Shown here: one piece after another, positions 1 to 64,000 of the stretch
Numbering within the stretch: the stretch's first letter is position 1
Layout of the letters: each line of letters begins with the position of its first letter
Assembly (NCBI RefSeq): GCF_000242255.2
Contig: NC_017033.1
Location: 3,111,110 to 3,175,109, forward strand
DNA length: 64,000 nucleotides
Direction of reading: 5' to 3'
Source of the DNA: Frateuria aurantia DSM 6220
GTDB taxonomy: Bacteria; Pseudomonadota; Gammaproteobacteria; Xanthomonadales; Rhodanobacteraceae
Translations under genes and position numbers: made by a program
Notes under the pieces: model-generated
The model's input: the letters and a program-made list of their open reading frames with translations, nothing else
What the model was told of the DNA's origin: nothing
The model's database searches: none

Positions 1-229
1 GGCCGGAAACCTTGGGCAGTTGTTCCAGCGCCGCCGCCAGTCGCTGGCGCAAGGCCGGTACATTGACCTGGGCCTGCGTCAGCAACGGCGCGGTCGAGCC
101 GCCCTGCTGGTCCAGCAGGGCGGTCATGACGTGAATCGGTTCAAGCATGTTCTGATCGCGCCCGACGGCCAGCGACTGCGCGTCGGCCAGTGCCTGCTGG
201 AAGCGCGAGGTGAGTTTGTCCATCCGCAT
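1..229 (-). CDS. clpB: ClpB disaggregase, N-terminal 76 residues (runs off the window)
   Basis: The reverse strand opens with [20 protein letters not shown] and continues through [16 protein letters not shown] to [19 protein letters not shown]. This is the Clp-N repeat domain that begins ClpB, the ATP-driven disaggregase that works with DnaK. Only about 76 of the usual 860 or so residues are present, because the gene continues beyond base 1. I chose the MRM start at 229: a GAGGTG ribosome site lies nine bases upstream, and a second in-frame ATG follows two codons later. In E. coli, clpB follows rluD and pgeF; here the same genes are nearby but a trehalose block separates them. Family assignment is secure. 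The AAA+ modules cannot be seen. Confidence 0.93.
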
Positions 230-276
230 GATGAGTGACACCTCTTCAAGAATTGGCGAATTCGCCACTGCTCCCC

Positions 277-304
277 AGATGTGGTCGTTGTGCGGTGAAT
301 CAAG
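277..304 (-). promoter_or_regulatory. Candidate sigma-32 (heat-shock) promoter for clpB
   Basis: Read on the reverse strand, CTTGATT (298-304) is followed by a 13-base spacer and CCACATCT (277-284). The RpoH consensus is CTTGAAA, 11-16 bases, then CCCCATNT, so each box has only one clear mismatch. Transcription would start near 270, about 40 bases before the clpB ATG. ClpB is a classical RpoH target, which fits. The assignment rests on motif and position only. Confidence 0.6.
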
Positions 305-417
305 CGTCTTGACTGGCGGGATGCCATTATCTGCCGGCGGCTCGCAACCAAATTTTCAGATCCGCTTTGCTAGCCTTTGACGCTTCTTGAATCAGACCAT
401 CGCGAGAACGGGATTCC

Positions 418-1224
418 ATGCAGGTACCGCGCTTACTGACCGCTCCGCCCTTGCCGGTTGCCGGCGATGCCTGGGCCCTGTTCCTTGATGTGGACGGCAC
501 CTTGCTTCCATTTCAGGAACGGCCTGAACAGGTGCAGGTCACTCCGGCGCTGAAATCGTTGCTGGAGGCGCTGTACCAGCGCCTGGATGGCGCCCTGGCG
601 CTGGTCAGCGGTCGGCCCGTCGAGGAACTGCAGGCCTTGTTCGGCGACCCTGCATGGCCGCTGGCCGGCTTGCACGGCCTGCAGCTGAAACTGCCGGATG
701 GCCGGCTGCGGCAGACCCCGGTGAAGCCTGAAAGCATCAGGCAATTGCGACATTCGGCGCGCCGACTGGCCGACGATCTGCCAGGGGTCCGGCTGGAAGA
801 CAAGGAGATCGCGGTGGCTTTGCACTGCCGGGCGGCCCCTGCGCGCTACGAGGCCTTGCTGGCCGCCTGCGAGCAGGCCGTGCAGGCCCTGCCCGGCTTC
901 GAGCTGCAACCCGGCAATCTGGTGGTTGAAATCAAGCCTTCCGCCATGAAGAAGGGGCATGCGGTGCAGTCACTGATGGAAGTCCATCCCTTTCTGGGTC
1001 GTCGGCCGGTCTATCTGGGTGACGACTTGACCGACGAACATGCATTTGCCACTGTCAATCTGGAGAACGGCATCACCACCCGTGTCGGCATACGAGAGCC
1101 GACGCTTGCGCAGTTTGCATTGCGAGACCCTGTCGATGTCCAGGCCTGGCTGAACCGGCTGCTGGATATCATCGTACAAGGAGACCCTTTGTATGCCCGC
1201 CATCCCACCGGCCGTACCCACTGA
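418..1224 (+). CDS. otsB: Trehalose-6-phosphate phosphatase
   Basis: A 268-residue HAD-superfamily protein. It has the nucleophile motif FLDVDGTLLPF near residues 23-33 (first Asp phosphorylated, second the acid/base), the SGRPVEEL segment, a conserved lysine region (EIKPSAMKKGHA), and the metal motif GDDLTDEHAF near 201-210. It removes phosphate from trehalose-6-phosphate in the cytoplasm, the last step of the OtsAB pathway. Length is normal for the family. The 3' end overlaps the following glycosidase gene by 32 bases, so the two are probably translated from one message. No strong Shine-Dalgarno is visible before the ATG. The likely role is osmotic, desiccation or heat protection. Confidence 0.93.
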   Translation: MQVPRLLTAPPLPVAGDAWALFLDVDGTLLPFQERPEQVQVTPALKSLLEALYQRLDGALALVSGRPVEELQALFGDPAWPLAGLHGLQLKLPDGRLRQTPVKPESIRQLRHSARRLADDLPGVRLEDKEIAVALHCRAAPARYEALLAACEQAVQALPGFELQPGNLVVEIKPSAMKKGHAVQSLMEVHPFLGRRPVYLGDDLTDEHAFATVNLENGITTRVGIREPTLAQFALRDPVDVQAWLNRLLDIIVQGDPLYARHPTGRTH

Positions 1225-3001
1225 ACAGACCCTGGATCTGGGAGTCATCGGCAATGGCAGCATTGCCGTCCTGATCAACCGGCAAGGCGACATGGTGTGG
1301 GGCTGCCTGCCCCGCTTCGATGCCGACGCCAGTTTTTGCGCCCTGCTGTCGCCTCGCCTGGACGGGGGCTACTGGAAGATCGAGCTGGAAGATCTGGCAC
1401 GCAGCGAACAGGACTACCTGCCGAACACGGCCGTTTTGCGGACCCGCCTCTTCGACAGTCAGGGCAATGGCGTGGAAATCCGCGATTTCGTGCCGCGCTT
1501 CCATCAACATGAGCGACTGTACTGCCCCGTGCAGATGATCCGGCAACTGATTCCCATCGGCGACCGCCCCCGGATCAGAGTCAGACTGCGGCCCCTGTGC
1601 GACTACGGCGCCCGCGTTCCGGAGCGGACCCTGGGCAGCAACCACATCCGCCTGCAGCTGAGCGAGCTGTCATTGCGACTGACCTGCGACGTGCCTGTAC
1701 AGCTGATCGAGCGCGAGCTGCCCTTTGCCCTGGACCGCACCGCCCACCTGATCCTGGGGCCGGACGAGACCCTGACCAGCAGCCCCGCCCATTATGCCGG
1801 CCGGGCACTGGAAGGCACCCTCGACTATTGGCGGCAATGGGTCCGGCACCTGCATATCCCCTATGAATGGCAGGATGCGGTGATCCGTGCCGCGATCACC
1901 TTGAAGCTGTGCCAGTACCAGCCGACAGGCGCCATCGTCGCGGCCCTGACCACCTCGATTCCCGAAGCCCCTGATACCGCCAGGAACTGGGACTACCGTT
2001 ACTGCTGGCTGCGCGATGCCACCTTCACGGTGCGGGCACTGAACCGGCTGGGTGCCACCCACTCGATGGAGAAATACATCAGCTATGTGTTCAATCTGCT
2101 GGTGCAGGACGATGACGACGAAGTCGGGCCGGTCTTCGGGATCAGCTTCGAAAGCGGCCTGACTGAATCGCAGATCGACTCGCTGGCCGGCTATCGCGGC
2201 ATGGGACCGGTACGGATCGGCAATGATGCCTGGCGTCAGCGCCAGAACGATGTCTACGGATCGGTGGTGCTGGCCTCCGCCCAGCTGTTTTTCGACCGCC
2301 GGCTGAGCCATCCGGGCGACGGCTCCACATTCCGCCGACTGGAAAGCATGGGCCGCATGGCCCTGCGGATGGCCGAGGTGCCGGATGCCGGGCTGTGGGA
2401 ATTCCGCGGACGGGCGGCCGTGCACACCTATTCGGCCGCCATGTGCTGGGCCGCCTGCGACCGGCTGGCCCATATCGCCACCGCGCTGGGGCTGGATGAG
2501 CGAGCCCGCCACTGGCACGACCAGGCCACCGGACTGCATGCCAGAATCCTGGCCCGCTGCTGGAGCCCTCAACGCGGCCATTTCGTGGACACTTATGACG
2601 GCGATCAGCTGGATGCCAGCCTGCTGCTGCTGGCCGAGATCGGCTTCGTCGAAGCCGGTGATCCGCGCTTCGTCGCCACGGTCGAGGCAATCGGCGAGGC
2701 TCTCGGTCGTGGCAGTTATCTGTTCCGCTATATCGCCCCTGACGATTTCGGCAGCCCCGAGACCAGTTTCAACATCTGCACCTTCTGGTATATCGAAGCC
2801 CTGGTCGCCATCGGCCGCCGCCAGCAGGCCAGGGGCCTTTTCGAGAACATGGTCGCCCGGCGCAACCGGCTCGGCCTGCTGTCCGAAGATATCGCCCCGG
2901 CCGACGGCACTCACTGGGGCAACTTTCCACAGACCTACTCGCTGGTCGGCCTGATCCAGAGCGCGATGCGGCTGTCCGCACGCTGGGAAGATTCCGTCTA
3001 G
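1193..3001 (+). CDS. Glycoside hydrolase family 15 protein (glucoamylase/trehalase-like)
   Basis: A 602-residue protein with the N-terminal beta-sandwich and C-terminal (alpha/alpha)6 barrel expected of bacterial GH15. Visible signatures are LGVIGNGSIAVLINRQGDMVWGC-type opening residues (about 13-35), NWDYRYCWLRDATFTV near 263-279, the general-acid region FESGLTE and IGNDAWRQRQNDVYG in the barrel, and LLSEDIAP near the C terminus. GH15 members hydrolyse alpha-1,4 glucans or, in some actinobacterial relatives, trehalose. The substrate here cannot be read from sequence. It has no signal peptide, so it should be cytoplasmic. A good AAGGAG lies 11 bases before the ATG, inside otsB. Its place between otsB and otsA suggests turnover of trehalose or a related glucoside. 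Confidence 0.88.
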   Translation: MPAIPPAVPTEQTLDLGVIGNGSIAVLINRQGDMVWGCLPRFDADASFCALLSPRLDGGYWKIELEDLARSEQDYLPNTAVLRTRLFDSQGNGVEIRDFVPRFHQHERLYCPVQMIRQLIPIGDRPRIRVRLRPLCDYGARVPERTLGSNHIRLQLSELSLRLTCDVPVQLIERELPFALDRTAHLILGPDETLTSSPAHYAGRALEGTLDYWRQWVRHLHIPYEWQDAVIRAAITLKLCQYQPTGAIVAALTTSIPEAPDTARNWDYRYCWLRDATFTVRALNRLGATHSMEKYISYVFNLLVQDDDDEVGPVFGISFESGLTESQIDSLAGYRGMGPVRIGNDAWRQRQNDVYGSVVLASAQLFFDRRLSHPGDGSTFRRLESMGRMALRMAEVPDAGLWEFRGRAAVHTYSAAMCWAACDRLAHIATALGLDERARHWHDQATGLHARILARCWSPQRGHFVDTYDGDQLDASLLLLAEIGFVEAGDPRFVATVEAIGEALGRGSYLFRYIAPDDFGSPETSFNICTFWYIEALVAIGRRQQARGLFENMVARRNRLGLLSEDIAPADGTHWGNFPQTYSLVGLIQSAMRLSARWEDSV

Positions 3002-3070
3002 CTCCGGCTTTCCCGCTGTCACCTGCGCGTCAGAAGGGATGCCTGCCGCCATCACCGTCAAGGAGTTGTC

Positions 3071-4507
3071 GTGCCACGTCTAGTCATCGTATCCAACCGG
3101 GTCGCCCTGCCTCGCCAGACCTCGACCGGCGGGCTGGGTTCGGCCATGCACGCCGCCACCCGGGAGCAAGGCGGCCTGTGGTTCGGCTGGAGCGGCAAGC
3201 TGGCCGAGCACAGCGGCGCCGTATTGCACCGGCAACAGCATGAACAAGTCGACTACGTGACGATGGATCTGTCGCGTACCGACCATGACCAGTATTACGC
3301 CGGCTTCGCCAATCGCGCCCTGTGGCCGCTGTTCCACTACCGGGCCGGTCTGGTCGAATACCGGCGGGCCAATATGGAGGGCTATCTGCGGGTCAATGAA
3401 CTGTTTGCGGACCGACTGCTGCCGCTGTTGCAACCCGACGACACCATCTGGGTCCACGACTACCACCTGATCCCGCTGGGCGCTCTTCTGCGCCAGCGGG
3501 GCGTGGCCAACCGGATCGGTTTCTTCCTGCATACCCCGCTGCCGGCGGCCGGCCTGCTGATCGCTCTGCCCCGCCACCAGGAGCTGCTGGGCAGCCTCGC
3601 CAGCTACCATCTGGTCGGCCTGCATACCGAGCGTGACCAGCGCGCGCTGGATGACTATTTCCTGCATGAAGCCGGCGCCCGACGCCTGGCCGACGGCCGC
3701 CTGCAGGATGCGGCGGGAGCCTGCTTCCGGACCCGCGCCTTTCCGATCAGCATCGATACCGGCAAGGTTGCCCGGCAGGCCGAACGCGCCAGCCGGGGTC
3801 TGAAAATCCGCCAGCTGCGGGACAGTCTGGGCACCCGAGCCCTGGTCATCGGCGTGGACCGGCTGGACTACAGCAAGGGCCTGCCCGAGCGCTTCAAGGC
3901 CTATGGCCGGCTGCTGGACCGTCAGGCCGGCCTGCGCAAGCAGGTGAGCTTCCTGCAGATCGCACCGCATTCACGCGACACGGTGCCGGAGTACCGCCAG
4001 CTGCGGCATCAGCTGGAACGCAGTGCCGGCCATATCAACGGGCGCTACGCCGAACCTGACTGGACGCCGATCAGCTATGTCAACCGTTCGTTCCCGCACC
4101 AGCTGCTCACCGGCTATTACCGGGTCGCCCGGGTCGGGCTGGTGACACCCTTGCGGGACGGCATGAATCTGGTGGCCAAGGAATATATCGCCAGCCAGGA
4201 TGCGCTTGATCCCGGCGTGCTGGTACTGTCACGTTTCGCGGGGGCAGCCCAGGAACTGGACTCGGCCCTGCTGGTGAATCCGTCCGACACCGAAGAGGTG
4301 ACCGAGGCACTGGAAACCGCGCTGAGCATGCCCCTGCAGGAACGTCAGCGGCGCTGGCGACCGATGTACGAGCATCTGTGCCGCTACGACGTGAACTACT
4401 GGTGCAAGGACTTTCTGGATACCTTGCGACAGCAACCGACCGGAGCGATCGCCCCCGCGACCGTCCCGCCACATCAGCCACTGCCCGCCAAGCTGCGGAC
4501 TGACTGA
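3071..4507 (+). CDS. otsA: Alpha,alpha-trehalose-phosphate synthase (UDP-forming)
   Basis: A 478-residue GT20 enzyme that joins glucose from UDP-glucose to glucose-6-phosphate. Family marks include the N-terminal LVIVSNRVALP, the glycine loop TGGLGSAMHAA, WVHDYHLIPLGALLRQ (about 134-149), GFFLHTPLPA, VDRLDYSKGLPERF (about 262-275), and the nucleotide-sugar segment TPLRDGMNLVAKEYIASQ. The start is GTG at 3071, with AAGGAG six bases upstream. The gene follows the GH15 gene by 69 bases in the same direction, completing an otsB-GH15-otsA operon. OtsA precedes OtsB in the pathway even though otsB comes first in the operon. Cytoplasmic. Assignment is secure. Confidence 0.95.
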   Translation: MPRLVIVSNRVALPRQTSTGGLGSAMHAATREQGGLWFGWSGKLAEHSGAVLHRQQHEQVDYVTMDLSRTDHDQYYAGFANRALWPLFHYRAGLVEYRRANMEGYLRVNELFADRLLPLLQPDDTIWVHDYHLIPLGALLRQRGVANRIGFFLHTPLPAAGLLIALPRHQELLGSLASYHLVGLHTERDQRALDDYFLHEAGARRLADGRLQDAAGACFRTRAFPISIDTGKVARQAERASRGLKIRQLRDSLGTRALVIGVDRLDYSKGLPERFKAYGRLLDRQAGLRKQVSFLQIAPHSRDTVPEYRQLRHQLERSAGHINGRYAEPDWTPISYVNRSFPHQLLTGYYRVARVGLVTPLRDGMNLVAKEYIASQDALDPGVLVLSRFAGAAQELDSALLVNPSDTEEVTEALETALSMPLQERQRRWRPMYEHLCRYDVNYWCKDFLDTLRQQPTGAIAPATVPPHQPLPAKLRTD

Positions 4508-4551
4508 AGTCAGGACCTGCGACCGCTCACACGGCCGTCCACGAAAAGCAC

Positions 4552-5322
4552 TCAAGCCAGCCACAGCAGGCTGGCGAAGCGCCCGGTGCGACCCGCTTCA
4601 CCGCGGTAGGAGTAGAAACGCGGATCCGTCAGAGTGTCGACGCCGCCGCCATGCACGGCCTCCAGCCCCAGCGCCCGCAGACGTTGCCTTGCCAGCAAGG
4701 CCAGATCACAGCGCCAGTGGCCGGGCCGAGTCACCGCGAAAGCGGCGGCGGCCTCGGGATCATGGGCCACAAAGGCCGCGCGCACCTCCGCACCGACTTC
4801 ATAGGAATCCGCGCCGATGCAAGGCCCGAGCCAGGCGATCAATTCCCCCGCAGGCGACTCCATCGCCGCCACAGTCGCCTCCAGCACCCCGGCCGCAAGC
4901 CCTCGCCAGCCAGCATGAGCGGCGCCGATGGCCCGGCCATCACGGCGGGCGAACAGCACCGGCAGACAATCCGCCGTGAGAATCGCCAGCACCTGCCCGC
5001 GCTCTGTGCATACCGCTGCATCGGCCTGCGGCATCACTGCCGAGGCCGGCTCCGGGCCGACCCGATGGACCCGTGTGCCATGGACCTGCTGCAGCCAGTG
5101 CGGGGTCGCTGGCAGGGCCAGCGCAGGCACCAGCGCGGCGCGATGCATCTGCACTCTCGCCACGTCATCGCCGCTGGCCAGCCCCAGATTGAATCGATCA
5201 AAGGGCGGCAGCGACTGCCCCGGCCCCTGCCGGGTCGTGACGGCAGCCCGCACCCCGACCGGGGCCGGCCAGTCCGGCCACAACCAGGCCGGGTCTCCGC
5301 GCCGTCCAGCGTCAGCCCGCAT
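4552..5322 (-). CDS. pgeF: Purine nucleoside phosphorylase/laccase-domain protein PgeF (YfiH)
   Basis: A multicopper-oxidase-like (DUF152) protein of about 256 residues, from WPDWPAPVGVRAAVTTRQGPG to FASLLWLA. The zinc/active-site residues are present: His in QQVHGTRVH, Cys in LTADCLPVLFA, His in GAAHAGWRGLAAG, plus WLGPCIG. Homologues act on purine nucleosides or correct peptidoglycan stem errors (PgeF in E. coli). I place the start at the ATG at 5322, because the longer open frame only adds residues overlapping rluD. This start still overlaps the rluD stop by 11 bases, implying translational coupling. No strong Shine-Dalgarno is seen. rluD-pgeF order is conserved in gammaproteobacteria. Confidence 0.88.
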   Translation of the reverse strand: MRADAGRRGDPAWLWPDWPAPVGVRAAVTTRQGPGQSLPPFDRFNLGLASGDDVARVQMHRAALVPALALPATPHWLQQVHGTRVHRVGPEPASAVMPQADAAVCTERGQVLAILTADCLPVLFARRDGRAIGAAHAGWRGLAAGVLEATVAAMESPAGELIAWLGPCIGADSYEVGAEVRAAFVAHDPEAAAAFAVTRPGHWRCDLALLARQRLRALGLEAVHGGGVDTLTDPRFYSYRGEAGRTGRFASLLWLA

Positions 5323-6265
5323 CGGCGCGCAGACAGGCCAGCAAGGCCTGCATGTCATCGGGAATCGCTGCATCGAAAGCCATCGGCTCACCCGTCAGCG
5401 GATGCTCGAACGCGAGATGCTCGGCATGCAGTGCCTGGCGCCTGAACCCGCGCAGCGCTTCCACCAGTTCGGGACTGGCGCCCTTGGGCAGCCTCAGACC
5501 GCCGCCATACAGCGGATCGCCGACCAGGGCGTGACCGATATGCGCCATATGGACGCGGATCTGATGCGTTCGGCCGGTCTCCAGCTGGCACTGCACCAGC
5601 GTGTGGGCCCGGAATCGCTCGCGCAGGCGATAATGGGTGACGGCGGGCTTGCCATCTTCCTCGTCCCGTACCGACTGACGCAGGCGGTCGCTGAGATGGC
5701 GACCGATGGCCGCATCCACGGTGCCGCCGGCAATCATGGTGCCCATCACGACAGCGGCATAGTGGCGGACCACCTCGTGCCGGCTGAGCCGATCGACCAG
5801 GGCCGTATGTGCGGCCAGACTGCGGGCCACCACCATCAGTCCCGAGGTATCCTTGTCCAGCCGATGGACGATGCCGCCACGCGGCAGCTCGGCCTGGCGG
5901 GCATCGAAATGCAGCAAGGCGTTCAGTACCGTGCCCGAACTGTTGCCCGCACCGGGATGCACCACCAGCCCGGCCGGCTTGTTGATCACCAGCAGATCGT
6001 CATCCTGATAAACGATGTCCAGGGCGATCGCCTCGGCGGCGGCGGCAACCTCGACTTCGAGCTCGGCCTCGATCACCACCTCCTCGCCGCCCTGCAGCAA
6101 GTGCCGTGGCGCCACCACTGCCCCGTTCAAGGTCACTGCACCGGCCTTGATCCAGGCGGTCAGACGGGACCTCGAGAAGCTGGGGAACATTTCAGCCAAG
6201 GCCTGGTCAAAACGACGACCCGCCTCGTCCAGGGGAACTTGAGCGCGCTCACTAATCCTCGTCAC
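5312..6265 (-). CDS. rluD: 23S rRNA pseudouridine synthase RluD
   Basis: A 317-residue RluA-family pseudouridine synthase. An N-terminal S4 RNA-binding domain (RRFDQALAEMFPSFSRSRL, about 17-35, and GAVTLNG) is followed by the catalytic core with the HRLDKDTSGLMVVAR motif near 136-150, whose Asp is the nucleophile. NKPAGLVVHPG and TGRTHQIRVHMAHIGHALVGD are also typical. RluD modifies helix 69 of 23S rRNA (U1911, U1915 and U1917 in E. coli numbering) and supports ribosome assembly. It is transcribed divergently from bamD across 69 bases and overlaps pgeF. RluD is preferred over RluC/RluA because of the bamD and pgeF neighbours. Confidence 0.93.
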   Translation of the reverse strand: MTRISERAQVPLDEAGRRFDQALAEMFPSFSRSRLTAWIKAGAVTLNGAVVAPRHLLQGGEEVVIEAELEVEVAAAAEAIALDIVYQDDDLLVINKPAGLVVHPGAGNSSGTVLNALLHFDARQAELPRGGIVHRLDKDTSGLMVVARSLAAHTALVDRLSRHEVVRHYAAVVMGTMIAGGTVDAAIGRHLSDRLRQSVRDEEDGKPAVTHYRLRERFRAHTLVQCQLETGRTHQIRVHMAHIGHALVGDPLYGGGLRLPKGASPELVEALRGFRRQALHAEHLAFEHPLTGEPMAFDAAIPDDMQALLACLRADAG

Positions 6266-6334
6266 TGGCCAAGCTCCGTCTTGCGGCCAGTTTCGGCTAT
6301 CATGCCTTTTCGATCAAACATCTGAACCTTTCTC

Positions 6335-7171
6335 ATGCGAGTAACCAAGTTGTCGGTTATCAAATTAACAGTTTTATTGACCCTGGCCGCCGCCCTCAGC
6401 GGCTGCTCGATGTTCCACAAACGTGAGAACCTCGACGCCCTGCCCGTCGACAAGCTGTATGCGAATGCCCATACCTCGCTGGAAATGGCCGATTACGCCG
6501 CGGCCGAACGCGTCTACCAGCGTCTGATCGCGCGCTTCCCGTCGGGCCCGTATGCCATGCAGGCCCAGCTGGATCTGGCCTACGCGCAGTACAAGGACAA
6601 CCAGCCCGACGATGCCTATTCCTCGGTCAATCGCTACATCAAGAACTACCCGACCAGCAAGCATGTCGACTATGCCTATTATCTGCGGGGCCTGATCAAC
6701 TTCGACCGCACCACGGGTATTCTGGAACGCTGGCTGGGTCGTGCCAAGTCACAGATCCGCCGCGATCAGGGTTACAACCTGCAGGCCTTCGACGATTTCG
6801 CCGAACTGTCCCGCCGCTTTCCGGACAGTGCCTACGCGGCTGATGCCCGCCAGCGGATGATCTATCTGCGCAATATCATGGCCCAGTTCGAGGTCTATGT
6901 CGCGGCTTTCTATCTGCACAACAAGGCCTATATCGCCTCCGCCGACCGTGCCCAATATGTCGTCGAGCATTACCAGCAGTCGCCTTCGGTGGCCGATGCC
7001 CTGGCGATTCTGGCCCACAGCTATGCCAAGATCGGCCAGCCTGCCTTGTCGAAGCAGATCCGCTCGGTGCTGGCACTGAACTATCCCAAGCATCCGTATC
7101 TGAAAGATCCCGGCTGGCCGCACGACACCTCGGTGTGGCTGCGTGCCATACCGTTCTCGGGTCACAACTGA
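6335..7171 (+). CDS. bamD: Outer-membrane assembly lipoprotein BamD
   Basis: A 278-residue lipoprotein of the BAM complex, which inserts beta-barrel proteins into the outer membrane. The N terminus is a lipoprotein signal with a hydrophobic core and the lipobox LSGC (Cys 24). The mature protein is a string of TPR-like helices: LYANAHTSLEMADYAAAERVYQRLIARFPSG-type repeats, RYIKNYPTSKHVDYAYYLRGL, and FDDFAELSRRFPDSAYAADARQRM. Length matches the family. It is divergent from rluD, as in other gammaproteobacteria, and is closed by a strong terminator 16 bases after the stop. No Shine-Dalgarno is evident before the ATG. Confidence 0.95.
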   Translation: MRVTKLSVIKLTVLLTLAAALSGCSMFHKRENLDALPVDKLYANAHTSLEMADYAAAERVYQRLIARFPSGPYAMQAQLDLAYAQYKDNQPDDAYSSVNRYIKNYPTSKHVDYAYYLRGLINFDRTTGILERWLGRAKSQIRRDQGYNLQAFDDFAELSRRFPDSAYAADARQRMIYLRNIMAQFEVYVAAFYLHNKAYIASADRAQYVVEHYQQSPSVADALAILAHSYAKIGQPALSKQIRSVLALNYPKHPYLKDPGWPHDTSVWLRAIPFSGHN

Positions 7172-7186
7172 TCCTTTGCGGCTGAC

Positions 7187-7219
7187 AAAAAGGGCGCCTG
7201 CGATGCAGGCGCCCTTTTT
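7187..7219 (+). terminator. Rho-independent terminator after bamD
   Basis: A perfect 15-bp inverted repeat, AAAAAGGGCGCCTGC (7187-7201) with GCAGGCGCCCTTTTT (7205-7219) around a 3-base loop. The T-run ends the stem on the plus strand. The matching A-run would let it also work on the minus strand. Confidence 0.9.
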
Positions 7220-7478
7220 CATGTCCGGATGGCTCCAGCACCGGGCTCCGCCGGAGTGCGCCACAGCTCGGCGCAGCATTTTCAGCAAGGACTTGGTCGA
7301 GTTCGACATGTGCCGATGCTTTCCGGAACGTGACCCGACTTCCCGGCTGCTGCCCCTCCTTGTTGCCGGAACAGCCCCGATGACTGGGTCAGTGATATTG
7401 CAGGCGTGGCGCCCCGGACATGGAGTCGGAAGCGCCATGGTCAGCCATCCGCGCGGGATCATCGCCGTCGCGCATATC

Positions 7479-7637
7479 ATGACGATGCACCCGATCGACG
7501 AGATTCAGAGGGCGATGGCCGAGCTGCGCAGGGATGACTATCGACGCGCCCGGGCATGCCTTTGCCGTCAGCGAGAGGCCAACGTCAAGCGGGTGTATCG
7601 GCACGTGCGCAAGCCGGCCCTCATGGCCAGTTGTGCT
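7479..7637 (+). pseudogene. Relic of an IS3-family (IS2-group) transposase OrfB
   Basis: A short open stretch encodes DEIQRAMAELRRDDYRRARA followed by CLCRQREANVKRVYRHVRKPALM. This lines up with the HTH_21 region that opens IS2-type OrfB, whose usual form is about ELPTYGYRRVWALLRRQAE, a short insert, then INAKRVYRIMRQNALL. The insert of about six residues is missing here. The DDE catalytic domain and the inverted repeats are absent, and the frame then runs into the antisense of the next gene. It is therefore a dead fragment of roughly 50 codons. The 250 bases between the bamD terminator and this fragment show nothing else I recognise. Confidence 0.55.
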
Positions 7638-7640
7638 TAC

Positions 7641-8429
7641 TTACACGTAGCGCGGCGCGGGGGTTCCGACTTGCGTCGCGCCGAACAAGGCTGAACGCGC
7701 CTGCTCGTAAGCGTCCCAGAGGCTGACATCGTGGACCGAGGGAAGTGTGACTTCCTCGCCCTTATCGAAACCCGCAAGCGCAGCATCGACCAGGTTCTCA
7801 GTCGTCATGACCACCGCAGGATCGAAGGCGGACAGCGGAATGCCGGCATGGTCATAGAACTCGGTGGCGGTACCGGCGGGAAGTACAGCCTGAACGCGCA
7901 CGCCTGTATTCGCCAATTCCCCTTGCAGTCCGCGGCTGAACATCAGCACGTAGCTCTTCGTGGCGCTGTAGAGCGTCGTGATCGGCAGCGGATGAAACGC
8001 CATGACCGACGCAATGTTGATGATTGCACCAGAGTGCCGTCTCAGAAACGCAGGGAGGACGGCGCGCGCAAGCCGGGTCGGTGCGACGACATTGAGCGCG
8101 ATCGTTGCCGCCGTATCCGCGTCCGACATATCCGCTGTGCTGGAGAGCTTGCCGTTGCCCGCGTTGTTCACGAGGAGCGCGATCCCTTCATCGGTGTGCA
8201 ACAGCTCCTCGACCTGGACAAGTCCGGCTTCCTCTGTCAGATCGGCCTCGATGGAACGGACTTTGATGCCGTGAGTGGCGCAAAGCGTATCCGCCAGGTG
8301 GCGCAACCGGTCGATTCTGCGCGCGACCAGTACCAGGTCGTAGCCACGTCTGGCGAGGCGATCGGCATAGACGGCTCCGATTCCGGAGGATGCTCCCGTC
8401 ACGACGGCAATGGGGTTGGCTGATGGCAT
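7641..8429 (-). CDS. Short-chain dehydrogenase/reductase
   Basis: A classical SDR of 262 residues. It has the nucleotide-binding motif VTGASSGIGAVYADRLARRG (about 9-28), an acidic residue pattern after strand 3 (SIEADLTEE), NNAGNG near 88-93, and the catalytic Ser/Tyr/Lys (IINIASVMAF and LYSATKSY). The arginine-rich VLVARRIDRL after the second strand suggests NADPH preference. It oxidises or reduces an unknown carbonyl/alcohol substrate. It is divergent from a TetR-family gene across 72 bases holding a perfect palindrome, so that regulator very likely controls it. The pair sits beside an IS relic and is probably acquired. The substrate cannot be named. Confidence 0.85.
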   Translation of the reverse strand: MPSANPIAVVTGASSGIGAVYADRLARRGYDLVLVARRIDRLRHLADTLCATHGIKVRSIEADLTEEAGLVQVEELLHTDEGIALLVNNAGNGKLSSTADMSDADTAATIALNVVAPTRLARAVLPAFLRRHSGAIINIASVMAFHPLPITTLYSATKSYVLMFSRGLQGELANTGVRVQAVLPAGTATEFYDHAGIPLSAFDPAVVMTTENLVDAALAGFDKGEEVTLPSVHDVSLWDAYEQARSALFGATQVGTPAPRYV

Positions 8430-8447
8430 GGAAAGATCTCAATATTA

Positions 8448-8463
8448 TTTAATGATCATTAAA
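8448..8463. promoter_or_regulatory. Palindromic operator O1 between the SDR and TetR genes
   Basis: TTTAATGATCATTAAA is a perfect 16-bp palindrome placed 18 bases upstream of the SDR start codon. A TetR-family regulator gene lies immediately on the other side and the core recurs at 8500-8511, so this is the likely binding site for that regulator. Inferred from symmetry, position and repetition. Confidence 0.65.
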
Positions 8464-8499
8464 GTATTGGTCGATTGACTCGGGTTGTCAAAGGTTGCT

Positions 8500-8511
8500 T
8501 AATGACCATTA
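8500..8511. promoter_or_regulatory. Second, imperfect operator copy O2 at the TetR start codon
   Basis: TAATGACCATTA matches the core of O1 (TAATGATCATTA) except for one central base. It contains the proposed ATG of the TetR gene, so binding here would block the regulator's own expression. O1 and O2 centres lie about 50 bases apart (about five helical turns), which could allow cooperative binding. Confidence 0.5.
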
Positions 8512-9107
8512 TGGAAAAAGGCGTGAAACGAACAGGAGGCAGGCCGCGGGGATTCGACCGGGAAGCCGCGCTGGAGAGCGCCATGCGTCTGTTCTGGCGT
8601 CACGGTTACGAAGGGGTATCCTTTCAACTACTCACCACCACGCTGGGCGTCGCCGCACCCAGTCTCTACGCGGCATTCGGCAACAAGGAGGCGCTCTATC
8701 GCGAGGCGTTGGATCGCTACGCAGACATGCGCGGCGCCTCTGACCTGTCGTTCATGGATGAGGCTCTCCCCCTTCGCGAAGCGGTTCGCCTGCTGCTGGA
8801 TGGAACAGCTCAAGGTCTCGTCGATCCCAAAGGCGAGATCGGCTGCATGCTCACTACCGGCATGATCGCAAGCCACCCCGACCATGCCGATTTGGCACAT
8901 GAGCTTGCTCAGCGCCGCGCGGCGTTCCGCGAACTGTTGGCCGCAAAACTTCGCCACTGGCTTGCCCCAGCGCGCGCGAACCGATTGTCGCGCTACATCG
9001 TTGCCGTGATGCAGGGCCTGGCCATCCAGGCGCGTGACGGATACAGCCTCAAGAATCTTCGAGAGGTGGCAAGCGAGGCGCTGAACGCCATCCCGGCATC
9101 ACCATGA
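8502..9107 (+). CDS. TetR/AcrR-family transcriptional regulator
   Basis: About 201 residues from the ATG at 8502. The N-terminal helix-turn-helix is clear: GRPRGFDREAALESAMRLFW, then HGYEGVSFQLLTTTLGVAAP and SLYAAFGNKEALYREALDRY. The C-terminal ligand domain ends VMQGLAIQARDGYSLKNLRE, typical of the AcrR-like subgroup that often controls adjacent SDR genes. A TTG start at 8475 is possible, but 8502 has AAAGG eight bases upstream and is preferred. The start codon lies inside operator copy O2, indicating autorepression. The inducer is unknown. It is divergent from the SDR gene, its probable target. Confidence 0.85.
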   Translation: MTIMEKGVKRTGGRPRGFDREAALESAMRLFWRHGYEGVSFQLLTTTLGVAAPSLYAAFGNKEALYREALDRYADMRGASDLSFMDEALPLREAVRLLLDGTAQGLVDPKGEIGCMLTTGMIASHPDHADLAHELAQRRAAFRELLAAKLRHWLAPARANRLSRYIVAVMQGLAIQARDGYSLKNLREVASEALNAIPASP

Positions 9108-10096
9108 CCGGGAGGTATACGACTGGGCAACATCATGCCCTGGAGCTTTGACGGCAGGATGGACGAATTCGGGATAGGCACGATCGCAAGGCCTCCCCGT
9201 TCATCCTCCGCCGGAAGCTTCTGCATATCACCTCCAGCGTCGGGCGACGCTTGCACAAGCTGTAGAGCCTGCCGTTCAAGGTGATCCGCCCGTTGCGCAC
9301 GCACCTTGTGACCACCCAACGACTTCTTGCGCAGGCACACCGGTCGGCGATCCAGGTGCAGAGCTTGAGGATCAGCCGTTCGTGCGTCTGCAGACTGAAC
9401 GGTACGCTGCCACTTTCAGCGGCAACCAGCTGTACCCGGGCGCGCATCCGCCTTGGCAGAAGATGCTCGAAGGCTTGCAGAGCATGATGCGGAGCAGGCA
9501 CTGATGCCGCAGGATGTGATCGCAGACGAAAGCAGGCCGATCGATCTGCTCGGCCAGAACCAGTCAGCCACGCGCGCGTGGCAGATCAGGCTGGCCATCC
9601 AGAAGCAACAGCACCCACTCGCGCAGAAGCATGCGGCATCGCTGGAACGGGCGCGGCACGCGGCCGCAGACGTGGTCGGTCGCTGCCGCGACAATGGACC
9701 CGCACAGGCTGGAGACATTTATCGCGGGGGATCAGAGGCAGGAAAGAAACAGCAACCCAGGCCGCTTCACCGGAACACATATGACGATGGCCGCGTATCG
9801 ACCATGAAAAAAGCGCAGCCCACCGGCTGCGCTTTGGTCTTGGAGGGCAGCTTGAGTCAGCTCCGATCTCGATCAAAAAGATGCAACCTCGCCCGCTGCT
9901 GCGCGTCCGCGCTTGTCGCCGCGAAGCGCCTGGGCAGCACCTGGCTCGAAAAGCGGCAAGCGCAAGCGATCACCGCCATCTGGCCCGACCTTTTGCCCCA
10001 AAGGGCCTTTCGCCACGCCGTTCGACTTCACACCACACGTGGGAGCGGACCTTTTTCGTCAACAGCCAGTCAGCCTGACATCCCCGGATCCGGGTT
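9108..10096. other. About 1 kb without a supportable gene; apparent decayed DNA
   Basis: Frames here are short or lack family features and natural starts. One stretch on the plus strand (about 9353-9500) reads like real protein: ERYAATFSGNQLYPG, then PPWQKMLEGLQSM before a TGA. It has no start codon or recognisable relatives, so it may be the tail of a lost gene. Nothing else resembles a known product, tRNA or ncRNA. The only firm structure is the terminator at 9804-9835. The 260 bases between that terminator and nadE hold nothing I can name. Confidence 0.5.
9804..9835 (-). terminator. Rho-independent terminator facing left, downstream of nadE
   Basis: AAAGCGCAGCC (9810-9820) pairs with GGCTGCGCTTT (9825-9835) around CACC. 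On the reverse strand the stem is followed by a run of six T, so it terminates leftward transcription, 260 bases beyond the nadE stop. Confidence 0.7.
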
Positions 10097-11716
10097 TCAG
10101 CGCCAGCCCGAGGTGATCGGATAGCGGCGTTCGCGACCAAAGGCGCAGCGGGTCACCCGCGGCCCCGGTGCCGACTGGCGACGCTTGAACTCGTTGACCA
10201 GCACCAGCCGCACCACCTTGAATACCAGGTCGGCGTCGAAACCTGCCTCGGCAATCTCGGCCTTGGACTGCTGGCCCTCGATAAAGCGGGCCAGGATCGC
10301 ATCAAGCTGGTCATAGTCAGGCAACGAGTCCTGATCGGTCTGGTTGTCACGCAGCTCGGCTGACGGCGGCCGCTCGATGACTTCCCACGGAATCACCTCG
10401 CCGTTCCGGTTGCGCCAGCGTGCCAGCTGGTAGACCACGGTCTTGTAGACATCCTTGAGCGGGGCATAGGCGCCGCACATATCGCCATACAAGGTCGCAT
10501 AACCGACGGCCATTTCGCTCTTGTTGCCGGTCGACAGCAACAGGGCACCATGCTTGTTGGACAAGGCCATCAACATGACGCCGCGCAATCGCGACTGCAG
10601 ATTCTCCTCGGTGGTGTCGGCACTCTTGCCGGCAAAGGCTGGGCTCAGCTGCGCCATCACGCTTTCGTAAGGCGTCTCGATCGGCAGCACGTGATAGGCC
10701 ACGCCGGCCGCCTCGGCCTGACGCCGGGCGCCGTCATGCGACAGTTGCGAGGTGTAACGGGTCGGCAACATCACCGCCATGACCCGCTCGGGTCCCAGCG
10801 CATCCACGGCCAGCGCCAGAGTCAGTGCCGAATCGATGCCGCCGGACAAGCCCAGCAACACACCCGGAAAACCGTTTTTCAGCACGTAATCGCGAATGCC
10901 CCGCACCAGGCCGGCATACAGGATGGCATCCGGGCTCTGCGTCGTCGTGGCCGGCCAGTCCAGCGCCTGCCACTCGCCGGATCCTGACTGGAACTCCACC
11001 TGCAGCAGATGCTCCTCGAATGCCGGTGCCCGCGCCAGTACCCGTCCGTCGACGCCGATCAGCAAGGAACCGCCATCGAACAGCAGGTCATCCTGACCAC
11101 CGACCTGATTGACATAGGCGATCGACAGACCCGATTCGCGTGCCCGTTCGGACAGTACCGTCTCGCGCCGGGCCGCCTGGCTCTGATCGTAAGGCGAGGC
11201 ATTGATCACCAGCAGGCCATGCGCCCCCTGAGCCGCCAACTGCCTGGCCGGTTCCGGCACCCAGATGTCCTCGCAGATCAGCAGGCCGATCCTCAGCCCG
11301 TCCAGCTCGATGATGCAGCTGCCGGCACCGGCCGTGAAGTAGCGCTTTTCATCGAAGACCGTGTAGTTGGGCAGCGCCTGCTTGTAATAGGTATGCTGCA
11401 CCCGCCCGCCCCGCAACAGGCTGGCGGCATTGTACAACTGGGCGCCTCGCCCCTGCGGATGGCCCACCACCATATCGGGGCCGTCAGCTCCCGCCTCGGC
11501 CAAAGCTTGCAACTGACCGTCACAGGCTCGGAGGAAGCTCGGGCGCAGCAGCAGATCCTCGGGCGGATAACCGCTGAGCGTCAGTTCGGGAAAAGCCACC
11601 ATCTGGGCTCCGGCAGCCTGTGCGGCGTCGGCCAGGCGACGGATCGAGGCCGCGTTGGCCTCCACCGCACCGACCGGGAAATCATATTGGGCCAAAGCCA
11701 GGCGTATCGAACTCAT
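10097..11716 (-). CDS. nadE: Glutamine-dependent NAD+ synthetase
   Basis: A two-domain enzyme of 539 residues that amidates deamido-NAD+ using ammonia cut from glutamine. The N-terminal nitrilase-fold glutaminase has its Glu-Lys-Cys triad in AFPELTLSGYPPEDLLL, YYKQALPNY and LLICEDIWVPE. The synthetase domain starts with the PP-loop LLGLSGGIDSALTLALAVDA and contains LLSTGNKSEMAVGYATLYGD. I start at MSSIRLALAQYDFPVG (11716), where family similarity begins; the open frame extends much further upstream, but that part is antisense of the LysR gene. No clear Shine-Dalgarno is visible. It is divergent from the LysR gene across 111 bases. Confidence 0.92.
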   Translation of the reverse strand: MSSIRLALAQYDFPVGAVEANAASIRRLADAAQAAGAQMVAFPELTLSGYPPEDLLLRPSFLRACDGQLQALAEAGADGPDMVVGHPQGRGAQLYNAASLLRGGRVQHTYYKQALPNYTVFDEKRYFTAGAGSCIIELDGLRIGLLICEDIWVPEPARQLAAQGAHGLLVINASPYDQSQAARRETVLSERARESGLSIAYVNQVGGQDDLLFDGGSLLIGVDGRVLARAPAFEEHLLQVEFQSGSGEWQALDWPATTTQSPDAILYAGLVRGIRDYVLKNGFPGVLLGLSGGIDSALTLALAVDALGPERVMAVMLPTRYTSQLSHDGARRQAEAAGVAYHVLPIETPYESVMAQLSPAFAGKSADTTEENLQSRLRGVMLMALSNKHGALLLSTGNKSEMAVGYATLYGDMCGAYAPLKDVYKTVVYQLARWRNRNGEVIPWEVIERPPSAELRDNQTDQDSLPDYDQLDAILARFIEGQQSKAEIAEAGFDADLVFKVVRLVLVNEFKRRQSAPGPRVTRCAFGRERRYPITSGWR

Positions 11717-11827
11717 GAGGTGTGGGCATCCACGACGTGTCATCAAAGCCTGATGATAAGTCATGCACCCGCGCCAGCACCAAGCCGGTGTATGGTCCGA
11801 AGCATTCGACGAGCCGGGACATATCCC

Positions 11828-12736
11828 ATGGAAGATCTGGTCACCCTGCAGATATTTGCCCGCACGGCCGAGCTGTGCAGTTTCAGCAAGGCCGCCGCCA
11901 GCCTGGGCGTGAAGAACTCCACGGTATCCCGACATATCCGGCAGCTGGAGCAAAAGCTGGGCATTGCCTTGTTCAATCGCTCGACCCGGGCGCTGGCCCT
12001 GACCGAAGGCGGCCGCACCCTCTGGCAGCAATTGCAGCCGGCGCTGCAAGCGATTGAACAGGCCTGCCGCAATACCGAAGCCCTCAACCGGCAACCGCAG
12101 GGCCTGCTGCGACTGACGGCCCCCCGCAACTACGCCCGCCATTGCCTGCTGCCCTTGCTGCCGGCCTTTATGCAGGCCTATCCCGATATCCGCGTCGATG
12201 CCTTGATCGAAGACAGCGTGATCCACATGATCGACCAGCATATCGATCTGGCGATACGGATCGGCACCCCGCAGGACTCGACGCTGCAAGGACGCCGAAT
12301 CACTCCGCTGCAACAGCGACTGGTCGCCAGCCCGGGCTATCTGCAGGCAAACGGGCAGCCATGCACATGGCCCCAGGTGGCCGACCACGCCTGCCTGCTG
12401 CAAGGCCTGAACGGACCGGTGGCATGGTATGGCTCACCCGCCGCGCAAGCCGATGCCGCGCCCTTGGCCCTGACCGTACAGGGACGTTTTCGCAGCAATG
12501 ACGGCGATGCCCTGCTGCATATGGCCCTTGCCGACCAGGGCATTGCCCTGCTCCCTGACTGGCAGGTGGAAGAGGCGCTGCAGCAGGGGCGGCTGCAGGT
12601 GCTGCTGGACGACTGGACGGTCCGGTCGCAACGGGAGCCGGTCTGGGTCTGGGCCTTGTATCCCCCCAAACAGACGGTGTCCAGCAAGGTCAGGGCCTTT
12701 ATCGATTTTTGCGTGGCGCATCTGGCGCGCCCCTGA
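11828..12736 (+). CDS. LysR-family transcriptional regulator
   Basis: 302 residues. The N-terminal winged helix-turn-helix is classical: LVTLQIFARTAELCSFSKAA, LGVKNSTVSRHIRQLEQKLG, LFNRSTRALALTEGG. The effector-binding domain follows (QGLLRLTAPRNYARHCLLPL, HIDLAIRIGTPQDSTLQGRR). The sequence resembles the CrgA/PA0477-type subgroup that usually regulates adjacent oxidoreductase genes. The start is ATG at 11828; longer in-frame extensions lie in nadE antisense. Likely targets are the cupin gene 118 bases downstream in the same direction, or the divergent nadE. The ligand is unknown. Confidence 0.85.
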   Translation: MEDLVTLQIFARTAELCSFSKAAASLGVKNSTVSRHIRQLEQKLGIALFNRSTRALALTEGGRTLWQQLQPALQAIEQACRNTEALNRQPQGLLRLTAPRNYARHCLLPLLPAFMQAYPDIRVDALIEDSVIHMIDQHIDLAIRIGTPQDSTLQGRRITPLQQRLVASPGYLQANGQPCTWPQVADHACLLQGLNGPVAWYGSPAAQADAAPLALTVQGRFRSNDGDALLHMALADQGIALLPDWQVEEALQQGRLQVLLDDWTVRSQREPVWVWALYPPKQTVSSKVRAFIDFCVAHLARP

Positions 12737-12854
12737 AGCCCCCGCCAGGGAAAACTGAATTGCCCTCAGAGGCCTTCTGTCGCAGCCGGTTGTGCGGCAG
12801 GCTGTAGCCACTGATCCCGGCACCAGGCCGGCCTCGACATCAAGGAGGCACCCC

Positions 12855-13805
12855 ATGCTGCAGAAATCTCCCACACCCCTGCCCTCCGCCTCGCAGCCGG
12901 CCGCCGCCGGCGACGACGCGCTGTATTACGAGTATTCCACGGCCGCCAATCCGATCGGCGCCGGCATCATCAGCAAGGTGCCTTACCACAGTTTTTCCCC
13001 GGAACTGTATGCGAATGGCCCGACCCGGCTGGTTCGACTGGACCTGTCCGGGCCGCTGCAGACCGAGGGGCCGGCCACCGGGCCCGGACTGTGCGCCAGT
13101 TTCGCGCGGGTGCTGGCTGGCGAAACGCTCGCACTGGACCAGGCCACCACTTCACAGGTGCTGTATGTGCAGGAAGGCGCCGGCCACTTGCGGCAGGGCG
13201 AAGCGCTGCTGCCCTATGCCGAAGGCGATTTCCTGGCGTTCCCCGGTGGTGAGCTCCCTCGCCTCGAAGCGGAGCGGACCAGTCGCCTGTATTACGTGAA
13301 TGACGCGCCACTGCTGCGTTATCTGGGGGTGCGGATCGACCAGCCCCGCTTCCGCCCCACCCGCTATCCGGCCGCTCGTGCCCAGGCTGAGCTGGCCAAG
13401 GCCGCCGCTGCCGAGCAGGCCGCCAAACGCAGCCGGATCAGCATTCTGCTGGGCAATACCCATTTCCCGCATACCCGCACCGTGACCCATGTGCTGTGGG
13501 CGATGTTCGGCATTCTGCCGGCCCATTCGGTGCAGAAGCCGCACCGGCATCAGTCGATCGCCCTGGATTTCATCGTCGACACGCCGCCGGGCTGCTACAC
13601 CCTGGTCGGCACCGAGGTCGATGCCGCAGGCGAGATCCTGCATCCGACCCGCGTCGACTGGGAGTCGGGGATGGCTTTCGTCACCCCGCCCGGCTATTGG
13701 CATGCCCATTACAACGAGTCCGGTCAGCCGGCCCATCTGATTCCGATCCAGGATGCCGGCCTGCAGACCTGGCTGCGGGCTCTGGATATCCGCTTTGTCG
13801 CCTGA
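12855..13805 (+). CDS. Bicupin protein, gentisate-dioxygenase-like
   Basis: 316 residues made of two cupin barrels. The C-terminal barrel keeps likely metal ligands: QKPHRHQSIALDFIVD (His-x-His), then a later His region PPGYWHAHYNES. The N-terminal barrel (YVQEGAGHLRQGE, YAEGDFLAFPGGELP) has lost the HxH motif and should not bind iron. This one-active-barrel layout is that of gentisate/1-hydroxy-2-naphthoate-type ring-cleaving dioxygenases, but no aromatic pathway genes are nearby, so the function is open. AAGGAGG lies six bases before the ATG at 12855, fixing the start. The LysR gene upstream is a plausible regulator. Confidence 0.7.
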   Translation: MLQKSPTPLPSASQPAAAGDDALYYEYSTAANPIGAGIISKVPYHSFSPELYANGPTRLVRLDLSGPLQTEGPATGPGLCASFARVLAGETLALDQATTSQVLYVQEGAGHLRQGEALLPYAEGDFLAFPGGELPRLEAERTSRLYYVNDAPLLRYLGVRIDQPRFRPTRYPAARAQAELAKAAAAEQAAKRSRISILLGNTHFPHTRTVTHVLWAMFGILPAHSVQKPHRHQSIALDFIVDTPPGCYTLVGTEVDAAGEILHPTRVDWESGMAFVTPPGYWHAHYNESGQPAHLIPIQDAGLQTWLRALDIRFVA

Positions 13806-13820
13806 GTGACAGGCGCTTGC

Positions 13821-13847
13821 GGCGGTGGCGAACTTGTCGCCACCGCC
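13821..13847. terminator. Hairpin between the convergent cupin and sucD genes
   Basis: GGCGGTGGCGA (13821-13831) pairs perfectly with TCGCCACCGCC (13837-13847) around a five-base loop. There is no T-run on either side, so it may be a weak or Rho-assisted terminator serving both converging genes. Confidence 0.5.
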
Positions 13848-13854
13848 GCCTTGC

Positions 13855-14730
13855 TCAGCCCTGCAGCCGCTGGGCCATCGCCCGGCCCAGGTCGGCCGGT
13901 GATTTCACCGTGGTCACCCCGGCCCGGTCCAGCGCCGCGAACTTGGCGGCCGCCGTGCCCTTGCCACCGGAAATGATAGCACCGGCGTGGCCCATCCGCT
14001 TGCCGGCGGGAGCCGAGGCGCCGGCGATAAAGGACACCACCGGCTTGGTCACATACTCGGCAATGAATTCCGCGGCATCCTCCTCGGCACTGCCACCGAT
14101 CTCGCCAACCATGATGATGCCCTCGGTCTGCGGATCATCCTGGAACAGCTTCAGGCAGTCGATGAAGTTCAGCCCGTTGATCGGGTCACCGCCGATGCCG
14201 ATGCAGGTGGACTGCCCCAGACCTTCCTGGGTGGTCTGGTAGACCGCCTCGTAGGTCAGTGTGCCGGAACGCGAAACGATGCCGATCCGGCCCGGCTGGT
14301 GGATATGCCCGGGCATGATGCCGATCTTGCACTCGCCGGGAGTGATGATGCCGGGACAATTGGGCCCGACCAGCACCACTTCCGGATGCTGCTGCAAGAC
14401 GTTCTTGACCCGCAGCATGTCCTGCACGGGAATCCCTTCGGTAATGGCCACGATGATCCGGATGCCCCCATCGATGGCTTCCAGGATCGAGTCGGCCGCG
14501 AACGGCGGCGGCACGAAGATCACCGAGGCATCGGCCGCGGTCGCGCCGACAGCCTCGGCCACGCTGTCGAAGACCGGCAGGCCCAGATGTTCGCTGCCGC
14601 CCTTGCCCGGCGTGACCCCGCCGACGACACAGGTGCCGTAGTCGATGGCCTGCTCGGTATGGAAGCTGCCTTGCTGGCCGGTGAAGCCCTGGACCAGGAC
14701 GCGGGTCTGCTTGTTGATCAGAACACTCAT
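13855..14730 (-). CDS. sucD: Succinyl-CoA ligase alpha subunit
   Basis: 291 residues. The N-terminal CoA-binding Rossmann domain begins [20 protein letters not shown], and [13 protein letters not shown] is diagnostic of the family. The phosphohistidine loop is [17 protein letters not shown] near the C terminus. With SucC it converts succinyl-CoA, phosphate and a nucleoside diphosphate to succinate and the triphosphate in the TCA cycle. It follows sucC by 11 bases with a GAGGAG ribosome site, so the pair is one operon. No other TCA genes are present here. Confidence 0.96.
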
Positions 14731-14741
14731 GACGAGACTCC

Positions 14742-15905
14742 TCAGGCCTGAACGGCGGCGACGGCCTTGCGGGCCGCATCGTTGAGATCATCGGCCGGGA
14801 TGATCGCCAGCCCGGAGCCGGCCAGCAAGGCACGCCCCTTGTCCACATTGGTGCCTTGCAGCCGCACCACCACCGGAATCTTCAGACCGACCTCCTTGAC
14901 GGCGGCGACAATGCCCTCGGCGATCAGGTCACAGCGCACGATGCCACCGAAAATGTTGACCAGGATCGCCTTCACGCCTGAAGAGGACAGGATCAGCTTG
15001 AAGGCCTCGGCCACCCTCTCCCGCGTGGCCCCGCCACCGACATCCAGGAAATTGGCCGGCTCGCCGCCCGCCAGCTTGATCACATCCATGGTCGCCATCG
15101 CCAGTCCCGCGCCATTGACCATGCAGCCGATATGGCCATCCATGGTCACGTAGTTGAGATTGTGCCTGGCCGCTTCGGCCTCGGTCGGATCCTCCTGACT
15201 GGGATCATGCAGCGCGGTCAGCTCCGGATGCCTGAACTCGGCATTGTCATCGGAGTTGATCTTGCCATCCAGCGCGACCAGATTGCCGTCAGCCAGCACG
15301 CCCAGCGGGTTGAGCTCGATCAGGGACAAGTCCTTGTCCTGGAACAGGCGATAAAGCCCAAGCATGATCCGGGTCAGCTGGTTCACCTGCTTGAGATTCA
15401 GGCCCATCGCGAAACCCAGACCACGGCACTGGTAAGGCTGCAGGCCTTCCACGAAATCCACGGTCACGGTATGGATATCCTGCGGGCTTTCACGCGCCAC
15501 CTGCTCGATATCCACACCGCCCTGACCGGAACCGATAAAGGATATCGCCTTGGCGTCGCGGTCGATCAATACCGACAGATACAATTCGCGCTCGATCTGC
15601 GCCGCATCGGCCACCAGCACCAGATTTACCGGCAGGGCCCGGCCCGCCGACTGGTAAGTGGCCATCCGGCTGTGCAGCATCCCGGCCGCCGCGGCATGGA
15701 CTTCATCCGTCGACTTGCAGAACTTGACGCCACCGGCCTTGCCGCGGCCACCGGCATGGATCTGGGCCTTGACCATCCACGGCCCCGTCCCCAGGGCCTT
15801 GGCCGCCTCGACCGCCGCATCCGGCGAGGTCGCCACGCGCCCCGGCGGAACCGGAATCGCGTATTGGGCAAACAGTTCTTTCGCTTGGTATTCGTGGAAA
15901 TTCAT
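14742..15905 (-). CDS. sucC: Succinyl-CoA ligase beta subunit
   Basis: 387 residues. It opens [20 protein letters not shown], the standard ATP-grasp beta-subunit start, followed by [20 protein letters not shown] (nucleotide-binding region). [16 protein letters not shown] carries Mg-binding residues, and the C-terminal domain shows [20 protein letters not shown] and [15 protein letters not shown]. It supplies the nucleotide site of the heterotetramer and leads the sucC-sucD operon. The 200 bases upstream (15906-16107) hold no gene I can support. Assignment is secure. Confidence 0.96.
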
Positions 15906-16107
15906 GCCACACCTCGGTCATTCCATGGTAATCGCCGCCACGAGCCTGCCCATGGCCGTTGCCGGACCGGCTCGCTCGTTCACCGCTACCGCATTCATCC
16001 ATCCGGGCTTCGGTATGGCAGTCCATGCGATCGGCCATTGTGTGCACAGCCACCCCGTCCGGCGCAACTTCCTGCGCCCGCAGCGAAGCTGATCCTGCAG
16101 CCAGCGT

Positions 16108-17775
16108 TCAGGAGGGGGGCGCCTCCCGGTCCAGTGCCGCACGAACGCTTTGCAACAAGGCCTGCGGCGTCAATGGCTTGGTGACACGCAAAACCTCCAG
16201 TCCGGGCAGCCATGCCGGCAGCTCCAGCTTGAACTGCGGATGCAGAAGAAGGATCGCAGGGCCGCGATAGCCCCGGTCACGCAGGGCCTGCAAGGTCCGC
16301 GCCCCGCTCAGCAAGGCCATCTCCGCGTCAAGGATAACCAGATCCGGATGACCATGCGTGCGGCACCACAGCAAAGCCGCCACGCCGCTCTGGCCGACGT
16401 GGGCCAGATAGCCATAGGTATCCAGCGCATCCGCCAGCAGCGACAACTGGCCGGCCTCCTCGGAGACCACCAGAATTCGCTCGCCACGCCCCTGCCGGGA
16501 AGCGACCATTTCGGCCTGCGGGACCGGTTCGGCCGGACAGCTGTTGAGCGGAAAATACAAGTCGAAGCGCGTGCCCAGCCCGCTCTGACTCTGCACCCGG
16601 ATCATTCCGCCATGGCTGGCGACGATCCGCTGGCATGACAGCAGTCCCAGGCCGGTCCCCTCCGCCTTGGTGGTGAAGAAAGGTTCGTACAGTCTCCGCA
16701 GCACCTCCGCCGACATGCCCGTGCCGGTATCGGTCACAGTCAGACGCAGGAAATGGCCCTCTCTGACAGCTTCTCCGGCGCGAATGAAATCCACGTCGAG
16801 ATATTCCCGGCCGGTCGATATCTTCAATTCGCCGCCGTCCGGCATCGCCTGGATCGCATTCAGGCTGAGATTCAACAGACACTGCTGCAATTCAGTGTAG
16901 TTGCCTTCAAAACTGAGTTCCGGCGGGTCGATCCGCGTGCTCAGCTGCACCGACTTGGGTACGCTGCCCTGCAACAGCAACTGCAAGGCGGCAAACAGCT
17001 CGCCCAGCCGGATTTCCTCGGTCCTCGGCGCCCCGCGCGCCAGCGACAGCATCGACTGGACCATGTCCAGCCCACGCCGGCCGCAGTCACGGATCAGACT
17101 GCCCAGCCGTGCCAGCCGCGGATCGTCGCGATAATCGAGCAGACTGTCACCCGCCAGCAACAGAGGCTGCAACAGATTGCGCAGGTCATGGCTGATCCCT
17201 CCTGCCAGCATCGCCAGACTCTCGAAGCGCTGGGTCCGCATCAATTCGCTTTCCGCCCAGTTGCGCCCGCGCTGCTCGTCAGCCTCGCGCAAGGCACGGC
17301 GCACCGCCGCCGCCAGCCGCACCGGATTCTGCTTGAGGATATAGTCCGTCGCGCCATGCCGCAGCGCCTCGATGGCGGCTTCCTCGCCCAGGGTCGCGGA
17401 CACGAAGATGAAGGGCAACACCTCGTCGCGCTCCCTCAGAAGCTCCAGCGCCCGGCGCCCTGAAAATCCCGGCAGACTCAGGTCCGACAGGATGATGTCA
17501 GGCTGGAATTCATCCAGTGCCTGCAGATAGTCCACTTCATCTTCGACCAGACGGACCTGGAAGTCGATCTGATCCAGACTCAATTCGGACTGGACCAGCT
17601 CGGCATCGAAAGCGCAGTCCTCGACCTGCAGGATCCGGATCGGCCGGGCCTCGTCACCCTGCGGATGCGAGACGGGCAGCCTGGCATGGTTCCTGGGCAT
17701 GCTCCCGCCCTCGTCATGCAAGGCAATGACACCCTCCGTCGAGGGTCGTTCCTGGGAGTGACGGGTACTGGACAT
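16108..17775 (-). CDS. Hybrid sensor kinase: receiver, histidine kinase, receiver
   Basis: 555 residues, soluble. An N-terminal receiver (RILQVEDCAFDAELVQSELS, phospho-Asp in DIILSDLSLPGFSG, YILKQNP lysine) is followed by a kinase core with the H-box GGISHDLRNLLQPLL, N-box LNLSLNAIQAMPDGG, G1 VTDTGTGMS, FEPFF-like LYEPFFTTKAEGTGLGL, and a second receiver (ILVVSEEAGQLSLLAD, phospho-Asp in LVILDAEMA, Lys in VTKPLTPQ). The second receiver has a reduced acidic pocket (SEE rather than DDE). It has no membrane segment or DNA-binding output. It is the second gene of an operon, starting three bases after the upstream kinase stop. The start at 17775 could instead be Met 26. Partner and signal are unknown. 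Confidence 0.85.
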   Translation of the reverse strand: MSSTRHSQERPSTEGVIALHDEGGSMPRNHARLPVSHPQGDEARPIRILQVEDCAFDAELVQSELSLDQIDFQVRLVEDEVDYLQALDEFQPDIILSDLSLPGFSGRRALELLRERDEVLPFIFVSATLGEEAAIEALRHGATDYILKQNPVRLAAAVRRALREADEQRGRNWAESELMRTQRFESLAMLAGGISHDLRNLLQPLLLAGDSLLDYRDDPRLARLGSLIRDCGRRGLDMVQSMLSLARGAPRTEEIRLGELFAALQLLLQGSVPKSVQLSTRIDPPELSFEGNYTELQQCLLNLSLNAIQAMPDGGELKISTGREYLDVDFIRAGEAVREGHFLRLTVTDTGTGMSAEVLRRLYEPFFTTKAEGTGLGLLSCQRIVASHGGMIRVQSQSGLGTRFDLYFPLNSCPAEPVPQAEMVASRQGRGERILVVSEEAGQLSLLADALDTYGYLAHVGQSGVAALLWCRTHGHPDLVILDAEMALLSGARTLQALRDRGYRGPAILLLHPQFKLELPAWLPGLEVLRVTKPLTPQALLQSVRAALDREAPPS

Positions 17776-17778
17776 GGC

Positions 17779-19581
17779 TCACTGCTCCCGCTGCATGGCT
17801 CTTGCCTCGGCGATCGGCAAGCTGAAGAAAAAGGCTGCACCGACGCCGGGCTCGCCTTCGGCCCAGACCTGACCACCATGACGTGCCACGATGCGCTGGA
17901 CGCTGGCCAGCCCGATTCCGTTGCCGGAGAACTCCGAGGCCCGGTGCAGACGCTGGAAGACCCCGAACAGCTTGTTGACATAGCGCATATCGAAGCCGGT
18001 GCCGTTGTCCCGCACGCAGAACACGTGCTCGCCGCGACCATTGTCATGCACCGTCACCTCGATACACGGTTGCTCCTTGGGGGCTGAATACTTCACCGCG
18101 TTGCCAAGCAGGTTCTGCCAGACGGTACGCAACATGCTTTCGTCCCCCTGCACCACGGGCAGGTCGGCGATCTGCCACAGGACTTTGCGCGCCGGCTCGT
18201 CGGACTGCAGCAATTCGCGCACATCCTCGACCAGGCGCTGCATTTCCACCGGCTGCGAGCGCAAGGTGCCCCGCCCGAGTCGCGAGAAGACCAGCAGATC
18301 CTCGATCAATTCGGCCATCCGCCGGGACGCCGACAGGATCACTTCAATATAATGGCGACTCAAGTCATCGCCACGGCCATCCAGATGGCTTCCCAGCCGC
18401 TCCGCGAAGCGGGACACATGCCGCAGCGGCGCACGCAGATCATGTGAAATCGAATAGGTGAAGGCCTCGAGCTCACGATTGATGTCCGAGACCAGCGCCA
18501 CCTTGCTTTCCAGCTGCCGGTTCAACTCCCGCACCTGGCGTTCAGCCAGCGCCCGCGAGGTGATGTCACTGACCGTGAGCAACAGAGTCGGCGCCTGCTG
18601 GTCCGAATGCAGCATCCGCCGTGCATTGACGATCACGCAGCGCAATGCCCCGTCGGGCAGTTGCTGATTGAGTTCGTGATCCCACAGTTCGCGGTCGCGA
18701 TCCAGTACCTGGGACAGCCGTTCCAGCAAGGCAGCATCTTCCCACACGCCATTTCCCAGCACGGCAAGGGGTTGACCGGTGGCCCGGCCGGCATCGATGC
18801 CGTAGATATCGCAAAAAGCGGCATTGATCTGCAGTACCCGCAGCTGGCCATCGAGCAGGATGATCGGCTCACGTACTGTTTGCAGGATCTGTCGTGAATG
18901 GCGCTCCGCCTGCTGCAGTCGCCATTCGGCCTGGCTGCGGCGGCTGGCCTGACGCCAGGCCAGCACCACGATGCTGATCAGCAATACCAGTTGCATCGCG
19001 GCGCACAGCAGCAGGATCTGCCGTCGCTGGCGTGTCACCCTGGCGTCGGTACGGACATTCGCCACCCACTGCTCGATGGTACGGGTGAGTCCCCGCAGAT
19101 CCGGATCCATCGGAAACACTACCTGGGCCTGGGTCAGATGCTGCAGACCCGCGTGCGCCTTGCCCTCTGCCGCCAGCTGCAGCGAGGTCTCGACCGAACG
19201 CTGCCTGGCCCGCACAGTGATCTGCAACGCCTCCATCCAGGCCTGCAACGCCGGGTCGGTGCCGACCATGTCCTGCAGTTCGCCGAGCAGAGTCAAGGCC
19301 TGCCGCAGCTGGGCTTTCGGTTCGCGGGCAGGCCGCTGGCCACGCAGTTGATCATAGGCCATGGCCTCGGCATCCCGGATCAGATAAGCCACCTGATCGG
19401 CGACCACCCGCACCCTGACGCTGTCGATGATCGCATCCTGAGCCTCGGTCGAGGTATACCGTCCCGCCCAGACCAGCCCGCCGAGCAGACCGATCATCAC
19501 GGCCATGCCAAGCATCAGGGCCAGCGCCTGCCACCGATGCGACCGGTCCAGGGGCCATTGCGAATGCGTTCCAGCCACCAC
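17779..19581 (-). CDS. Membrane sensor histidine kinase with PAS domain
   Basis: 600 residues. Two membrane segments (about 18-40 and 185-210) frame a helical periplasmic domain of CHASE3-like size. A PAS domain follows (EPIILLDGQLRVLQINAAFC), then a coiled linker (LNRQLESKVALVSDINREL) and the kinase core: H-box FTYSISHDLRAPLRHVSRF, N-box WQNLLGNAVKYSA, G1 VRDNGTGFDM, G2 GNGIGLASVQRI. The core resembles phytochrome-like kinases that pair with stand-alone receivers. The REC-kinase-REC gene lies three bases downstream, so phosphotransfer to its first receiver is likely. The signal is unknown. The 240 bases upstream to the LacI remnant contain no gene. Confidence 0.88.
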   Translation of the reverse strand: MVAGTHSQWPLDRSHRWQALALMLGMAVMIGLLGGLVWAGRYTSTEAQDAIIDSVRVRVVADQVAYLIRDAEAMAYDQLRGQRPAREPKAQLRQALTLLGELQDMVGTDPALQAWMEALQITVRARQRSVETSLQLAAEGKAHAGLQHLTQAQVVFPMDPDLRGLTRTIEQWVANVRTDARVTRQRRQILLLCAAMQLVLLISIVVLAWRQASRRSQAEWRLQQAERHSRQILQTVREPIILLDGQLRVLQINAAFCDIYGIDAGRATGQPLAVLGNGVWEDAALLERLSQVLDRDRELWDHELNQQLPDGALRCVIVNARRMLHSDQQAPTLLLTVSDITSRALAERQVRELNRQLESKVALVSDINRELEAFTYSISHDLRAPLRHVSRFAERLGSHLDGRGDDLSRHYIEVILSASRRMAELIEDLLVFSRLGRGTLRSQPVEMQRLVEDVRELLQSDEPARKVLWQIADLPVVQGDESMLRTVWQNLLGNAVKYSAPKEQPCIEVTVHDNGRGEHVFCVRDNGTGFDMRYVNKLFGVFQRLHRASEFSGNGIGLASVQRIVARHGGQVWAEGEPGVGAAFFFSLPIAEARAMQREQ

Positions 19582-19821
19582 GATCTGCCTGCCTTCTCAT
19601 TCCATGGGCGAGGTCTTGTCCGCAGCAGCATTGCCGCGATCCTTGCACACCGTCAAACTAGCCCCTAGCGCAGCCGTGAATCAAGCCGATGTCCCCCTGA
19701 ATCCAGCCGTCGAGAGCACAATCCAAACAGCTGTTGCACCGCGCCATGCATATTCGCAACCAGAATTGCATTATGCCGACCTGGATCGGTTGAAAGTTTA
19801 CCGTCACGTGTACTGAATCCC

Positions 19822-20294
19822 ATGCCCAAGCTTCGACCGCCCCAACGCCGCCCCATCACGCTCACTGATATAGCCCGTGGTTGTGGCGTGTCGCGCGCCA
19901 CTGTCTCCCTGGTCCTGCGCGAGAGCCCTCTGGTTCGCGACGAGACACGGGCCAAGGTCAAGGCTGAATTGCGCCGGCAGAATTACATCTACAACCGCGC
20001 CGCCGCCAATCTGCGGTGGTCGCCCTGGGACTGATGGCCGGTCTCAAGGCCCTGGGTCGCCAGCCGGGCGTGGATTTCGCACTGACCGGCTTCGATGACA
20101 TTTCCGAGGCCGCGATCTGCAGCCCCGCCCTCAGCACCGTCCAGACCCGTCCGCGCGAATGCGGCCGTCAGGCGGCGATCATGGTACTGGAACGTCTGGC
20201 CCAGCCGGCACAGGCCTCCGCCCGCTACGTATCCCCTGTCGAATTCAAGATCCGCGACAGCAGCCCCCCTCCGATGAAGCCACTCACATCATGA
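19822..20294 (+). pseudogene. LacI-family repressor gene with most of the ligand domain deleted and frame broken
   Basis: The first 64 or so codons encode an intact LacI DNA-binding head: ITLTDIARGCGVSRATVSLV, LRESPLVRDETRAKVKAELR, YNRAAANLR. The frame then ends at 20034. In another frame from about 20012, VVALGLMAGLKALGRQPGVD, FALTGFDDISEAAICSPALS and CGRQAAIMVLERL are the C-terminal end of the LacI effector domain. Roughly 190-200 codons that should lie between are missing and the ends are out of frame. TGCGG at the junction could belong to either side, suggesting a microhomology deletion. The stop overlaps the transporter ATG (ATGA). A short HTH peptide might still be made but could not dimerise or sense sugar normally. 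Confidence 0.88.
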
Positions 20295-21577
20295 ACAATT
20301 CGCCCCCCCCCGCCGCATCGAGTGTCCCCATGACCGAGCAGCGCAGCTATCCTGCCGCGCTGAGCGTGGTGACGGCGGTCTTCTTCATCTGGGGTTTTCT
20401 GACGTCGCTCAATGACATCCTGATCCCGCACCTGAAGTCATTGTTCAGCCTGAACTATGCCCAGGCCATGCTGGTTCAGTCCTGCTTCTTCGGTGCCTAC
20501 TTCATCATGTCTCTGCCGGCCGGCAAACTGGTCAGCAAGCTGGGCTACAAGGGCGGCATCGTGGCCGGCCTGCTGGTCGCCGGCATGGGCGCCCTCGGCT
20601 TCGTGCCGGCCGCCCAGGGCCACAGCTACTACACCTTTCTGGCCGCGCTGTTCATCCTGGCCAGCGGCATCACCGTCCTGCAGGTTGCGGCCAACCCCTA
20701 TGTGACCTTGCTGGGGCCGGAGCGCACCGCTTCGAGCCGGATCAATCTGGCACAGGCCCTCAACGCGCTGGGCACCACCCTTGGGCCGCATTTCGGCGGA
20801 CTGCTGATTCTTTCGGCCGCAACCCTGTCGGCCACCCAGCTGGCCGGCCTGCCCTCGGCCCAGCAACTGGCCTACAGGGCCCAGCAGGCCCATGCCGTGC
20901 AGGGCCCGTATATCGGTCTGGCCATCACCCTGTTCGTGCTGGCTGTGATTTTCTGGCTGCTGAAGATGCCGTCGCTGATCAATGCCACCGAGCAGGGCGA
21001 CGAGCGCCAGCATGGCATCCGTGAGGTACTGGCCAAACCCCACGTCCTGTTCGGCGTGCTGGGCATCTTCGCCTATTGCGGCGCCGAGGTCTCGGTCAGC
21101 AGCACCATGGTCAATTATCTGAGCATGCCCGAAATCGGCGGCATGACCGAGCAGCAGGCGGCCAACTGGGTCTCTTATTTCTGGGGCGGCGCGATGATCG
21201 GGCGCCTGGTCGGCTCCAGCCTGATGCTGCGCTTCAATCCTGGCAAGCTGGTCGGCCTGTTCGCGCTGGTCAATGTCCTGCTGCTGGCGACCACGATCAA
21301 CAGCCATGGCATGATCGCGACCATCAGCGTGGTCGCGATCGGCCTGTTCAACTCGATCATGTTCCCCACCATTTTCTCGCTGGGCATCGCCAAACTGGGT
21401 TCCATGACCAGCAAGGCCTCGGCTTTGCTTATCATGGCCATCGTCGGCGCCGCGGTGATTCCCTATCTGCAGGGCCGGCTTTCCGATCACATAGGTGTGC
21501 AAGATGCCTTCATCCTGCCGCTTCTGTGCTATTTGTATATAGCTTTTTATGGATTCAAAGGCTCCCGCGTCAAATGA
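20291..21577 (+). CDS. Sugar:proton symporter, FucP/GluP-type MFS
   Basis: 428 residues with about 12 membrane helices. Family marks of the FHS (fucose/glucose/galactose) group are TAVFFIWGFLTSLNDILIPH, LVQSCFFGAYFIMSLPAGKL, QVAANPYVTLLGPERTASSR and LNALGTTLGPHFGGLL. Because a fructokinase is co-transcribed, fructose is the likely substrate. The ATG at 20291 overlaps the LacI remnant stop, and the stop overlaps the kinase start, both as ATGA. A run of nine C (20303-20311) sits four codons into the gene; an internal ATG at 20330 (MTEQRSYPAAL) could bypass slippage there. Its natural repressor upstream is broken. Confidence 0.87.
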   Translation: MNNSPPPAASSVPMTEQRSYPAALSVVTAVFFIWGFLTSLNDILIPHLKSLFSLNYAQAMLVQSCFFGAYFIMSLPAGKLVSKLGYKGGIVAGLLVAGMGALGFVPAAQGHSYYTFLAALFILASGITVLQVAANPYVTLLGPERTASSRINLAQALNALGTTLGPHFGGLLILSAATLSATQLAGLPSAQQLAYRAQQAHAVQGPYIGLAITLFVLAVIFWLLKMPSLINATEQGDERQHGIREVLAKPHVLFGVLGIFAYCGAEVSVSSTMVNYLSMPEIGGMTEQQAANWVSYFWGGAMIGRLVGSSLMLRFNPGKLVGLFALVNVLLLATTINSHGMIATISVVAIGLFNSIMFPTIFSLGIAKLGSMTSKASALLIMAIVGAAVIPYLQGRLSDHIGVQDAFILPLLCYLYIAFYGFKGSRVK

Positions 21578-22548
21578 GTGGTTCGATTCTCTGTTTTGGT
21601 GAAGCACTGATCGACTTTCACGGTCAGCTCAAGGACGGCTCCGACCGCTCCTTTGTTCCCTTCGCCGGCGGCGCACCGGCGAATGTCGCCGTAGCGGCCG
21701 CCAGACTCGGCGGCCAGGCCAAGTTCATCGGCATGCTGAGCACCGACATGTTCGGTGACCTGCTGGCCGACAGCCTGGAACAGGCCGGTGTCGACATCCG
21801 CTATACCGTGCGCACCGATCAGGCCAATACCGCACTGGCCTTCGTCGCGCTGGATCCCGACGGCGAGCGCAGCTTCACCTTCTACCGTCCGCCGGCAGCG
21901 GATCTGCTGTTCCGCGAAACGCACTTCCAGCCCGAAGCTTTCGCGGAAGCCGCCGTTTTCCATGTCTGCTCCAACAGCATGACTGAGGTCGACATTGCCG
22001 CTGCCACACGCAGCGGCATGCGCCAGGCCCGTGAACACAAGGCCCTGGTCAGCTTCGATGTGAATCTGCGCCCCAACCTGTGGGCAGCAGGCGAGGATCC
22101 GAAGCCGGTGATATGGGAAGCCCTGCAGCTGGCCGACATCGTCAAGCTCAGCGCCGAGGAGTTCGAATTCCTGGCCGAGGATGGCGAGGAAGCCATGCTG
22201 GAGCGACTGTGGCAGGGCGTGACCCAGTTGCTGATCGTCACCCACGGTGCCGATATCATCCGCTGGTTCAGCCGCGATGCCGAAGGCGAACTGCCCAGTT
22301 TCAAGGTGCAGACCGTGGATGCCACCGCCGCCGGCGATGCTTTTGTCGGTGGCCTGCTGCTGCAGCTGGATCAGCATGGCATCGGTCCGGATGAACTGCC
22401 GCGACTGATCAGCGAGCTGCCGCGCCTGCATGCCATCATCCGTTTCGCCTCGGCCTGCGGCGGCCTCACCGCCAGTCGCAAGGGATCCTTTGTAGCTCTG
22501 CCCGACGAACAGGAAGTGCTCGATTTCCTCGATCGGCAAACGGCCTGA
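21574..22548 (+). CDS. PfkB-family fructokinase
   Basis: 324 residues of the ribokinase/PfkB fold. It begins ILCFGEALIDFHG and has the GG switch (FAGGAPANVAVAAARLGGQA, about 31-50), the lid region, and the C-terminal anion hole and catalytic base VDATAAGDAFVGGLLLQ (Asp in AAGDAF). This pattern matches fructokinases (ScrK/Frk), which phosphorylate fructose to fructose-6-phosphate in the cytoplasm. It overlaps the transporter by four bases, making an uptake-and-trapping operon. A 12-bp hairpin lies 30 bases after the stop. Sugar specificity is inferred from motif and context; 2-keto-3-deoxygluconate kinase is the main alternative. Confidence 0.85.
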   Translation: MSGSILCFGEALIDFHGQLKDGSDRSFVPFAGGAPANVAVAAARLGGQAKFIGMLSTDMFGDLLADSLEQAGVDIRYTVRTDQANTALAFVALDPDGERSFTFYRPPAADLLFRETHFQPEAFAEAAVFHVCSNSMTEVDIAAATRSGMRQAREHKALVSFDVNLRPNLWAAGEDPKPVIWEALQLADIVKLSAEEFEFLAEDGEEAMLERLWQGVTQLLIVTHGADIIRWFSRDAEGELPSFKVQTVDATAAGDAFVGGLLLQLDQHGIGPDELPRLISELPRLHAIIRFASACGGLTASRKGSFVALPDEQEVLDFLDRQTA

Positions 22549-22577
22549 TTCCAGCTTTCAAGGCCAGGTCGGCCATG

Positions 22578-22609
22578 CCCGTACCCGGACAGCATGCTCC
22601 GGGTACGGG
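22578..22609 (+). terminator. Strong hairpin after the fructokinase gene
   Basis: CCCGTACCCGGA (22578-22589) pairs perfectly with TCCGGGTACGGG (22598-22609) around an eight-base loop. No T-run follows, so it is a terminator or a 3'-end stabiliser. Confidence 0.55.
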
Positions 22610-23112
22610 ACAGACGGCCCCTGCCGGAATCCGCCGGGGCACCCCCGAACCCTGCCACCAGCCTCTTCCGTCAGACATCGCGCCATCAAACATGCTGCGC
22701 CTGATGGCGGACTCGTACGCGCTTTCGTCCCCGACAGGGCCCGCGATGCCCAGGGATCGCTTGATCCCGGCCGGAGATGCCGGATCGGCCGCCGCGGCAC
22801 GCATTTTTTTGCGCATGGATCCACCATCCGACAATATGCTGCGACCTGTGCGATATCGAGCTGCAGGCGCATGCAATCAAGCCCCTTAGTCAGAATGACG
22901 CAGCCGGAACCCCGTGGCTGGACACGGGTCTACAATTCCCCGGCCGGATGCGGTATCGGTCTGTAATCGACTTGATTCCAGGGTGATGCTGCAATCGACG
23001 CGCGCCACTGCCCCGTCTTTGATCCAGCTAGCCTGTGACGGGCGCAGCGATCCATTTCTCTTTTGATACCCGACCATGAGGCGATCCACGTCTTGTGCCG
23101 GTAGAGGCTGCC
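22610..23112. other. 500-base leader region before the cytochrome bd genes
   Basis: No supportable gene. A run of seven T lies at 22804-22810. The stretch 22850-23060 is less GC-rich than its surroundings and should carry the promoter of the oxidase operon. Single TTGAT half-sites occur, for example near 22970 and 23020, but no complete FNR/Anr palindrome was found. Confidence 0.4.
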
Positions 23113-24510
23113 ATGGAAATACTCGACGCATTCCACTTGGCGCGATTGCAGTTCGCGTTCACCGTATCCTTTCACATCATGTTCCCCGCCTTCAGCATCG
23201 GCATGGCCAGCTTCCTGGCCGTACTGGAAGGCCTGTGGCTGAAAACCCGCAACGAAGCCTACAAAGACATGTTCTTCTTCTGGACCAAGATCTTTGCCGT
23301 GGGTTTCGGCATGGGTGTGGTCTCCGGCGTAGTGATGAGCTACGAGTTCGGCACCAACTGGGGCGGATTCTCCAATATCGCCGGCAATATCACCGGTCCG
23401 CTGCTGACCTATGAAGTACTGACCGCCTTCTTCCTGGAAGCCGGCTTCCTTGGCGTGATGCTGTTCGGCTGGGAAAAGGTCGGCCCCCGCGCCCACTTCT
23501 TCTCCACCGTGATGGTCGCTGTCGGCACCCTGATCTCGACCTTCTGGATTCTGGCTTCCAACAGCTTCATGCAGACCCCGCAGGGCTTTGGCTGGGAAAA
23601 TGGCAAGATCATTCCGCTTGACTGGTGGAAGATCGTGTTCAATCCCTCCTTCCCGTTCCGTCTTGCGCACATGGCGATCGCGGCCTTTATCGTGGCCGGC
23701 TTCATTGTCGCGGCCGTCAGCGCCTGGCACCTGCTGCGTGGCCGTCGTGACGAGCCCGTCAAGAAGAGCTTCTCGATGGCGATGTGGATCCTGCTGATCC
23801 TGTGCCCGGTACAGATCTTCGTCGGCGATGCGCACGGTCTGAACACCCGCGAATACCAGCCCGCCAAGATCGCCGCGATCGAGGGTCTGTGGGAAACCGA
23901 AAAGGGCGGCACCGCGCTGAACCTGTTCGGCCTGCCCGACATGCAGGCTGAAACGACCAAGTATGCTCTCAAGGTTCCGCATCTCGGCAGCCTGATCCTG
24001 ACCCACAGCTGGGACGGCGAAATCCGCGGCCTGAAGGAATTCCCGGCTCAGGACCGCCCCTATTCGCCGCTGATCTTCTGGACCTTCCGCATCATGGCCG
24101 GTCTGGGCATGCTGATGCTGCTGACCGCCGTGGTCGGTTTCATCCTGCGTCGCGCCGGCAAACTGTATGACTGCCGCTGGTTCCAGCGGTTCGTGGTCTG
24201 CATGGGGCCCTCGGGCATCCTCGCCTTGCTGGCCGGCTGGATCACCACCGAAGTCGGTCGCCAGCCCTGGACCGTCTACGGCGTGCTGCGCACGTCCGAC
24301 TCGCTGTCCCCGCTGGATTCCCAGCAGGTCGGCACCTCGCTGCTGATCTTCGTGGTCGTCTACTTCCTGGTCTTCGGCACCGGCATCTACTACATGCTGA
24401 AGATGATGAAGAAGGGTCCCACCTCCGGTGGCGATCACCACCAGCATGACCATCCGGGCCTCGACAGCAGCCGCCCGCTCTCCCGTCCCAGCGACGCCAT
24501 TGACGGTTAA
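23113..24510 (+). CDS. cioA: Cytochrome bd ubiquinol oxidase subunit I (CIO type)
   Basis: 465 residues, multi-helix membrane protein. It has the b595 haem ligand in TVSFHIMFPAFSIGM (His 21), GFGMGVVSGVVMSYEFGTNW, and the diagnostic GWITTEVGRQPWTVYGVLRT. The Q-loop is short, as in the cyanide-insensitive oxidase (CioA) branch rather than the long-loop E. coli CydA. It oxidises ubiquinol and reduces oxygen without pumping protons. GAGG lies about six bases before the ATG at 23113, which beats the in-frame GTG at 23095. The C terminus is a histidine-rich tail (GGDHHQHDHPG). cioB follows after eight bases. Confidence 0.93.
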   Translation: MEILDAFHLARLQFAFTVSFHIMFPAFSIGMASFLAVLEGLWLKTRNEAYKDMFFFWTKIFAVGFGMGVVSGVVMSYEFGTNWGGFSNIAGNITGPLLTYEVLTAFFLEAGFLGVMLFGWEKVGPRAHFFSTVMVAVGTLISTFWILASNSFMQTPQGFGWENGKIIPLDWWKIVFNPSFPFRLAHMAIAAFIVAGFIVAAVSAWHLLRGRRDEPVKKSFSMAMWILLILCPVQIFVGDAHGLNTREYQPAKIAAIEGLWETEKGGTALNLFGLPDMQAETTKYALKVPHLGSLILTHSWDGEIRGLKEFPAQDRPYSPLIFWTFRIMAGLGMLMLLTAVVGFILRRAGKLYDCRWFQRFVVCMGPSGILALLAGWITTEVGRQPWTVYGVLRTSDSLSPLDSQQVGTSLLIFVVVYFLVFGTGIYYMLKMMKKGPTSGGDHHQHDHPGLDSSRPLSRPSDAIDG

Positions 24511-24518
24511 TTGAAGCC

Positions 24519-25526
24519 ATGCATATCGATCTACCTACCATCTGGGCGGCCATCATCGGGCTTGGCGTATTCATCTACGTCATGCTGGACGGCTTCGATC
24601 TCGGCATCGGCCTGCTGTTTCCCTTCCTGACGGGCAAGGGTGACCGCGATGTCATGCTCAACACGGTCGCCCCGGTCTGGGACGGCAACGAGACCTTCAT
24701 GGTGCTGGGCGGTGCCGGCTTGTACGGCGCCTTCCCGGTGGTCTACTCGACCCTGCTGCCGGCGACCTACCTGCCGCTGATCCTGATGCTGGCCGGCCTG
24801 ATTTTCCGCGGAGCCGCTTTCGAGCTGCGCGCCAAGGCCACTCGCACCCAGCACCTGTGGGATCTGGCCTTTATCGCCGGTTCGGCGCTGGCGACCTTCT
24901 GCCAGGGCGTGGTCCTCGGGGCCTTGCTGCAGGGCATCAAGATCGAGCATCAGCAGTTCGTCGGCGGTGCCTTCGACTGGCTGTCGCCCTTCAGCCTGTT
25001 CTGCGGCCTCGGCCTGCTGGTCACCTACGCAACCCTGGGTTGCGGCTGGCTGATCATCAAGACCGAAGGTGAGCTGCAGCGCAAGATGTATGCGCTGATG
25101 AAGCCGATCACCATCGTCCTGCTCGGCACCATCGCCGTAGTCAGCCTGTGGACCGTGGTCGGTCAGCCTGCCGTCGCCGCCCGCTGGTTCGGTGGCCACA
25201 ACCTGATGTACTTCCTGCCGGTGCCGGTGCTGGTCCTGGCCAGCGTGTTCGGCATCTTCCGCGCCGTGAACCGCCGCAAGGAGCACACCCCGTTCCGGCT
25301 GTCGCTGTTCCTGCTGTTCCTGGGCTATACGGGTCTGATCATCAGTATCTTCCCGAACATCATCCCGCCCGCCCTGACGATCTGGGAAGCGTCCTCGTCC
25401 CATTCCAGCCAGGCTTTTGCGCTGGTGGGCACGGTGATCATTCTGCCGATCATCCTGATCTACAGCTTCATGCAGTACCACGTGTTTCGCGGCAAGGTCC
25501 GTGAAGGCGACGCGGGTTACCACTGA
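24519..25526 (+). CDS. cioB: Cytochrome bd ubiquinol oxidase subunit II
   Basis: 335 residues with about eight to nine membrane helices. The N-terminal signature IYVMLDGFDLGIGLLFPF and VWDGNETFMVLGGAGLYGAF are standard for CydB/CioB, as are YLPLILMLAGLIFRGAAFEL and ATFCQGVVLGALLQG. It packs against subunit I to form the oxidase. It lies eight bases after cioA and its stop overlaps the next start as TGATG, so the three genes form one operon. Cytoplasmic membrane. Assignment is secure. Confidence 0.94.
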   Translation: MHIDLPTIWAAIIGLGVFIYVMLDGFDLGIGLLFPFLTGKGDRDVMLNTVAPVWDGNETFMVLGGAGLYGAFPVVYSTLLPATYLPLILMLAGLIFRGAAFELRAKATRTQHLWDLAFIAGSALATFCQGVVLGALLQGIKIEHQQFVGGAFDWLSPFSLFCGLGLLVTYATLGCGWLIIKTEGELQRKMYALMKPITIVLLGTIAVVSLWTVVGQPAVAARWFGGHNLMYFLPVPVLVLASVFGIFRAVNRRKEHTPFRLSLFLLFLGYTGLIISIFPNIIPPALTIWEASSSHSSQAFALVGTVIILPIILIYSFMQYHVFRGKVREGDAGYH

Positions 25527-25675
25527 TGAAAACCACGACTTCACAGACCTCGGAATCAAGTACGGCGAAACGCCTGGGCTGGATGGTGGTGTTGTGGTTG
25601 GTCGGCGTACTGGGCGCCGTGGTCATCGCCTCGATCTTCAAGGTGCTGATGCTGGGCGCGGTCAAGATCTCCTGA
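25526..25675 (+). CDS. 49-residue single-helix membrane peptide of the bd oxidase operon (DUF2474/CydX-like)
   Basis: The ATG at 25526 overlaps the cioB stop by one base (TGATG). The frame encodes a polar head (MKTTTSQTSESSTAKR), one hydrophobic helix (LGWMVVLWLVGVLGAVVIAS), and the tail IFKVLMLGAVKIS before TGA at 25673. Small peptides in this position (CydX, CydS, DUF2474) stabilise cytochrome bd. The W-x-x-V-LWLVGV pattern near the helix start fits the DUF2474 class that accompanies CIO-type oxidases. Tight coupling to cioB and the terminator 27 bases later support a real gene. Confidence 0.8.
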   Translation: MKTTTSQTSESSTAKRLGWMVVLWLVGVLGAVVIASIFKVLMLGAVKIS

Positions 25676-25702
25676 CCGCCTCCGGCAACCGCGATGCCTG
25701 AC

Positions 25703-25740
25703 AACAGCAAGGGCCCCGCTTCGGCGGGGCCCTTGCTGTT
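25703..25740 (+). terminator. Terminator of the cytochrome bd operon
   Basis: A perfect 17-bp stem, AACAGCAAGGGCCCCGC (25703-25719) with GCGGGGCCCTTGCTGTT (25724-25740), closed by a TTCG tetraloop. It lies between the oxidase operon and the convergent yjbQ gene and may serve both. Confidence 0.85.
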
Positions 25741-25785
25741 TGCGGAGACGGCAGATCCAGGGCGGGCGCCGTACCGGCCCGTGAC

Positions 25786-26199
<414 letters not shown>

Positions 26200-26220
26200 G
26201 TCGGCCTCCCGTTCAAAATC

Positions 26221-26847
26221 TCAAGGATACAAGCGCCGGCACTGCCACTCACCTGTCGCGTCCAGCGTCCAGCAGTCGCGATCATGCAGCCGGAATTCGG
26301 CGCCGTACCAGAATTCGATCCGGTCAGGCTTCAGCCGGTAGCCACCCCAGTGCGGAGGACGCGGCACTTCGTCCCCCTCGAACCGGTCTTCAAGTTCAGC
26401 CAACTGCTGCGCGAACACCTCGCGGGAAGCCAGCTCGCGTGACTGGCGCGAAGCCCAGGCCCCGAGCTGACTGGGCCGGGGCCGGGTGGCGAAATAGGCA
26501 TCGGAGTCGGCGGCATCGATTTTTTCGACCATGCCTTCCACCCTCACCTGCACGCCGCGACCCAGTTTTTCCCAGTGGAAACACAAGGCCGCCCGGGGAT
26601 GGGCTGCAAGCTGACGGCCCTTGTCGCTATCATGGTGACTGAAAAAGCGGAATCCACGCACATCCACCCCTTTCAGCAGTACCATGCGGGCACTGATCCG
26701 GCCGGTCTCGTCCGCCGTGGCCAGGCACATGGCTTCAGGCTCGGCCTCGCCGGCCGCGGCCGCAGCTTCGAGCAGGTCCTTGAAGGTGGCCAGGATCGCG
26801 GATTTCAACATATAAGGTATTGAAACGGTGACGCAGAACGTCATCAT
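26221..26847 (-). CDS. pdxH: Pyridoxine/pyridoxamine 5'-phosphate oxidase
   Basis: An FMN enzyme of about 208 residues making pyridoxal 5'-phosphate. Recognisable parts are MCLATADETGRISARMVLLK, GFRFFSHHDSDKGRQLAAHP, RAALCFHWEKLGRGVQVRVE, ATRPRPSQLGAWASRQSREL and the C-terminal RPPHWGGYRLKPDRIEFWYG ending CRRLYP, the family terminus. I start at the tandem ATG (26847); a later Met (26811, MLKSAILATF) is possible. The neighbouring kinase starts nine bases away in the opposite direction, leaving almost no room for promoters. Confidence 0.9.
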   Translation of the reverse strand: MMTFCVTVSIPYMLKSAILATFKDLLEAAAAAGEAEPEAMCLATADETGRISARMVLLKGVDVRGFRFFSHHDSDKGRQLAAHPRAALCFHWEKLGRGVQVRVEGMVEKIDAADSDAYFATRPRPSQLGAWASRQSRELASREVFAQQLAELEDRFEGDEVPRPPHWGGYRLKPDRIEFWYGAEFRLHDRDCWTLDATGEWQCRRLYP

Positions 26848-26855
26848 GGACGCGG

Positions 26856-27722
26856 ATGAAGACAACCGATGCTAGCACGCAGAACCCGGCCTTGGCTGGT
26901 CATCTGCTCGATCATTACGCGGGCCGGATCGCGCGCTCGCGGCGCCCCTACATCCTGGGCCTTTCAGGCCTGCAAGGCAGCGGCAAGAGCACCCTGGCCC
27001 GCGACATGCAAAAGCAGGCCGAAGCCCGCGGCCTGGCGACGGAAGTGCTGTCACTGGATGACTTCTACTACGCCCGCAGTGAACGTGATGCGCTGGCCAG
27101 GGATGTGCACCCCCTGCTGAAGACCCGTGGCGTGCCCGGCACCCATGAAATCGAGCTGATGCTGTCGGTGCTGGCCGCCTTGCCGGGAGCTTCCGAAAAA
27201 CTGCCGGTCATGGTGCCGCGCTATGACAAGACCCGTGATACCCGAATGCCGCCCTCTCGCTGGCGCAGGATCACCCGTGCGCCGCGGCTGATCATTGTCG
27301 AAGGCTGGGCCCTTGGCCTGCGCCCCGAGAAGATCGCCGCGCTGGAACCCGGCATCAACAACCTGGAGCGCGACGAGGACCCTGACGGCAGCTGGCGGCA
27401 TTGGGTCAACAAGCAACTGCGCGGCTATCAGCCGCTGTGGCGCCAGTTCGATGCCCTGGTGGTACTGCAGGCACCGGACTGGGAGACGGTGCGTGACTGG
27501 CGAGCCCAGCAGGAAGCCCATCTGCGTGAACAGCGCCTGCCTTTGGCCATGGATGAAGCCGCGCTGTACCGTTTCGTCGCCCATACCGAACGACTCAGCC
27601 GGCATGCCTTGCGCACCCTGCCCGAACAGGCCGACAGCGTGGTCGAGTTCAACCCTGAACGACGAGTGGTCGCCCTGCATCACTGGCAGCCCCCTGCCCG
27701 CAAGGCCCCGGCCAGCGTCTGA
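26856..27722 (+). CDS. P-loop kinase of the D-glycerate 3-kinase/uridine-kinase group
   Basis: 288 residues. It has a Walker A at LGLSGLQGSGKSTLARDMQK (about 34-53), a base-binding segment (VLSLDDFYYARSERDALARD, about 65-84), HPLLKTRGVPGTHEIELM, VPRYDKTRDTRMPP, and a Walker-B-like LIIVEGWALGLRP. These match the plant-type D-glycerate 3-kinase (GLYK) family, which is related to uridine and pantothenate kinases. Glycerate phosphorylation is therefore the best guess, but no photorespiratory or glycerate genes are nearby. It is divergent from pdxH and convergent with the next epimerase gene. Confidence 0.75.
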   Translation: MKTTDASTQNPALAGHLLDHYAGRIARSRRPYILGLSGLQGSGKSTLARDMQKQAEARGLATEVLSLDDFYYARSERDALARDVHPLLKTRGVPGTHEIELMLSVLAALPGASEKLPVMVPRYDKTRDTRMPPSRWRRITRAPRLIIVEGWALGLRPEKIAALEPGINNLERDEDPDGSWRHWVNKQLRGYQPLWRQFDALVVLQAPDWETVRDWRAQQEAHLREQRLPLAMDEAALYRFVAHTERLSRHALRTLPEQADSVVEFNPERRVVALHHWQPPARKAPASV

Positions 27723-27741
27723 GACAACCGGAGCCGCGCCT

Positions 27742-28614
27742 TCAGTCGATGTTCGCCAGCAAGGCTCGGCACCCATGGATCGCATCCGGCCAGCGCGGGC
27801 GAAAACCCAGCGCGGCCAGTCGCGCACTGGCCAGCCGTTTGTTGCCGATCCCTGTCGGTGCTGGCCCTTCGGCGGGAGGGGGCAGGCCCAGCTCGACGGC
27901 CATCGCATCATAAAAATGGTCCAGCCGCAGCGGCTGGCCATCCACGCCCAGATACAAGGGTGCCGGCTCGGCGACCTGCAGCAGCTGCAGCAACAGCGCC
28001 GCAGCATCATCGGCATGAATCCGGTTGGACCAGTGCGGCCTTTGCCGCGGCACGCGCACATGACCCTGCTGCAGGCGGCGCAGCCACTGCAACCGCCCGG
28101 GTCCGTAGATGCCCCCCAGCCGCACCACCACCCCGGCCTGCGGACAACGCCGCTGCAACAGCTGCTCGGCTTCCAGCAACACCCGGCCATTGAAGCCCAG
28201 AGGCTCGGTCACGGTGCTCTCATCGCCCCACTCGCCATCCAGATCACCATAGACGGCGGTGGAAGACACCAGCACCACCCGCCTCAGATCGTGACCTTGC
28301 AGCCGGTCCAGCAGATGGCCGAGGCCCTCCACGAAAACGGCATGGTAACGGGCAGGATCCCGCGCCCCTGGCGTGGGCGAGTACATCACGGTGTCAATGC
28401 TGCGCGGCAAGGCGGTCAAGGTTTCGGGGCGGCACAGATCGGCCTGGATCCAGGCCGGCGAGGAGGGCCCGGCGGGCGGCGAGCGGCGCAGGCCCAGTGC
28501 AGGCTGCTGCCGGGCCTGCAGACTGGCCGCGACACGCAGGCCCAAATCACCGCAGCCAGCCAGAAGCACGGGCCGGGCCGGGTCAAGACTGCTAGCATGG
28601 CGGTATGAATCCAT
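27742..28614 (-). CDS. NAD(P)-dependent epimerase/dehydratase-like protein (YeeZ type)
   Basis: About 290 residues of extended-SDR fold. A Rossmann motif (VLLAGCGDLGLRVAASLQAR) is followed by VVLVSSTAVYGDLDGEWGDE (catalytic Ser/Thr), VVRLGGIYGPGRL and NRIHADDAAALLLQLLQ. The usual YxxxK is not obvious, as in other YeeZ-like proteins, so activity is uncertain. I start at MDSYRHASS (28614); the open frame allows nine more residues. Either way its start overlaps the divergent aroK start by at least 10 bases. The substrate is unknown. Confidence 0.75.
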   Translation of the reverse strand: MDSYRHASSLDPARPVLLAGCGDLGLRVAASLQARQQPALGLRRSPPAGPSSPAWIQADLCRPETLTALPRSIDTVMYSPTPGARDPARYHAVFVEGLGHLLDRLQGHDLRRVVLVSSTAVYGDLDGEWGDESTVTEPLGFNGRVLLEAEQLLQRRCPQAGVVVRLGGIYGPGRLQWLRRLQQGHVRVPRQRPHWSNRIHADDAAALLLQLLQVAEPAPLYLGVDGQPLRLDHFYDAMAVELGLPPPAEGPAPTGIGNKRLASARLAALGFRPRWPDAIHGCRALLANID

Positions 28615-29153
28615 CGTCAAATCTTTTCCTGGTTGGTCCATCCGGCGCGGGCAAGACGTCCATCGGTCGCTTGCTGGCCGCCCATTATCGGCTGGAATTC
28701 ATCGATCTCGACATCGAGATCGAGAAACACACCGGTGCCCCGGTGGCCGCCGTGTTCGAACTGGAAGGTGAATCCGGCTTTCGCAGCCGCGAATCGGATC
28801 TGCTCGACCAGTTCAGTCAGCGCCAGGGCATCCTGCTCAGTACCGGCGCGGGTGCGGTGCTGGATCCGCGCAATGGTCAGCGTCTGCGCGAGCGTGGCCT
28901 GGTGATCTGGCTGCAAAGCAGCGTGGAACAGCAGCTCCACCGACTGCAGCATGACCGGCACCGCCCGCTGCTGGCCGGCGAGGACCGCGAACAGCGGCTG
29001 CAGGCCATGGCCAGGATCCGCACCCCCTTGTATGCCGAACTCGCCGAGCTGAGCATTCCCGGCGAATACGAGTCGGTGACCGCCGCCACCGCCCGCAGCA
29101 TTCCACTGATTGACCGCCACTGGCAGCGTCAGACCAACGCCATCACTTCATGA
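28605..29153 (+). CDS. aroK: Shikimate kinase
   Basis: 182 residues. Walker A NLFLVGPSGAGKTSIGRLLA (about 6-25), the shikimate-binding LEFIDLDIEIEKHTGAPVAA, the Arg in SGFRSRESDLL, and the lid RHRPLLAGEDREQRLQAM are all present. The glycine triplet that normally reads GGG in this family is GAG here (LSTGAGAVLDP). It phosphorylates shikimate at the 3-OH in the chorismate pathway. The stop overlaps the aroB start (ATGA), so aroK and aroB are translationally coupled, as in most gammaproteobacteria. Its 5' end overlaps the divergent epimerase. Confidence 0.92.
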   Translation: MNPSSNLFLVGPSGAGKTSIGRLLAAHYRLEFIDLDIEIEKHTGAPVAAVFELEGESGFRSRESDLLDQFSQRQGILLSTGAGAVLDPRNGQRLRERGLVIWLQSSVEQQLHRLQHDRHRPLLAGEDREQRLQAMARIRTPLYAELAELSIPGEYESVTAATARSIPLIDRHWQRQTNAITS

Positions 29154-30283
29154 GTCACGAGAACCCCATGTCCCAGATCACGCCCGCCTCCACTTCCCGC
29201 CGCATCGACGTCGAGCTGGGCTCCAGGCGTTATCCGGTGTGGATCGGACCGGGCCTGATGAGCGACACGGCCACGTGGCGCGAGACCATCCGCGGCCGGC
29301 ATGTACTGGTCTTCAGCAACCGCACCATCGCTCCGCTGTATCTGCCGAAGATCGAGGCCGGCCTGAGCGGCCTGAGCTGGGACAGCTACGTGATGGATGA
29401 TGGCGAGGCCTACAAGACCTTCGCCAATATCGAACAGGCGCTCGGCGCGCTGGCCCGCATGGGCGCGACACGGGATGCCTGCGTGATCGCCCTCGGCGGT
29501 GGCGTGGTCGGCGACATGGCGGGATTCACCGCCGCCTGCTGGATGCGCGGCATCGATTTCATCCAGATGCCGACCACCTTGCTGGCCATGGTCGACTCCT
29601 CGGTCGGCGGCAAGACCGGCGTCAATCTGCCGGCCGGCAAGAATCTGGTCGGTGCCTTTCATCAGCCCCGCGCGGTCTTCGCCGACACCGACAGTCTGGC
29701 TACCCTGCCCGCGCGCGAATACCGCGCCGGCCTCGCCGAGGTGGTCAAGGGGGCGGCCATCGGTGATCCTGTTTTTTTCAGCTGGCTGGAAGATCACGCC
29801 GAGGCCCTGGCCGCTCGCGACCCGGCGCCGCTGATCGAGGCGATCGCCCGCAAGGTAGCCTACAAGGCCGGCGTCGTGGCCCGAGATGAAACCGAGCAAG
29901 GTGAGCGCGCCCTGCTGAATCTGGGGCACAGCTTCGGCCATGCCCTGGAAACCGCCGGACACTACCAGACCTGGCTGCATGGCGAGGCCGTGGCGATCGG
30001 GATGGTGCTGGCCGCCCAGCTGTCCGAGCAGCTGGGCATGGCTGATGCCGCCGATACCGGACGACTGCGCCGGCTCTTGCTGCAACTGGGACTGCCGGTG
30101 GCCCCGGGCGCGCTGGCCCCGGCCGAAACGCTGCTGCAACTGATGCGACTGGACAAGAAAAACCTGGCCGGCAAGTTGCGCCTGATCTTGTGGGACGGCA
30201 TCGGCCGGGCCCGACTGGTGCCGGGCGTGGACGAGGCGGCCGTACTGGGCGTGCTGCAGGCCGCGATCAACGCGCCGGTCTGA
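29150..30283 (+). CDS. aroB: 3-dehydroquinate synthase
   Basis: 377 residues from ATG 29150 (a second ATG at 29168 is also plausible). NAD-binding and active-site parts are visible: YVMDDGEAYKTFANIEQALG, ACVIALGGGVVGDMAGFTAA, MPTTLLAMVDSSVGGKTGVN, GLAEVVKGAAIGDPVFF, and the metal His residues in LLNLGHSFGHALETAGH and WLHGEAVAIGMVLAAQ. It makes 3-dehydroquinate from DAHP in the shikimate pathway, and the aroQ in this window supplies the following step. It is coupled to aroK by a four-base overlap. Confidence 0.95.
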   Translation: MSHENPMSQITPASTSRRIDVELGSRRYPVWIGPGLMSDTATWRETIRGRHVLVFSNRTIAPLYLPKIEAGLSGLSWDSYVMDDGEAYKTFANIEQALGALARMGATRDACVIALGGGVVGDMAGFTAACWMRGIDFIQMPTTLLAMVDSSVGGKTGVNLPAGKNLVGAFHQPRAVFADTDSLATLPAREYRAGLAEVVKGAAIGDPVFFSWLEDHAEALAARDPAPLIEAIARKVAYKAGVVARDETEQGERALLNLGHSFGHALETAGHYQTWLHGEAVAIGMVLAAQLSEQLGMADAADTGRLRRLLLQLGLPVAPGALAPAETLLQLMRLDKKNLAGKLRLILWDGIGRARLVPGVDEAAVLGVLQAAINAPV

Positions 30284-30352
30284 AGCCGGACAGGGCGCGG
30301 GGCAGCGACAAAGCCGGCTACAATAGGCCCATCCTCCTGCCCCTGAGCCTCC

Positions 30353-30610
30353 ATGCGCCTCTATCTGCAGATCCAGCCCGAATCCTCCGAACCGGTCCGC
30401 TTCTACCAGCTCAGTCTGGAACAGGATCTGCTCGGTGGCTGGAGCCTGCTGCGCGAATGGGGTATCCAGGGCGGCCGGATCAGCCTGAAACGCGAACAGT
30501 TCCTCAGCCACACCGACGCCCTGGTGGCCTTTGCCAAGCATCGTGATGCCCAGTTGAAGCGCGGCTTCCTGGTGATGTTCAGCCAGGGGGCCGATGCCCC
30601 CGGCCGCTGA
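30353..30610 (+). CDS. Small WGR-domain protein
   Basis: 85 residues made almost entirely of one WGR domain: LYLQIQPESSEPVRFYQLSL, LLGGWSLLREWGIQGGRISL (the W-G-x-G core), and VAFAKHRDAQLKRGF. WGR domains bind nucleic acid or protein in PARPs and in bacterial regulators, but stand-alone versions have no assigned role. It lies between aroB and hemE in the same direction with gaps of 69 and 39 bases, so it is probably part of that transcript. Acidic and basic residues alternate and there is no signal peptide. Confidence 0.75.
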   Translation: MRLYLQIQPESSEPVRFYQLSLEQDLLGGWSLLREWGIQGGRISLKREQFLSHTDALVAFAKHRDAQLKRGFLVMFSQGADAPGR

Positions 30611-30649
30611 GGCGTGCCACCGTAATCTTTGGAAAGTCACTGGATTGCC

Positions 30650-31717
30650 ATGTCTGAAGCCTTGAAAAACGACCGTTTCCTGCGCGCCCTGCGCCGCGAG
30701 CCCACCGACACCACCCCGGTGTGGATCATGCGTCAGGCTGGTCGCTATTTGCCCGAGTACCGCGCCACCCGCGAAAAGGCGGGCAACTTCATGGCCCTGG
30801 CCCAGAATCCCGAACTGGCCTGCGAAGTCACCCTGCAGCCGCTGGATCGCTTCGAGCTGGATGCGGCCATTCTGTTCTCCGACATTCTGACCATTCCCGA
30901 CGCGATGGGCCTGGGCCTGAGCTTCGCCGCCGGGGAAGGTCCGCGCTTCGCCCATCCGCTGCGCGAGCGGGCGCAGATCGAAAAGCTGGCCGTGCCTGAC
31001 ATGGATGGCGAGCTGCGCTATGTCATGGATGCGGTCAGCCTGATCCGCCGCGAACTGAAAGGCCGAGTGCCACTGATCGGTTTTTCCGGCAGCCCCTGGA
31101 CCCTGGCCTGTTACATGGTCGAAGGTCAGGGCTCGCGCGACTTCGCCCGACTGAAGGCCTTGTGCTTCAGTGATCCGGCCCTGGCCCATCAGCTGCTGGA
31201 TACCTTGTCACGGTCGGTGACCGCCTATCTGGTCGCCCAGGCCCATGCCGGTGCCCAGGCCCTGATGGTGTTCGATACCTGGGGCGGCCTGCTGGGTCCG
31301 GCGGCCTTCAGGGAATTCTCGCTGCGTCACATGCAACAGGTGGTGGCAGGGATCAAGGCCGACCCGGTGGCCCGCGAACTGCCGGTGGTGCTGTTCTCCA
31401 AGGGTGCCAACGCCCATCTGGCCGCACTGGCCGATACCGGCTGCGCCGGTCTTGGCGTGGACTGGACCATCGACCTCGCCGATGCCCGCGCCGCCGTCGC
31501 CGATCGCGTCGCGCTGCAGGGCAATCTGGACCCGGCCCTGCTGCAGGCGCCACCTGAAGTGCTGCTGCGTGAAGTACGGGCCGTGATGGACAGCTACGGC
31601 AAGGGGCCGGGCCATATCTTCAACCTGGGCCACGGTGTGACCCCGGAAGTGGATCCCGAGCAGGTCAGGCGCCTGGTCGACGAGGTTCACCGCCACGGCC
31701 GGGTGCTGCGCGCCTGA
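30650..31717 (+). CDS. hemE: Uroporphyrinogen decarboxylase
   Basis: 355 residues. It has the N-terminal signature [20 protein letters not shown] (Arg residues bind substrate carboxylates), [16 protein letters not shown] with the catalytic Asp, [20 protein letters not shown], and [20 protein letters not shown], with [17 protein letters not shown] at the end. It converts uroporphyrinogen III to coproporphyrinogen III for haem, the branch opposite to CysG's sirohaem. I start at ATG 30650 ([14 protein letters not shown]), rather than the earlier in-frame TTG at 30629. GGAAAG lies about 14 bases upstream. A hairpin follows the stop within six bases. Confidence 0.95.
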
Positions 31718-31722
31718 TGCCC

Positions 31723-31753
31723 GGCGGGCCGCGTGTCTTTTCCGCGGCCCGCC
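31723..31753 (+). terminator. Hairpin directly after hemE
   Basis: GGCGGGCCGCG (31723-31733) pairs with CGCGGCCCGCC (31743-31753) around a nine-base, T-rich loop. No T-run follows it, so it is probably a weak or Rho-assisted terminator. Confidence 0.5.
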
Positions 31754-31797
31754 CCCATCGGGTGATGAGCGGGTCGCACGATCCAGCAGCATCTTCC

Positions 31798-31824
31798 GGC
31801 AGGATGCCTGCGGAGCATCCTGCC
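31798..31824 (+). other. Second hairpin in the hemE-valS gap
   Basis: GGCAGGATGC (31798-31807) pairs perfectly with GCATCCTGCC (31815-31824) around seven bases, about 100 bases before the valS start. It could be a second terminator or a feature of the valS leader. No T-box features are seen. Confidence 0.4.
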
Positions 31825-31921
31825 GCCTGCGCTGTATTTATCCGGATGCCCCCACGTAGAATGAAGGGTTCCGTTTCAACCTACCGTGCCGGCCTCATGG
31901 CACGCTGCGAGCCGTATATCC

Positions 31922-34732
31922 ATGGACAAGAGTTTCGAGCCGAACGCGATTGAGTCGAAGTGGTACCCGCGCTGGGAAGCCAGCGGCGTATTCACTCCGA
32001 GTGGCCAGGGCAAGCCCTACTGCATTCTGCTGCCGCCGCCCAATGTCACCGGCACCTTGCACATGGGCCATGCCTTTCAGCAGACCGTGATGGACATGCT
32101 GGTCCGCTACCATCGCATGCGCGGTGACGACACCTTGTGGCAGGTCGGTACCGACCATGCCGGCATCGCCACCCAGAAGATCGTCGAGAACCAGCTGGCG
32201 CTGGAAGACAAGACCCGCCACGATCTGGGCCGCCCGGAATTTCTGAAGAAAGTGTGGCAGTGGAAGGAGCAGTCAGGCTCCACCATCACCCATCAGATGC
32301 GTCGCATCGGCGTCGCCGCCGACTGGTCGCGCGAGCGCTTCACCATGGACGAAGGCCTGTCGGCCGCCGTGCGCAAGGTGTTCGTGGAGTGGTTCCGCGC
32401 CGGCCTGATCTACCGCGGCAACCGTCTGGTCAACTGGGATCCGGCGTTGGGCACCGCGGTATCGGATCTGGAAGTGAACAATGTCGAGCGCGAAGGTTCG
32501 ATGTGGTCGATCCGCTACGCCGTGGCCGACAGCGACGAGTCCATCGTGGTCGCCACCACCCGGCCGGAAACCCTGCTGGGTGACGTGGCTGTAGCGGTGC
32601 ATCCGGAAGATACGCGCTATGCCCATCTGATCGGCCGTCAGCTGCGTCTGCCGCTGAGCGACCGGCTGATCCCGGTGATCGCCGACGACTATGTGGAGCC
32701 GGAATTCGGTACCGGCGCGGTGAAGATCACCCCGGCCCACGACTTCAATGACTATGCCATCGGCCAGCGTCATCAGCTGCCCCCGATCGAGATCTTCAAC
32801 AAGGACGCCCACGTCAACGACAACGCGCCTGAAGCCTATCGCGGCCTGGAGCGCTTCGAGGCCCGCAAGCGGGTGGTCGCTGATCTGGAGGCCGCCGGCC
32901 TGCTGGTGGAGATCAAGCCGCACAAGCTGCAGGTGCCGGTCAGCGAGCGCTCCGGCGCGGTGATCGAGCCGATGCTGACCGACCAGTGGTTCGTCGATCT
33001 GACCCGCGAAACCCTGGATGACGGTCGTCCCGGCGGTCGCAAGGCGATCACCGAACCGGCGCTGGAGGCGGTGCGCTCGGGCCAGATCAAGTTCGTGCCG
33101 GAAAACTGGAGCACGACCTATACCCAGTGGCTGGACAATATCCAGGACTGGTGCATCAGCCGCCAGCTGTGGTGGGGCCATCAGATCCCGGCCTGGTATG
33201 ACGAGGCCGGCAACTGCTTTGTCGGCGAAAACGAGGCCGATGCGCGCGCCCATGCCGGCATCGCGCCCGTCGGCGAACTGCGCCAGGACGAAGACGTGCT
33301 GGACACCTGGTTCAGTTCGGCGCTGTGGCCGTTCTCGACCCTGGGCTGGCCCGGCGACAGCACCGACCGTGCCCTGGAATGGGAGCAGTTCCAGCGTTTC
33401 CTGCCCAGTGCCACCCTGGTCACCGGTTTCGACATCATCTTCTTCTGGGTCGCCCGGATGGTGATGGCGACCAAGTATTTCACGGGTCAGGTGCCGTTCC
33501 GCGAGGTGTATATCAATGCCATCATCCGCGATGCGGAAGGGCAGAAGATGTCGAAGTCCAAGGGCAATACCCTGGATCCGCTGGACCTGATCGACGGCAT
33601 CGAGCTGGAGCCGCTGGTGGAGAAATCCACCCGCGCCCTGCTGCTGCCCCAGGTCCGCGAAAAGGTCGAAAAGCGGATCCGTAAAGACTATCCGGACGGC
33701 ATCCCGGCCATCGGCACCGATGCACTGCGCTTCACCTTTGCCGCGCTGGCCAGCTACAGCCGCACCATCAATTTCGACATCAAGCGCGCCGAGGGTTACA
33801 AGGCCTTCTGCAACAAGCTGTGGAACGCCGCCCGCTTCGTGTTGATGAACCTGCCGGAGACCCCGGTGTTCGAGGCCACCGGCCCGCTGCCGGCGACCGA
33901 GGCCGAGCGCTGGATCCTGGGACGGCTGAAACAGACCCTGGTCGAGGTCGAAGGCCATTTCACCAGCTATCGCTTCGACCTGCTGGCCCAGGCTGTCTAC
34001 GAATTCGTGTGGAACGAATACTGCGACTGGTTCCTGGAACTGGCCAAGCCGGCCCTGCAGGGCAATGACGCCATCGCGGCCGCCTCGACCCGGCACACCC
34101 TGCTGGTGGTGCTGGAAACCGCGCTGCGGATGCTGCATCCGCTGGTGCCGTTCATCACCGAGGAAATATGGCAGTCGGTGGCGCCGCGCCTGGGACTGGA
34201 GGCCACCGGCCTGCTGCAGCAAGCCTGGCCGGATGCCGGCGCTCTGCCGGAGGATGCCGCCGCCAGTGCCGATATCGAATGGTTCAAGCAGGTGCTGACC
34301 GGCATCCGCCGGATCCGCTCGGAAATGAATATCGCCCCGGGCAAGACCATTCCCTTGCTGATCGCCGGTGGCGATGCCAGCGACCAGCAGCGACTGGCCC
34401 GATTTGCCTCCCAGATCCAGGTGCTGGCCCGGGTCGAGGCCCCGCAGCCGGTACCGACGCCGGAGCCGGCCAGTGCCGCCGCCGTGGTCGGCAGCCTGCG
34501 CCTGCTGATCCCCCTCGCCGGGCTGATCGATCTGGACGCCGAGAAGACCCGGCTGCAAAAGGAGATCGGCAAGATTCGCGGCGAAATCGCCAAGTGCGAA
34601 GGCAAGCTGCGCAACGAGAAATTTGTCGCCAATGCCCCGGCCGAGGTGGTGGCTCAGGAGCGGCAGCGGATCGCCGACTGGACCGTGCAGCAGGATGGCC
34701 TGCAGCTGCAGTTGCAGCAGCTCGAAGCCTGA
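31922..34732 (+). CDS. valS: Valyl-tRNA synthetase
   Basis: 936 residues, class I synthetase. The HIGH-type motif is in [20 protein letters not shown] (about 38-57), the editing domain is present ([40 protein letters not shown]), [15 protein letters not shown] carries the KMSKS signature, and a C-terminal coiled coil ([20 protein letters not shown]) is typical of ValS. It charges tRNA-Val and deacylates Thr-tRNA-Val. I start at [20 protein letters not shown]; upstream in-frame codons are less family-like. It is convergent with glnE across about 40 bases. Confidence 0.96.
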
Positions 34733-34774
34733 TCCCCTGCCCCGGTCAGTCCCTGCGGACGGACCGGGGCGGCT

Positions 34775-37624
34775 TCAATCCGGCGGCAGGCCCATCTCCC
34801 GGGAGATGGTCATGACTTCCGCGGCCAGCGCCTGCAATGGGGCGTCATCGGCCGCGATCCGGGTACGCAGATCCAGGGTCGAGGCCAGTGCCAGCTTGAG
34901 CAGGGCCTCATGAGCATCCAGCAGACCCTGGCACTGCATCTCGTCCAGCAGCCCATGGCGACCGCAGACCGCGATCAGGTCCGCGCTGGCCGTCACTTCC
35001 AGCAGCGCCGGAATGCGTGCCGCATGTTGCAGCACCAAGGCCTGCAACAGAAACTCGATATCGATCAGGGTGCCATGCCCTTGCTTCAGATCCCGCCAGC
35101 CCGGTCGTGAACGGTCGCGTTCGCTGCGCCAGCGGCGGCGCATTTCGCTGATCTGGGGCAGGACCACCCCGAGCTCGGCGGGACGGCTCAGCACCTGCCG
35201 GCGAATCTCCGCAAAACGCCGGCACAGCGCCATGTCTCCCGCCACCGGGCGAGCCCGGACCAGAGCCTGGTGCTCCCAGGTCCAGGCCCGGTCACGCTGA
35301 TAGCTGGCGAACGCTTCCAGACTCACCACCAGCAATCCCTTGGCGCCATCCGGCCGCAGCCGCGGATCCACCTCGTACAGACGGCCGGCCCGGGTCAGTA
35401 CGCTGAGCCAGTTGATGATGCGCTGGGCCATCCGCAGATACCAATGCACGCCGACCAGTGCCCGCGGACCGTCACTGGCGGCCTCGGCCTGGGCTCCGTC
35501 ATAGATGAAGACCAGATCCAGATCCGAGGCCAGGCCCAGCTCCATGCCGCCCAGGCTGCCATAGCCCAGTACCGCGAAGCCCAGCCCGGTTCCCGGCAGG
35601 CGGCCATGCTGGGCCTTCAGCTCACGCGCGGCCAGCGCAGTGACGGCCCGGACCATGGACTCGGCCACCGCGGCCAGCCGCCAGGCACTGACCGTGCCTC
35701 CCGCTCGCCCGTCATCAAAAGCCAGCCCGATCCTGAAGGCCAGACTGGCCTTTAGCTCATTCAATCGTTCAAGCTCGACCCCGGCTTCGCGTTCTTCCAG
35801 GGTGTCCAGTACCCGGTTCAACTCGGCCGTGATCGCGTCACTGTCCAGGGGCAGCTGATCGATGCGTGGATCGAACACGTCATCCAGCAGCAAAGGCTGG
35901 GCAATCACCTGCTCGGCCAGAAACGCGCTGCGATCGAACAGCCGCAGCAGGCGACGACGGGCCGCCGGCTGTTCTTCCAGCAAGGCCAGATACGAAGCCC
36001 TGCGCGCCACTGCCTGGATCAGCCGGGTCAGTCGATCCAGTACCGCCGGCTCTGACCGGCAACCGCGCAGCTCCTGCAACAGCCGCGGCATCAGCCGGTC
36101 CAGCCGCTCCCGCCCACGCTCGGACATGGCCCGCACCTGAGGAGCCTGGGCCAGGTGGGTCAAAAGGTTGGCTGCACCGGAGGCCAGCCCGGCGCCCACG
36201 GCATCGGCCTCGCCCAGCTCGCCCTCGACGGCGCGCTGCCAGAGCCCTTGCTCCGCCGTCGGAGCCGGCGAGGCGGCACCGTCCTCGGGGACCAGCGCCG
36301 CAGCAAACTCTTCGCTGACCCGCTCCCGATGCCCGGCCAGCGCCAGTTCCAGCGCGGCCCAGTCCGGATACCCCATGCCCAGGGCCACCCGTTCCCGCGA
36401 CAGCGCATCGGCAGGAATCGTATGGGTCTGCATGTCACGCAGCATCTGCAGCCGGTTTTCCAGCTGACGGAGAAAGAGGTAGGCCTCACGCAGCACCCGG
36501 GCGCTGCGCGCGGCAACAAAGCCCCGCGCCTCGCAGTGGGCCAGCGCCGGCAGCAGCCCTTGCACCCGCAGACCGGGCTCGCGGCCGCCGCGGATCATCT
36601 GGTTGAGCTGCACCACGAATTCGATTTCACGGATGCCGCCGGGCCCCAGTTTGAGATTGGCTTTGAGGTCCTTGCGCGCCACCTCGCGATCGATCAGCGC
36701 CTTCATCTCGCGCAGGCCGGCAAACGCGGTGTAATCCAGATAGCGGCGGTATACGAAGGGCCGCAACCGCTCCTTCAACTGCCGCCCGGCCTGCCGGTCG
36801 CCGGCCACGGTACGGGCCTTGATCCAGGCATAACGTTCCCAGTCGCGCCCTTCGTGCTGGTAATAATGTTCCATCGCGTCGAAGGACAAGGCGATACGGC
36901 CCGCCTGGCCGTACGGCCGCAGGCGCAGGTCGACGCGCGCGCAGATCCCTTCGGTGCTCGGTTCGGCCAGCAGGCGCACCAGTTGCCGGCTCAGCCGCAG
37001 AAAATATTCGCTGTTGTCCAGGGAGTGCCGGCCGTCGCTGTGACCGGCTTGCGGATAACCGAGAATCAGGTCGATATCAGAGGAAAAATTCAGCTCGCTG
37101 CCGCCCAGCTTGCCCAGGCCCATCACCACCAGACGCTGGCGCTCGCCCTCCGCGTTGCGCGCCAGACCGAAACGCGGCTGCATCGCCTGCTCGGACCAGT
37201 CCAGCGCCGTTTCGGTCAAGCCCTGATACAAGGCGCTGGTGGCGGCCAGCGTCTCCTCCACGGAATCCAGGCCATTGACGTCACGGAAGATCAGCCGCAG
37301 CGCCTCGCCATGGCGAAAGCGCCGCAAAGCCGCCATGCATCCGGCCTCATCGGCGGGCAAGACCATCTCGGCCAGTCGTACCGAGGCATCCGTCTCGCCG
37401 CTCAGCCAGGCGATGCCCTGCGGGGCCAGCCATTCCGGCTGGCGCAGCCACACATCAAAGGCGAAATCGCTGGCCAGCAAGGTGGCACACACCCTCTCGG
37501 CCACGCCGGCATCGTCATGGAAAGGGATGCCGGCTTCCCGGCAACGCGTCATCAGACGCGAATAACGATCATCCACCAGCAGGCGAAGGTCGGCAGACCA
37601 GACAGTACTCGTCAGTGAGCTCAT
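34775..37624 (-). CDS. glnE: Bifunctional glutamine synthetase adenylyltransferase/deadenylase
   Basis: 949 residues. Two nucleotidyltransferase domains face each other in the chain. The N-terminal deadenylase has GLGKLGGSELNFSSDIDLIL (about 187-206), and the C-terminal adenylyltransferase has VLGYGSLGGMELGLASDLDL with VFIYDGAQAEA. GlnE adds and removes AMP on glutamine synthetase under control of PII proteins. Between them are helical regions (LRREAYLFLRQLENRLQMLR-like). I start at MSSLTSTVWS (37624); 17 more codons are open upstream. It is convergent with valS. No other nitrogen-control genes are in the window. Confidence 0.94.
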   Translation of the reverse strand: MSSLTSTVWSADLRLLVDDRYSRLMTRCREAGIPFHDDAGVAERVCATLLASDFAFDVWLRQPEWLAPQGIAWLSGETDASVRLAEMVLPADEAGCMAALRRFRHGEALRLIFRDVNGLDSVEETLAATSALYQGLTETALDWSEQAMQPRFGLARNAEGERQRLVVMGLGKLGGSELNFSSDIDLILGYPQAGHSDGRHSLDNSEYFLRLSRQLVRLLAEPSTEGICARVDLRLRPYGQAGRIALSFDAMEHYYQHEGRDWERYAWIKARTVAGDRQAGRQLKERLRPFVYRRYLDYTAFAGLREMKALIDREVARKDLKANLKLGPGGIREIEFVVQLNQMIRGGREPGLRVQGLLPALAHCEARGFVAARSARVLREAYLFLRQLENRLQMLRDMQTHTIPADALSRERVALGMGYPDWAALELALAGHRERVSEEFAAALVPEDGAASPAPTAEQGLWQRAVEGELGEADAVGAGLASGAANLLTHLAQAPQVRAMSERGRERLDRLMPRLLQELRGCRSEPAVLDRLTRLIQAVARRASYLALLEEQPAARRRLLRLFDRSAFLAEQVIAQPLLLDDVFDPRIDQLPLDSDAITAELNRVLDTLEEREAGVELERLNELKASLAFRIGLAFDDGRAGGTVSAWRLAAVAESMVRAVTALAARELKAQHGRLPGTGLGFAVLGYGSLGGMELGLASDLDLVFIYDGAQAEAASDGPRALVGVHWYLRMAQRIINWLSVLTRAGRLYEVDPRLRPDGAKGLLVVSLEAFASYQRDRAWTWEHQALVRARPVAGDMALCRRFAEIRRQVLSRPAELGVVLPQISEMRRRWRSERDRSRPGWRDLKQGHGTLIDIEFLLQALVLQHAARIPALLEVTASADLIAVCGRHGLLDEMQCQGLLDAHEALLKLALASTLDLRTRIAADDAPLQALAAEVMTISREMGLPPD

Positions 37625-37872
37625 TCCAAACGCCAATATCTTGAGTTCGTGCGGTTTAAACAACAGACTCGGCAAATCACCGCAGCCCGGTCCGCCCCAT
37701 TCATCCCCTCATGGCCGGCGGTCACCGCCAGCGTCCGAATGCAAGCCGGGAGGATTTTACGCTACCCGGCTGTCAACACGGTGGTTTTTCATACGTTTGC
37801 CGTCTTATCGATCTGAAAGAGGGGCGGATCCGACCGCCAGGTAATCTGGCAGTCCGCTCCCGATATCAGAGC

Positions 37873-38747
37873 ATGCAACGCATTTTCATTGTCGGACACC
37901 CTCGCTCCGGGACCACCATCGTGCAGGCCATGATGGGTCGGCATCCCGATGTCTATACCTTGCCGGAAACCTTTTTCTTCCAGAAACTCTACCGCGATCA
38001 CCGCCAGCGCCTGGAAGATCCGGGCTGTGGGCCTGTGTCCCGGGACTGGAAGCGGCGTCTGCAACTGACCCCCAAATCGGCGCGCAACCATCTTGACCGG
38101 ATGGCGAGAGAAATCGCCTGTCCCCTGACGGCCCTGCAGCCGAGACTGACCCTGCGGCAGGCCACCCGTACCTTCGCCGCCGCTATCGACCAGGCCGCTC
38201 AAGCTGCACAGTGCCGGAGCTGGGCCGAAAAGACCCCGCTCCATCTTCTGTATCTGCCTGAGATATCGAGGGACATCGACGGCGCTCTGTTTGTGCATGT
38301 GCTGCATCAGGGCGAGCAGGTCATCGCCTCCACGCTGGATGCACACCTGCGCTACCCGGGCTTGCCCTTCAGCAGTCCACTGGGCTATCTGATCAAGCAA
38401 TGGAATCGCGCAGCCGAAATCCATGCCAGATACATGGGCCAGCCACGCCACCATTTCGTGTTTCATGACCGGCTGACGGCCAATCCCGCAGGCGAGTGGG
38501 AGCGCCTTCGGCATTTCCTCTCACTGGATCCCCGCGCGGGACTGGCCGCCTCCAGCCACCATGCTGTTGCCAGCCTTGAAAGGAACCCTGGAAGCAGAGT
38601 GCACTGGATGGCAAGGTTCGCGATACCGTGGACAAGGTGGCTCAGCTGTTCGGGCCCAAGCTGCAGCAACTGCTGCAGCAACGCCTCATCCCCTATGCCA
38701 AGCTGACGGCCCTGCACGATGCCAAAGTCTCCGGCATCCCGGCATGA
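37873..38747 (+). pseudogene. Sulfotransferase-family gene with a late -1 frameshift
   Basis: The frame from ATG 37873 encodes a sulfotransferase start: RIFIVGHPRSGTTIVQAMMG (the PAPS 5'-phosphosulfate loop), RHPDVYTLPETFFFQ, WAEKTPLHLLYLPEI, and VFHDRLTANPAGEW (3'-phosphate region). After NPGSRVHWM at about 38610 this frame gives a cysteine-rich, unnatural tail ending at 38706. The -1 frame continues naturally as GKVRDTVDKVAQLFGPKLQQ, LLQQRLIPYAKLTALHDAKV, SGIPA, stopping at 38745-38747. One missing G in the GGATGGCAAGG stretch would explain this. It would transfer sulfate from PAPS to an unknown acceptor. The donor could come from the sulfur operon 170 bases downstream. A sequencing error cannot be excluded. 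Confidence 0.75.
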
Positions 38748-38918
38748 TGCCTTGGAAAGCGATGCATTGATGGCAGGTCAACCAAACCTTTGAGCATAAG
38801 CACATAAGATCAGGGATCTAACCTGCATCGGCCAAAGAAAGGTACAATACCGGATCGACATCCATGGACGTCTATACCTCCCAGCGTGGCGGAGGGTCCG
38901 CGAAAAAAGCTGATCACC

Positions 38919-40706
38919 ATGCCTGCACCCGTGTCTACTCCTGTCGCTACGGCAACCCTGCAGCAACTCGAGCACCTGCTCGAAGGTCTGGATGGTACCG
39001 CACTGCAATGGCTCTCTGGTTATATCGCCGGCATCGCCAGTCGCACCACGCTCTCCAAGCCGGAGTCCACTGACATCCGGACCGGGTTCTTGTCCCCGAT
39101 CACTGTGCTCTACGGCAGCCAGACCGGCAATGCCAAACGCGTAGCCGAGACCCTGACCCACCGTGCCGAACAGGCCGGCCTGTCGGTGAGACTGATCCGC
39201 GCCGACAATTATTCGCTGCGCGAGCTGAAGCAGGAGCGACTGCTGTACCTGGTGATCAGCACACAGGGTGAGGGAGATCCACCCGACGATGCCCGCGGGC
39301 TGCTCGAATTCATCGAGGGGCGCCGAGCTCCTCAACTCCCCGAACTGCGTTATGCGGTACTGGGCCTGGGTGATTCCAGCTACCCGGAATTCTGCGCCAT
39401 CGGTCGGCGCATGGATGAGCGTCTTGCCGCCTTGGGTGGGCATCGCCTGTTCCCCCGAGGTGATGCCGATGTCGATATCGAGACCGTCTCCCGGGGCTGG
39501 CTCGACCAGGCACTGGCTCACGCCGCAAAGGCCGCGGGCTCACCGTCGCCGGAAGTTCCTGCGAGAGTCGAGGTCGATCCCCTGCCGGGGGGGTATGGTC
39601 GGGACCGCCCCTTCATGGCGGAAGTACTGACAAACCAGGCCATCACTGGCCAGGGCAGCGACCGCGACATCCGCCACCTGGAACTCTCGCTGGCCGGCTC
39701 CGGACTCAGCTACGAACCCGGTGATGCGCTGGGGGTCTGGGCTACCCAGGACCCGGCTCTGGTCGACGCCGTGCTGGCGAGCACCGGTCTGGATCCGGAC
39801 GAGCCGGTCCGCATCGATGACACCACATTGCCCTTGCGCACCTGGCTGACCGAACGTCGGGAGCTGACCGTGCTGACCCGGCCCTTTCTGCAAGCCCATG
39901 CGAGCTTGAGCGGATCAGCCGAGCTGCGCGCAGTGCTGGAACCTTCCGCACGCGAGGCTTTCAGCGCCCTGATTGAAACACGGCAGTTGCTGGACATCCT
40001 GCTGGAACATCCGGCCCCCTGGTCTGCCGAGGCCTTGGTACGGCAACTGCGGCCGTTGGCCCCGCGCATGTATTCGATCGCCTCCAGCTACCAGGCGGTG
40101 GATGAGGAAGTCCACCTGACCGTAGCCCATGTTTATGATGAAACGGAGCGAGGCCCCCGCTGGGGCGTTGCCAGTCATCACCTGCAAAGGCTCGTCGAAG
40201 GAGCGAGCGCCTCGGTCTTTATCGAGGCCAACGACCGCTTTCGGCTGCCGGCCGATCCTGATCGGGACATCATCATGATCGGTCCTGGTACCGGAGTGGC
40301 TCCATTCAGGGCTTTTGTCCAGGAGCGCAGCCTGCAGCAAGGGCACGGCCGCAACTGGCTGATCTTCGGCAACCCGCATGCCTATACCGACTTCCTGTAC
40401 CAGCTGGAATGGCATGATGCATTGCGGGCCGGTCATCTGCATCGTCTGGATGTGGCTTTCTCCCGCGATCAGGATCACAAAGTTTATGTCCAGCACCGGC
40501 TGCGTGAGCAAGGTGCGAAGATATATGGGTGGCTGCTGGCAGGCGCCCATCTTTACGTCTGCGGCGATGCCATTCACATGGCCCGCGACGTGCACGAGAC
40601 TCTGATCGGCATTGCCAGAGAGCATGGCCATCGGTCGGATGCTGCGGCCCGGACCTGGATCGACGAGCTGCAGCAACAAGGCCGCTACCTCCGCGACGTC
40701 TATTGA
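38919..40706 (+). CDS. cysJ: Sulfite reductase (NADPH) flavoprotein
   Basis: About 595 residues. The N-terminal flavodoxin domain has the FMN loop [20 protein letters not shown] and [20 protein letters not shown]. The FAD/NADPH part has [20 protein letters not shown] (FAD), [20 protein letters not shown] (NADPH pyrophosphate) and the end [11 protein letters not shown]. It passes electrons from NADPH to the CysI sirohaem subunit. Start chosen at [11 protein letters not shown] (38919); an in-frame GTG at 38886 is possible. A TACAAT -10-like box lies at 38843-38848 with no matching -35, as expected for a CysB-activated promoter. First gene of cysJ-cysI-cysH. Confidence 0.94.
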
Positions 40707-40716
40707 GAGTGTTGTC

Positions 40717-42423
40717 ATGAGTGTCATCACCAGCAAGCCCACCGAATCGGTTGAAGAGATCAAAGCCCGCAGCCATTTCCTGCGCGGCACCCTGGTGGAG
40801 GGACTCGCCGACGAAACCACTGGATCGATCAGCGAAGATGACAACAAGATCCTGAAATTTCATGGCAGCTATCAGCAGGATGACCGGGATCTTCGCGAGC
40901 CACGGAGGCAGCAGAAACTGGAGCCGGCTTGGCAGTTCATGATCAGGGCCCGCATCGCCGGCGGCGTGGTAAGCCCGCAGCAATGGCTGGCCTTCGACGA
41001 GATCGCCACCACCTGGGCCAATCACAGTCTGCGCATCACCACCCGCCAGACCTTCCAGCTGCACGGTGTGATCAAGCGCCATCTGAAAAAGACGATGGCA
41101 GCCATCAACCAGGCCTTGATCAGCACGGTTGCGGCCTGTGGCGATGTCAATCGCAATGTGGTCAGCAGCGCAAATCCTGTGGAATCCTCGGCCCATCGGC
41201 TGGCACTGGAATGGGCCAGTCGGTTGTCGGAACACCTGAAGCCGAAGACCCGCGCCTATCACGAGATCTGGCTGGACGGCGAACCGGTCGTCGGCGGCGA
41301 GCCCGAGCAGGAACCCCTGTATGGCCCCACTTACCTGCCGCGCAAATTCAAGATCGGCATCGCCATTCCCCCTACCAATGATGTCGACGTCTTCGCCCAG
41401 GATCTGGGCCTGATCGCCATCATCGAGGAAGGGCGGCTTCAGGGCTTCAACGTCGCCGTTGGCGGCGGCATGGGGACCACCCACGGCGACGCCAGCACCT
41501 ATCCGCGATTGGCCAGCATCATCGGCTTTGTCCGTCCCGATCAGCTGCTGCGGCTTGCCGAGGCCGTGATCGAGGTGCAGCGCGATTTCGGCAATCGCCA
41601 GGTCCGCAAGCATGCCCGCCTGAAATACACCATTGATCACCGTGGACTGGAGTGGTTCGTACACGAGGTGGAGCAGCGCCTGGGAGCTGCATTGACAGCA
41701 TCCCGCCCTTGGCATTTCGAACACAATGGCGATCGCTTTGGCTGGTTGCAGGGCGATGACGGCCGCTGGCATCTGACCCTGCGAACCGAAGCCGGGCGAA
41801 TCGCCGATACCGAGGCTCGGCCCTGGCTGACAGGGTTGCGGGAAATCGCCCGGATTCACCAGGGCGACTTCCGGATGACCTGCAACCAGAACCTGATCAT
41901 CGCCAATGTGCCGGCCGATCAACGGGCAAGCATCGACCGGCTGGTCGAGCAGTTCGGCCTGACCGGCTACGCCCGGCAAAGCGGCCTGCGTCGCAACAGT
42001 GTCGCCTGCGTGGCCTTGCCGACCTGCGCCTTGGCGATGGCCGAGAGCGAACGCTATCTGCCGCTGCTGTTGCCTCGCCTGGAAGCCCTGCTGGACAAGC
42101 ACGGCCTGACCGATGCGCCCATCGTATTCCGCCTGTCCGGCTGCCCCAATGGCTGCTCACGCCCGTATCTGGGAGAAATCGCGCTGGTGGGACGCGGTCC
42201 CGGCCGTTACGACCTGCGTCTGGGGGCCGACTTCCAGGGGCTGCGCCTGAATCGCCTGTTCCGCGAAAATATCGCCGAACCGGACATTCTGGCCGAGCTG
42301 GACGTGCTGCTGGCCCGGTATGCCCGGGAACGGCATGAGGCTGAATATTTCGGTGACTTCCTGCTGCGGCAGGAGCTGCTGCCCGAAGCCGTACATGTCC
42401 TGAACGTGGTCGAATACGCATGA
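40717..42423 (+). CDS. cysI: Sulfite reductase haemoprotein subunit
   Basis: 568 residues. The two Cys pairs that bind the 4Fe-4S cluster and sirohaem are visible as [14 protein letters not shown] and [20 protein letters not shown]. Sulfite-binding arginines lie in [13 protein letters not shown] and [14 protein letters not shown]. The enzyme reduces sulfite to sulfide with six electrons from CysJ. The ATG at 40717 is ten bases after cysJ, with GAGAG upstream, and the 3' end overlaps cysH by four bases (ATGA). Its sirohaem would be made by the nearby CysG. Confidence 0.95.
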
Positions 42424-43148
42424 ACGCTCCGGATATCTCGGCAGAACAAGCTCTGGCCGACCCCGGAGCACGGGTCGCACTGAACCAGTGGCTGGCTGCT
42501 CAGTCCGCCGAGGCGCGGGTCGGCTGGGCACTGCAGCACCTGCCCGGACCGCAGGTCTTGTCCTCCAGCTTCGGCGCGCAGTCCGCCGTAAGCCTGCATC
42601 TGCTGACCCGGCTGCAACCAGGCATCCCGGTAATTCTTATCGATACCGGCTATCTGTTTCCGGAAACCTATCGATTCATCGACCAGCTGACCGAGCGGCT
42701 GCGCCTGAACCTCGTTGTCGGCCGCCCCCTGCTGAGCCCGGCCTGGCTGGAAGCCCGACATGGCCGGCTGTGGGAACAGGGCGTGGCCGGCATCGAGCAT
42801 TACAACCGGATCGTCAAGGTCGAGCCGATGCTGCGCATGCTTGAAGGCCTCGATGTCCGCAGCTGGTACGCCGGTCTGCGCCGCAGCCAGTCGGAAAGCC
42901 GCGCCGAGCGGCAATATCTGGAGCACAGTCATGGGCGCTGGAAGGTCCATCCTCTGCTGGACTGGAGCGATCGCGACATCGGCCTGTATCTGAAGACCCA
43001 TGATCTGCCTTATCACCCCCTGTGGGAGCAAGGCTATGTTTCGATCGGTGACTCGCACACCAGCGCACGCCTGGAACCCGGCATGCGCGAGGAAGATACC
43101 CGTTTCTTCGGATTGAAACGCGAATGCGGACTGCATCTGGACGTCTGA
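42420..43148 (+). CDS. cysH: Phosphoadenylyl-sulfate (PAPS) reductase
   Basis: 242 residues. The PP-loop-like [20 protein letters not shown], the [20 protein letters not shown] segment, [20 protein letters not shown], and the C-terminal RECGLH motif with the catalytic Cys (about residue 237) identify CysH. The extra cysteine pairs of APS reductases (CC...CxxC) are absent, so PAPS rather than APS should be the substrate. This agrees with the APS kinase encoded by the next gene. It reduces PAPS to sulfite with thioredoxin. It starts within the cysI stop (ATGA). Confidence 0.93.
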
Positions 43149-43194
43149 TGCTCCGCCATGCCATTACGTCCGTACCACCGTTGACCAGGACACC

Positions 43195-44928
43195 ATGAAC
43201 GCATCTCTTGCCGCATCACCCTCCGCTCTGATCGCGCCTCACGGCGGCCATCTCCGCGAACTGTATCTGCCGCTGGAAGCCGCCGAAGCCTTGAAGAAAC
43301 GGGCCGCGCAGCTTCCGCAGTGGACGCTTTCCGAACGGCAGCTGTGCGATCTGGAACTGCTGCTCAATGGTGGCTTCTCGCCACTGACCGGCTTTCTGGG
43401 CGAGGAGGACTACCGCAGCGTCGTTGATCATCTGCGGCTGGCCGACGGCACGCTGTGGCCGATGCCGATCACCTTGGACGTCCCTGAAACCCTTGCCGCC
43501 CAGCTGCTGCTCGGCGGAGAGCTGAGCCTGAACGACACCCAGGGCACACCCCTGGCCGTGCTGGAAATCAGCGACATCTATCGCCCTGACCGTGAGCACG
43601 AGGCACGACAGGTGTTCGGCAGTACCGACCGACTGCATCCCGGCGTGGCCGAGCTGCTGGACCGCAACCATCCGGTCAACCTCGGCGGCCGCCTGCTCGG
43701 CATCCAGCTGCCGGCACATTATGATTTCGTGCCTCTGCGCCGCAGCCCGCGGCAATTGCGCGAATGGTTCGCCGGCCAGGGCTGGGACCGTATCGTCGCC
43801 TTCCAGACCCGCAACCCCATGCACCGCGCCCATCGCGAACTGACCCTGCGCGCGGCCGAAAAAGTCGGTGCCCGCCTGCTGATCCAGCCGGTGGTCGGCC
43901 GGACCAAGCCCGGCGACATCGACCATTACACCCGGGTCCGCTGCTACCAGGCCCTGCTGCCGCATTATCCCGAAGGTCAGGCCGCGCTGTCGCTGCTGCC
44001 GCTGGCGATGCGGATGGGTGGCCCGCGCGAGGCGCTGTGGCATGCCCTGATCCGCCAGAATTTCGGCGCCAGCCATTTCATTGTGGGCCGTGACCATGCC
44101 GGCCCGGGCAAGAACTCGCAGGGGCAGCCATTCTATGGCCCCTTCGAGGCCCATGAACTGATCGCCCGCTACCAGCACGAGCTGGGCATCGAGGTGGTGA
44201 CCTTCCCTGCCATGGTCTATGCCGCCAATCGCGATGCCTACCTGCCCGCCCCCGAGGTGACGGCCGAAGATGAAGTCCGCGACATCTCGGGTACCGAGCT
44301 GCGCCGACGACTTCATCAAGGCGAAGACATCCCGGCCTGGTTCACCTTTCCCGATGTGGTCCGGATCCTGCGCGAGCGTCATCCGGCCGGTGCGCGCCCT
44401 GGCTTCACCCTGTTTTTCACCGGTCTGTCGGGCTCCGGAAAATCCACGCTGGCCCAGGCCGTGGTCGCCCATCTGCTTGAAACCGGCAGTCGCGCCATCA
44501 CCGTGCTGGACGGCGATGAGGTCCGACTGCATCTGTCCAAGGGGCTGGGCTTTTCGCGGGAAGATCGCGATACGAACATCGCCCGCATCGGTTATGTCGC
44601 CAGCGAAGTGGTACGCCATGGCGGCATCGCGATATGCGCACCGATCGCGCCGTATGCCGAAGCCCGAGCCCAGGCCAGGGCCTTGGTCGAGACCCATGGC
44701 CGCTTCGTGGAGATCCATGTCGCCACCCCGTTGGAGGTATGCGAGCAGCGCGACCGCAAGGGCCTGTATGCCAAGGCCCGGGCCGGCAAACTGAGCGGCT
44801 TCACCGGCATCGACGATCCCTATGAAATTCCGGCCAGCCCTGAATTGCGGATTGATGCCAGTCAGGAGTCCGCACTGGATGCCGCACACCGCATCGTCAC
44901 CTGGCTGCGGGCCGAACAACTGCTGTAG
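43195..44928 (+). CDS. Fused ATP sulfurylase/APS kinase
   Basis: 577 residues. The first 395 or so form a Sat-type (not CysDN-type) ATP sulfurylase: FSPLTGFLGEEDY, IVAFQTRNPMHRAHRELTLR (about 200-219, the ATP-binding QxRN and HxxH), VVGRTKPGDIDHY, FIVGRDHAGPGKNS, and ISGTELRRRLHQGEDIPAWF. From about 405 a complete APS kinase follows, with P-loop LFFTGLSGSGKSTLAQAVVA, LDGDEVRLHLSKGLGFSRED, and CEQRDRKGLYAKARAGKLSG. One polypeptide thus makes PAPS from sulfate and ATP. It follows cysH by 46 bases in the same direction. The fused architecture is known in fungi and some bacteria, but differs from the CysDN/NC arrangement common in this order. Confidence 0.92.
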   Translation: MNASLAASPSALIAPHGGHLRELYLPLEAAEALKKRAAQLPQWTLSERQLCDLELLLNGGFSPLTGFLGEEDYRSVVDHLRLADGTLWPMPITLDVPETLAAQLLLGGELSLNDTQGTPLAVLEISDIYRPDREHEARQVFGSTDRLHPGVAELLDRNHPVNLGGRLLGIQLPAHYDFVPLRRSPRQLREWFAGQGWDRIVAFQTRNPMHRAHRELTLRAAEKVGARLLIQPVVGRTKPGDIDHYTRVRCYQALLPHYPEGQAALSLLPLAMRMGGPREALWHALIRQNFGASHFIVGRDHAGPGKNSQGQPFYGPFEAHELIARYQHELGIEVVTFPAMVYAANRDAYLPAPEVTAEDEVRDISGTELRRRLHQGEDIPAWFTFPDVVRILRERHPAGARPGFTLFFTGLSGSGKSTLAQAVVAHLLETGSRAITVLDGDEVRLHLSKGLGFSREDRDTNIARIGYVASEVVRHGGIAICAPIAPYAEARAQARALVETHGRFVEIHVATPLEVCEQRDRKGLYAKARAGKLSGFTGIDDPYEIPASPELRIDASQESALDAAHRIVTWLRAEQLL

Positions 44929-45062
44929 TCATCCGGTCCGGCGGTGATGCCTCGTCACCGCCGAAGCGCATCAGATGCAGGCCCAGGCCGTCGGTGAACG
45001 CCATCCCTGCGCGCCTGCGCTGGGCCAGATGGTCAGCAGCGGCGCTCCTGCCGACTCGTGAC

Positions 45063-46064
45063 TCAGGCTGCCTGAGTGGCGCTGTGCAGCCAGGGAGCCC
45101 GCTGCGACCAGCGCGGCGGTTCGGGCCAGATTTCCGCTTCGTGCCCTGCCAGGGCGCGTTGCAGATCGGCCACGCCGATCTGCGGCGCGATCAGATTGAC
45201 GAGTCTGGCCGCATAGTCCCGCAGCACCCGATCGCGCTGCAGCACCAGCCAGGTGATGCATTCGGGAAACAGTCCGTCGGCATTGAGCACTTTCAGCTCC
45301 TTGCCGTCTTGCGGGTTCAGACCGATTTCGGCGAGAACACCCACACCCATGCCCGCCTGCACATAGGTCTTGATCAGATCGGCCTCGCCCGAGGTGCAGG
45401 CGATCCGTGGCTGCAGCCCCTGGGCGGCAAAGGCCCGCTGCAGCGAGGACTCGTCCCGCAGCGAGGACTCGTAGCTGACCAGCGGCCACTCGGCCAAGGT
45501 CGCCAGATCCACTGGCCGGTTCAAGCGCGCCAGCTCATGCTCGAAGGGCACCACGACCGCCCGCTGCCAGCGGAACAGGGGAACCGCGATATCCCCCTGG
45601 GGACGCGAGCCACTGGTACTGACGATCGCCAGATCCACCTCGCCGGACTCGATCAGGCTGAGAACCCTGGGTTCACCGTGGGGACGGATATGAATATTGA
45701 GGTCGGGATAATCATGCATGAGACGGGCAATGGCCGGCGGCAGCACGAAACGGGCCTGGGTGTGGGTGGTGGCCAGCGACAGTTCGCCCTGCACCTCACC
45801 CCGCAGATTGGCGGCCAAGGCCCGGATATTGCGTGCTTCGTCCAGCATCACCCGGGCACGCTCGATGACCTGGGCTCCCGCCGGGCTGATCGCATCGAGA
45901 CTTCGACCGCGACGGCTGAAGATCTGGAAGCCCAGCTCGCCTTCGATCTGCTTCAGCTGCTTGCTCAAGCCCGGCTGGGTGGCATGCACCAGCTCGGCGG
46001 CAAGCGTGATATTGAGGCCGGCGTCGGCGATTGCGACGATATAGCGTAGTTGCGTAAGTGTCAT
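45063..46064 (-). CDS. cysB: CysB-type LysR regulator of sulfur assimilation
   Basis: 333 residues. The HTH begins LTQLRYIVAIADAGLNITLA with AELVHATQPGLSKQLKQIEG, typical of the CysB/Cbl branch (KxLKxLE replaced by KQLKQIE). GFQIFSRRGRSLDAISPAGA and QARFVLPPAIARLMHDYP in the cofactor domain also match CysB. CysB activates cys genes and senses O- or N-acetylserine. Start chosen at MTLTQLRYIVA (46064). It is convergent with the sulfurylase gene and divergent from cysG, so it sits in the middle of its probable regulon. The 134 bases to its left contain no gene. Cbl (sulfonate regulator) is the alternative. Confidence 0.88.
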   Translation of the reverse strand: MTLTQLRYIVAIADAGLNITLAAELVHATQPGLSKQLKQIEGELGFQIFSRRGRSLDAISPAGAQVIERARVMLDEARNIRALAANLRGEVQGELSLATTHTQARFVLPPAIARLMHDYPDLNIHIRPHGEPRVLSLIESGEVDLAIVSTSGSRPQGDIAVPLFRWQRAVVVPFEHELARLNRPVDLATLAEWPLVSYESSLRDESSLQRAFAAQGLQPRIACTSGEADLIKTYVQAGMGVGVLAEIGLNPQDGKELKVLNADGLFPECITWLVLQRDRVLRDYAARLVNLIAPQIGVADLQRALAGHEAEIWPEPPRWSQRAPWLHSATQAA

Positions 46065-46283
46065 GGCTAACCCCAGGAAGTCCAAGATGATCCGGATAAC
46101 CGGCCAAAGATCATGCGGGCTTCAACAACAGGGCAGATTCCGGAACACGACGCTTCTCCTGACGCTATGACAACGGGTTATGGCTTGATGCACCATAGCA
46201 AACAAGGCATTGGACGTCTAGCCACACAATTGTCGTCCCTCAGGCTGATGCCATTTGGGGCCACTGCGCACACGTTTGATCAT

Positions 46284-46312
46284 TTGTCGTCGGTCTTCCG
46301 TGAATTTATAGT
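46284..46312 (+). promoter_or_regulatory. Candidate promoter for cysG, possibly leaderless
   Basis: TTGTCG (46284-46289), exactly 17 bases, then TATAGT (46307-46312). Transcription would start near 46319, only a few bases before the preferred cysG ATG at 46323, and no Shine-Dalgarno precedes that ATG. This suggests a leaderless or near-leaderless message. If translation starts elsewhere the argument fails. Confidence 0.45.
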
Positions 46313-46322
46313 CGATACTTTG

Positions 46323-47789
46323 ATGCGATGGTACGCCACCTTGTCTCTTTATCCATTATTCGTCGATCTGCGGGGGCGCGCCGTGCTGGTCATCGGCGGC
46401 GGTCCCGTGGCCGAGCGCAAGATCGCCGCCCTGCTTCGGTCCGAAGCCCAGATCAGTGTGGTGGCCGAGACCCTGACCGAACCACTGCAGGAGCTGGTTG
46501 CCCGGCAGGCGTTGCAGTGGCGGCAGGATCCATTCCAACCCGACATGCTGGATACCGTCTGGCTGACCATTGCCGCCACCGACGATGCGATCCTGAATGC
46601 CACTGTGGCCAAGGCAGGCGAGGCACGCCAACGCTGGGTCAACGTCGTCGATGCTCCCGGCCTGTCCAGTGTCCAGATCCCCTCGGTGATCCATCGCGCG
46701 CCCTTGCAGGTCGCGATTTCGACCCATGGTGCGGCGCCGGTGCTGGCCCGACGCCTGCGCGAGCGTATCGAGAGCCTGCTGCCGGAGTCGATCGGCCCGC
46801 TGGTGGCACTGGCGCAACGTTTCCGTGGACAGATCCGGCAACGTTTCCCCGATCTGGGATCACGCCGGGCCTTCTACGACTGGCTGCATGATGGCCCGGT
46901 CGGCCAGGCACTGGCCCGCCAACAGGAGGACGAGGCCGTGCAGCGGCTTGAATCGGCCCTGGCACAGCCCGCCCGTCCGCTGGAGCGTACTGGCCACGTC
47001 ACCCTGGTCGGAGCCGGCCCCGGTGATCCCGGTCTGTTGACCCTGGCGGCACTGCGGGCCATGAACGAGGCCGACGTGATCCTGCATGACGCACTGGTCA
47101 GCCCGGCCGTGCTTGATCTGGCCCGCCGCGACGCGAGCCTGATTCGGGTCGGCAAGCGCGGCGGCGGTATCCATACGCCCCAGACCGAAATCCACCGGCA
47201 ATTGCTGGAGCATGCCCGCGCCGGCCGTCATGTGGTCCGGCTGAAAGGGGGCGATCCATTTATTTTCGGCCGCGGCGGCGAGGAAATCGAGATTCTGCGC
47301 GAGCATGGCATTGCCTATCGGATCGTGCCGGGCATCACTGCCGCGCTGGCCTGTGCCGCCTATGCCGGCATCTCGCTCAGCCATCGCCAACACGCCCGCT
47401 CGATCCAGCTGATCACCGCCCACAGCCGGGAGGCCGTGCCCAGTCTGGACTGGCTGTCCCTGGTGCAACCGGAACAGACCCTGGCGATCTACATGGGCGT
47501 CGCGGTGCTGGAAACCGTGCAGCAGACCTTGCTGCGGCACGGCATGCCGGCATCGACCCCGTTCGCACTGATCGAGAATGGCAGCCTGCCTTCCCAGCGC
47601 AGCCTGGCTGGCGAGCTGGGCCAACTGAGCCAGCTGGCACTCGAGCACCATATCGCGGCCCCGGCCCTGCTGGTCATTGGCGAAGTGGCCGCGATGGCGC
47701 ACCGGCAACACTGGTTCGGCCGGCACCTGGATGCACGCCCTGCCGGAACGTCCCTGCCGTCACGGCTTCCCGCCCCGCTGGGCACCTGA
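46323..47789 (+). CDS. cysG: Sirohaem synthase (multifunctional CysG)
   Basis: 488 residues. The N-terminal dehydrogenase/ferrochelatase half has LFVDLRGRAVLVIGGGPVAE and STHGAAPVLARRLRERIESL. The C-terminal uroporphyrinogen-III methyltransferase half has VTLVGAGPGDPGLLTLAALR, VGKRGGGIHTPQ, VRLKGGDPFIFGRGGEE and VPGITAALACAAYAGISLSH. It converts uroporphyrinogen III to sirohaem, the cofactor of CysI. Start at MRWYATLSLYPLF (46323), matching the family N terminus; upstream codons in the same frame look non-coding. It is divergent from cysB, which probably activates it. Confidence 0.93.
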   Translation: MRWYATLSLYPLFVDLRGRAVLVIGGGPVAERKIAALLRSEAQISVVAETLTEPLQELVARQALQWRQDPFQPDMLDTVWLTIAATDDAILNATVAKAGEARQRWVNVVDAPGLSSVQIPSVIHRAPLQVAISTHGAAPVLARRLRERIESLLPESIGPLVALAQRFRGQIRQRFPDLGSRRAFYDWLHDGPVGQALARQQEDEAVQRLESALAQPARPLERTGHVTLVGAGPGDPGLLTLAALRAMNEADVILHDALVSPAVLDLARRDASLIRVGKRGGGIHTPQTEIHRQLLEHARAGRHVVRLKGGDPFIFGRGGEEIEILREHGIAYRIVPGITAALACAAYAGISLSHRQHARSIQLITAHSREAVPSLDWLSLVQPEQTLAIYMGVAVLETVQQTLLRHGMPASTPFALIENGSLPSQRSLAGELGQLSQLALEHHIAAPALLVIGEVAAMAHRQHWFGRHLDARPAGTSLPSRLPAPLGT

Positions 47790-47825
47790 AGGACGCCCCT
47801 CAAGGTCGACGGCCGCTGCACGATC

Positions 47826-50111
47826 TCACTGCAGATGCCAACTGACCCCGACATAAGCGGTCAGGCCGTCACCGGGCTGGAACCGGGGGGCGTCCCGCCC
47901 CTGGTCGTCATAGCCCGGCGTGACGATGGGGGCATAATGGCGATTGCCCAGGTTGTGCAGATCAAGAAAGGCCGACCACGGTCCTCGCGCCGGCTGGTAG
48001 CCCATCTCGGCACCGAAAATCGCATAGCCGGGGGCAAATAGACTGTTGGCATAATCAGCCGGCATGCGTGAAGCCAGCTGGGTGCTGGCCCCCAGATAGA
48101 AACCGCCGGCAAACAAGTAGCGCAGACGGGCCTGATAGAAGTGGCGCGGCAGGCCGGGAAGCTGATGATGACCGAAACGGATGTCGCCACGATAGTGGAA
48201 ATCACTCCAGGTATAGGCCTGCACCAGTTGCAGACGCCCCCGCGGCCCTTCCGCCAGCCATGACTGCAAGCCGGCCTCGATGCCTTGATGCAGGGTCGGC
48301 GCAGCATTGTATTCGGCGTCGATCTCGGTCTGGGTGGCTGTGGCCGCCTGCAGCTGCACCGAAAGCAGCTCATGCCGGATGGCCGAACGATAGATATCCG
48401 CGGACCAGGAGCCGATCACCGAGTCCCCGCGGGCGCCCAGCTCGACCGTGCTGGCCCGCTGGTTCTGCAGGTCCAGGCCGCGTATCGCCCAGCCCGTGGC
48501 CGGCCCGTGGCTGAAAGCCGGCGGCGGACTGAGAATGGCCCAGCTGTCGGGGGTCTGCACCGAGCGGCTGAAGTTGCCATACAGCTGGATGCCCGTCGGC
48601 AGGTCCCAGGTCAGGCCGAAGCGGGGGGCCCAGGCCAGCCGCTCGCGCCGATAGGGCTGATTGACGAAGGGCCGGACCACTGCAGTACGTCGGATCGAGT
48701 ACAGGCCGGATAAGCCGGCGATGAGATGCAGATCGGGAATCCACTCGACATTCTCGCTCAGATGCAGGGTATGGTCGCCACCACCATAGGTGGAACGCCG
48801 GACCGGGCTGCCTGTTGGCCAGCCCGCGCCGGCACCGGCAGCGATCCGCACCGTACTGTCTTCCGATGAACTCAGGTTGCGGGTTGACAGGATCCCCGCC
48901 TGCAGATCGTGCGGCCGTCCGAAGATCTCGCCATGATGACGCCACGACAGCACTGCGCTGACGTCACTGAAATGCCAGATATCACGGCTGTAGATATTGG
49001 CTGCCGAGTCGATCGGATATCGGTGCCAGACCCAGCCGATATCCAGCTCGGAGTCCTGATCCAGGTGCAGGGTGGTCTTGCTGCCCAGCCAGATCGACCC
49101 GGGCTGGTGCCGGTCGGCACCCCATAGCCGGTTCAGGGGATTGGCCTGCCTGGGATGCGAGCGGATCTGGGCCAGCGTCAGATCGCCCGGCACGCCATTG
49201 AAGGTATTGCGCCAGCGCAGATACAGGCGGGTCTCGAGCAGAGCATTGAAGCGATAGCCCAGATTGGCGACCAGACCGCTACTGCGGCCACGCGTCAGGG
49301 CCTGGTAGCCGGTCCGTTCCGAATGGGTCAGGCTGAGGTAGTAATCCCAGTGCGCATCATGGCCGCCGACCGCGACCTGCTGCTTGCCATAGCCATAACT
49401 GCCGCCCTCCAGCCGGATCGCCAGCGGCGGCGCGTGCCGGCCATCAGTGGTGACATAGTTGATCGTGCCCCCCAGGGTCAGTGTGCCCAGATCGAAGCCG
49501 TTGGCGCCACGCAGAATTTCGGTGTGATCCAGCCCCAGCGGCTCGAAGAGTTCGTAAGGTGTCCCACCCGGCCCGGTGACCGGCAGGCCATCAAACAGCA
49601 TCAGCAGACCCGAGCGGAAATAGCCGGTCCCCCGGTTGATCGATGATCCCCGGATCGATATCTTCAGCCCATCGTTGCCGCCGGCCGACTGGGCATAGAC
49701 GCCCGGCTGGTAAGCCAGAATATCGGCACTGGTAGCCACTTTCGCTGCCAGCACCGATGACTGGTCGATCACCGCCACCCCGCCGGGCACCTGCTCAAGC
49801 TCGGCCCGGGCCTTGGCACTGACCGATGCGGCACCGGCCGACACGACCACTGCGGACAGCAGTCTGGATGGCCTGGATGCCTTCTTTCCGGCATCGTCGG
49901 AGGACGCCTCCGCCGATTCGGACGGTGGCTCGCGACGAACCTGCTCCATCGCCACGGCCGGCCCTGCCATGCTGCCGGATGCCAGTGCAAGGCAGATCAC
50001 GGATACGGAACGCCACGGCTCCCCGCGATGGCGGAACAGGCCTCGCTCCAACCTTCCGGCCCCTGCAGCTGCCGTCAGTCCTCCGGTCACGGATCCAGCC
50101 TCCCTTCTCAT
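47826..50111 (-). CDS. TonB-dependent outer-membrane receptor, probably for a sulfur compound
   Basis: 761 residues. A long signal region (basic start, then VSVICLALASGSMAGPAVA) leads to a plug domain (VPGGVAVIDQSSVLAAKVAT, IRGSSINRGTGYFRSGLLML, GLDHTEILRGANGFDLGTLT, LGGTINYVTTDG) and a beta-barrel ending in aromatic/hydrophobic residues (LTAYVGVSWHLQ). It would import a substrate across the outer membrane using TonB energy. Siderophore receptors share this architecture. The flanking sulfur genes (cysG on one side, divergent sfnB-like genes on the other) argue for an organosulfur ligand, as with the sulfate-ester receptor SftP of Pseudomonas. No binding residues prove the ligand. It is divergent from the sfnB-like genes across 294 bases, which hold no gene I can support. 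Confidence 0.85.
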   Translation of the reverse strand: MRREAGSVTGGLTAAAGAGRLERGLFRHRGEPWRSVSVICLALASGSMAGPAVAMEQVRREPPSESAEASSDDAGKKASRPSRLLSAVVVSAGAASVSAKARAELEQVPGGVAVIDQSSVLAAKVATSADILAYQPGVYAQSAGGNDGLKISIRGSSINRGTGYFRSGLLMLFDGLPVTGPGGTPYELFEPLGLDHTEILRGANGFDLGTLTLGGTINYVTTDGRHAPPLAIRLEGGSYGYGKQQVAVGGHDAHWDYYLSLTHSERTGYQALTRGRSSGLVANLGYRFNALLETRLYLRWRNTFNGVPGDLTLAQIRSHPRQANPLNRLWGADRHQPGSIWLGSKTTLHLDQDSELDIGWVWHRYPIDSAANIYSRDIWHFSDVSAVLSWRHHGEIFGRPHDLQAGILSTRNLSSSEDSTVRIAAGAGAGWPTGSPVRRSTYGGGDHTLHLSENVEWIPDLHLIAGLSGLYSIRRTAVVRPFVNQPYRRERLAWAPRFGLTWDLPTGIQLYGNFSRSVQTPDSWAILSPPPAFSHGPATGWAIRGLDLQNQRASTVELGARGDSVIGSWSADIYRSAIRHELLSVQLQAATATQTEIDAEYNAAPTLHQGIEAGLQSWLAEGPRGRLQLVQAYTWSDFHYRGDIRFGHHQLPGLPRHFYQARLRYLFAGGFYLGASTQLASRMPADYANSLFAPGYAIFGAEMGYQPARGPWSAFLDLHNLGNRHYAPIVTPGYDDQGRDAPRFQPGDGLTAYVGVSWHLQ

Positions 50112-50405
50112 TCCGACCTCCCATCCATGGCCATTCCCCTCGAACGCGGATACAGAGCCTCATGCCCCGACCGCCGCAAGCACGTGTTTACCGAAGTCGA
50201 CACCTTCCTGGAAACTACCGGCAGGCATATGGACATGCTCCACGGCACCGCAGATGCGGACAAGAGAGGTGCTTGAAAAAATGTCACTCAAGGACATCCA
50301 TACATCCATCCATATGCACATGACCCATCGTTCTCATGCATTTGAATGAAAAGCGGATAGTCTGGCTTCGATGCTGATGATCCGGCCTGCACCAGGAGTC
50401 TTGCG

Positions 50406-51602
50406 ATGAGTCATCAACCCACTTCCGCTGCACACATCATCAGCAATGACGAGGAGGCACTGGCCAGTGCGCAAGCCCTGGCCGCCGTCTTTGCCCCCGA
50501 TGCCGGTGAACGCGATGCGCGACGCCACCTTCCCCAGGCGGATATCGAGCGCTTTTCCGACAGCGGGCTGTGGGCGATCACGGTGCCACAGGCCTTCGGC
50601 GGGGCGGGCGTCTCCTTTCGCACCCTTGCTGAAGTCGTCCGTCGGATCTCGGTCGCCGATCCCTCGCTGGGACAGCTGCCGCAGAATCATTACGGCGTGA
50701 TCGATCTGCTGTTGCAGACCGGGACCCCGGAACAACAAGCCGATTATTTCGCCAAGGTGCTGCAAGGTCAGCGTTTCGGCAATGCCTTTTCAGAATCGGC
50801 CAGCGCTCATGCCGGCCGATTTGAAACCCGTATCCGCTTCCGACGGGATCACGTCGTGCTGGATGGCGAAAAGGCTTATGCCACCGGGGCCTTGTTCGCA
50901 CATATCGTACCGGTCTCGGCGGTGGACGAGGATGGCCGGATCTTCGTCGCCCTGGTCCCCAGGGATGCGCCCGGTCTGAGCGTGCTTGATACCTGGGATG
51001 GCTTCGGCCAGCGCATCACCGCCAGCGGCACGGCACGGATCGAAGCCGTCAAGGTCCCGCTGGAGGCCGTACTGCCGGCCTATCAGGCCTATGACCGGCC
51101 GACGGCCGACGGCCCGGTATCACAGCTGATCCAGGCGGCCATCGATGCCGGCATCGCTGCCGCCGCCTTCCAGGACAGCCTGCGCCATGCACGCCAGGCC
51201 AGGCCCTGGATCGACAGCGGGCAGACCCACGGCCATGAGGACCTGTTCAGTCAGGCCATCATCGGGGATCTGAGCTGGCAGCTGCATGCGGCCGAAGCCC
51301 TGCTCGAAGAGGCGGCCGATGCCGTGGATATCGCCCAGGCCAGCCCCGGCATCGATACGGTTGCCCAGGCCTCGGCAGCGGTCGCCAAAGCCAAGATACT
51401 CACTACTGAAATCGCCCTGCTGGCCAGCAGCAAGCTGTTCGAGCTGGCAGGCACTCGCTCGGTCTCTGGACGTCATCATCTGGATCGGCATTGGCGCAAT
51501 GCACGAACCCATACCCTGCATGACCCCGTCCGCTGGAAATACCACCTGGTGGGCAACTATCGACTCAATCACGTGCCGCCACCACGTCATACCTGGAACT
51601 GA
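50406..51602 (+). CDS. SfnB/DszC-like flavin monooxygenase, copy 1
   Basis: 398 residues with the acyl-CoA dehydrogenase fold but SfnB/DszC-type signatures: SDSGLWAITVPQAFGGAGVS, LGQLPQNHYGVIDLLLQTGT, GEKAYATGALFAHIVPVSAV, and the C-terminal HLDRHWRNARTHTLHDPVRW. Proteins of this class use reduced FMN and oxygen on sulfur compounds (dibenzothiophene, dimethyl sulfone) rather than dehydrogenating acyl-CoA. It leads a three-gene run (two SfnB-like genes and an LLM monooxygenase) and is divergent from the TonB receptor. A sulfur-scavenging role is inferred from these neighbours. Confidence 0.82.
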   Translation: MSHQPTSAAHIISNDEEALASAQALAAVFAPDAGERDARRHLPQADIERFSDSGLWAITVPQAFGGAGVSFRTLAEVVRRISVADPSLGQLPQNHYGVIDLLLQTGTPEQQADYFAKVLQGQRFGNAFSESASAHAGRFETRIRFRRDHVVLDGEKAYATGALFAHIVPVSAVDEDGRIFVALVPRDAPGLSVLDTWDGFGQRITASGTARIEAVKVPLEAVLPAYQAYDRPTADGPVSQLIQAAIDAGIAAAAFQDSLRHARQARPWIDSGQTHGHEDLFSQAIIGDLSWQLHAAEALLEEAADAVDIAQASPGIDTVAQASAAVAKAKILTTEIALLASSKLFELAGTRSVSGRHHLDRHWRNARTHTLHDPVRWKYHLVGNYRLNHVPPPRHTWN

Positions 51603-51633
51603 ACCCTCGCCACCGCCTGCACCGGAGCTGCCG

Positions 51634-52911
51634 ATGACCGCCCCCCTGCCCACCCCGATCCCCTCTTCCCCGCAAGCACCGCAAGCACCGCAAGCACCGC
51701 AAGCACCGCAGCAACAAGCAGGCAGCGGCCCGGCCCATCGAATCCGCTCTGCCGCCGAAGCCCTCCAGATCGCGCGAGCGCTTGCCGGGGAACTGGGCCG
51801 GGAAGCTTCCGAGCGCGACCGGGACCGACGATTGCCCTGGGCTGAACTGGATGCGCTCAGCCGCAGCGGGCTGCTGGCCATCACCGTACCGAAGGCCGCA
51901 GGCGGCGCGGATGTCGACAGCGGCACCGTGGCCGAGGTGATCGCCATCCTGGCCGAGGCCGATGCCTCCATCGGACAGATTCCGCAAAACCATTTCTATC
52001 TGCTGGAAGCGCTGCGGGTGGATGGCAGCGAAGGCCAGCAGGCCCGCTACCATGCGCAGGTGCTGGCTGGTGCGCGCTTCGGCAACGCCCTGGCCGAGCT
52101 GGGCACGCCGACCGCGCTGGATATCCGTACCCGGATCCGGCCCCAGGCAGACGGCAGCTGGCTGCTTGACGGGCACAAGGCCTATTCGACCGGGGCGCTG
52201 TTCGCCCATTGGATCGGCGTCCAGGCACTCGATGAACAGGATCGCCCATGGCTGGCCATCATTCCGCATGATGCTGCGGGACTGGAACTGGTAGATGACT
52301 GGCTCGGCTTCGGCCAGCGCACCACCGGCAGCGGCACCACCCATCTGGATCAGGTCCGGGTCGAGGCCGATGCACTGATTCCGCATTACCGGGGCTTTGA
52401 GCGACCGACGCGGATCGGCCCCTTCGGCCAGCTTGTGCATGCCGGCATCGATCTGGGCATTGCCCGGGCCGCGCTGGCCGATACCTTGCAGTTTGTCCGT
52501 GAGCACTCACGGCCCTGGAAGGACGCCGGCGTGACGCGCGCCCGTGACGACCCCTATGTCATCGCCCGCATCGGCGGGTTGGATACCGCGCTCAGCGCCG
52601 CCCAGGCGCTGCTGCGACGCGCCGGGCGGCAAGTCGATGCGATCCGGGAGGCCGCATCTGCCGAGGATCTGGCCAGCGCTTCGGTGGCCGTCGCCGAGGC
52701 CAAGATCGCCACCAGCCGGATCGCGCTGGAGGCCAGCCAGAGCCTGTTCGAACTGGCAGGCAGCCAATCCACCTTGCAGGCGTACAACCTGGATCGGCAC
52801 TGGCGCAATGCCCGCACCCATACCCTGCACGATCCTCTGCGCTGGAAATATCGCCTGATCGGCGACTACCTGCTGAACCACAGCCTGCCCCCGCGGCACG
52901 GCTCGGTCTGA
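51634..52911 (+). CDS. SfnB/DszC-like flavin monooxygenase, copy 2
   Basis: 425 residues, clearly paralogous to copy 1: LSRSGLLAITVPKAAGGADV, IGQIPQNHFYLLEALRVDGS, GHKAYSTGALFAHWIGVQAL, LDRHWRNARTHTLHDPLRWK. It differs by a Gln/Ala/Pro-rich N-terminal extension (QAPQAPQAPQAPQQQ) encoded by a 9-bp tandem repeat, and by a different C terminus. Start at ATG 51634 with GGAG eight bases upstream; the open frame extends further, but that part lies within copy 1 in another frame. It follows copy 1 by 31 bases. Two diverged copies may act on different substrates or form a heteromer. Expected to need reduced FMN from a reductase not in the window. Confidence 0.82.
   Translation: MTAPLPTPIPSSPQAPQAPQAPQAPQQQAGSGPAHRIRSAAEALQIARALAGELGREASERDRDRRLPWAELDALSRSGLLAITVPKAAGGADVDSGTVAEVIAILAEADASIGQIPQNHFYLLEALRVDGSEGQQARYHAQVLAGARFGNALAELGTPTALDIRTRIRPQADGSWLLDGHKAYSTGALFAHWIGVQALDEQDRPWLAIIPHDAAGLELVDDWLGFGQRTTGSGTTHLDQVRVEADALIPHYRGFERPTRIGPFGQLVHAGIDLGIARAALADTLQFVREHSRPWKDAGVTRARDDPYVIARIGGLDTALSAAQALLRRAGRQVDAIREAASAEDLASASVAVAEAKIATSRIALEASQSLFELAGSQSTLQAYNLDRHWRNARTHTLHDPLRWKYRLIGDYLLNHSLPPRHGSV
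51672..51707 (+). repeat. Four perfect copies of a 9-bp repeat inside the second sfnB-like gene
   Basis: GCAAGCACC occurs four times without change, giving four Gln-Ala-Pro units near the N terminus. Slippage would add or remove three residues at a time and never break the frame, so the linker length may vary between strains. Confidence 0.9.
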
Positions 52912-52934
52912 TCGCCAACGCCTCCGGAATCACG

Positions 52935-54323
52935 ATGACCCGCCTCTTGCGCCTCAATGCCTTTGCAATGAACTGCGTCGGACACCAGTCACCCGGGCTG
53001 TGGACCCATCCCGCAGACCGGTCATCGCATTACAAGGATCTGGACTACTGGATCGAACTGGCCAGATTGCTGGAACGAGGCCTGTTCGACGGGCTGTTTA
53101 TCGCCGATGTGCTCGGCGTATATGACGTCTATCAGGATTCATCCGCCGCCGCCCTGCGGCAGGCGGCGCAGATTCCGGTCAACGATCCGCTGCAGCTGAT
53201 TCCGCCGATGGCATGGGTCACGGAACACTTGGGCTTTGGCCTGACGGCATCGATCTCCTTCGAGCACCCGTTCCCCTTCGCCCGCCGACTCTCGACCCTG
53301 GATCACCTGACCCGGGGTCGCGTCGGCTGGAATATCGTCACGTCCTATCTGGAAAGCGGCGCCCGCAATCTGGGTCTGCGCCAGCAGGTCGAGCATGACA
53401 CCCGCTATGACTATGCCGATGAATACCTGGAAGTCTGCTACAAGCTGCTGGAAGGCAGCTGGGAAGAAGGCGCCGTGCAGCGTGATCGCGAGCGCCGGGT
53501 GTTCACCGACCCCGCCAGGGTCCACCCGATCCGCCATCAAGGCCGCTGGTTCCAGGTGCCCGGTATCCATCTCAGCGAACCCTCGATCCAGCGTACGCCG
53601 GTGTTGTATCAGGCCGGCACCTCCCGCCGCGGCCGCCGGTTCGCCGGCCAACATGCTGAATGCGTGTTTCTGGCCAGCCCCTCCAAGGCGGCGCTGGCCC
53701 GCCAGATCAGGAGCCTGCGCGAGGAGGCCGTGCGCGCCGGACGCGATCCATCCGCGCTGCTCTTCTTCAACCTGCTGACTCTGGTGATTGCCGACACCGA
53801 TGCCCAGGCAAAGGCCAAACTCGACGACTATCGCCGCCATGCCAGCCGGGAGGGCGCACTGGCCCTGATGTCAGGCTGGACCGGCATCGATCTGGCCATC
53901 TATCCTCCCGATCAGCCGTTGCAAAAGGTCAAGACCCAGGCGATCCAATCGGCCGTGGAAGCCTTTTCCAGTAGCGACCCCGAAACCGAATGGACCGTGG
54001 ATGCTCTGGCCCACTGGGCCGGCATCGGTGGTCTGGGACCGTTGCTGGTCGGCAGCCCCGCGACCGTAGCCGACCAATTGCAAGTCTGGCAGGAGGCCAC
54101 CGGCGTGGACGGCTTCAATCTGGCCTATGCCATCGCTCCACGCAGCTTCGAGGACATCGTCGAACTGCTGGTGCCCGAACTGCAGCGCCGCGGCATCTAC
54201 AAGACCGCTTATGCCCCGGGCAGTCTGCGCCACAAGCTGTTCGGCCAGGGTGACCGCTTGCAGTCACCTCATCCGGCGGCCCATTGGCGGGAAGTCATTC
54301 CACAACGGACCGCAACCGCCTGA
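52935..54323 (+). CDS. LLM-class flavin monooxygenase of the NtaA/SnaA/DszA group
   Basis: 462 residues. The luciferase-like fold is shown by LLRLNAFAMNCVGHQSPGLW, ARLLERGLFDGLFIADVLGV, PFPFARRLSTLDHLTRGRVG, WNIVTSYLESGARNLGL, and QRTPVLYQAGTSRRGRRFAG. The NtaA/SnaA/DszA group are FMNH2-dependent two-component oxygenases that attack carbon-sulfur or carbon-nitrogen bonds. DszA converts dibenzothiophene sulfone to a sulfinate, and related enzymes act on alkyl sulfones and nitrilotriacetate. With the preceding SfnB/DszC-like genes, 23 bases upstream, it suggests oxidative release of sulfite, which CysI could then reduce. The substrate is inferred only. Confidence 0.82.
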   Translation: MTRLLRLNAFAMNCVGHQSPGLWTHPADRSSHYKDLDYWIELARLLERGLFDGLFIADVLGVYDVYQDSSAAALRQAAQIPVNDPLQLIPPMAWVTEHLGFGLTASISFEHPFPFARRLSTLDHLTRGRVGWNIVTSYLESGARNLGLRQQVEHDTRYDYADEYLEVCYKLLEGSWEEGAVQRDRERRVFTDPARVHPIRHQGRWFQVPGIHLSEPSIQRTPVLYQAGTSRRGRRFAGQHAECVFLASPSKAALARQIRSLREEAVRAGRDPSALLFFNLLTLVIADTDAQAKAKLDDYRRHASREGALALMSGWTGIDLAIYPPDQPLQKVKTQAIQSAVEAFSSSDPETEWTVDALAHWAGIGGLGPLLVGSPATVADQLQVWQEATGVDGFNLAYAIAPRSFEDIVELLVPELQRRGIYKTAYAPGSLRHKLFGQGDRLQSPHPAAHWREVIPQRTATA

Positions 54324-54366
54324 TCCGTCATCTTGGCGATCTGCGCGACGGAGTCCCTGATTCAGA

Positions 54367-54852
54367 TCAGGCCTGCGGCGAGCCAGCGCTCAGCAACGAA
54401 ACAGGATGACCGGGCTCTGCATGATGGTGGCCAGATGAAGGGCGCTTGCCGGTGGCAGCGGCCGACGGCGGGGCCTTGCACATCTGCAGCGCCACGGCAT
54501 TCAGGGCACGGTCCTCGCTGGCCACTTCGGCCGCACTCAGAAAACCTTGTCGCTGGACGAGGCCGTCGGCCTGACGCCGTACCGCATCGACCTGCTGCCA
54601 CATCTGCAGGGCCTTGGCCTCGCTCAGCAGTCTGGCCTTGCGGGCCGTGCTGATATCGGCCTGCAGGATATTGCCTCGCATCGACACATGTGCCTGACGG
54701 GGATCTGTGATCGAACCGCCGGTATCGGCCTTCAGCGACAGCTGTTGCGACAGATCGCAACTGGGATAATCCGGACTGCTGGCCTGACGGCCAGTCTGGG
54801 CGAAGACCTGGCCACAGCCCAGGGCCAGCGCGATGATCAGCAGATATTTCAT
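54367..54852 (-). CDS. Small secreted protein of unknown function
   Basis: 161 residues. It begins with a signal peptide (MKYLLIIALALGCGQVFA, cleavage probably after VFAQ or AFA-like A). The mature part has a Cys pair-like region (SSPDYPSCDLSQQLSLKADT), a helical, Gln/Ala-rich middle (ARLLSEAKALQMWQQVDAVR), and a low-complexity end. I do not recognise a family. Start chosen at 54852 because the signal peptide begins there; the open frame extends upstream. It is convergent with the flavin monooxygenase gene. Confidence 0.6.
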   Translation of the reverse strand: MKYLLIIALALGCGQVFAQTGRQASSPDYPSCDLSQQLSLKADTGGSITDPRQAHVSMRGNILQADISTARKARLLSEAKALQMWQQVDAVRRQADGLVQRQGFLSAAEVASEDRALNAVALQMCKAPPSAAATGKRPSSGHHHAEPGHPVSLLSAGSPQA

Positions 54853-54967
54853 GGGCGACTCCGGCAAGCTGTTGATCGATGGCATACAGTCTGGCGGACT
54901 GCGACTGAAGCTGACTTGTACCGGCTCATAATGCGCAGCGATATGTCGCGCCAGCGATAAAGTCGAC

Positions 54968-54999
54968 AAAAAAAGACCCCGCGCAAGCGCGGGGTCTTT
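54968..54999 (-). terminator. Rho-independent terminator of groSL
   Basis: AAAGACCCCGCG (54972-54983) pairs with CGCGGGGTCTTT (54988-54999) around CAAG. On the reverse strand the stem runs into seven T, so it ends leftward groL transcription, 24 bases after its stop. Confidence 0.92.
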
Positions 55000-55023
55000 C
55001 GATCTGCGATACAGCGGAGGGAC

Positions 55024-56676
<1,653 letters not shown>

Positions 56677-56793
56677 TCAAAAAAATTGAATTGAAGATGG
56701 GGACGAATCGCGAAAGCCGTGCCAGAAGGAGCCGAAGGCGACTGGCGTGCGCCGCATGCTTTTGCCGCGCACTGCCCGCCCGGCTCCGGGGCA

Positions 56794-57087
56794 TCAGGCC
56801 TCGATGATCGCCACAATATCGTCTTCCTTCAGGAAGACCAGCTCTTCGCCGTCGATCTTGATTTCCTGGCCGGCGTACTTGCCGAACAGGACGGTGTCGC
56901 CTTCCTTCACGCTGATCGGACGGATTTCACCGCTGGCCAGAATCAGACCCTTGCCGGCGGCGATCACCTTGCCGCGGGTGGGCTTTTCGGTGGCGCTGTC
57001 GGGAATCACGATGCCGCCGGCGGAAACCCGCTCTTCTTCCAGACGCTTGACGATGACGCGATCGTGCAACGGACGCAGTTTGCTCAT
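56794..57087 (-). CDS. groS: Co-chaperonin GroES
   Basis: 97 residues: [20 protein letters not shown], the mobile loop [20 protein letters not shown], and [20 protein letters not shown] with the end DDIVAIIEA. It caps the GroEL ring. It is the first gene of groS-groL, with a CIRCE operator about 62 bases upstream of the start. No separate promoter with a clear -35 was found. The gap to groL has no further gene. Confidence 0.97.
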
Positions 57088-57148
57088 AACGACTCCAGCA
57101 AATTTAAGTTGAGTTGGACCAGAAACCTGCCAAGGCAGTTGCCTTCTG

Positions 57149-57175
57149 TCAGCACTCTACCCGGGTGAGTGCTAA
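57149..57175. promoter_or_regulatory. CIRCE operator (HrcA site) upstream of groSL
   Basis: TCAGCACTC, nine bases, GAGTGCTAA. The consensus is TTAGCACTC-N9-GAGTGCTAA, so only one base differs. HrcA repressor bound here blocks groSL, and repression is relieved by heat through GroEL availability. The HrcA gene is outside the window. Enteric bacteria lack this system, which supports the Xanthomonadales placement. Confidence 0.93.
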
Positions 57176-57600
57176 ATTTTAGTCACAGTCCGGACCCGGA
57201 GAAAAGAGCCTCGGTACGGTGGCTTGAATGCTAGATAAGGACGGGCTGCCGGCTTTCAAGGGGGGAGGGCGACAATTGCTCCGCCCTGCAGAGACCAGCC
57301 CTGACTGGCTATCCCTCCGGCTCAGGCCATGGTGCCGGCCATCATTTCTTTCCCGCAGCCTCGGCGCGGGAAGGAGCCGAAGCGGCGGACGGAACGCTCT
57401 GCCGACAGCCCCCCGGAAACGCCTCGCCCCCTCCGCAGCCCGGATCGCTCGCCCGCCAGACCGGCGATCCTCCGCCGACGCGACCTGTGCATATGTCGCG
57501 ACGAAATCATCATCAGCACATCGGCTTGGCTCCTTCCGGCGAGTTTGCGATGATGGCCGATCGGGCGTTACGCCATTTTGGATCCCCATCCGGAGTCTGC
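57176..57600. other. Gap between groS and dsbD
   Basis: 425 bases with no gene I can support. The open frames here have no starts or family likeness. The groSL promoter should lie at about 57176-57240 on the reverse strand (a TAAAAT -10-like box overlaps the CIRCE edge), and the dsbD promoter somewhere to the right. A short GC-rich inverted repeat occurs near 57350-57372. Confidence 0.4.
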
Positions 57601-59805
57601 ATGTTTCGGTTATCCACGCGCCGCTGGGCGCTGCTGCTCTGGCTGAGCCTGGCCACACTGCTGTCGGCCTCGGCCACCCCGGCTCAGGAAGATCTGGAGG
57701 GCGGCCTGCTGCCCATCGGCAAGGCTTTCCAGTTGCAGGGCTCGCTTGCCGGCCCCGGCCGGATTCATCTGCACTGGACCATCGCCGAACACTATTACCT
57801 GTATCGCAGCCACATCAAGTTCACGCCCGGTCCCGGCCTGACCCTGGGGACGCCCGAACTTCCGCGCGGCCACCAGTACCACGATGAGTATCTGGGCGAT
57901 GTGGAGACCTATCACGACAGCCTGGATGCAGATCTTCCCTATGCCGGCCATGGCCCCGTCCAGCTGCAGGTCCAATACCAGGGCTGCCATGAAGTCGACC
58001 CCAAGATCTGCTATCCCCCGCATACCGAGACCCTGACGCTGGGCGGCCCCGCGACCGCCACGGGCACGGAAGCCGCCGCCGCGGCATCCGTGCCGCACGC
58101 CGCGCAGGTCAGCGACCCGACAAGCCTCGCGCAGCTGGGCCAGGACCCCGCCGCCGGCAGATCTCCCTTGCCGGTCGCCCAGGCCTTTGTATTGCAAGGC
58201 GTCGCCGACTCACCGCGACAGCTGCTGCTGCGCTGGCAGATGCCGCCGGGCTATTACCTGTACAAGAGCCAGATCAGCCTGCACCTCGCCGCAGGCCAGG
58301 GCGGCCGGATCAAGCCGCTGCACTGGCCCTCGGGCATGGCCCATCACGACAATTATTACGGCGATGCCATCGTCTACTTCGATACGCTGGAACTGCCGGT
58401 GGAGCTGGCCGATCTGCCGGCTTCGGCCAAGACGGTGCAGCTGCAGGTTCGCTATCAGGGCTGCCTGCAGAACGGCATCTGTTATCCGCCGGTGGATGCG
58501 CCACTGCAGCTGTCCCTGGATGGCCAGCCAGGGACAGTCTCTGCCGCACCCGCCGAGGCGCCTCCAGCCACCGCAGCGAACCAGACCGACAGCCGTGGGC
58601 AGAGCCTCCCCGGCCTCAGTGCCTGGCTGTTGCTGAGCGCCCTTCTTGGCGGTCTGCTGATGAATCTGCTGCCCTGCGTGCTGCCGGTCTTGTCCCTGAA
58701 GGTGCTGGGCATTCTGGACAACAGTCACGAGCTGAAGGCCTTGCGCCGGCATGCGGTGTTCTACACGGCCGGCGTTCTGCTCAGCTTCGTCGCCATCGAT
58801 CTGCTGGCCCATCTGTTTGGCCAGGGACTCGGTGCCCAGCTGCAGCGGCCGCTGGTGGTGGCCATCCTGACCTGCGTCATGGTCGCTGTCGGCCTGTCCT
58901 TGTCCGGAGTGGTGGAATTTACCGCTCGCTTCAGCAATATGGGCCAGTCGCTGGCTTCACGCGGCGGCCGCGCAGGTGATTTCTTCACCGGTGTGCTGGC
59001 CGTGGTCGTGGCCAGCCCCTGCACCGGCCCGCTGATGGGACCGCCGGTGGCTTTTGCCCTGACCGCGCCACTGGCCAGCAGCCTGGCCGTCTTCATCGCT
59101 CTGGGCCTGGGGCTGGCCCTGCCGGTGATCCTGATCGCCTTGCTGCCGGGTCTGGCCCGACGGTTGCCCCGTCCGGGCGCCTGGATGGAAACCCTGAAAC
59201 AGTGGCTGGCTTTCCCCATGTATCTGACGGCCGTTTGGCTGGCCTGGGTCCTGGCCAAGCAGCGCGGCGCCGATGCCATCGGTCTGGTTCTGGTTTCGGT
59301 GGTGGCGCTGGCGATGAGCCTGTGGTGGCTGCAACGCAGCCGGCACAGACATCCAGCCTTGCGACTGCTGCTGCTGCCGATGGCTCTCGCCACCGTCATG
59401 CCTATGGTCCTCCTGGCTCGCCTGCCGGCACCGACGGCCGGGCCGGCAGCCACCGAAGATGGCGTGGTGGCCTATAGCCCAAAAAAACTGGCCCAGTTGC
59501 GGGCGGCCGGCACACCGGTTCTTGTCGACATGACCGCCGACTGGTGCGTCACCTGCAAGGCCAATGAGCATACGGTGCTGGACAGCGCCGAGTTCAAGGC
59601 GCTGCTGCAACAGACCGGCGCGGTGTACATGAAGGGGGACTGGACCGACGTGAATCCCACCATTGCGGCCTTTCTCAAGCACTACCACTCCCCTGGCGTG
59701 CCGCTGTACGTGGTGTTCTCGCGCCATGGCGGCGATGGCGAAGTCCTGCCCAGTGTGCTGACCGCGGGCGTGGTCAAAGCCGCCCTGCAGCGGGCGGCAC
59801 AATAA
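57601..59805 (+). CDS. dsbD: Thiol:disulfide interchange protein DsbD with duplicated N-terminal domain
   Basis: 734 residues. After a signal peptide (WALLLWLSLATLLSASATPA) come two tandem DsbD-alpha domains: one at about 35-175 with the Cys pair in QGCHEVDPKICYPPHTE, a second at about 190-315 with QGCLQNGICYPPVDAP. E. coli DsbD has one. A membrane core of eight or so helices follows, with its Cys in LLMNLLPCVLPVLSLKVLG and VVVASPCTGPLMGPPV. The C-terminal thioredoxin domain has ADWCVTCKANE. It carries electrons from cytoplasmic thioredoxin to the periplasm. Start at MFRLSTRRWALL (57601). tlpA-like follows two bases after the stop. Confidence 0.9.
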   Translation: MFRLSTRRWALLLWLSLATLLSASATPAQEDLEGGLLPIGKAFQLQGSLAGPGRIHLHWTIAEHYYLYRSHIKFTPGPGLTLGTPELPRGHQYHDEYLGDVETYHDSLDADLPYAGHGPVQLQVQYQGCHEVDPKICYPPHTETLTLGGPATATGTEAAAAASVPHAAQVSDPTSLAQLGQDPAAGRSPLPVAQAFVLQGVADSPRQLLLRWQMPPGYYLYKSQISLHLAAGQGGRIKPLHWPSGMAHHDNYYGDAIVYFDTLELPVELADLPASAKTVQLQVRYQGCLQNGICYPPVDAPLQLSLDGQPGTVSAAPAEAPPATAANQTDSRGQSLPGLSAWLLLSALLGGLLMNLLPCVLPVLSLKVLGILDNSHELKALRRHAVFYTAGVLLSFVAIDLLAHLFGQGLGAQLQRPLVVAILTCVMVAVGLSLSGVVEFTARFSNMGQSLASRGGRAGDFFTGVLAVVVASPCTGPLMGPPVAFALTAPLASSLAVFIALGLGLALPVILIALLPGLARRLPRPGAWMETLKQWLAFPMYLTAVWLAWVLAKQRGADAIGLVLVSVVALAMSLWWLQRSRHRHPALRLLLLPMALATVMPMVLLARLPAPTAGPAATEDGVVAYSPKKLAQLRAAGTPVLVDMTADWCVTCKANEHTVLDSAEFKALLQQTGAVYMKGDWTDVNPTIAAFLKHYHSPGVPLYVVFSRHGGDGEVLPSVLTAGVVKAALQRAAQ

Positions 59806-59807
59806 GC

Positions 59808-60341
59808 ATGCGGATCTCGCCCACCCGCCTGATCCTGGGCCTGGCGATCCTCGCCGGTCTCGCGGCCGAATGGCAGCAATGGCATGCCCATCGCGGCGAA
59901 GCCCGTCCGCCCCAGGTGGCCGGCATCGGCGACCAGGCTCCTGATCTGAGTCTGCCTGATCTGCAGGGGCAGCCGCATCGGCTGTCGGAATTCCACGGTT
60001 CGCGGCGGATCCTCAACTTCTGGGCCAGCTGGTGCGGCCCCTGCCAGCAGGAAATGCCGGCACTGGATCACGCCGCCACCACGGCCAAGGCCGATATCAT
60101 CGGCATCGCCATGGATTCCCCTGTTGCCGTACGCCAGTTCCTGGCCGCCCGACCTGTGCATTATCCGGTGCTGCTGGGGCGGTTGACTCCGCCCAGCAGC
60201 TCGGCACGCTTCGATGACGATGGCGGCATGCTGCCCTACAGCGTCTTGCTGGATGCCGACGGCAAAGTGCTTGCCCGTCATGCCGGCGCCCTGGATCCCG
60301 TCCTGCTGGCACGTTGGCTGGACCCGGCACAAACCCCCTGA
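59808..60341 (+). CDS. TlpA-like periplasmic thioredoxin
   Basis: 177 residues. An N-terminal hydrophobic anchor (LILGLAILAGLAAEWQQW) is followed by a thioredoxin-fold domain starting at DQAPDLSLPDLQGQP, with the active-site ILNFWASWCGPCQQEMPALD (WCxxC) and the cis-Pro region GGMLPYSVLLDADG. It is oriented to the periplasm and probably receives electrons from the DsbD encoded just upstream (gap of two bases, probably one transcript). Roles include cytochrome c maturation or general disulfide reduction. The specific partner is unknown. Confidence 0.85.
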   Translation: MRISPTRLILGLAILAGLAAEWQQWHAHRGEARPPQVAGIGDQAPDLSLPDLQGQPHRLSEFHGSRRILNFWASWCGPCQQEMPALDHAATTAKADIIGIAMDSPVAVRQFLAARPVHYPVLLGRLTPPSSSARFDDDGGMLPYSVLLDADGKVLARHAGALDPVLLARWLDPAQTP

Positions 60342-60476
60342 ACCAGCACGACGCAATACGGTAGCGAATGGAACTCCGACCTTTTTCGCTAAACATCGCC
60401 GAACATCGCCGAACTGGACAAACCCCCATGAGTCCATCACACTGCCAACCATCGCTCCGCTGCTGGTACTGAATCC

Positions 60477-60923
60477 ATGGCCCGACTGCTGGCATTGCAC
60501 GGTCCCAATCTGAATCTGCTCGGCGTTCGCGAGCCTGAGGTCTATGGTCGCCAGACGCTGGCCGATATCGATGCCCAGCTGCAGGCGCAGGCAGAAGCCG
60601 CCGGCCACAGTCTGGAATGCGAGCAGTTCAATGCCGAGCATCTGCTGCTGGAACGGATCCACCGGGCCCGCGAGGATGGCACCCGGCTGATCCTGATCAA
60701 TCCGGGCGCATTCACCCATACCAGCATTGCCTTGCGCGATGCCTTGGCCGGGGTGGCTATCCCGTTCATTGAAATCCACATGTCCAATGTCCATGCCCGC
60801 GAGCCGTTCCGGCGCCATTCCTATCTGACCGACATCGCGATCGGACTAATCTGCGGATTCGGCGCCGACAGTTACCGGCTCGGCCTGGAGGCGGCCATTC
60901 GCCGTCTGGCCGACACGCATTGA
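60477..60923 (+). CDS. aroQ: 3-dehydroquinate dehydratase, type II
   Basis: 148 residues. [20 protein letters not shown] (the Tyr/Arg active-site loop), [40 protein letters not shown] (catalytic His region) and [20 protein letters not shown] identify the dodecameric type II enzyme. It dehydrates 3-dehydroquinate to 3-dehydroshikimate. It is followed by accB, accC and prmA, a conserved gammaproteobacterial order. The 135 bases between the tlpA-like gene and aroQ hold no gene. Confidence 0.95.
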
Positions 60924-60989
60924 ATCCACATCCTCTTTGCCACGCTGCCGCCTGACGGCAGGGCACCACGACACCACAAGGGTTCTCCC

Positions 60990-61454
60990 ATGGATCTACG
61001 CAAGATCAAGAAGCTGATTGACCTCCTCGAGGAATCCAATCTGTCCGAGCTGGAAATCAAGGAAGGCGAGGAAGTCGTACGCCTGTCACGGGTACCCAAG
61101 GGTGGCATCGCCATCGCGGCACCACCGCCGGTGGCAGCGGCACCAGTCGCGACATCGGTCGCGGCACCGGCCCCGCCAGCCGCGACACCGGCTGTGCCGG
61201 CGACCTCCAGCCTGCCGGCCGGCACCGTGATCAAGGCCCCGATGGTCGGCACCTTCTACAGCGCCGCCTCTCCCGAGGCCCCGGCCTTTGCCAAGGTCGG
61301 TCAGCAGGTCAAGGTCGGCGACACCCTGGGCATCATCGAGGCCATGAAGATGTTCAACCAGATCGAAGCCGAGGTCGCGGGCACCATCCAGGCCATCCTG
61401 ATTGAAAACGGGCAGTCGGTGGAATTCGACGAACCCATGTTCATCATCAGCTGA
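60990..61454 (+). CDS. accB: Biotin carboxyl carrier protein of acetyl-CoA carboxylase
   Basis: 154 residues. The N-terminal segment ([20 protein letters not shown]) is followed by an Ala/Pro-rich linker (about 45-80), and the biotinyl domain has the signature [16 protein letters not shown] with the biotinylated Lys at 120. It carries carboxybiotin between AccC and the carboxyltransferase in fatty acid synthesis. accC follows 14 bases later and the two are usually co-transcribed. Length is typical. Confidence 0.96.
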
Positions 61455-61468
61455 ACGGCGACGCCACG

Positions 61469-62839
61469 ATGCCCAAGCTAGAAAAAGTCGTCATCGCCAA
61501 TCGCGGCGAGATCGCCCTGCGAATCCTGCGCGCCTGTCAGGCCCTGGGAATCAGAACGGTGGCCGTCCACTCCACCGCCGATCGCAATCTCAAGCACGTC
61601 GGCCTGGCCGACGAGTCGATCTGCATCGGCCCGCCGGCCGCCGGCGAAAGCTATCTGAACATTCCGCGCCTGATCGCGGCCGCCGAAATCACCGATGCCA
61701 CCGCGATTCATCCAGGCTACGGTTTTCTGTCCGAGCGGGCCGATTTTGCCGAACAGGTGGAAAAATCCGGCTTTGTGTTTATCGGCCCCACCGCCGAAGT
61801 GATCCGCCTGATGGGCGACAAGGTCGAGGCCATCAAGGCGATGAAGAGCGCCGGCGTGCCTTGCGTGCCAGGCTCCGGCGGTCCGCTGGACGAAGACCCG
61901 GCCCGGAATCTGCGGATCGCGGACGAGATCGGCTACCCGGTGATCATCAAGGCCGCCGGCGGTGGTGGCGGTCGCGGCATGCGCGTGGTCCGTGATGCCG
62001 AACACTTGGTGCAGTCGATTGCCCTGACCAAGTCCGAGGCCAAGGCAGCCTTCGGCAATGGTCAGGTCTATATGGAAAAATTCCTGGAAAATCCGCGTCA
62101 CGTGGAAATCCAGGTACTGGCCGATGGCCAGGGGCACGCCATCCATCTGGGCGAGCGCGACTGCTCGATGCAGCGCCGCCACCAGAAAGTCGTCGAGGAA
62201 GCGCCCGCCCCCGGCATCACCCCCGCCGTCCGCGACGAGATCGGCCGTGTCTGCGTCGAGGCCTGCCTGCGCATCGGCTACCGTGGTGCCGGCACCTTCG
62301 AGTTCCTGTACGAAGACGGCCGCTTCTACTTTATCGAGATGAATACCCGCATCCAGGTCGAACATCCGGTCACGGAAATGGTCACCGGCGTGGATCTGGT
62401 CCGCGAGCAGCTGCTGATCGCCGGTGGCGAGCCGCTTTCGCTGCGCCAGGAAGACATCGTGCTGCGGGGACATGCCATCGAATGCCGCGTCAACGCCGAG
62501 GATCCGGACAGTTTCATGCCCTCGCCCGGCACCATCACCGCCTTTGAAGCACCGGGCGGCCCGGGTGTGCGGGTCGACACGCATATCTATGGCGGCTACA
62601 AGATCCCGCCCAACTATGACTCGATGATCGGCAAGCTGATCGTGCACGGCCCGGACCGCGCCACGGCCATCGCCCGCATGCAGATCGCCCTGGGCGAAAC
62701 CGTGATCGAAGGCGTGAAGTGCAATATTCCACTGCAGCAGCGGATCATGGCCGATACCGGCTTCCAGGCCGGCGGCAAGAACATCCACTATCTGGAAAAG
62801 CGGATGGCGGAAATGAAGAAAGACGCCGGCGGGCACTGA
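61469..62839 (+). CDS. accC: Biotin carboxylase subunit of acetyl-CoA carboxylase
   Basis: 456 residues of ATP-grasp fold. [20 protein letters not shown] starts the family, [20 protein letters not shown] is the glycine-rich ATP loop, [20 protein letters not shown] and [18 protein letters not shown] carry metal and catalytic residues. It carboxylates biotin on AccB using bicarbonate and ATP, the first step of fatty acid synthesis. It starts 14 bases after accB. A 12-bp hairpin follows its stop, before prmA. Confidence 0.97.
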
Positions 62840-62850
62840 TCGCCGCGCCT

Positions 62851-62879
62851 GCCCGTCTCCGGCCCGGCCGGAGACGGGC
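62851..62879 (+). terminator. Hairpin after accC
   Basis: GCCCGTCTCCGG (62851-62862) pairs perfectly with CCGGAGACGGGC (62868-62879) around five bases. GTTGTT follows, so the T-run is weak. It probably ends or attenuates the accBC message before prmA. Confidence 0.6.
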
Positions 62880-62953
62880 GTTGTTCTGCCCTATTGACCT
62901 CGCCGCGAGTACCCGCCATCTTGGCGGACTGAGCACTCCCGACGAATACATCC

Positions 62954-63874
62954 ATGCCCTGGCTTGAACTATCCCTGACCCTGCAGGCTTCCCAGCAACC
63001 GCGCGCGGAAGCTGCGCTTGAAGAGCTGGGCGCCTTGTCGGTCACCCTGCGTGATGCCGATGCCGAAACGCCGGACGAGCAGGCCATTTTCGAACCCGGT
63101 GTCGGGGAGCTGCCGTTGTGGGCCAGCATCACCATGCAGGCCTTGTTCGAGGATGGCACCGATCAGCGCGGCCTGAGCGCCGCACTGCACGAACTGCTGC
63201 CGGCATTGGACGCCGCCAGCCTGCATTTCAGTACCGTCGAGGATCAGGACTGGGAACGGGCCTGGATGGACCAGTACCAGCCCATGCAGTTCGGCCAGCG
63301 GCTGTGGATCTATCCCTGGAATATCGAGCCGCCGGACGCTGACGATACCGTCGTGGTGCGCCTGGACCCGGGCCTGGCCTTCGGCAGCGGCACGCATCCC
63401 ACCACCGCCCTGTGCCTGGAGTGGCTGGACGCCCAGGATCTGCAGGGGCGTCGGGTCATCGATTTCGGCTGCGGCTCGGGCATTCTGGCCATTGCTGCAC
63501 TGAAGCTGGGGGCCGCCTCCGCCCTGGCTATCGACAATGATCCGCAGGCGCTCAGCGCCACGGCGGACAATGCCGAACGCAATGCAGTGGGCGAGCGCCT
63601 GCAACGGCTGTCCGTCGAAGCGGGACCGCAGGCCGCTGCCCAGGTCGAGCCGGCCGAAGTGATGGTCGCCAATATTCTCGCCGGCCCGCTGGCGGCACTG
63701 GCGCCGGATTTCGCCCGCCTGACCTGCCCCGGCGGGCGTCTGGCCATTTCCGGCATTCTCGCCGAACAGGAAGCCGGTCTGCTGGAGCGTTATGCCGAGT
63801 GGTTCGACGAACTGCAGGCCGAGCGCCGCGAAGACTGGGTCCGCATCAGCGGACGCCGCCGTCACGGCGCCTGA
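62954..63874 (+). CDS. prmA: Ribosomal protein L11 methyltransferase
   Basis: 306 residues. The N-terminal substrate domain begins PWLELSLTLQASQQPRAEAA with EDQDWERAWMDQYQPMQFG, followed by the SAM domain: VRLDPGLAFGSGTHPTTALC, VIDFGCGSGILAIAALKLGA, and VMVANILAGPLAALAPDF (the NI-like catalytic motif). It trimethylates L11 at several amines. It lies after accC, as in many gammaproteobacteria, and before the zinc-ribbon protein gene. Confidence 0.95.
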   Translation: MPWLELSLTLQASQQPRAEAALEELGALSVTLRDADAETPDEQAIFEPGVGELPLWASITMQALFEDGTDQRGLSAALHELLPALDAASLHFSTVEDQDWERAWMDQYQPMQFGQRLWIYPWNIEPPDADDTVVVRLDPGLAFGSGTHPTTALCLEWLDAQDLQGRRVIDFGCGSGILAIAALKLGAASALAIDNDPQALSATADNAERNAVGERLQRLSVEAGPQAAAQVEPAEVMVANILAGPLAALAPDFARLTCPGGRLAISGILAEQEAGLLERYAEWFDELQAERREDWVRISGRRRHGA

Positions 63875-63897
63875 GTCCGGACCGACACACCCCGGCC

Positions 63898-64000
63898 ATG
63901 ACCTCCAACCCGCTCAGCACCCAGTGCCCGCAGTGCCAGCAGGTGCTGGATGTCACCCTGCATCAGCTGGCGCAGGCCCGTGGCCGCGCAGTTTGCGGAC
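63898..64000 (+). CDS. Zinc-ribbon protein (MJ0042/DUF3426 type), N-terminal fragment
   Basis: The window ends inside this gene. The visible 34 residues read MTSNPLSTQCPQCQQVLDVT, LHQLAQARGRAVCG. A CPxC zinc-ribbon start (TQCPQCQQVLDV) with a further Cys fits the zinc_ribbon/DUF3426 proteins found next to prmA in this order. Function is unknown. The rest, probably including a membrane helix, is outside the window. Confidence 0.75.
   Translation, partial: MTSNPLSTQCPQCQQVLDVTLHQLAQARGRAVCG

Follow-up and report, generated by a model that had tools for sequence, protein, structure and literature searches.

A TonB-dependent receptor, candidate for organosulfur uptake, divergent from an SfnB-SfnB-LLM oxygenase trio in Frateuria aurantia

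In Frateuria aurantia DSM 6220, a gene for a TonB-dependent outer-membrane receptor is divergent from three oxygenase genes, SfnB1, SfnB2 and a bacterial-luciferase-like monooxygenase (LLM), whose products very probably release sulfur from organic molecules during sulfate shortage. This reading of the trio follows from family membership, similar gene runs elsewhere and the published dms1-dms2 enzymes of A. baylyi. The receptor is a good candidate for an importer of organosulfur compounds across the outer membrane, with strong support from genomic context. A sequence-only reading of the window (the whole stretch of 64,000 nucleotides analysed here) had proposed a receptor divergent from two SfnB/DszC-like oxygenases and one DszA/NtaA-type oxygenase, and all four genes are found where it placed them (Table 1). 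Of the function it suggested, desulfurisation is backed by protein families and gene runs, uptake by gene context.

Table 1. Features of the locus and its surroundings, in window coordinates.
Feature	Coordinates	Strand	Basis
cysJ, cysI, cysH, sat/cysC-like gene	38886..44928	+	translations read by eye
CysB-like LysR regulator, candidate regulator	45063..46085	-	NCBIfam
cysG (siroheme synthase, for sulfite reduction), converges with the receptor gene	46113..47789	+	family search
TonB-dependent outer-membrane receptor, candidate for organosulfur	47826..50111	-	Pfam PF07715 + PF00593
Divergent intergenic region, common to receptor and trio, 294 bp	50112..50405	.	site scans
SfnB1, acyl-CoA-dehydrogenase fold, probable FMNH2-dependent S-monooxygenase	50406..51602	+	TIGR04022
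SfnB2, second S-monooxygenase of tandem pair (probable)	51634..52911	+	TIGR04022
NtaA/DmoA-type bacterial-luciferase-like FMNH2 monooxygenase (LLM), probable C-S cleaving	52935..54323	+	TIGR03860

The three enzyme genes are closely packed, with 31 bp between SfnB1 and SfnB2 and 23 bp between SfnB2 and the LLM gene. Both SfnB proteins pass the TIGR04022 cut-off of 430.9 bits, at 575.3 bits for SfnB1 and 586 bits for SfnB2, the latter read from 51583; the ORF program starts SfnB2 at 51286, but there is an ATG preceded by GGAG at 51634. Their nearest solved relatives are TdsC, MsuC and DszC for SfnB1, and TdsC (1.5e-58), DszC and MsuC for SfnB2. Both window proteins keep the histidines of QNH and LHDP, presumably catalytic as in DszC. 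The pair had been called SfnB/DszC-like; for DszC proper the proteins fall short, at 187.9 and 229.7 bits against the cut-off of 850 (NF043015). The DszA/NtaA-type label of the third enzyme is retained on its NtaA side. The LLM enzyme scores 545.4 bits with the NtaA/DmoA family (TIGR03860, cut-off 279.7), and its best solved relative, over nearly the full length, is DmoA (PDB 6ak1, E 6.7e-162), against 3.5e-72 for DszA. Thiophene desulfurisation of the DszA/DszC kind was rejected, because the DszC cut-off is missed and DmoA is nearer than DszA. The LLM enzyme is also no SfnG (62 bits, TIGR04021 cut-off 382.95). S-oxidation of a thioether or sulfoxide by SfnB1 and SfnB2, and cleavage of a C-S bond by the LLM enzyme, are the probable reactions.

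Judged by gene order, the SfnB-SfnB-LLM composition is already a known kind of cassette. A B. stagnalis plasmid has it next to ABC genes (the LLM split over two reading frames), with SfnBa 58% identical to SfnB1 and SfnBb 58% to SfnB2, and so does an A. baumannii record, where the run continues into ABC genes and one for a MetQ-like protein (below cut-off). The second gene of the Acinetobacter tandem is 52% identical to SfnB2. Relatives have ssuD, sfnG, MsuE-like or sulfonate-type ABC genes as neighbours, and LLM relatives about 55-69% identical sit inside organosulfur clusters; seven LLM clusters from other plasmids contain no receptor relative. The plasmid records read were 7 hand-picked ones out of 319 that carry an LLM relative (others were met via the SfnB and receptor searches) and 3 out of 385 that carry an SfnB2 relative. 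A class-wide SfnB2 search at a strict limit matched only the own genome among 321 genomes, a thin draw over 243 genera. In the SfnB tree, two proteins were trimmed at the N-terminus for over-long ORF-program starts.

The closest described enzymes are Dms1 and Dms2 of A. baylyi ADP1, a tandem of acyl-CoA-dehydrogenase-fold, MsuE-fed monooxygenases with established activity from dimethyl sulfide to the sulfone (PMC13352529), to which we liken the pair by description. In that strain, a single MsuE reportedly serves every enzyme of this kind, and the six genes tested are induced on dimethyl sulfide relative to sulfate (PMC13352529). The window differs by a TonB receptor in place of a local ABC importer. 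DmoA converts dimethyl sulfide to methanethiol and formaldehyde. Its product is given as dimethyl sulfoxide in PMC13352529. Although DmoA is the nearest solved relative, the LLM enzyme is nearer (60-69%) to enzymes of proteobacterial organosulfur clusters, and its reaction is a prediction.

The less ordinary part of the locus is the receptor. It passes the Pfam cut-offs for plug (51.7 vs 23.9 bits, E 1.4e-13) and TonB beta-barrel (97.5 vs 27 bits, E 2.1e-27), and scores far below the NCBIfam siderophore, heme, B12 and PqqU receptor cut-offs. Identity as a siderophore-subfamily receptor (TIGR01783, 80.9 vs 223.5 bits) or as a PQQ receptor (NF041535, 84.3 vs 1200 bits) was thus rejected. PqqU/YncD is its best-named match in NCBIfam and PDB, but solved structures are matched only partially. 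Its AlphaFold model, built from 8 sequences, has a mean pLDDT of 45.

SftP, which we take to be a TonB-type receptor, is likewise encoded inside an organosulfur cluster. The sulfate-ester cluster of Pseudomonas strain UW4 has the order atsACBR-sftR-atsK-sftP (PMC3596284), and SftP stands in a receptor table, grouped with siderophore-type receptors (PMC3400609). By these descriptions SftP differs in its context of sulfate esters and sulfatases and in that siderophore-type grouping, whose cut-off the window receptor falls far below. SftP apart, the matches listed, with subscription literature mostly outside their scope, hold no paper on a TonB receptor linked to SfnB, sulfones, alkanesulfonates, other organosulfur compounds or sulfate starvation. 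Against the earlier remark that no described system of this exact composition is known, the enzyme part is of a familiar kind.

In our tree, the window receptor falls within a set of 21 receptors (support 97/96) from its own genome, Methylocalor and acetic-acid bacteria, and by this placement belongs to a proposed organosulfur-linked receptor group. Counting the window row, 19 of the 21 are linked to SfnB-family genes, although the rows are not independent: L073 repeats the record of L050, and there are near copies in the pair L059/L060 and in several Gluconacetobacter rows. Of the two scored as unlinked, L053 sits at the edge of a 7-kb contig, and L074, without SfnB, has genes for an LLM enzyme, a permease and an ABC ATPase as neighbours. 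Across 150 Acetobacteraceae genomes, eight of nine receptor genes have an SfnB-family gene no more than 6.4 kb away, expected under random placement with a probability of about 8e-18, a figure that ignores shared descent; at seven of these eight places the SfnB-family gene is below cut-off (229-288 bits) and not of the window's SfnB type. LLM enzymes 60-62% identical to the window's occur in the receptor clusters of Methylocalor and of the acetic-acid bacteria G621 and G568, and a fragment at 69% in that of a third acetic-acid bacterium. On two Komagataeibacter plasmids, ssuD, a flavin reductase and an MFS transporter share the receptor's gene run. These comparisons include 4 of the 17 plasmid records that carry a relative of the receptor and, of the distant receptor genomes, the own one and G023 but not eight others; most stretches carry ORF-program starts, so that start points are unsafe. 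The receptor group keeps company with organosulfur genes in three lineages, strong support from gene context for organosulfur uptake.

Iron-transport genes were also seen: FeoB in six Gluconacetobacter stretches (five genomes) near receptor clusters, and FTR1 near those on two Komagataeibacter plasmids.

No inner-membrane transporter or flavin reductase is present locally, as the sequence-only reading had it; genome-wide, its verdict of an incomplete set does not hold. MsuC (1.5e-199 to PDB 6u76), SsuD/MsuD and MsuE (above their cut-offs), SfnG (a gene distinct from the LLM one, near C1:2.024 Mb; 587 bits vs cut-off 383) and an Opp/Nik-like ABC importer (about C1:265-270 kb) are all encoded elsewhere. 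The genome thus holds high-scoring SfnG, MsuC, SsuD/MsuD and MsuE relatives, to set beside the Pseudomonas sfn/msu system (SfnG, MsuC, MsuD, MsuE, SfnR), together with a sigma-54-activator-like gene. They differ from that system in lying outside the window, and SfnB1 and SfnB2 are only 31-35% identical to the own MsuC. The substrate-binding protein of the B. stagnalis cluster has no match in the own genome, an empty result that carries no weight. A second sulfur locus consists of an SfnB-like gene A, an LLM gene and an Opp/Nik-like ABC importer.

The 294-bp gap between receptor and trio suggests, by the divergent layout, a control region in common. Promoter and regulator scans of it gave weak leads only, nothing clearly past chance, with no convincing sigma-70, sigma-54 or Fur site. 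The best Fur match (11/19) was equalled by 181 of 500 shuffles and discarded. Over seven regions scanned for sigma-54, the best candidates upstream of SfnB1 and of SfnG were equalled in 8 and 10 of 300 shuffles; the SfnB1 match is imperfect, 148-163 bases upstream of the start codon, and the sites were rejected. A 12-mer at 50293-50304, spotted by eye and post hoc, reappears, altered at one position, in the region upstream of the second sulfur locus and is a weak lead. Within two mismatches it has 7 matches in the window (5.3 expected); with at most one, 24 places genome-wide (14 for the pattern read backwards), three of them exact, the third just upstream of a hydrolase-like gene (read by eye) with no sulfur link seen. 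Local alignment of the gap with the second-locus upstream region was equalled in 16 of 500 mononucleotide shuffles. Base composition is uninformative as a sign of transfer (G+C 63.8-68.1% in module genes, 64.3% in the window).

The cys genes next door had been read as partners. They are present, but their adjacency looks incidental: they converge with the receptor gene (36 bp tail to tail with cysG) and are not its operon, and the receptor stretches compared (L030-L061, L066-L074) contain no relatives of the window's cys proteins. The LysR regulator stays below the cut-offs of its best NCBIfam match (PRK12680, 444 vs 482 bits) and of the next (CysB PRK12681, 269 vs 436).

The receptor may instead import a bulky organosulfur compound with the second sulfur locus as its true partner, the trio being a mere neighbour here and not acting first; we hold this to be possible, if rather unlikely. 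In G705 and G644 the receptor is linked to relatives of that locus (LLM 70 and 68%; Opp/Nik-like ABC) and not to a window-type trio, and just in front of the own second locus lies a receptor relic (a 52-aa segment, profile E 7.9e-4), at the position where G644 has an intact receptor. However, the window-type LLM enzymes in the receptor clusters of Methylocalor, G621 and G568 indicate that both partner types occur, and the divergent layout suggests joint control of receptor and trio.

Less probable still is that the trio forms an ordinary dimethyl-sulfide/sulfone cassette, with an iron-chelate or micronutrient receptor beside it by chance. TonB receptors mostly serve siderophores, heme and vitamins, FeoB or FTR1 lies near some related clusters, and similar SfnB-SfnB-LLM runs elsewhere sit with ABC genes. 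Moreover, the sister set, 15 receptors from two Pseudomonas and 13 genomes of one other genus, is unlinked and includes the nearest receptors by identity (45-47%), without organosulfur genes beside them. Both Pseudomonas genomes hold SfnB-family genes, though not in the part read on either side of the receptor gene; three searched genomes of the other genus have none at E 1e-60. Against chance stand the eight of nine Acetobacteraceae places and Methylocalor, linked to organosulfur genes in several arrangements, the score far under the siderophore cut-off, and a gap without a Fur-like site beyond shuffles. A role of the enzymes in carbon catabolism or in detoxification, by oxidation of alkanes, sulfides or xenobiotics, in place of sulfur acquisition is very improbable: among the solved LLM relatives are LadA, an alkane monooxygenase, and a dehalogenase for hexachlorobenzene, but SfnB1 and SfnB2 belong to the SfnB equivalog and relatives adjoin sulfur genes.

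We therefore favour, as the probable explanation, a sulfur-scavenging module made of the receptor, SfnB1, SfnB2, the DmoA-type enzyme and genes elsewhere. The receptor would take an organosulfur compound, or a carrier of one, over the outer membrane with TonB energy. Passage of the inner membrane would fall to an importer from another part of the genome; the Opp/Nik-like ABC system is the likeliest, given its linkage to the receptor group in Acetobacteraceae. SfnB1 and SfnB2 would convert a thioether in steps to sulfoxide and sulfone, as their family and Dms1-Dms2 suggest; the DmoA-type enzyme, with SfnG, MsuC and MsuD/SsuD of other loci, would cleave C-S bonds to release sulfite, MsuE supplying FMNH2 to all these monooxygenases. 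CysJI would reduce the sulfite, and expression would be expected under sulfate starvation. Dimethyl sulfide, sulfoxide and sulfone fit through porins, so the substrates proven in A. baylyi would need no receptor.

Sulfonate and sulfone uptake is usually described at the inner membrane. Soil sulfur is mostly organic (PMC3596284, PMC4267179). We give even odds to a broader proposal: that some TonB receptors form a distinct, horizontally mobile group for organosulfur compounds that are too large, or too dilute, to be taken up by porins. The window receptor, next to a dms-like trio, would represent this group and act as a gate in the outer membrane for organic sulfur of kinds other than sulfate esters. 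If so, receptors that move together with oxygenases for sulfones and sulfonates would be a sign of substrates needing active outer-membrane transport, and TonB-dependent transport would extend past metals, vitamins and sugars. For acetic-acid bacteria and Frateuria aurantia, a short, testable list of genes results.

The sequence-only reading had proposed an incomplete organosulfur uptake and desulfurisation module adjoining the cys genes. Its four genes are real, and the ORF listing of the window places them exactly where they had been put. The trio, made of SfnB1, SfnB2 and an NtaA/DmoA-type LLM flavin monooxygenase, has intergenic gaps of 31 and 23 bp, an operon-like spacing. The divergent TonB-dependent receptor starts 294 bp from it on the opposite strand, and cysG and the receptor gene lie tail to tail, 36 bp apart. 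Given these spacings and orientations, the module adjoins the cys genes yet stands outside the cys operon. The window corresponds to C1:3111110-3175109 of a single-contig genome (C1) of 3,603,458 bases. Near the SfnB2 start, a perfect 9-bp tandem repeat of 4.6 copies (51670-51710) encodes a Q-A-P repeat in an N-terminal extension; whole-unit slippage would keep the reading frame.

Genes of the receptor-oxygenase module in the window
Gene	Position	Strand	Domains or curated family score
TonB-dependent receptor	47826-50111	-	plug and barrel domains
SfnB1	50406-51602	+	SfnB, 575 bits (cut-off 430.9)
SfnB2	51634-52911	+	SfnB, 586 bits (cut-off 430.9)
LLM enzyme	52935-54323	+	NtaA/DmoA, 545 bits (cut-off 279.7)

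The charge of incompleteness holds for the window but not for the genome, where the completing genes lie elsewhere. A second organosulfur locus (C1:262-274 kb; L001:10120 to L002:2320 in the fetched stretches), about 0.7 Mb from the window if the contig is circular, carries SfnB-like and LLM genes, an Opp/Nik-like ABC importer, a sigma-54-activator-like gene, MsuC (1.5e-199 to PDB 6u76), SsuD/MsuD and MsuE; the best matches of the importer's binding protein and permeases are under their cut-offs. An SfnG gene lies at about C1:2.024 Mb (587 bits, cut-off 383), and the genome holds four SfnB-family genes at E 1e-60 or better. Judged by these family assignments, the organosulfur gene set is complete across the genome.

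Among solved proteins, SfnB2 is nearest to TdsC (1.5e-58), DszC (1.5e-55) and the methanesulfinate monooxygenase MsuC (1.6e-55), and SfnB1 to TdsC, MsuC and DszC. Neither is DszC itself, with scores of 188 and 230 bits for SfnB1 and SfnB2 against a cut-off of 850. The LLM enzyme is closest to the dimethyl-sulfide monooxygenase DmoA (6.7e-162), with LadA, an alkane monooxygenase, in second place (2.3e-143); DszA, at 3.5e-72, is far more distant and was rejected as the closest type. In an alignment of nine LLM sequences, window enzyme included, the columns of C14, H17 and Y63 are invariant, residues with a role in LadA.

The SfnB-SfnB-LLM trio is an already known kind of cassette, and the accompanying receptor is the variant. 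A Burkholderia stagnalis plasmid carries such a run, flanked by sugar-type ABC genes, in which an LLM gene comes after two SfnB genes (identity to SfnB1 and SfnB2, 57 and 58%). The pieces of this LLM gene match the window enzyme at 71% over 254 residues and 57% over 207; the gene (L064:10174-11640) has no entry in the distributed gene table, and in that record it falls in two reading frames. An Acinetobacter baumannii record has, in order, SfnB (39-41%), SfnB (52% to SfnB2), LLM (48%) and a MetQ-like protein that stays under cut-off (179 bits, cut-off 229), followed by ABC genes. A 4.09-Mb A. baumannii record (L102, NZ_CP104448.1), filed as a plasmid with just 37 annotated features, is chromosome-like.

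The tandem dms1-dms2 (ACIAD0427/0428) belongs to A. baylyi, another Acinetobacter species. According to the portion of the dms study available to us (PMC13352529), Dms1, Dms2 and Dms3 share the acyl-CoA-dehydrogenase fold and oxidise dimethyl sulfide to the sulfoxide and sulfone, while MsuD (SfnG type), MsuC and SsuD complete the route to sulfite and a single MsuE supplies all these enzymes. Six tested genes were strongly induced by dimethyl sulfide versus sulfate. Neither a TonB receptor nor the name SfnB occurs in that portion. It also reports undetectable dimethyl sulfide oxidation in all of the study's LLM-type (group C) enzymes, which does not favour a DmoA-like first step by the window LLM enzyme. 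Judged by family and gene order, the window trio would be dms-like, with presumed organosulfur substrates and reactions.

LLM relatives with 60-69% identity are widespread among proteobacterial plasmids; 319 records passed E 1e-120, with identities of 60-80% in 227. All seven records opened place the gene amid organosulfur-type genes, counted as SsuD, SfnG, SfnB-like, sulfonate-binding protein, MsuE-like reductase or a relative of the same MFS transporter; chosen by hand, they give no rate. A search of the seven stretches at E 1e-12 found no receptor relative.

Within the order, a receptor relative at E 1e-40 occurs in 20 of 250 genomes. Around 19 of these receptors (our own excepted) about 20 kb were fetched, and no SfnB, LLM, Ssu/Msu or Sfn relatives were found there, bar one ABC ATPase match (L045). 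Thirteen of the genomes belong to one genus; in the sole annotated one (L032), the receptor adjoins hut-type genes. A survey of named genomes gave ten receptor loci, two in Pseudomonas (47%) and eight in Acetobacteraceae (36-38%). Both Pseudomonas loci lack SfnB or LLM neighbours in the stretch read, and both genomes carry SfnB-family genes outside it. At seven of the eight Acetobacteraceae loci, the receptor has an NMT1-like binding protein next to it, together with SfnB-family genes or part of such a gene. Six of the seven also have a permease, with TauC and SsuC among its best matches (below cut-offs); the remaining locus is a 7-kb contig.

Across 150 Acetobacteraceae genomes, receptor relatives occupy nine places in eight genomes, and SfnB-family genes are found in 23 at E 1e-50 and above cut-off in eight. 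For eight of the nine places, an SfnB-family gene is found at a distance of 0.07 to 6.4 kb, scoring below the family cut-off in seven cases; at the ninth (G708), the receptor's neighbours are instead an LLM enzyme (33%), a permease and an ABC ATPase. The chance of at least 8/9 under random placement is about 8e-18, a figure whose true weight is smaller because the genomes are related. On plasmids, receptor relatives occur in 17 records, of which four were opened. Two Komagataeibacter saccharivorans plasmids carry SfnB-like, LLM, ssuD, FAD oxidoreductase, MFS transporter, flavin reductase and receptor genes in one run. Methylocalor combines the receptor with an SfnB-like gene (274 bits, under cut-off), sfnG (517 bits, above cut-off), a window-type LLM ORF (62%) and tonB-exbB-exbD. 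A Novosphingobium receptor (33%) has no organosulfur genes among its annotated neighbours.

The arrangements vary widely. In one Acetobacteraceae genome (G705), the receptor and an SfnB-like gene are divergent and accompanied by LLM and an Opp/Nik-like ABC set; in another (G644), there is a single receptor-SfnB-like-LLM-ABC run. Runs contain SsuD, LLM and SfnB-like genes with an ABC set close by (G621, G568), SsuD, FAD oxidoreductase and MFS transporter (G658, G722, G595, Komagataeibacter), or SfnB, binding protein and permease (Gluconacetobacter, Gluconobacter); Methylocalor and the window are further distinct arrangements. Window-type LLM enzymes accompany the receptor in Methylocalor, G621 and G568 (the latter two at 60%), with a fragment in G595. 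The link between receptor and organosulfur genes has persisted through much rearrangement. Iron transport genes also lie close to receptor clusters, FeoB in Gluconacetobacter (L050:12307-14151) and FTR1 in Komagataeibacter (L060:481-1311). Two organosulfur clusters include an annotated 3,4-dihydroxy-2-butanone-4-phosphate synthase, for riboflavin supply (L061:16999-17322, L105:10761-11444). In the portions of the literature available to us, receptor genes in organosulfur clusters are represented by sftP only (PMC3596284, PMC3400609); sulfur genes without such a receptor appear in the available portions of PMC12892962, PMC12581299 and PMC7760384.

In a receptor tree of 43 rows (42 distinct), the window receptor falls in a set of 21 (97/96), 19 of them near an SfnB-family gene. 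The sister set of 15 (98/97), the Pseudomonas rows and 13 rows of one genus, is entirely unlinked, as are seven more distant rows. The window branch is long (0.94), with its nearest rows by path in the unlinked sister set; with midpoint rooting as well, the drawing suggests more certainty about its position than is warranted. The Pseudomonas sister receptors (L049 12-19 kb; L057 similar) have a flavin reductase within 3-5 kb, in L049 also a styrene-monooxygenase-like protein, and an adjoining sensor kinase. Their cargo may be something else; that of the window receptor would presumably be an organosulfur compound.

SfnB above cut-off occurs in one of the 250 genomes of the order, our own, with weaker relatives at E 1e-60 in three others. 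This rarity, together with linked receptor relatives in another class and in Methylocalor, suggests horizontal gain of the module; base composition shows no sign of transfer. Scans for sigma-70, sigma-54, Fur and terminator signals gave none that clearly stands out. A 12-mer of the divergent gap, spotted by eye, has a copy, differing at one position, upstream of the second locus; as good an alignment of the surroundings arose in 16 of 500 shuffles, and a third genome copy lies near a gene without visible sulfur link. As a regulatory element it is a weak lead. The module may be under starvation control.

The SfnB-family tree (22 proteins) groups the window pair with one Gluconacetobacter SfnB and SfnBs of Acinetobacter, Burkholderia, Phyllobacterium and Rhizobium (10 rows, 96/98). 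SfnB-like proteins sampled from other receptor clusters fall outside this group, and nearly all join our genome's second-locus protein in another (100/100). A receptor profile was run against the window and four own-genome stretches, translated in all six frames (2426 segments of at least 30 residues). After the window gene (2e-285), the next best segment (E 7.9e-4) is a 52-residue relic of a TonB receptor plug (L001:10166-10320), directly upstream of the second locus's SfnB-like gene. At the matching position, G644 has an intact receptor. The simplest reading of these two observations is that the second locus formerly had its own receptor, and the window receptor may now serve both loci.
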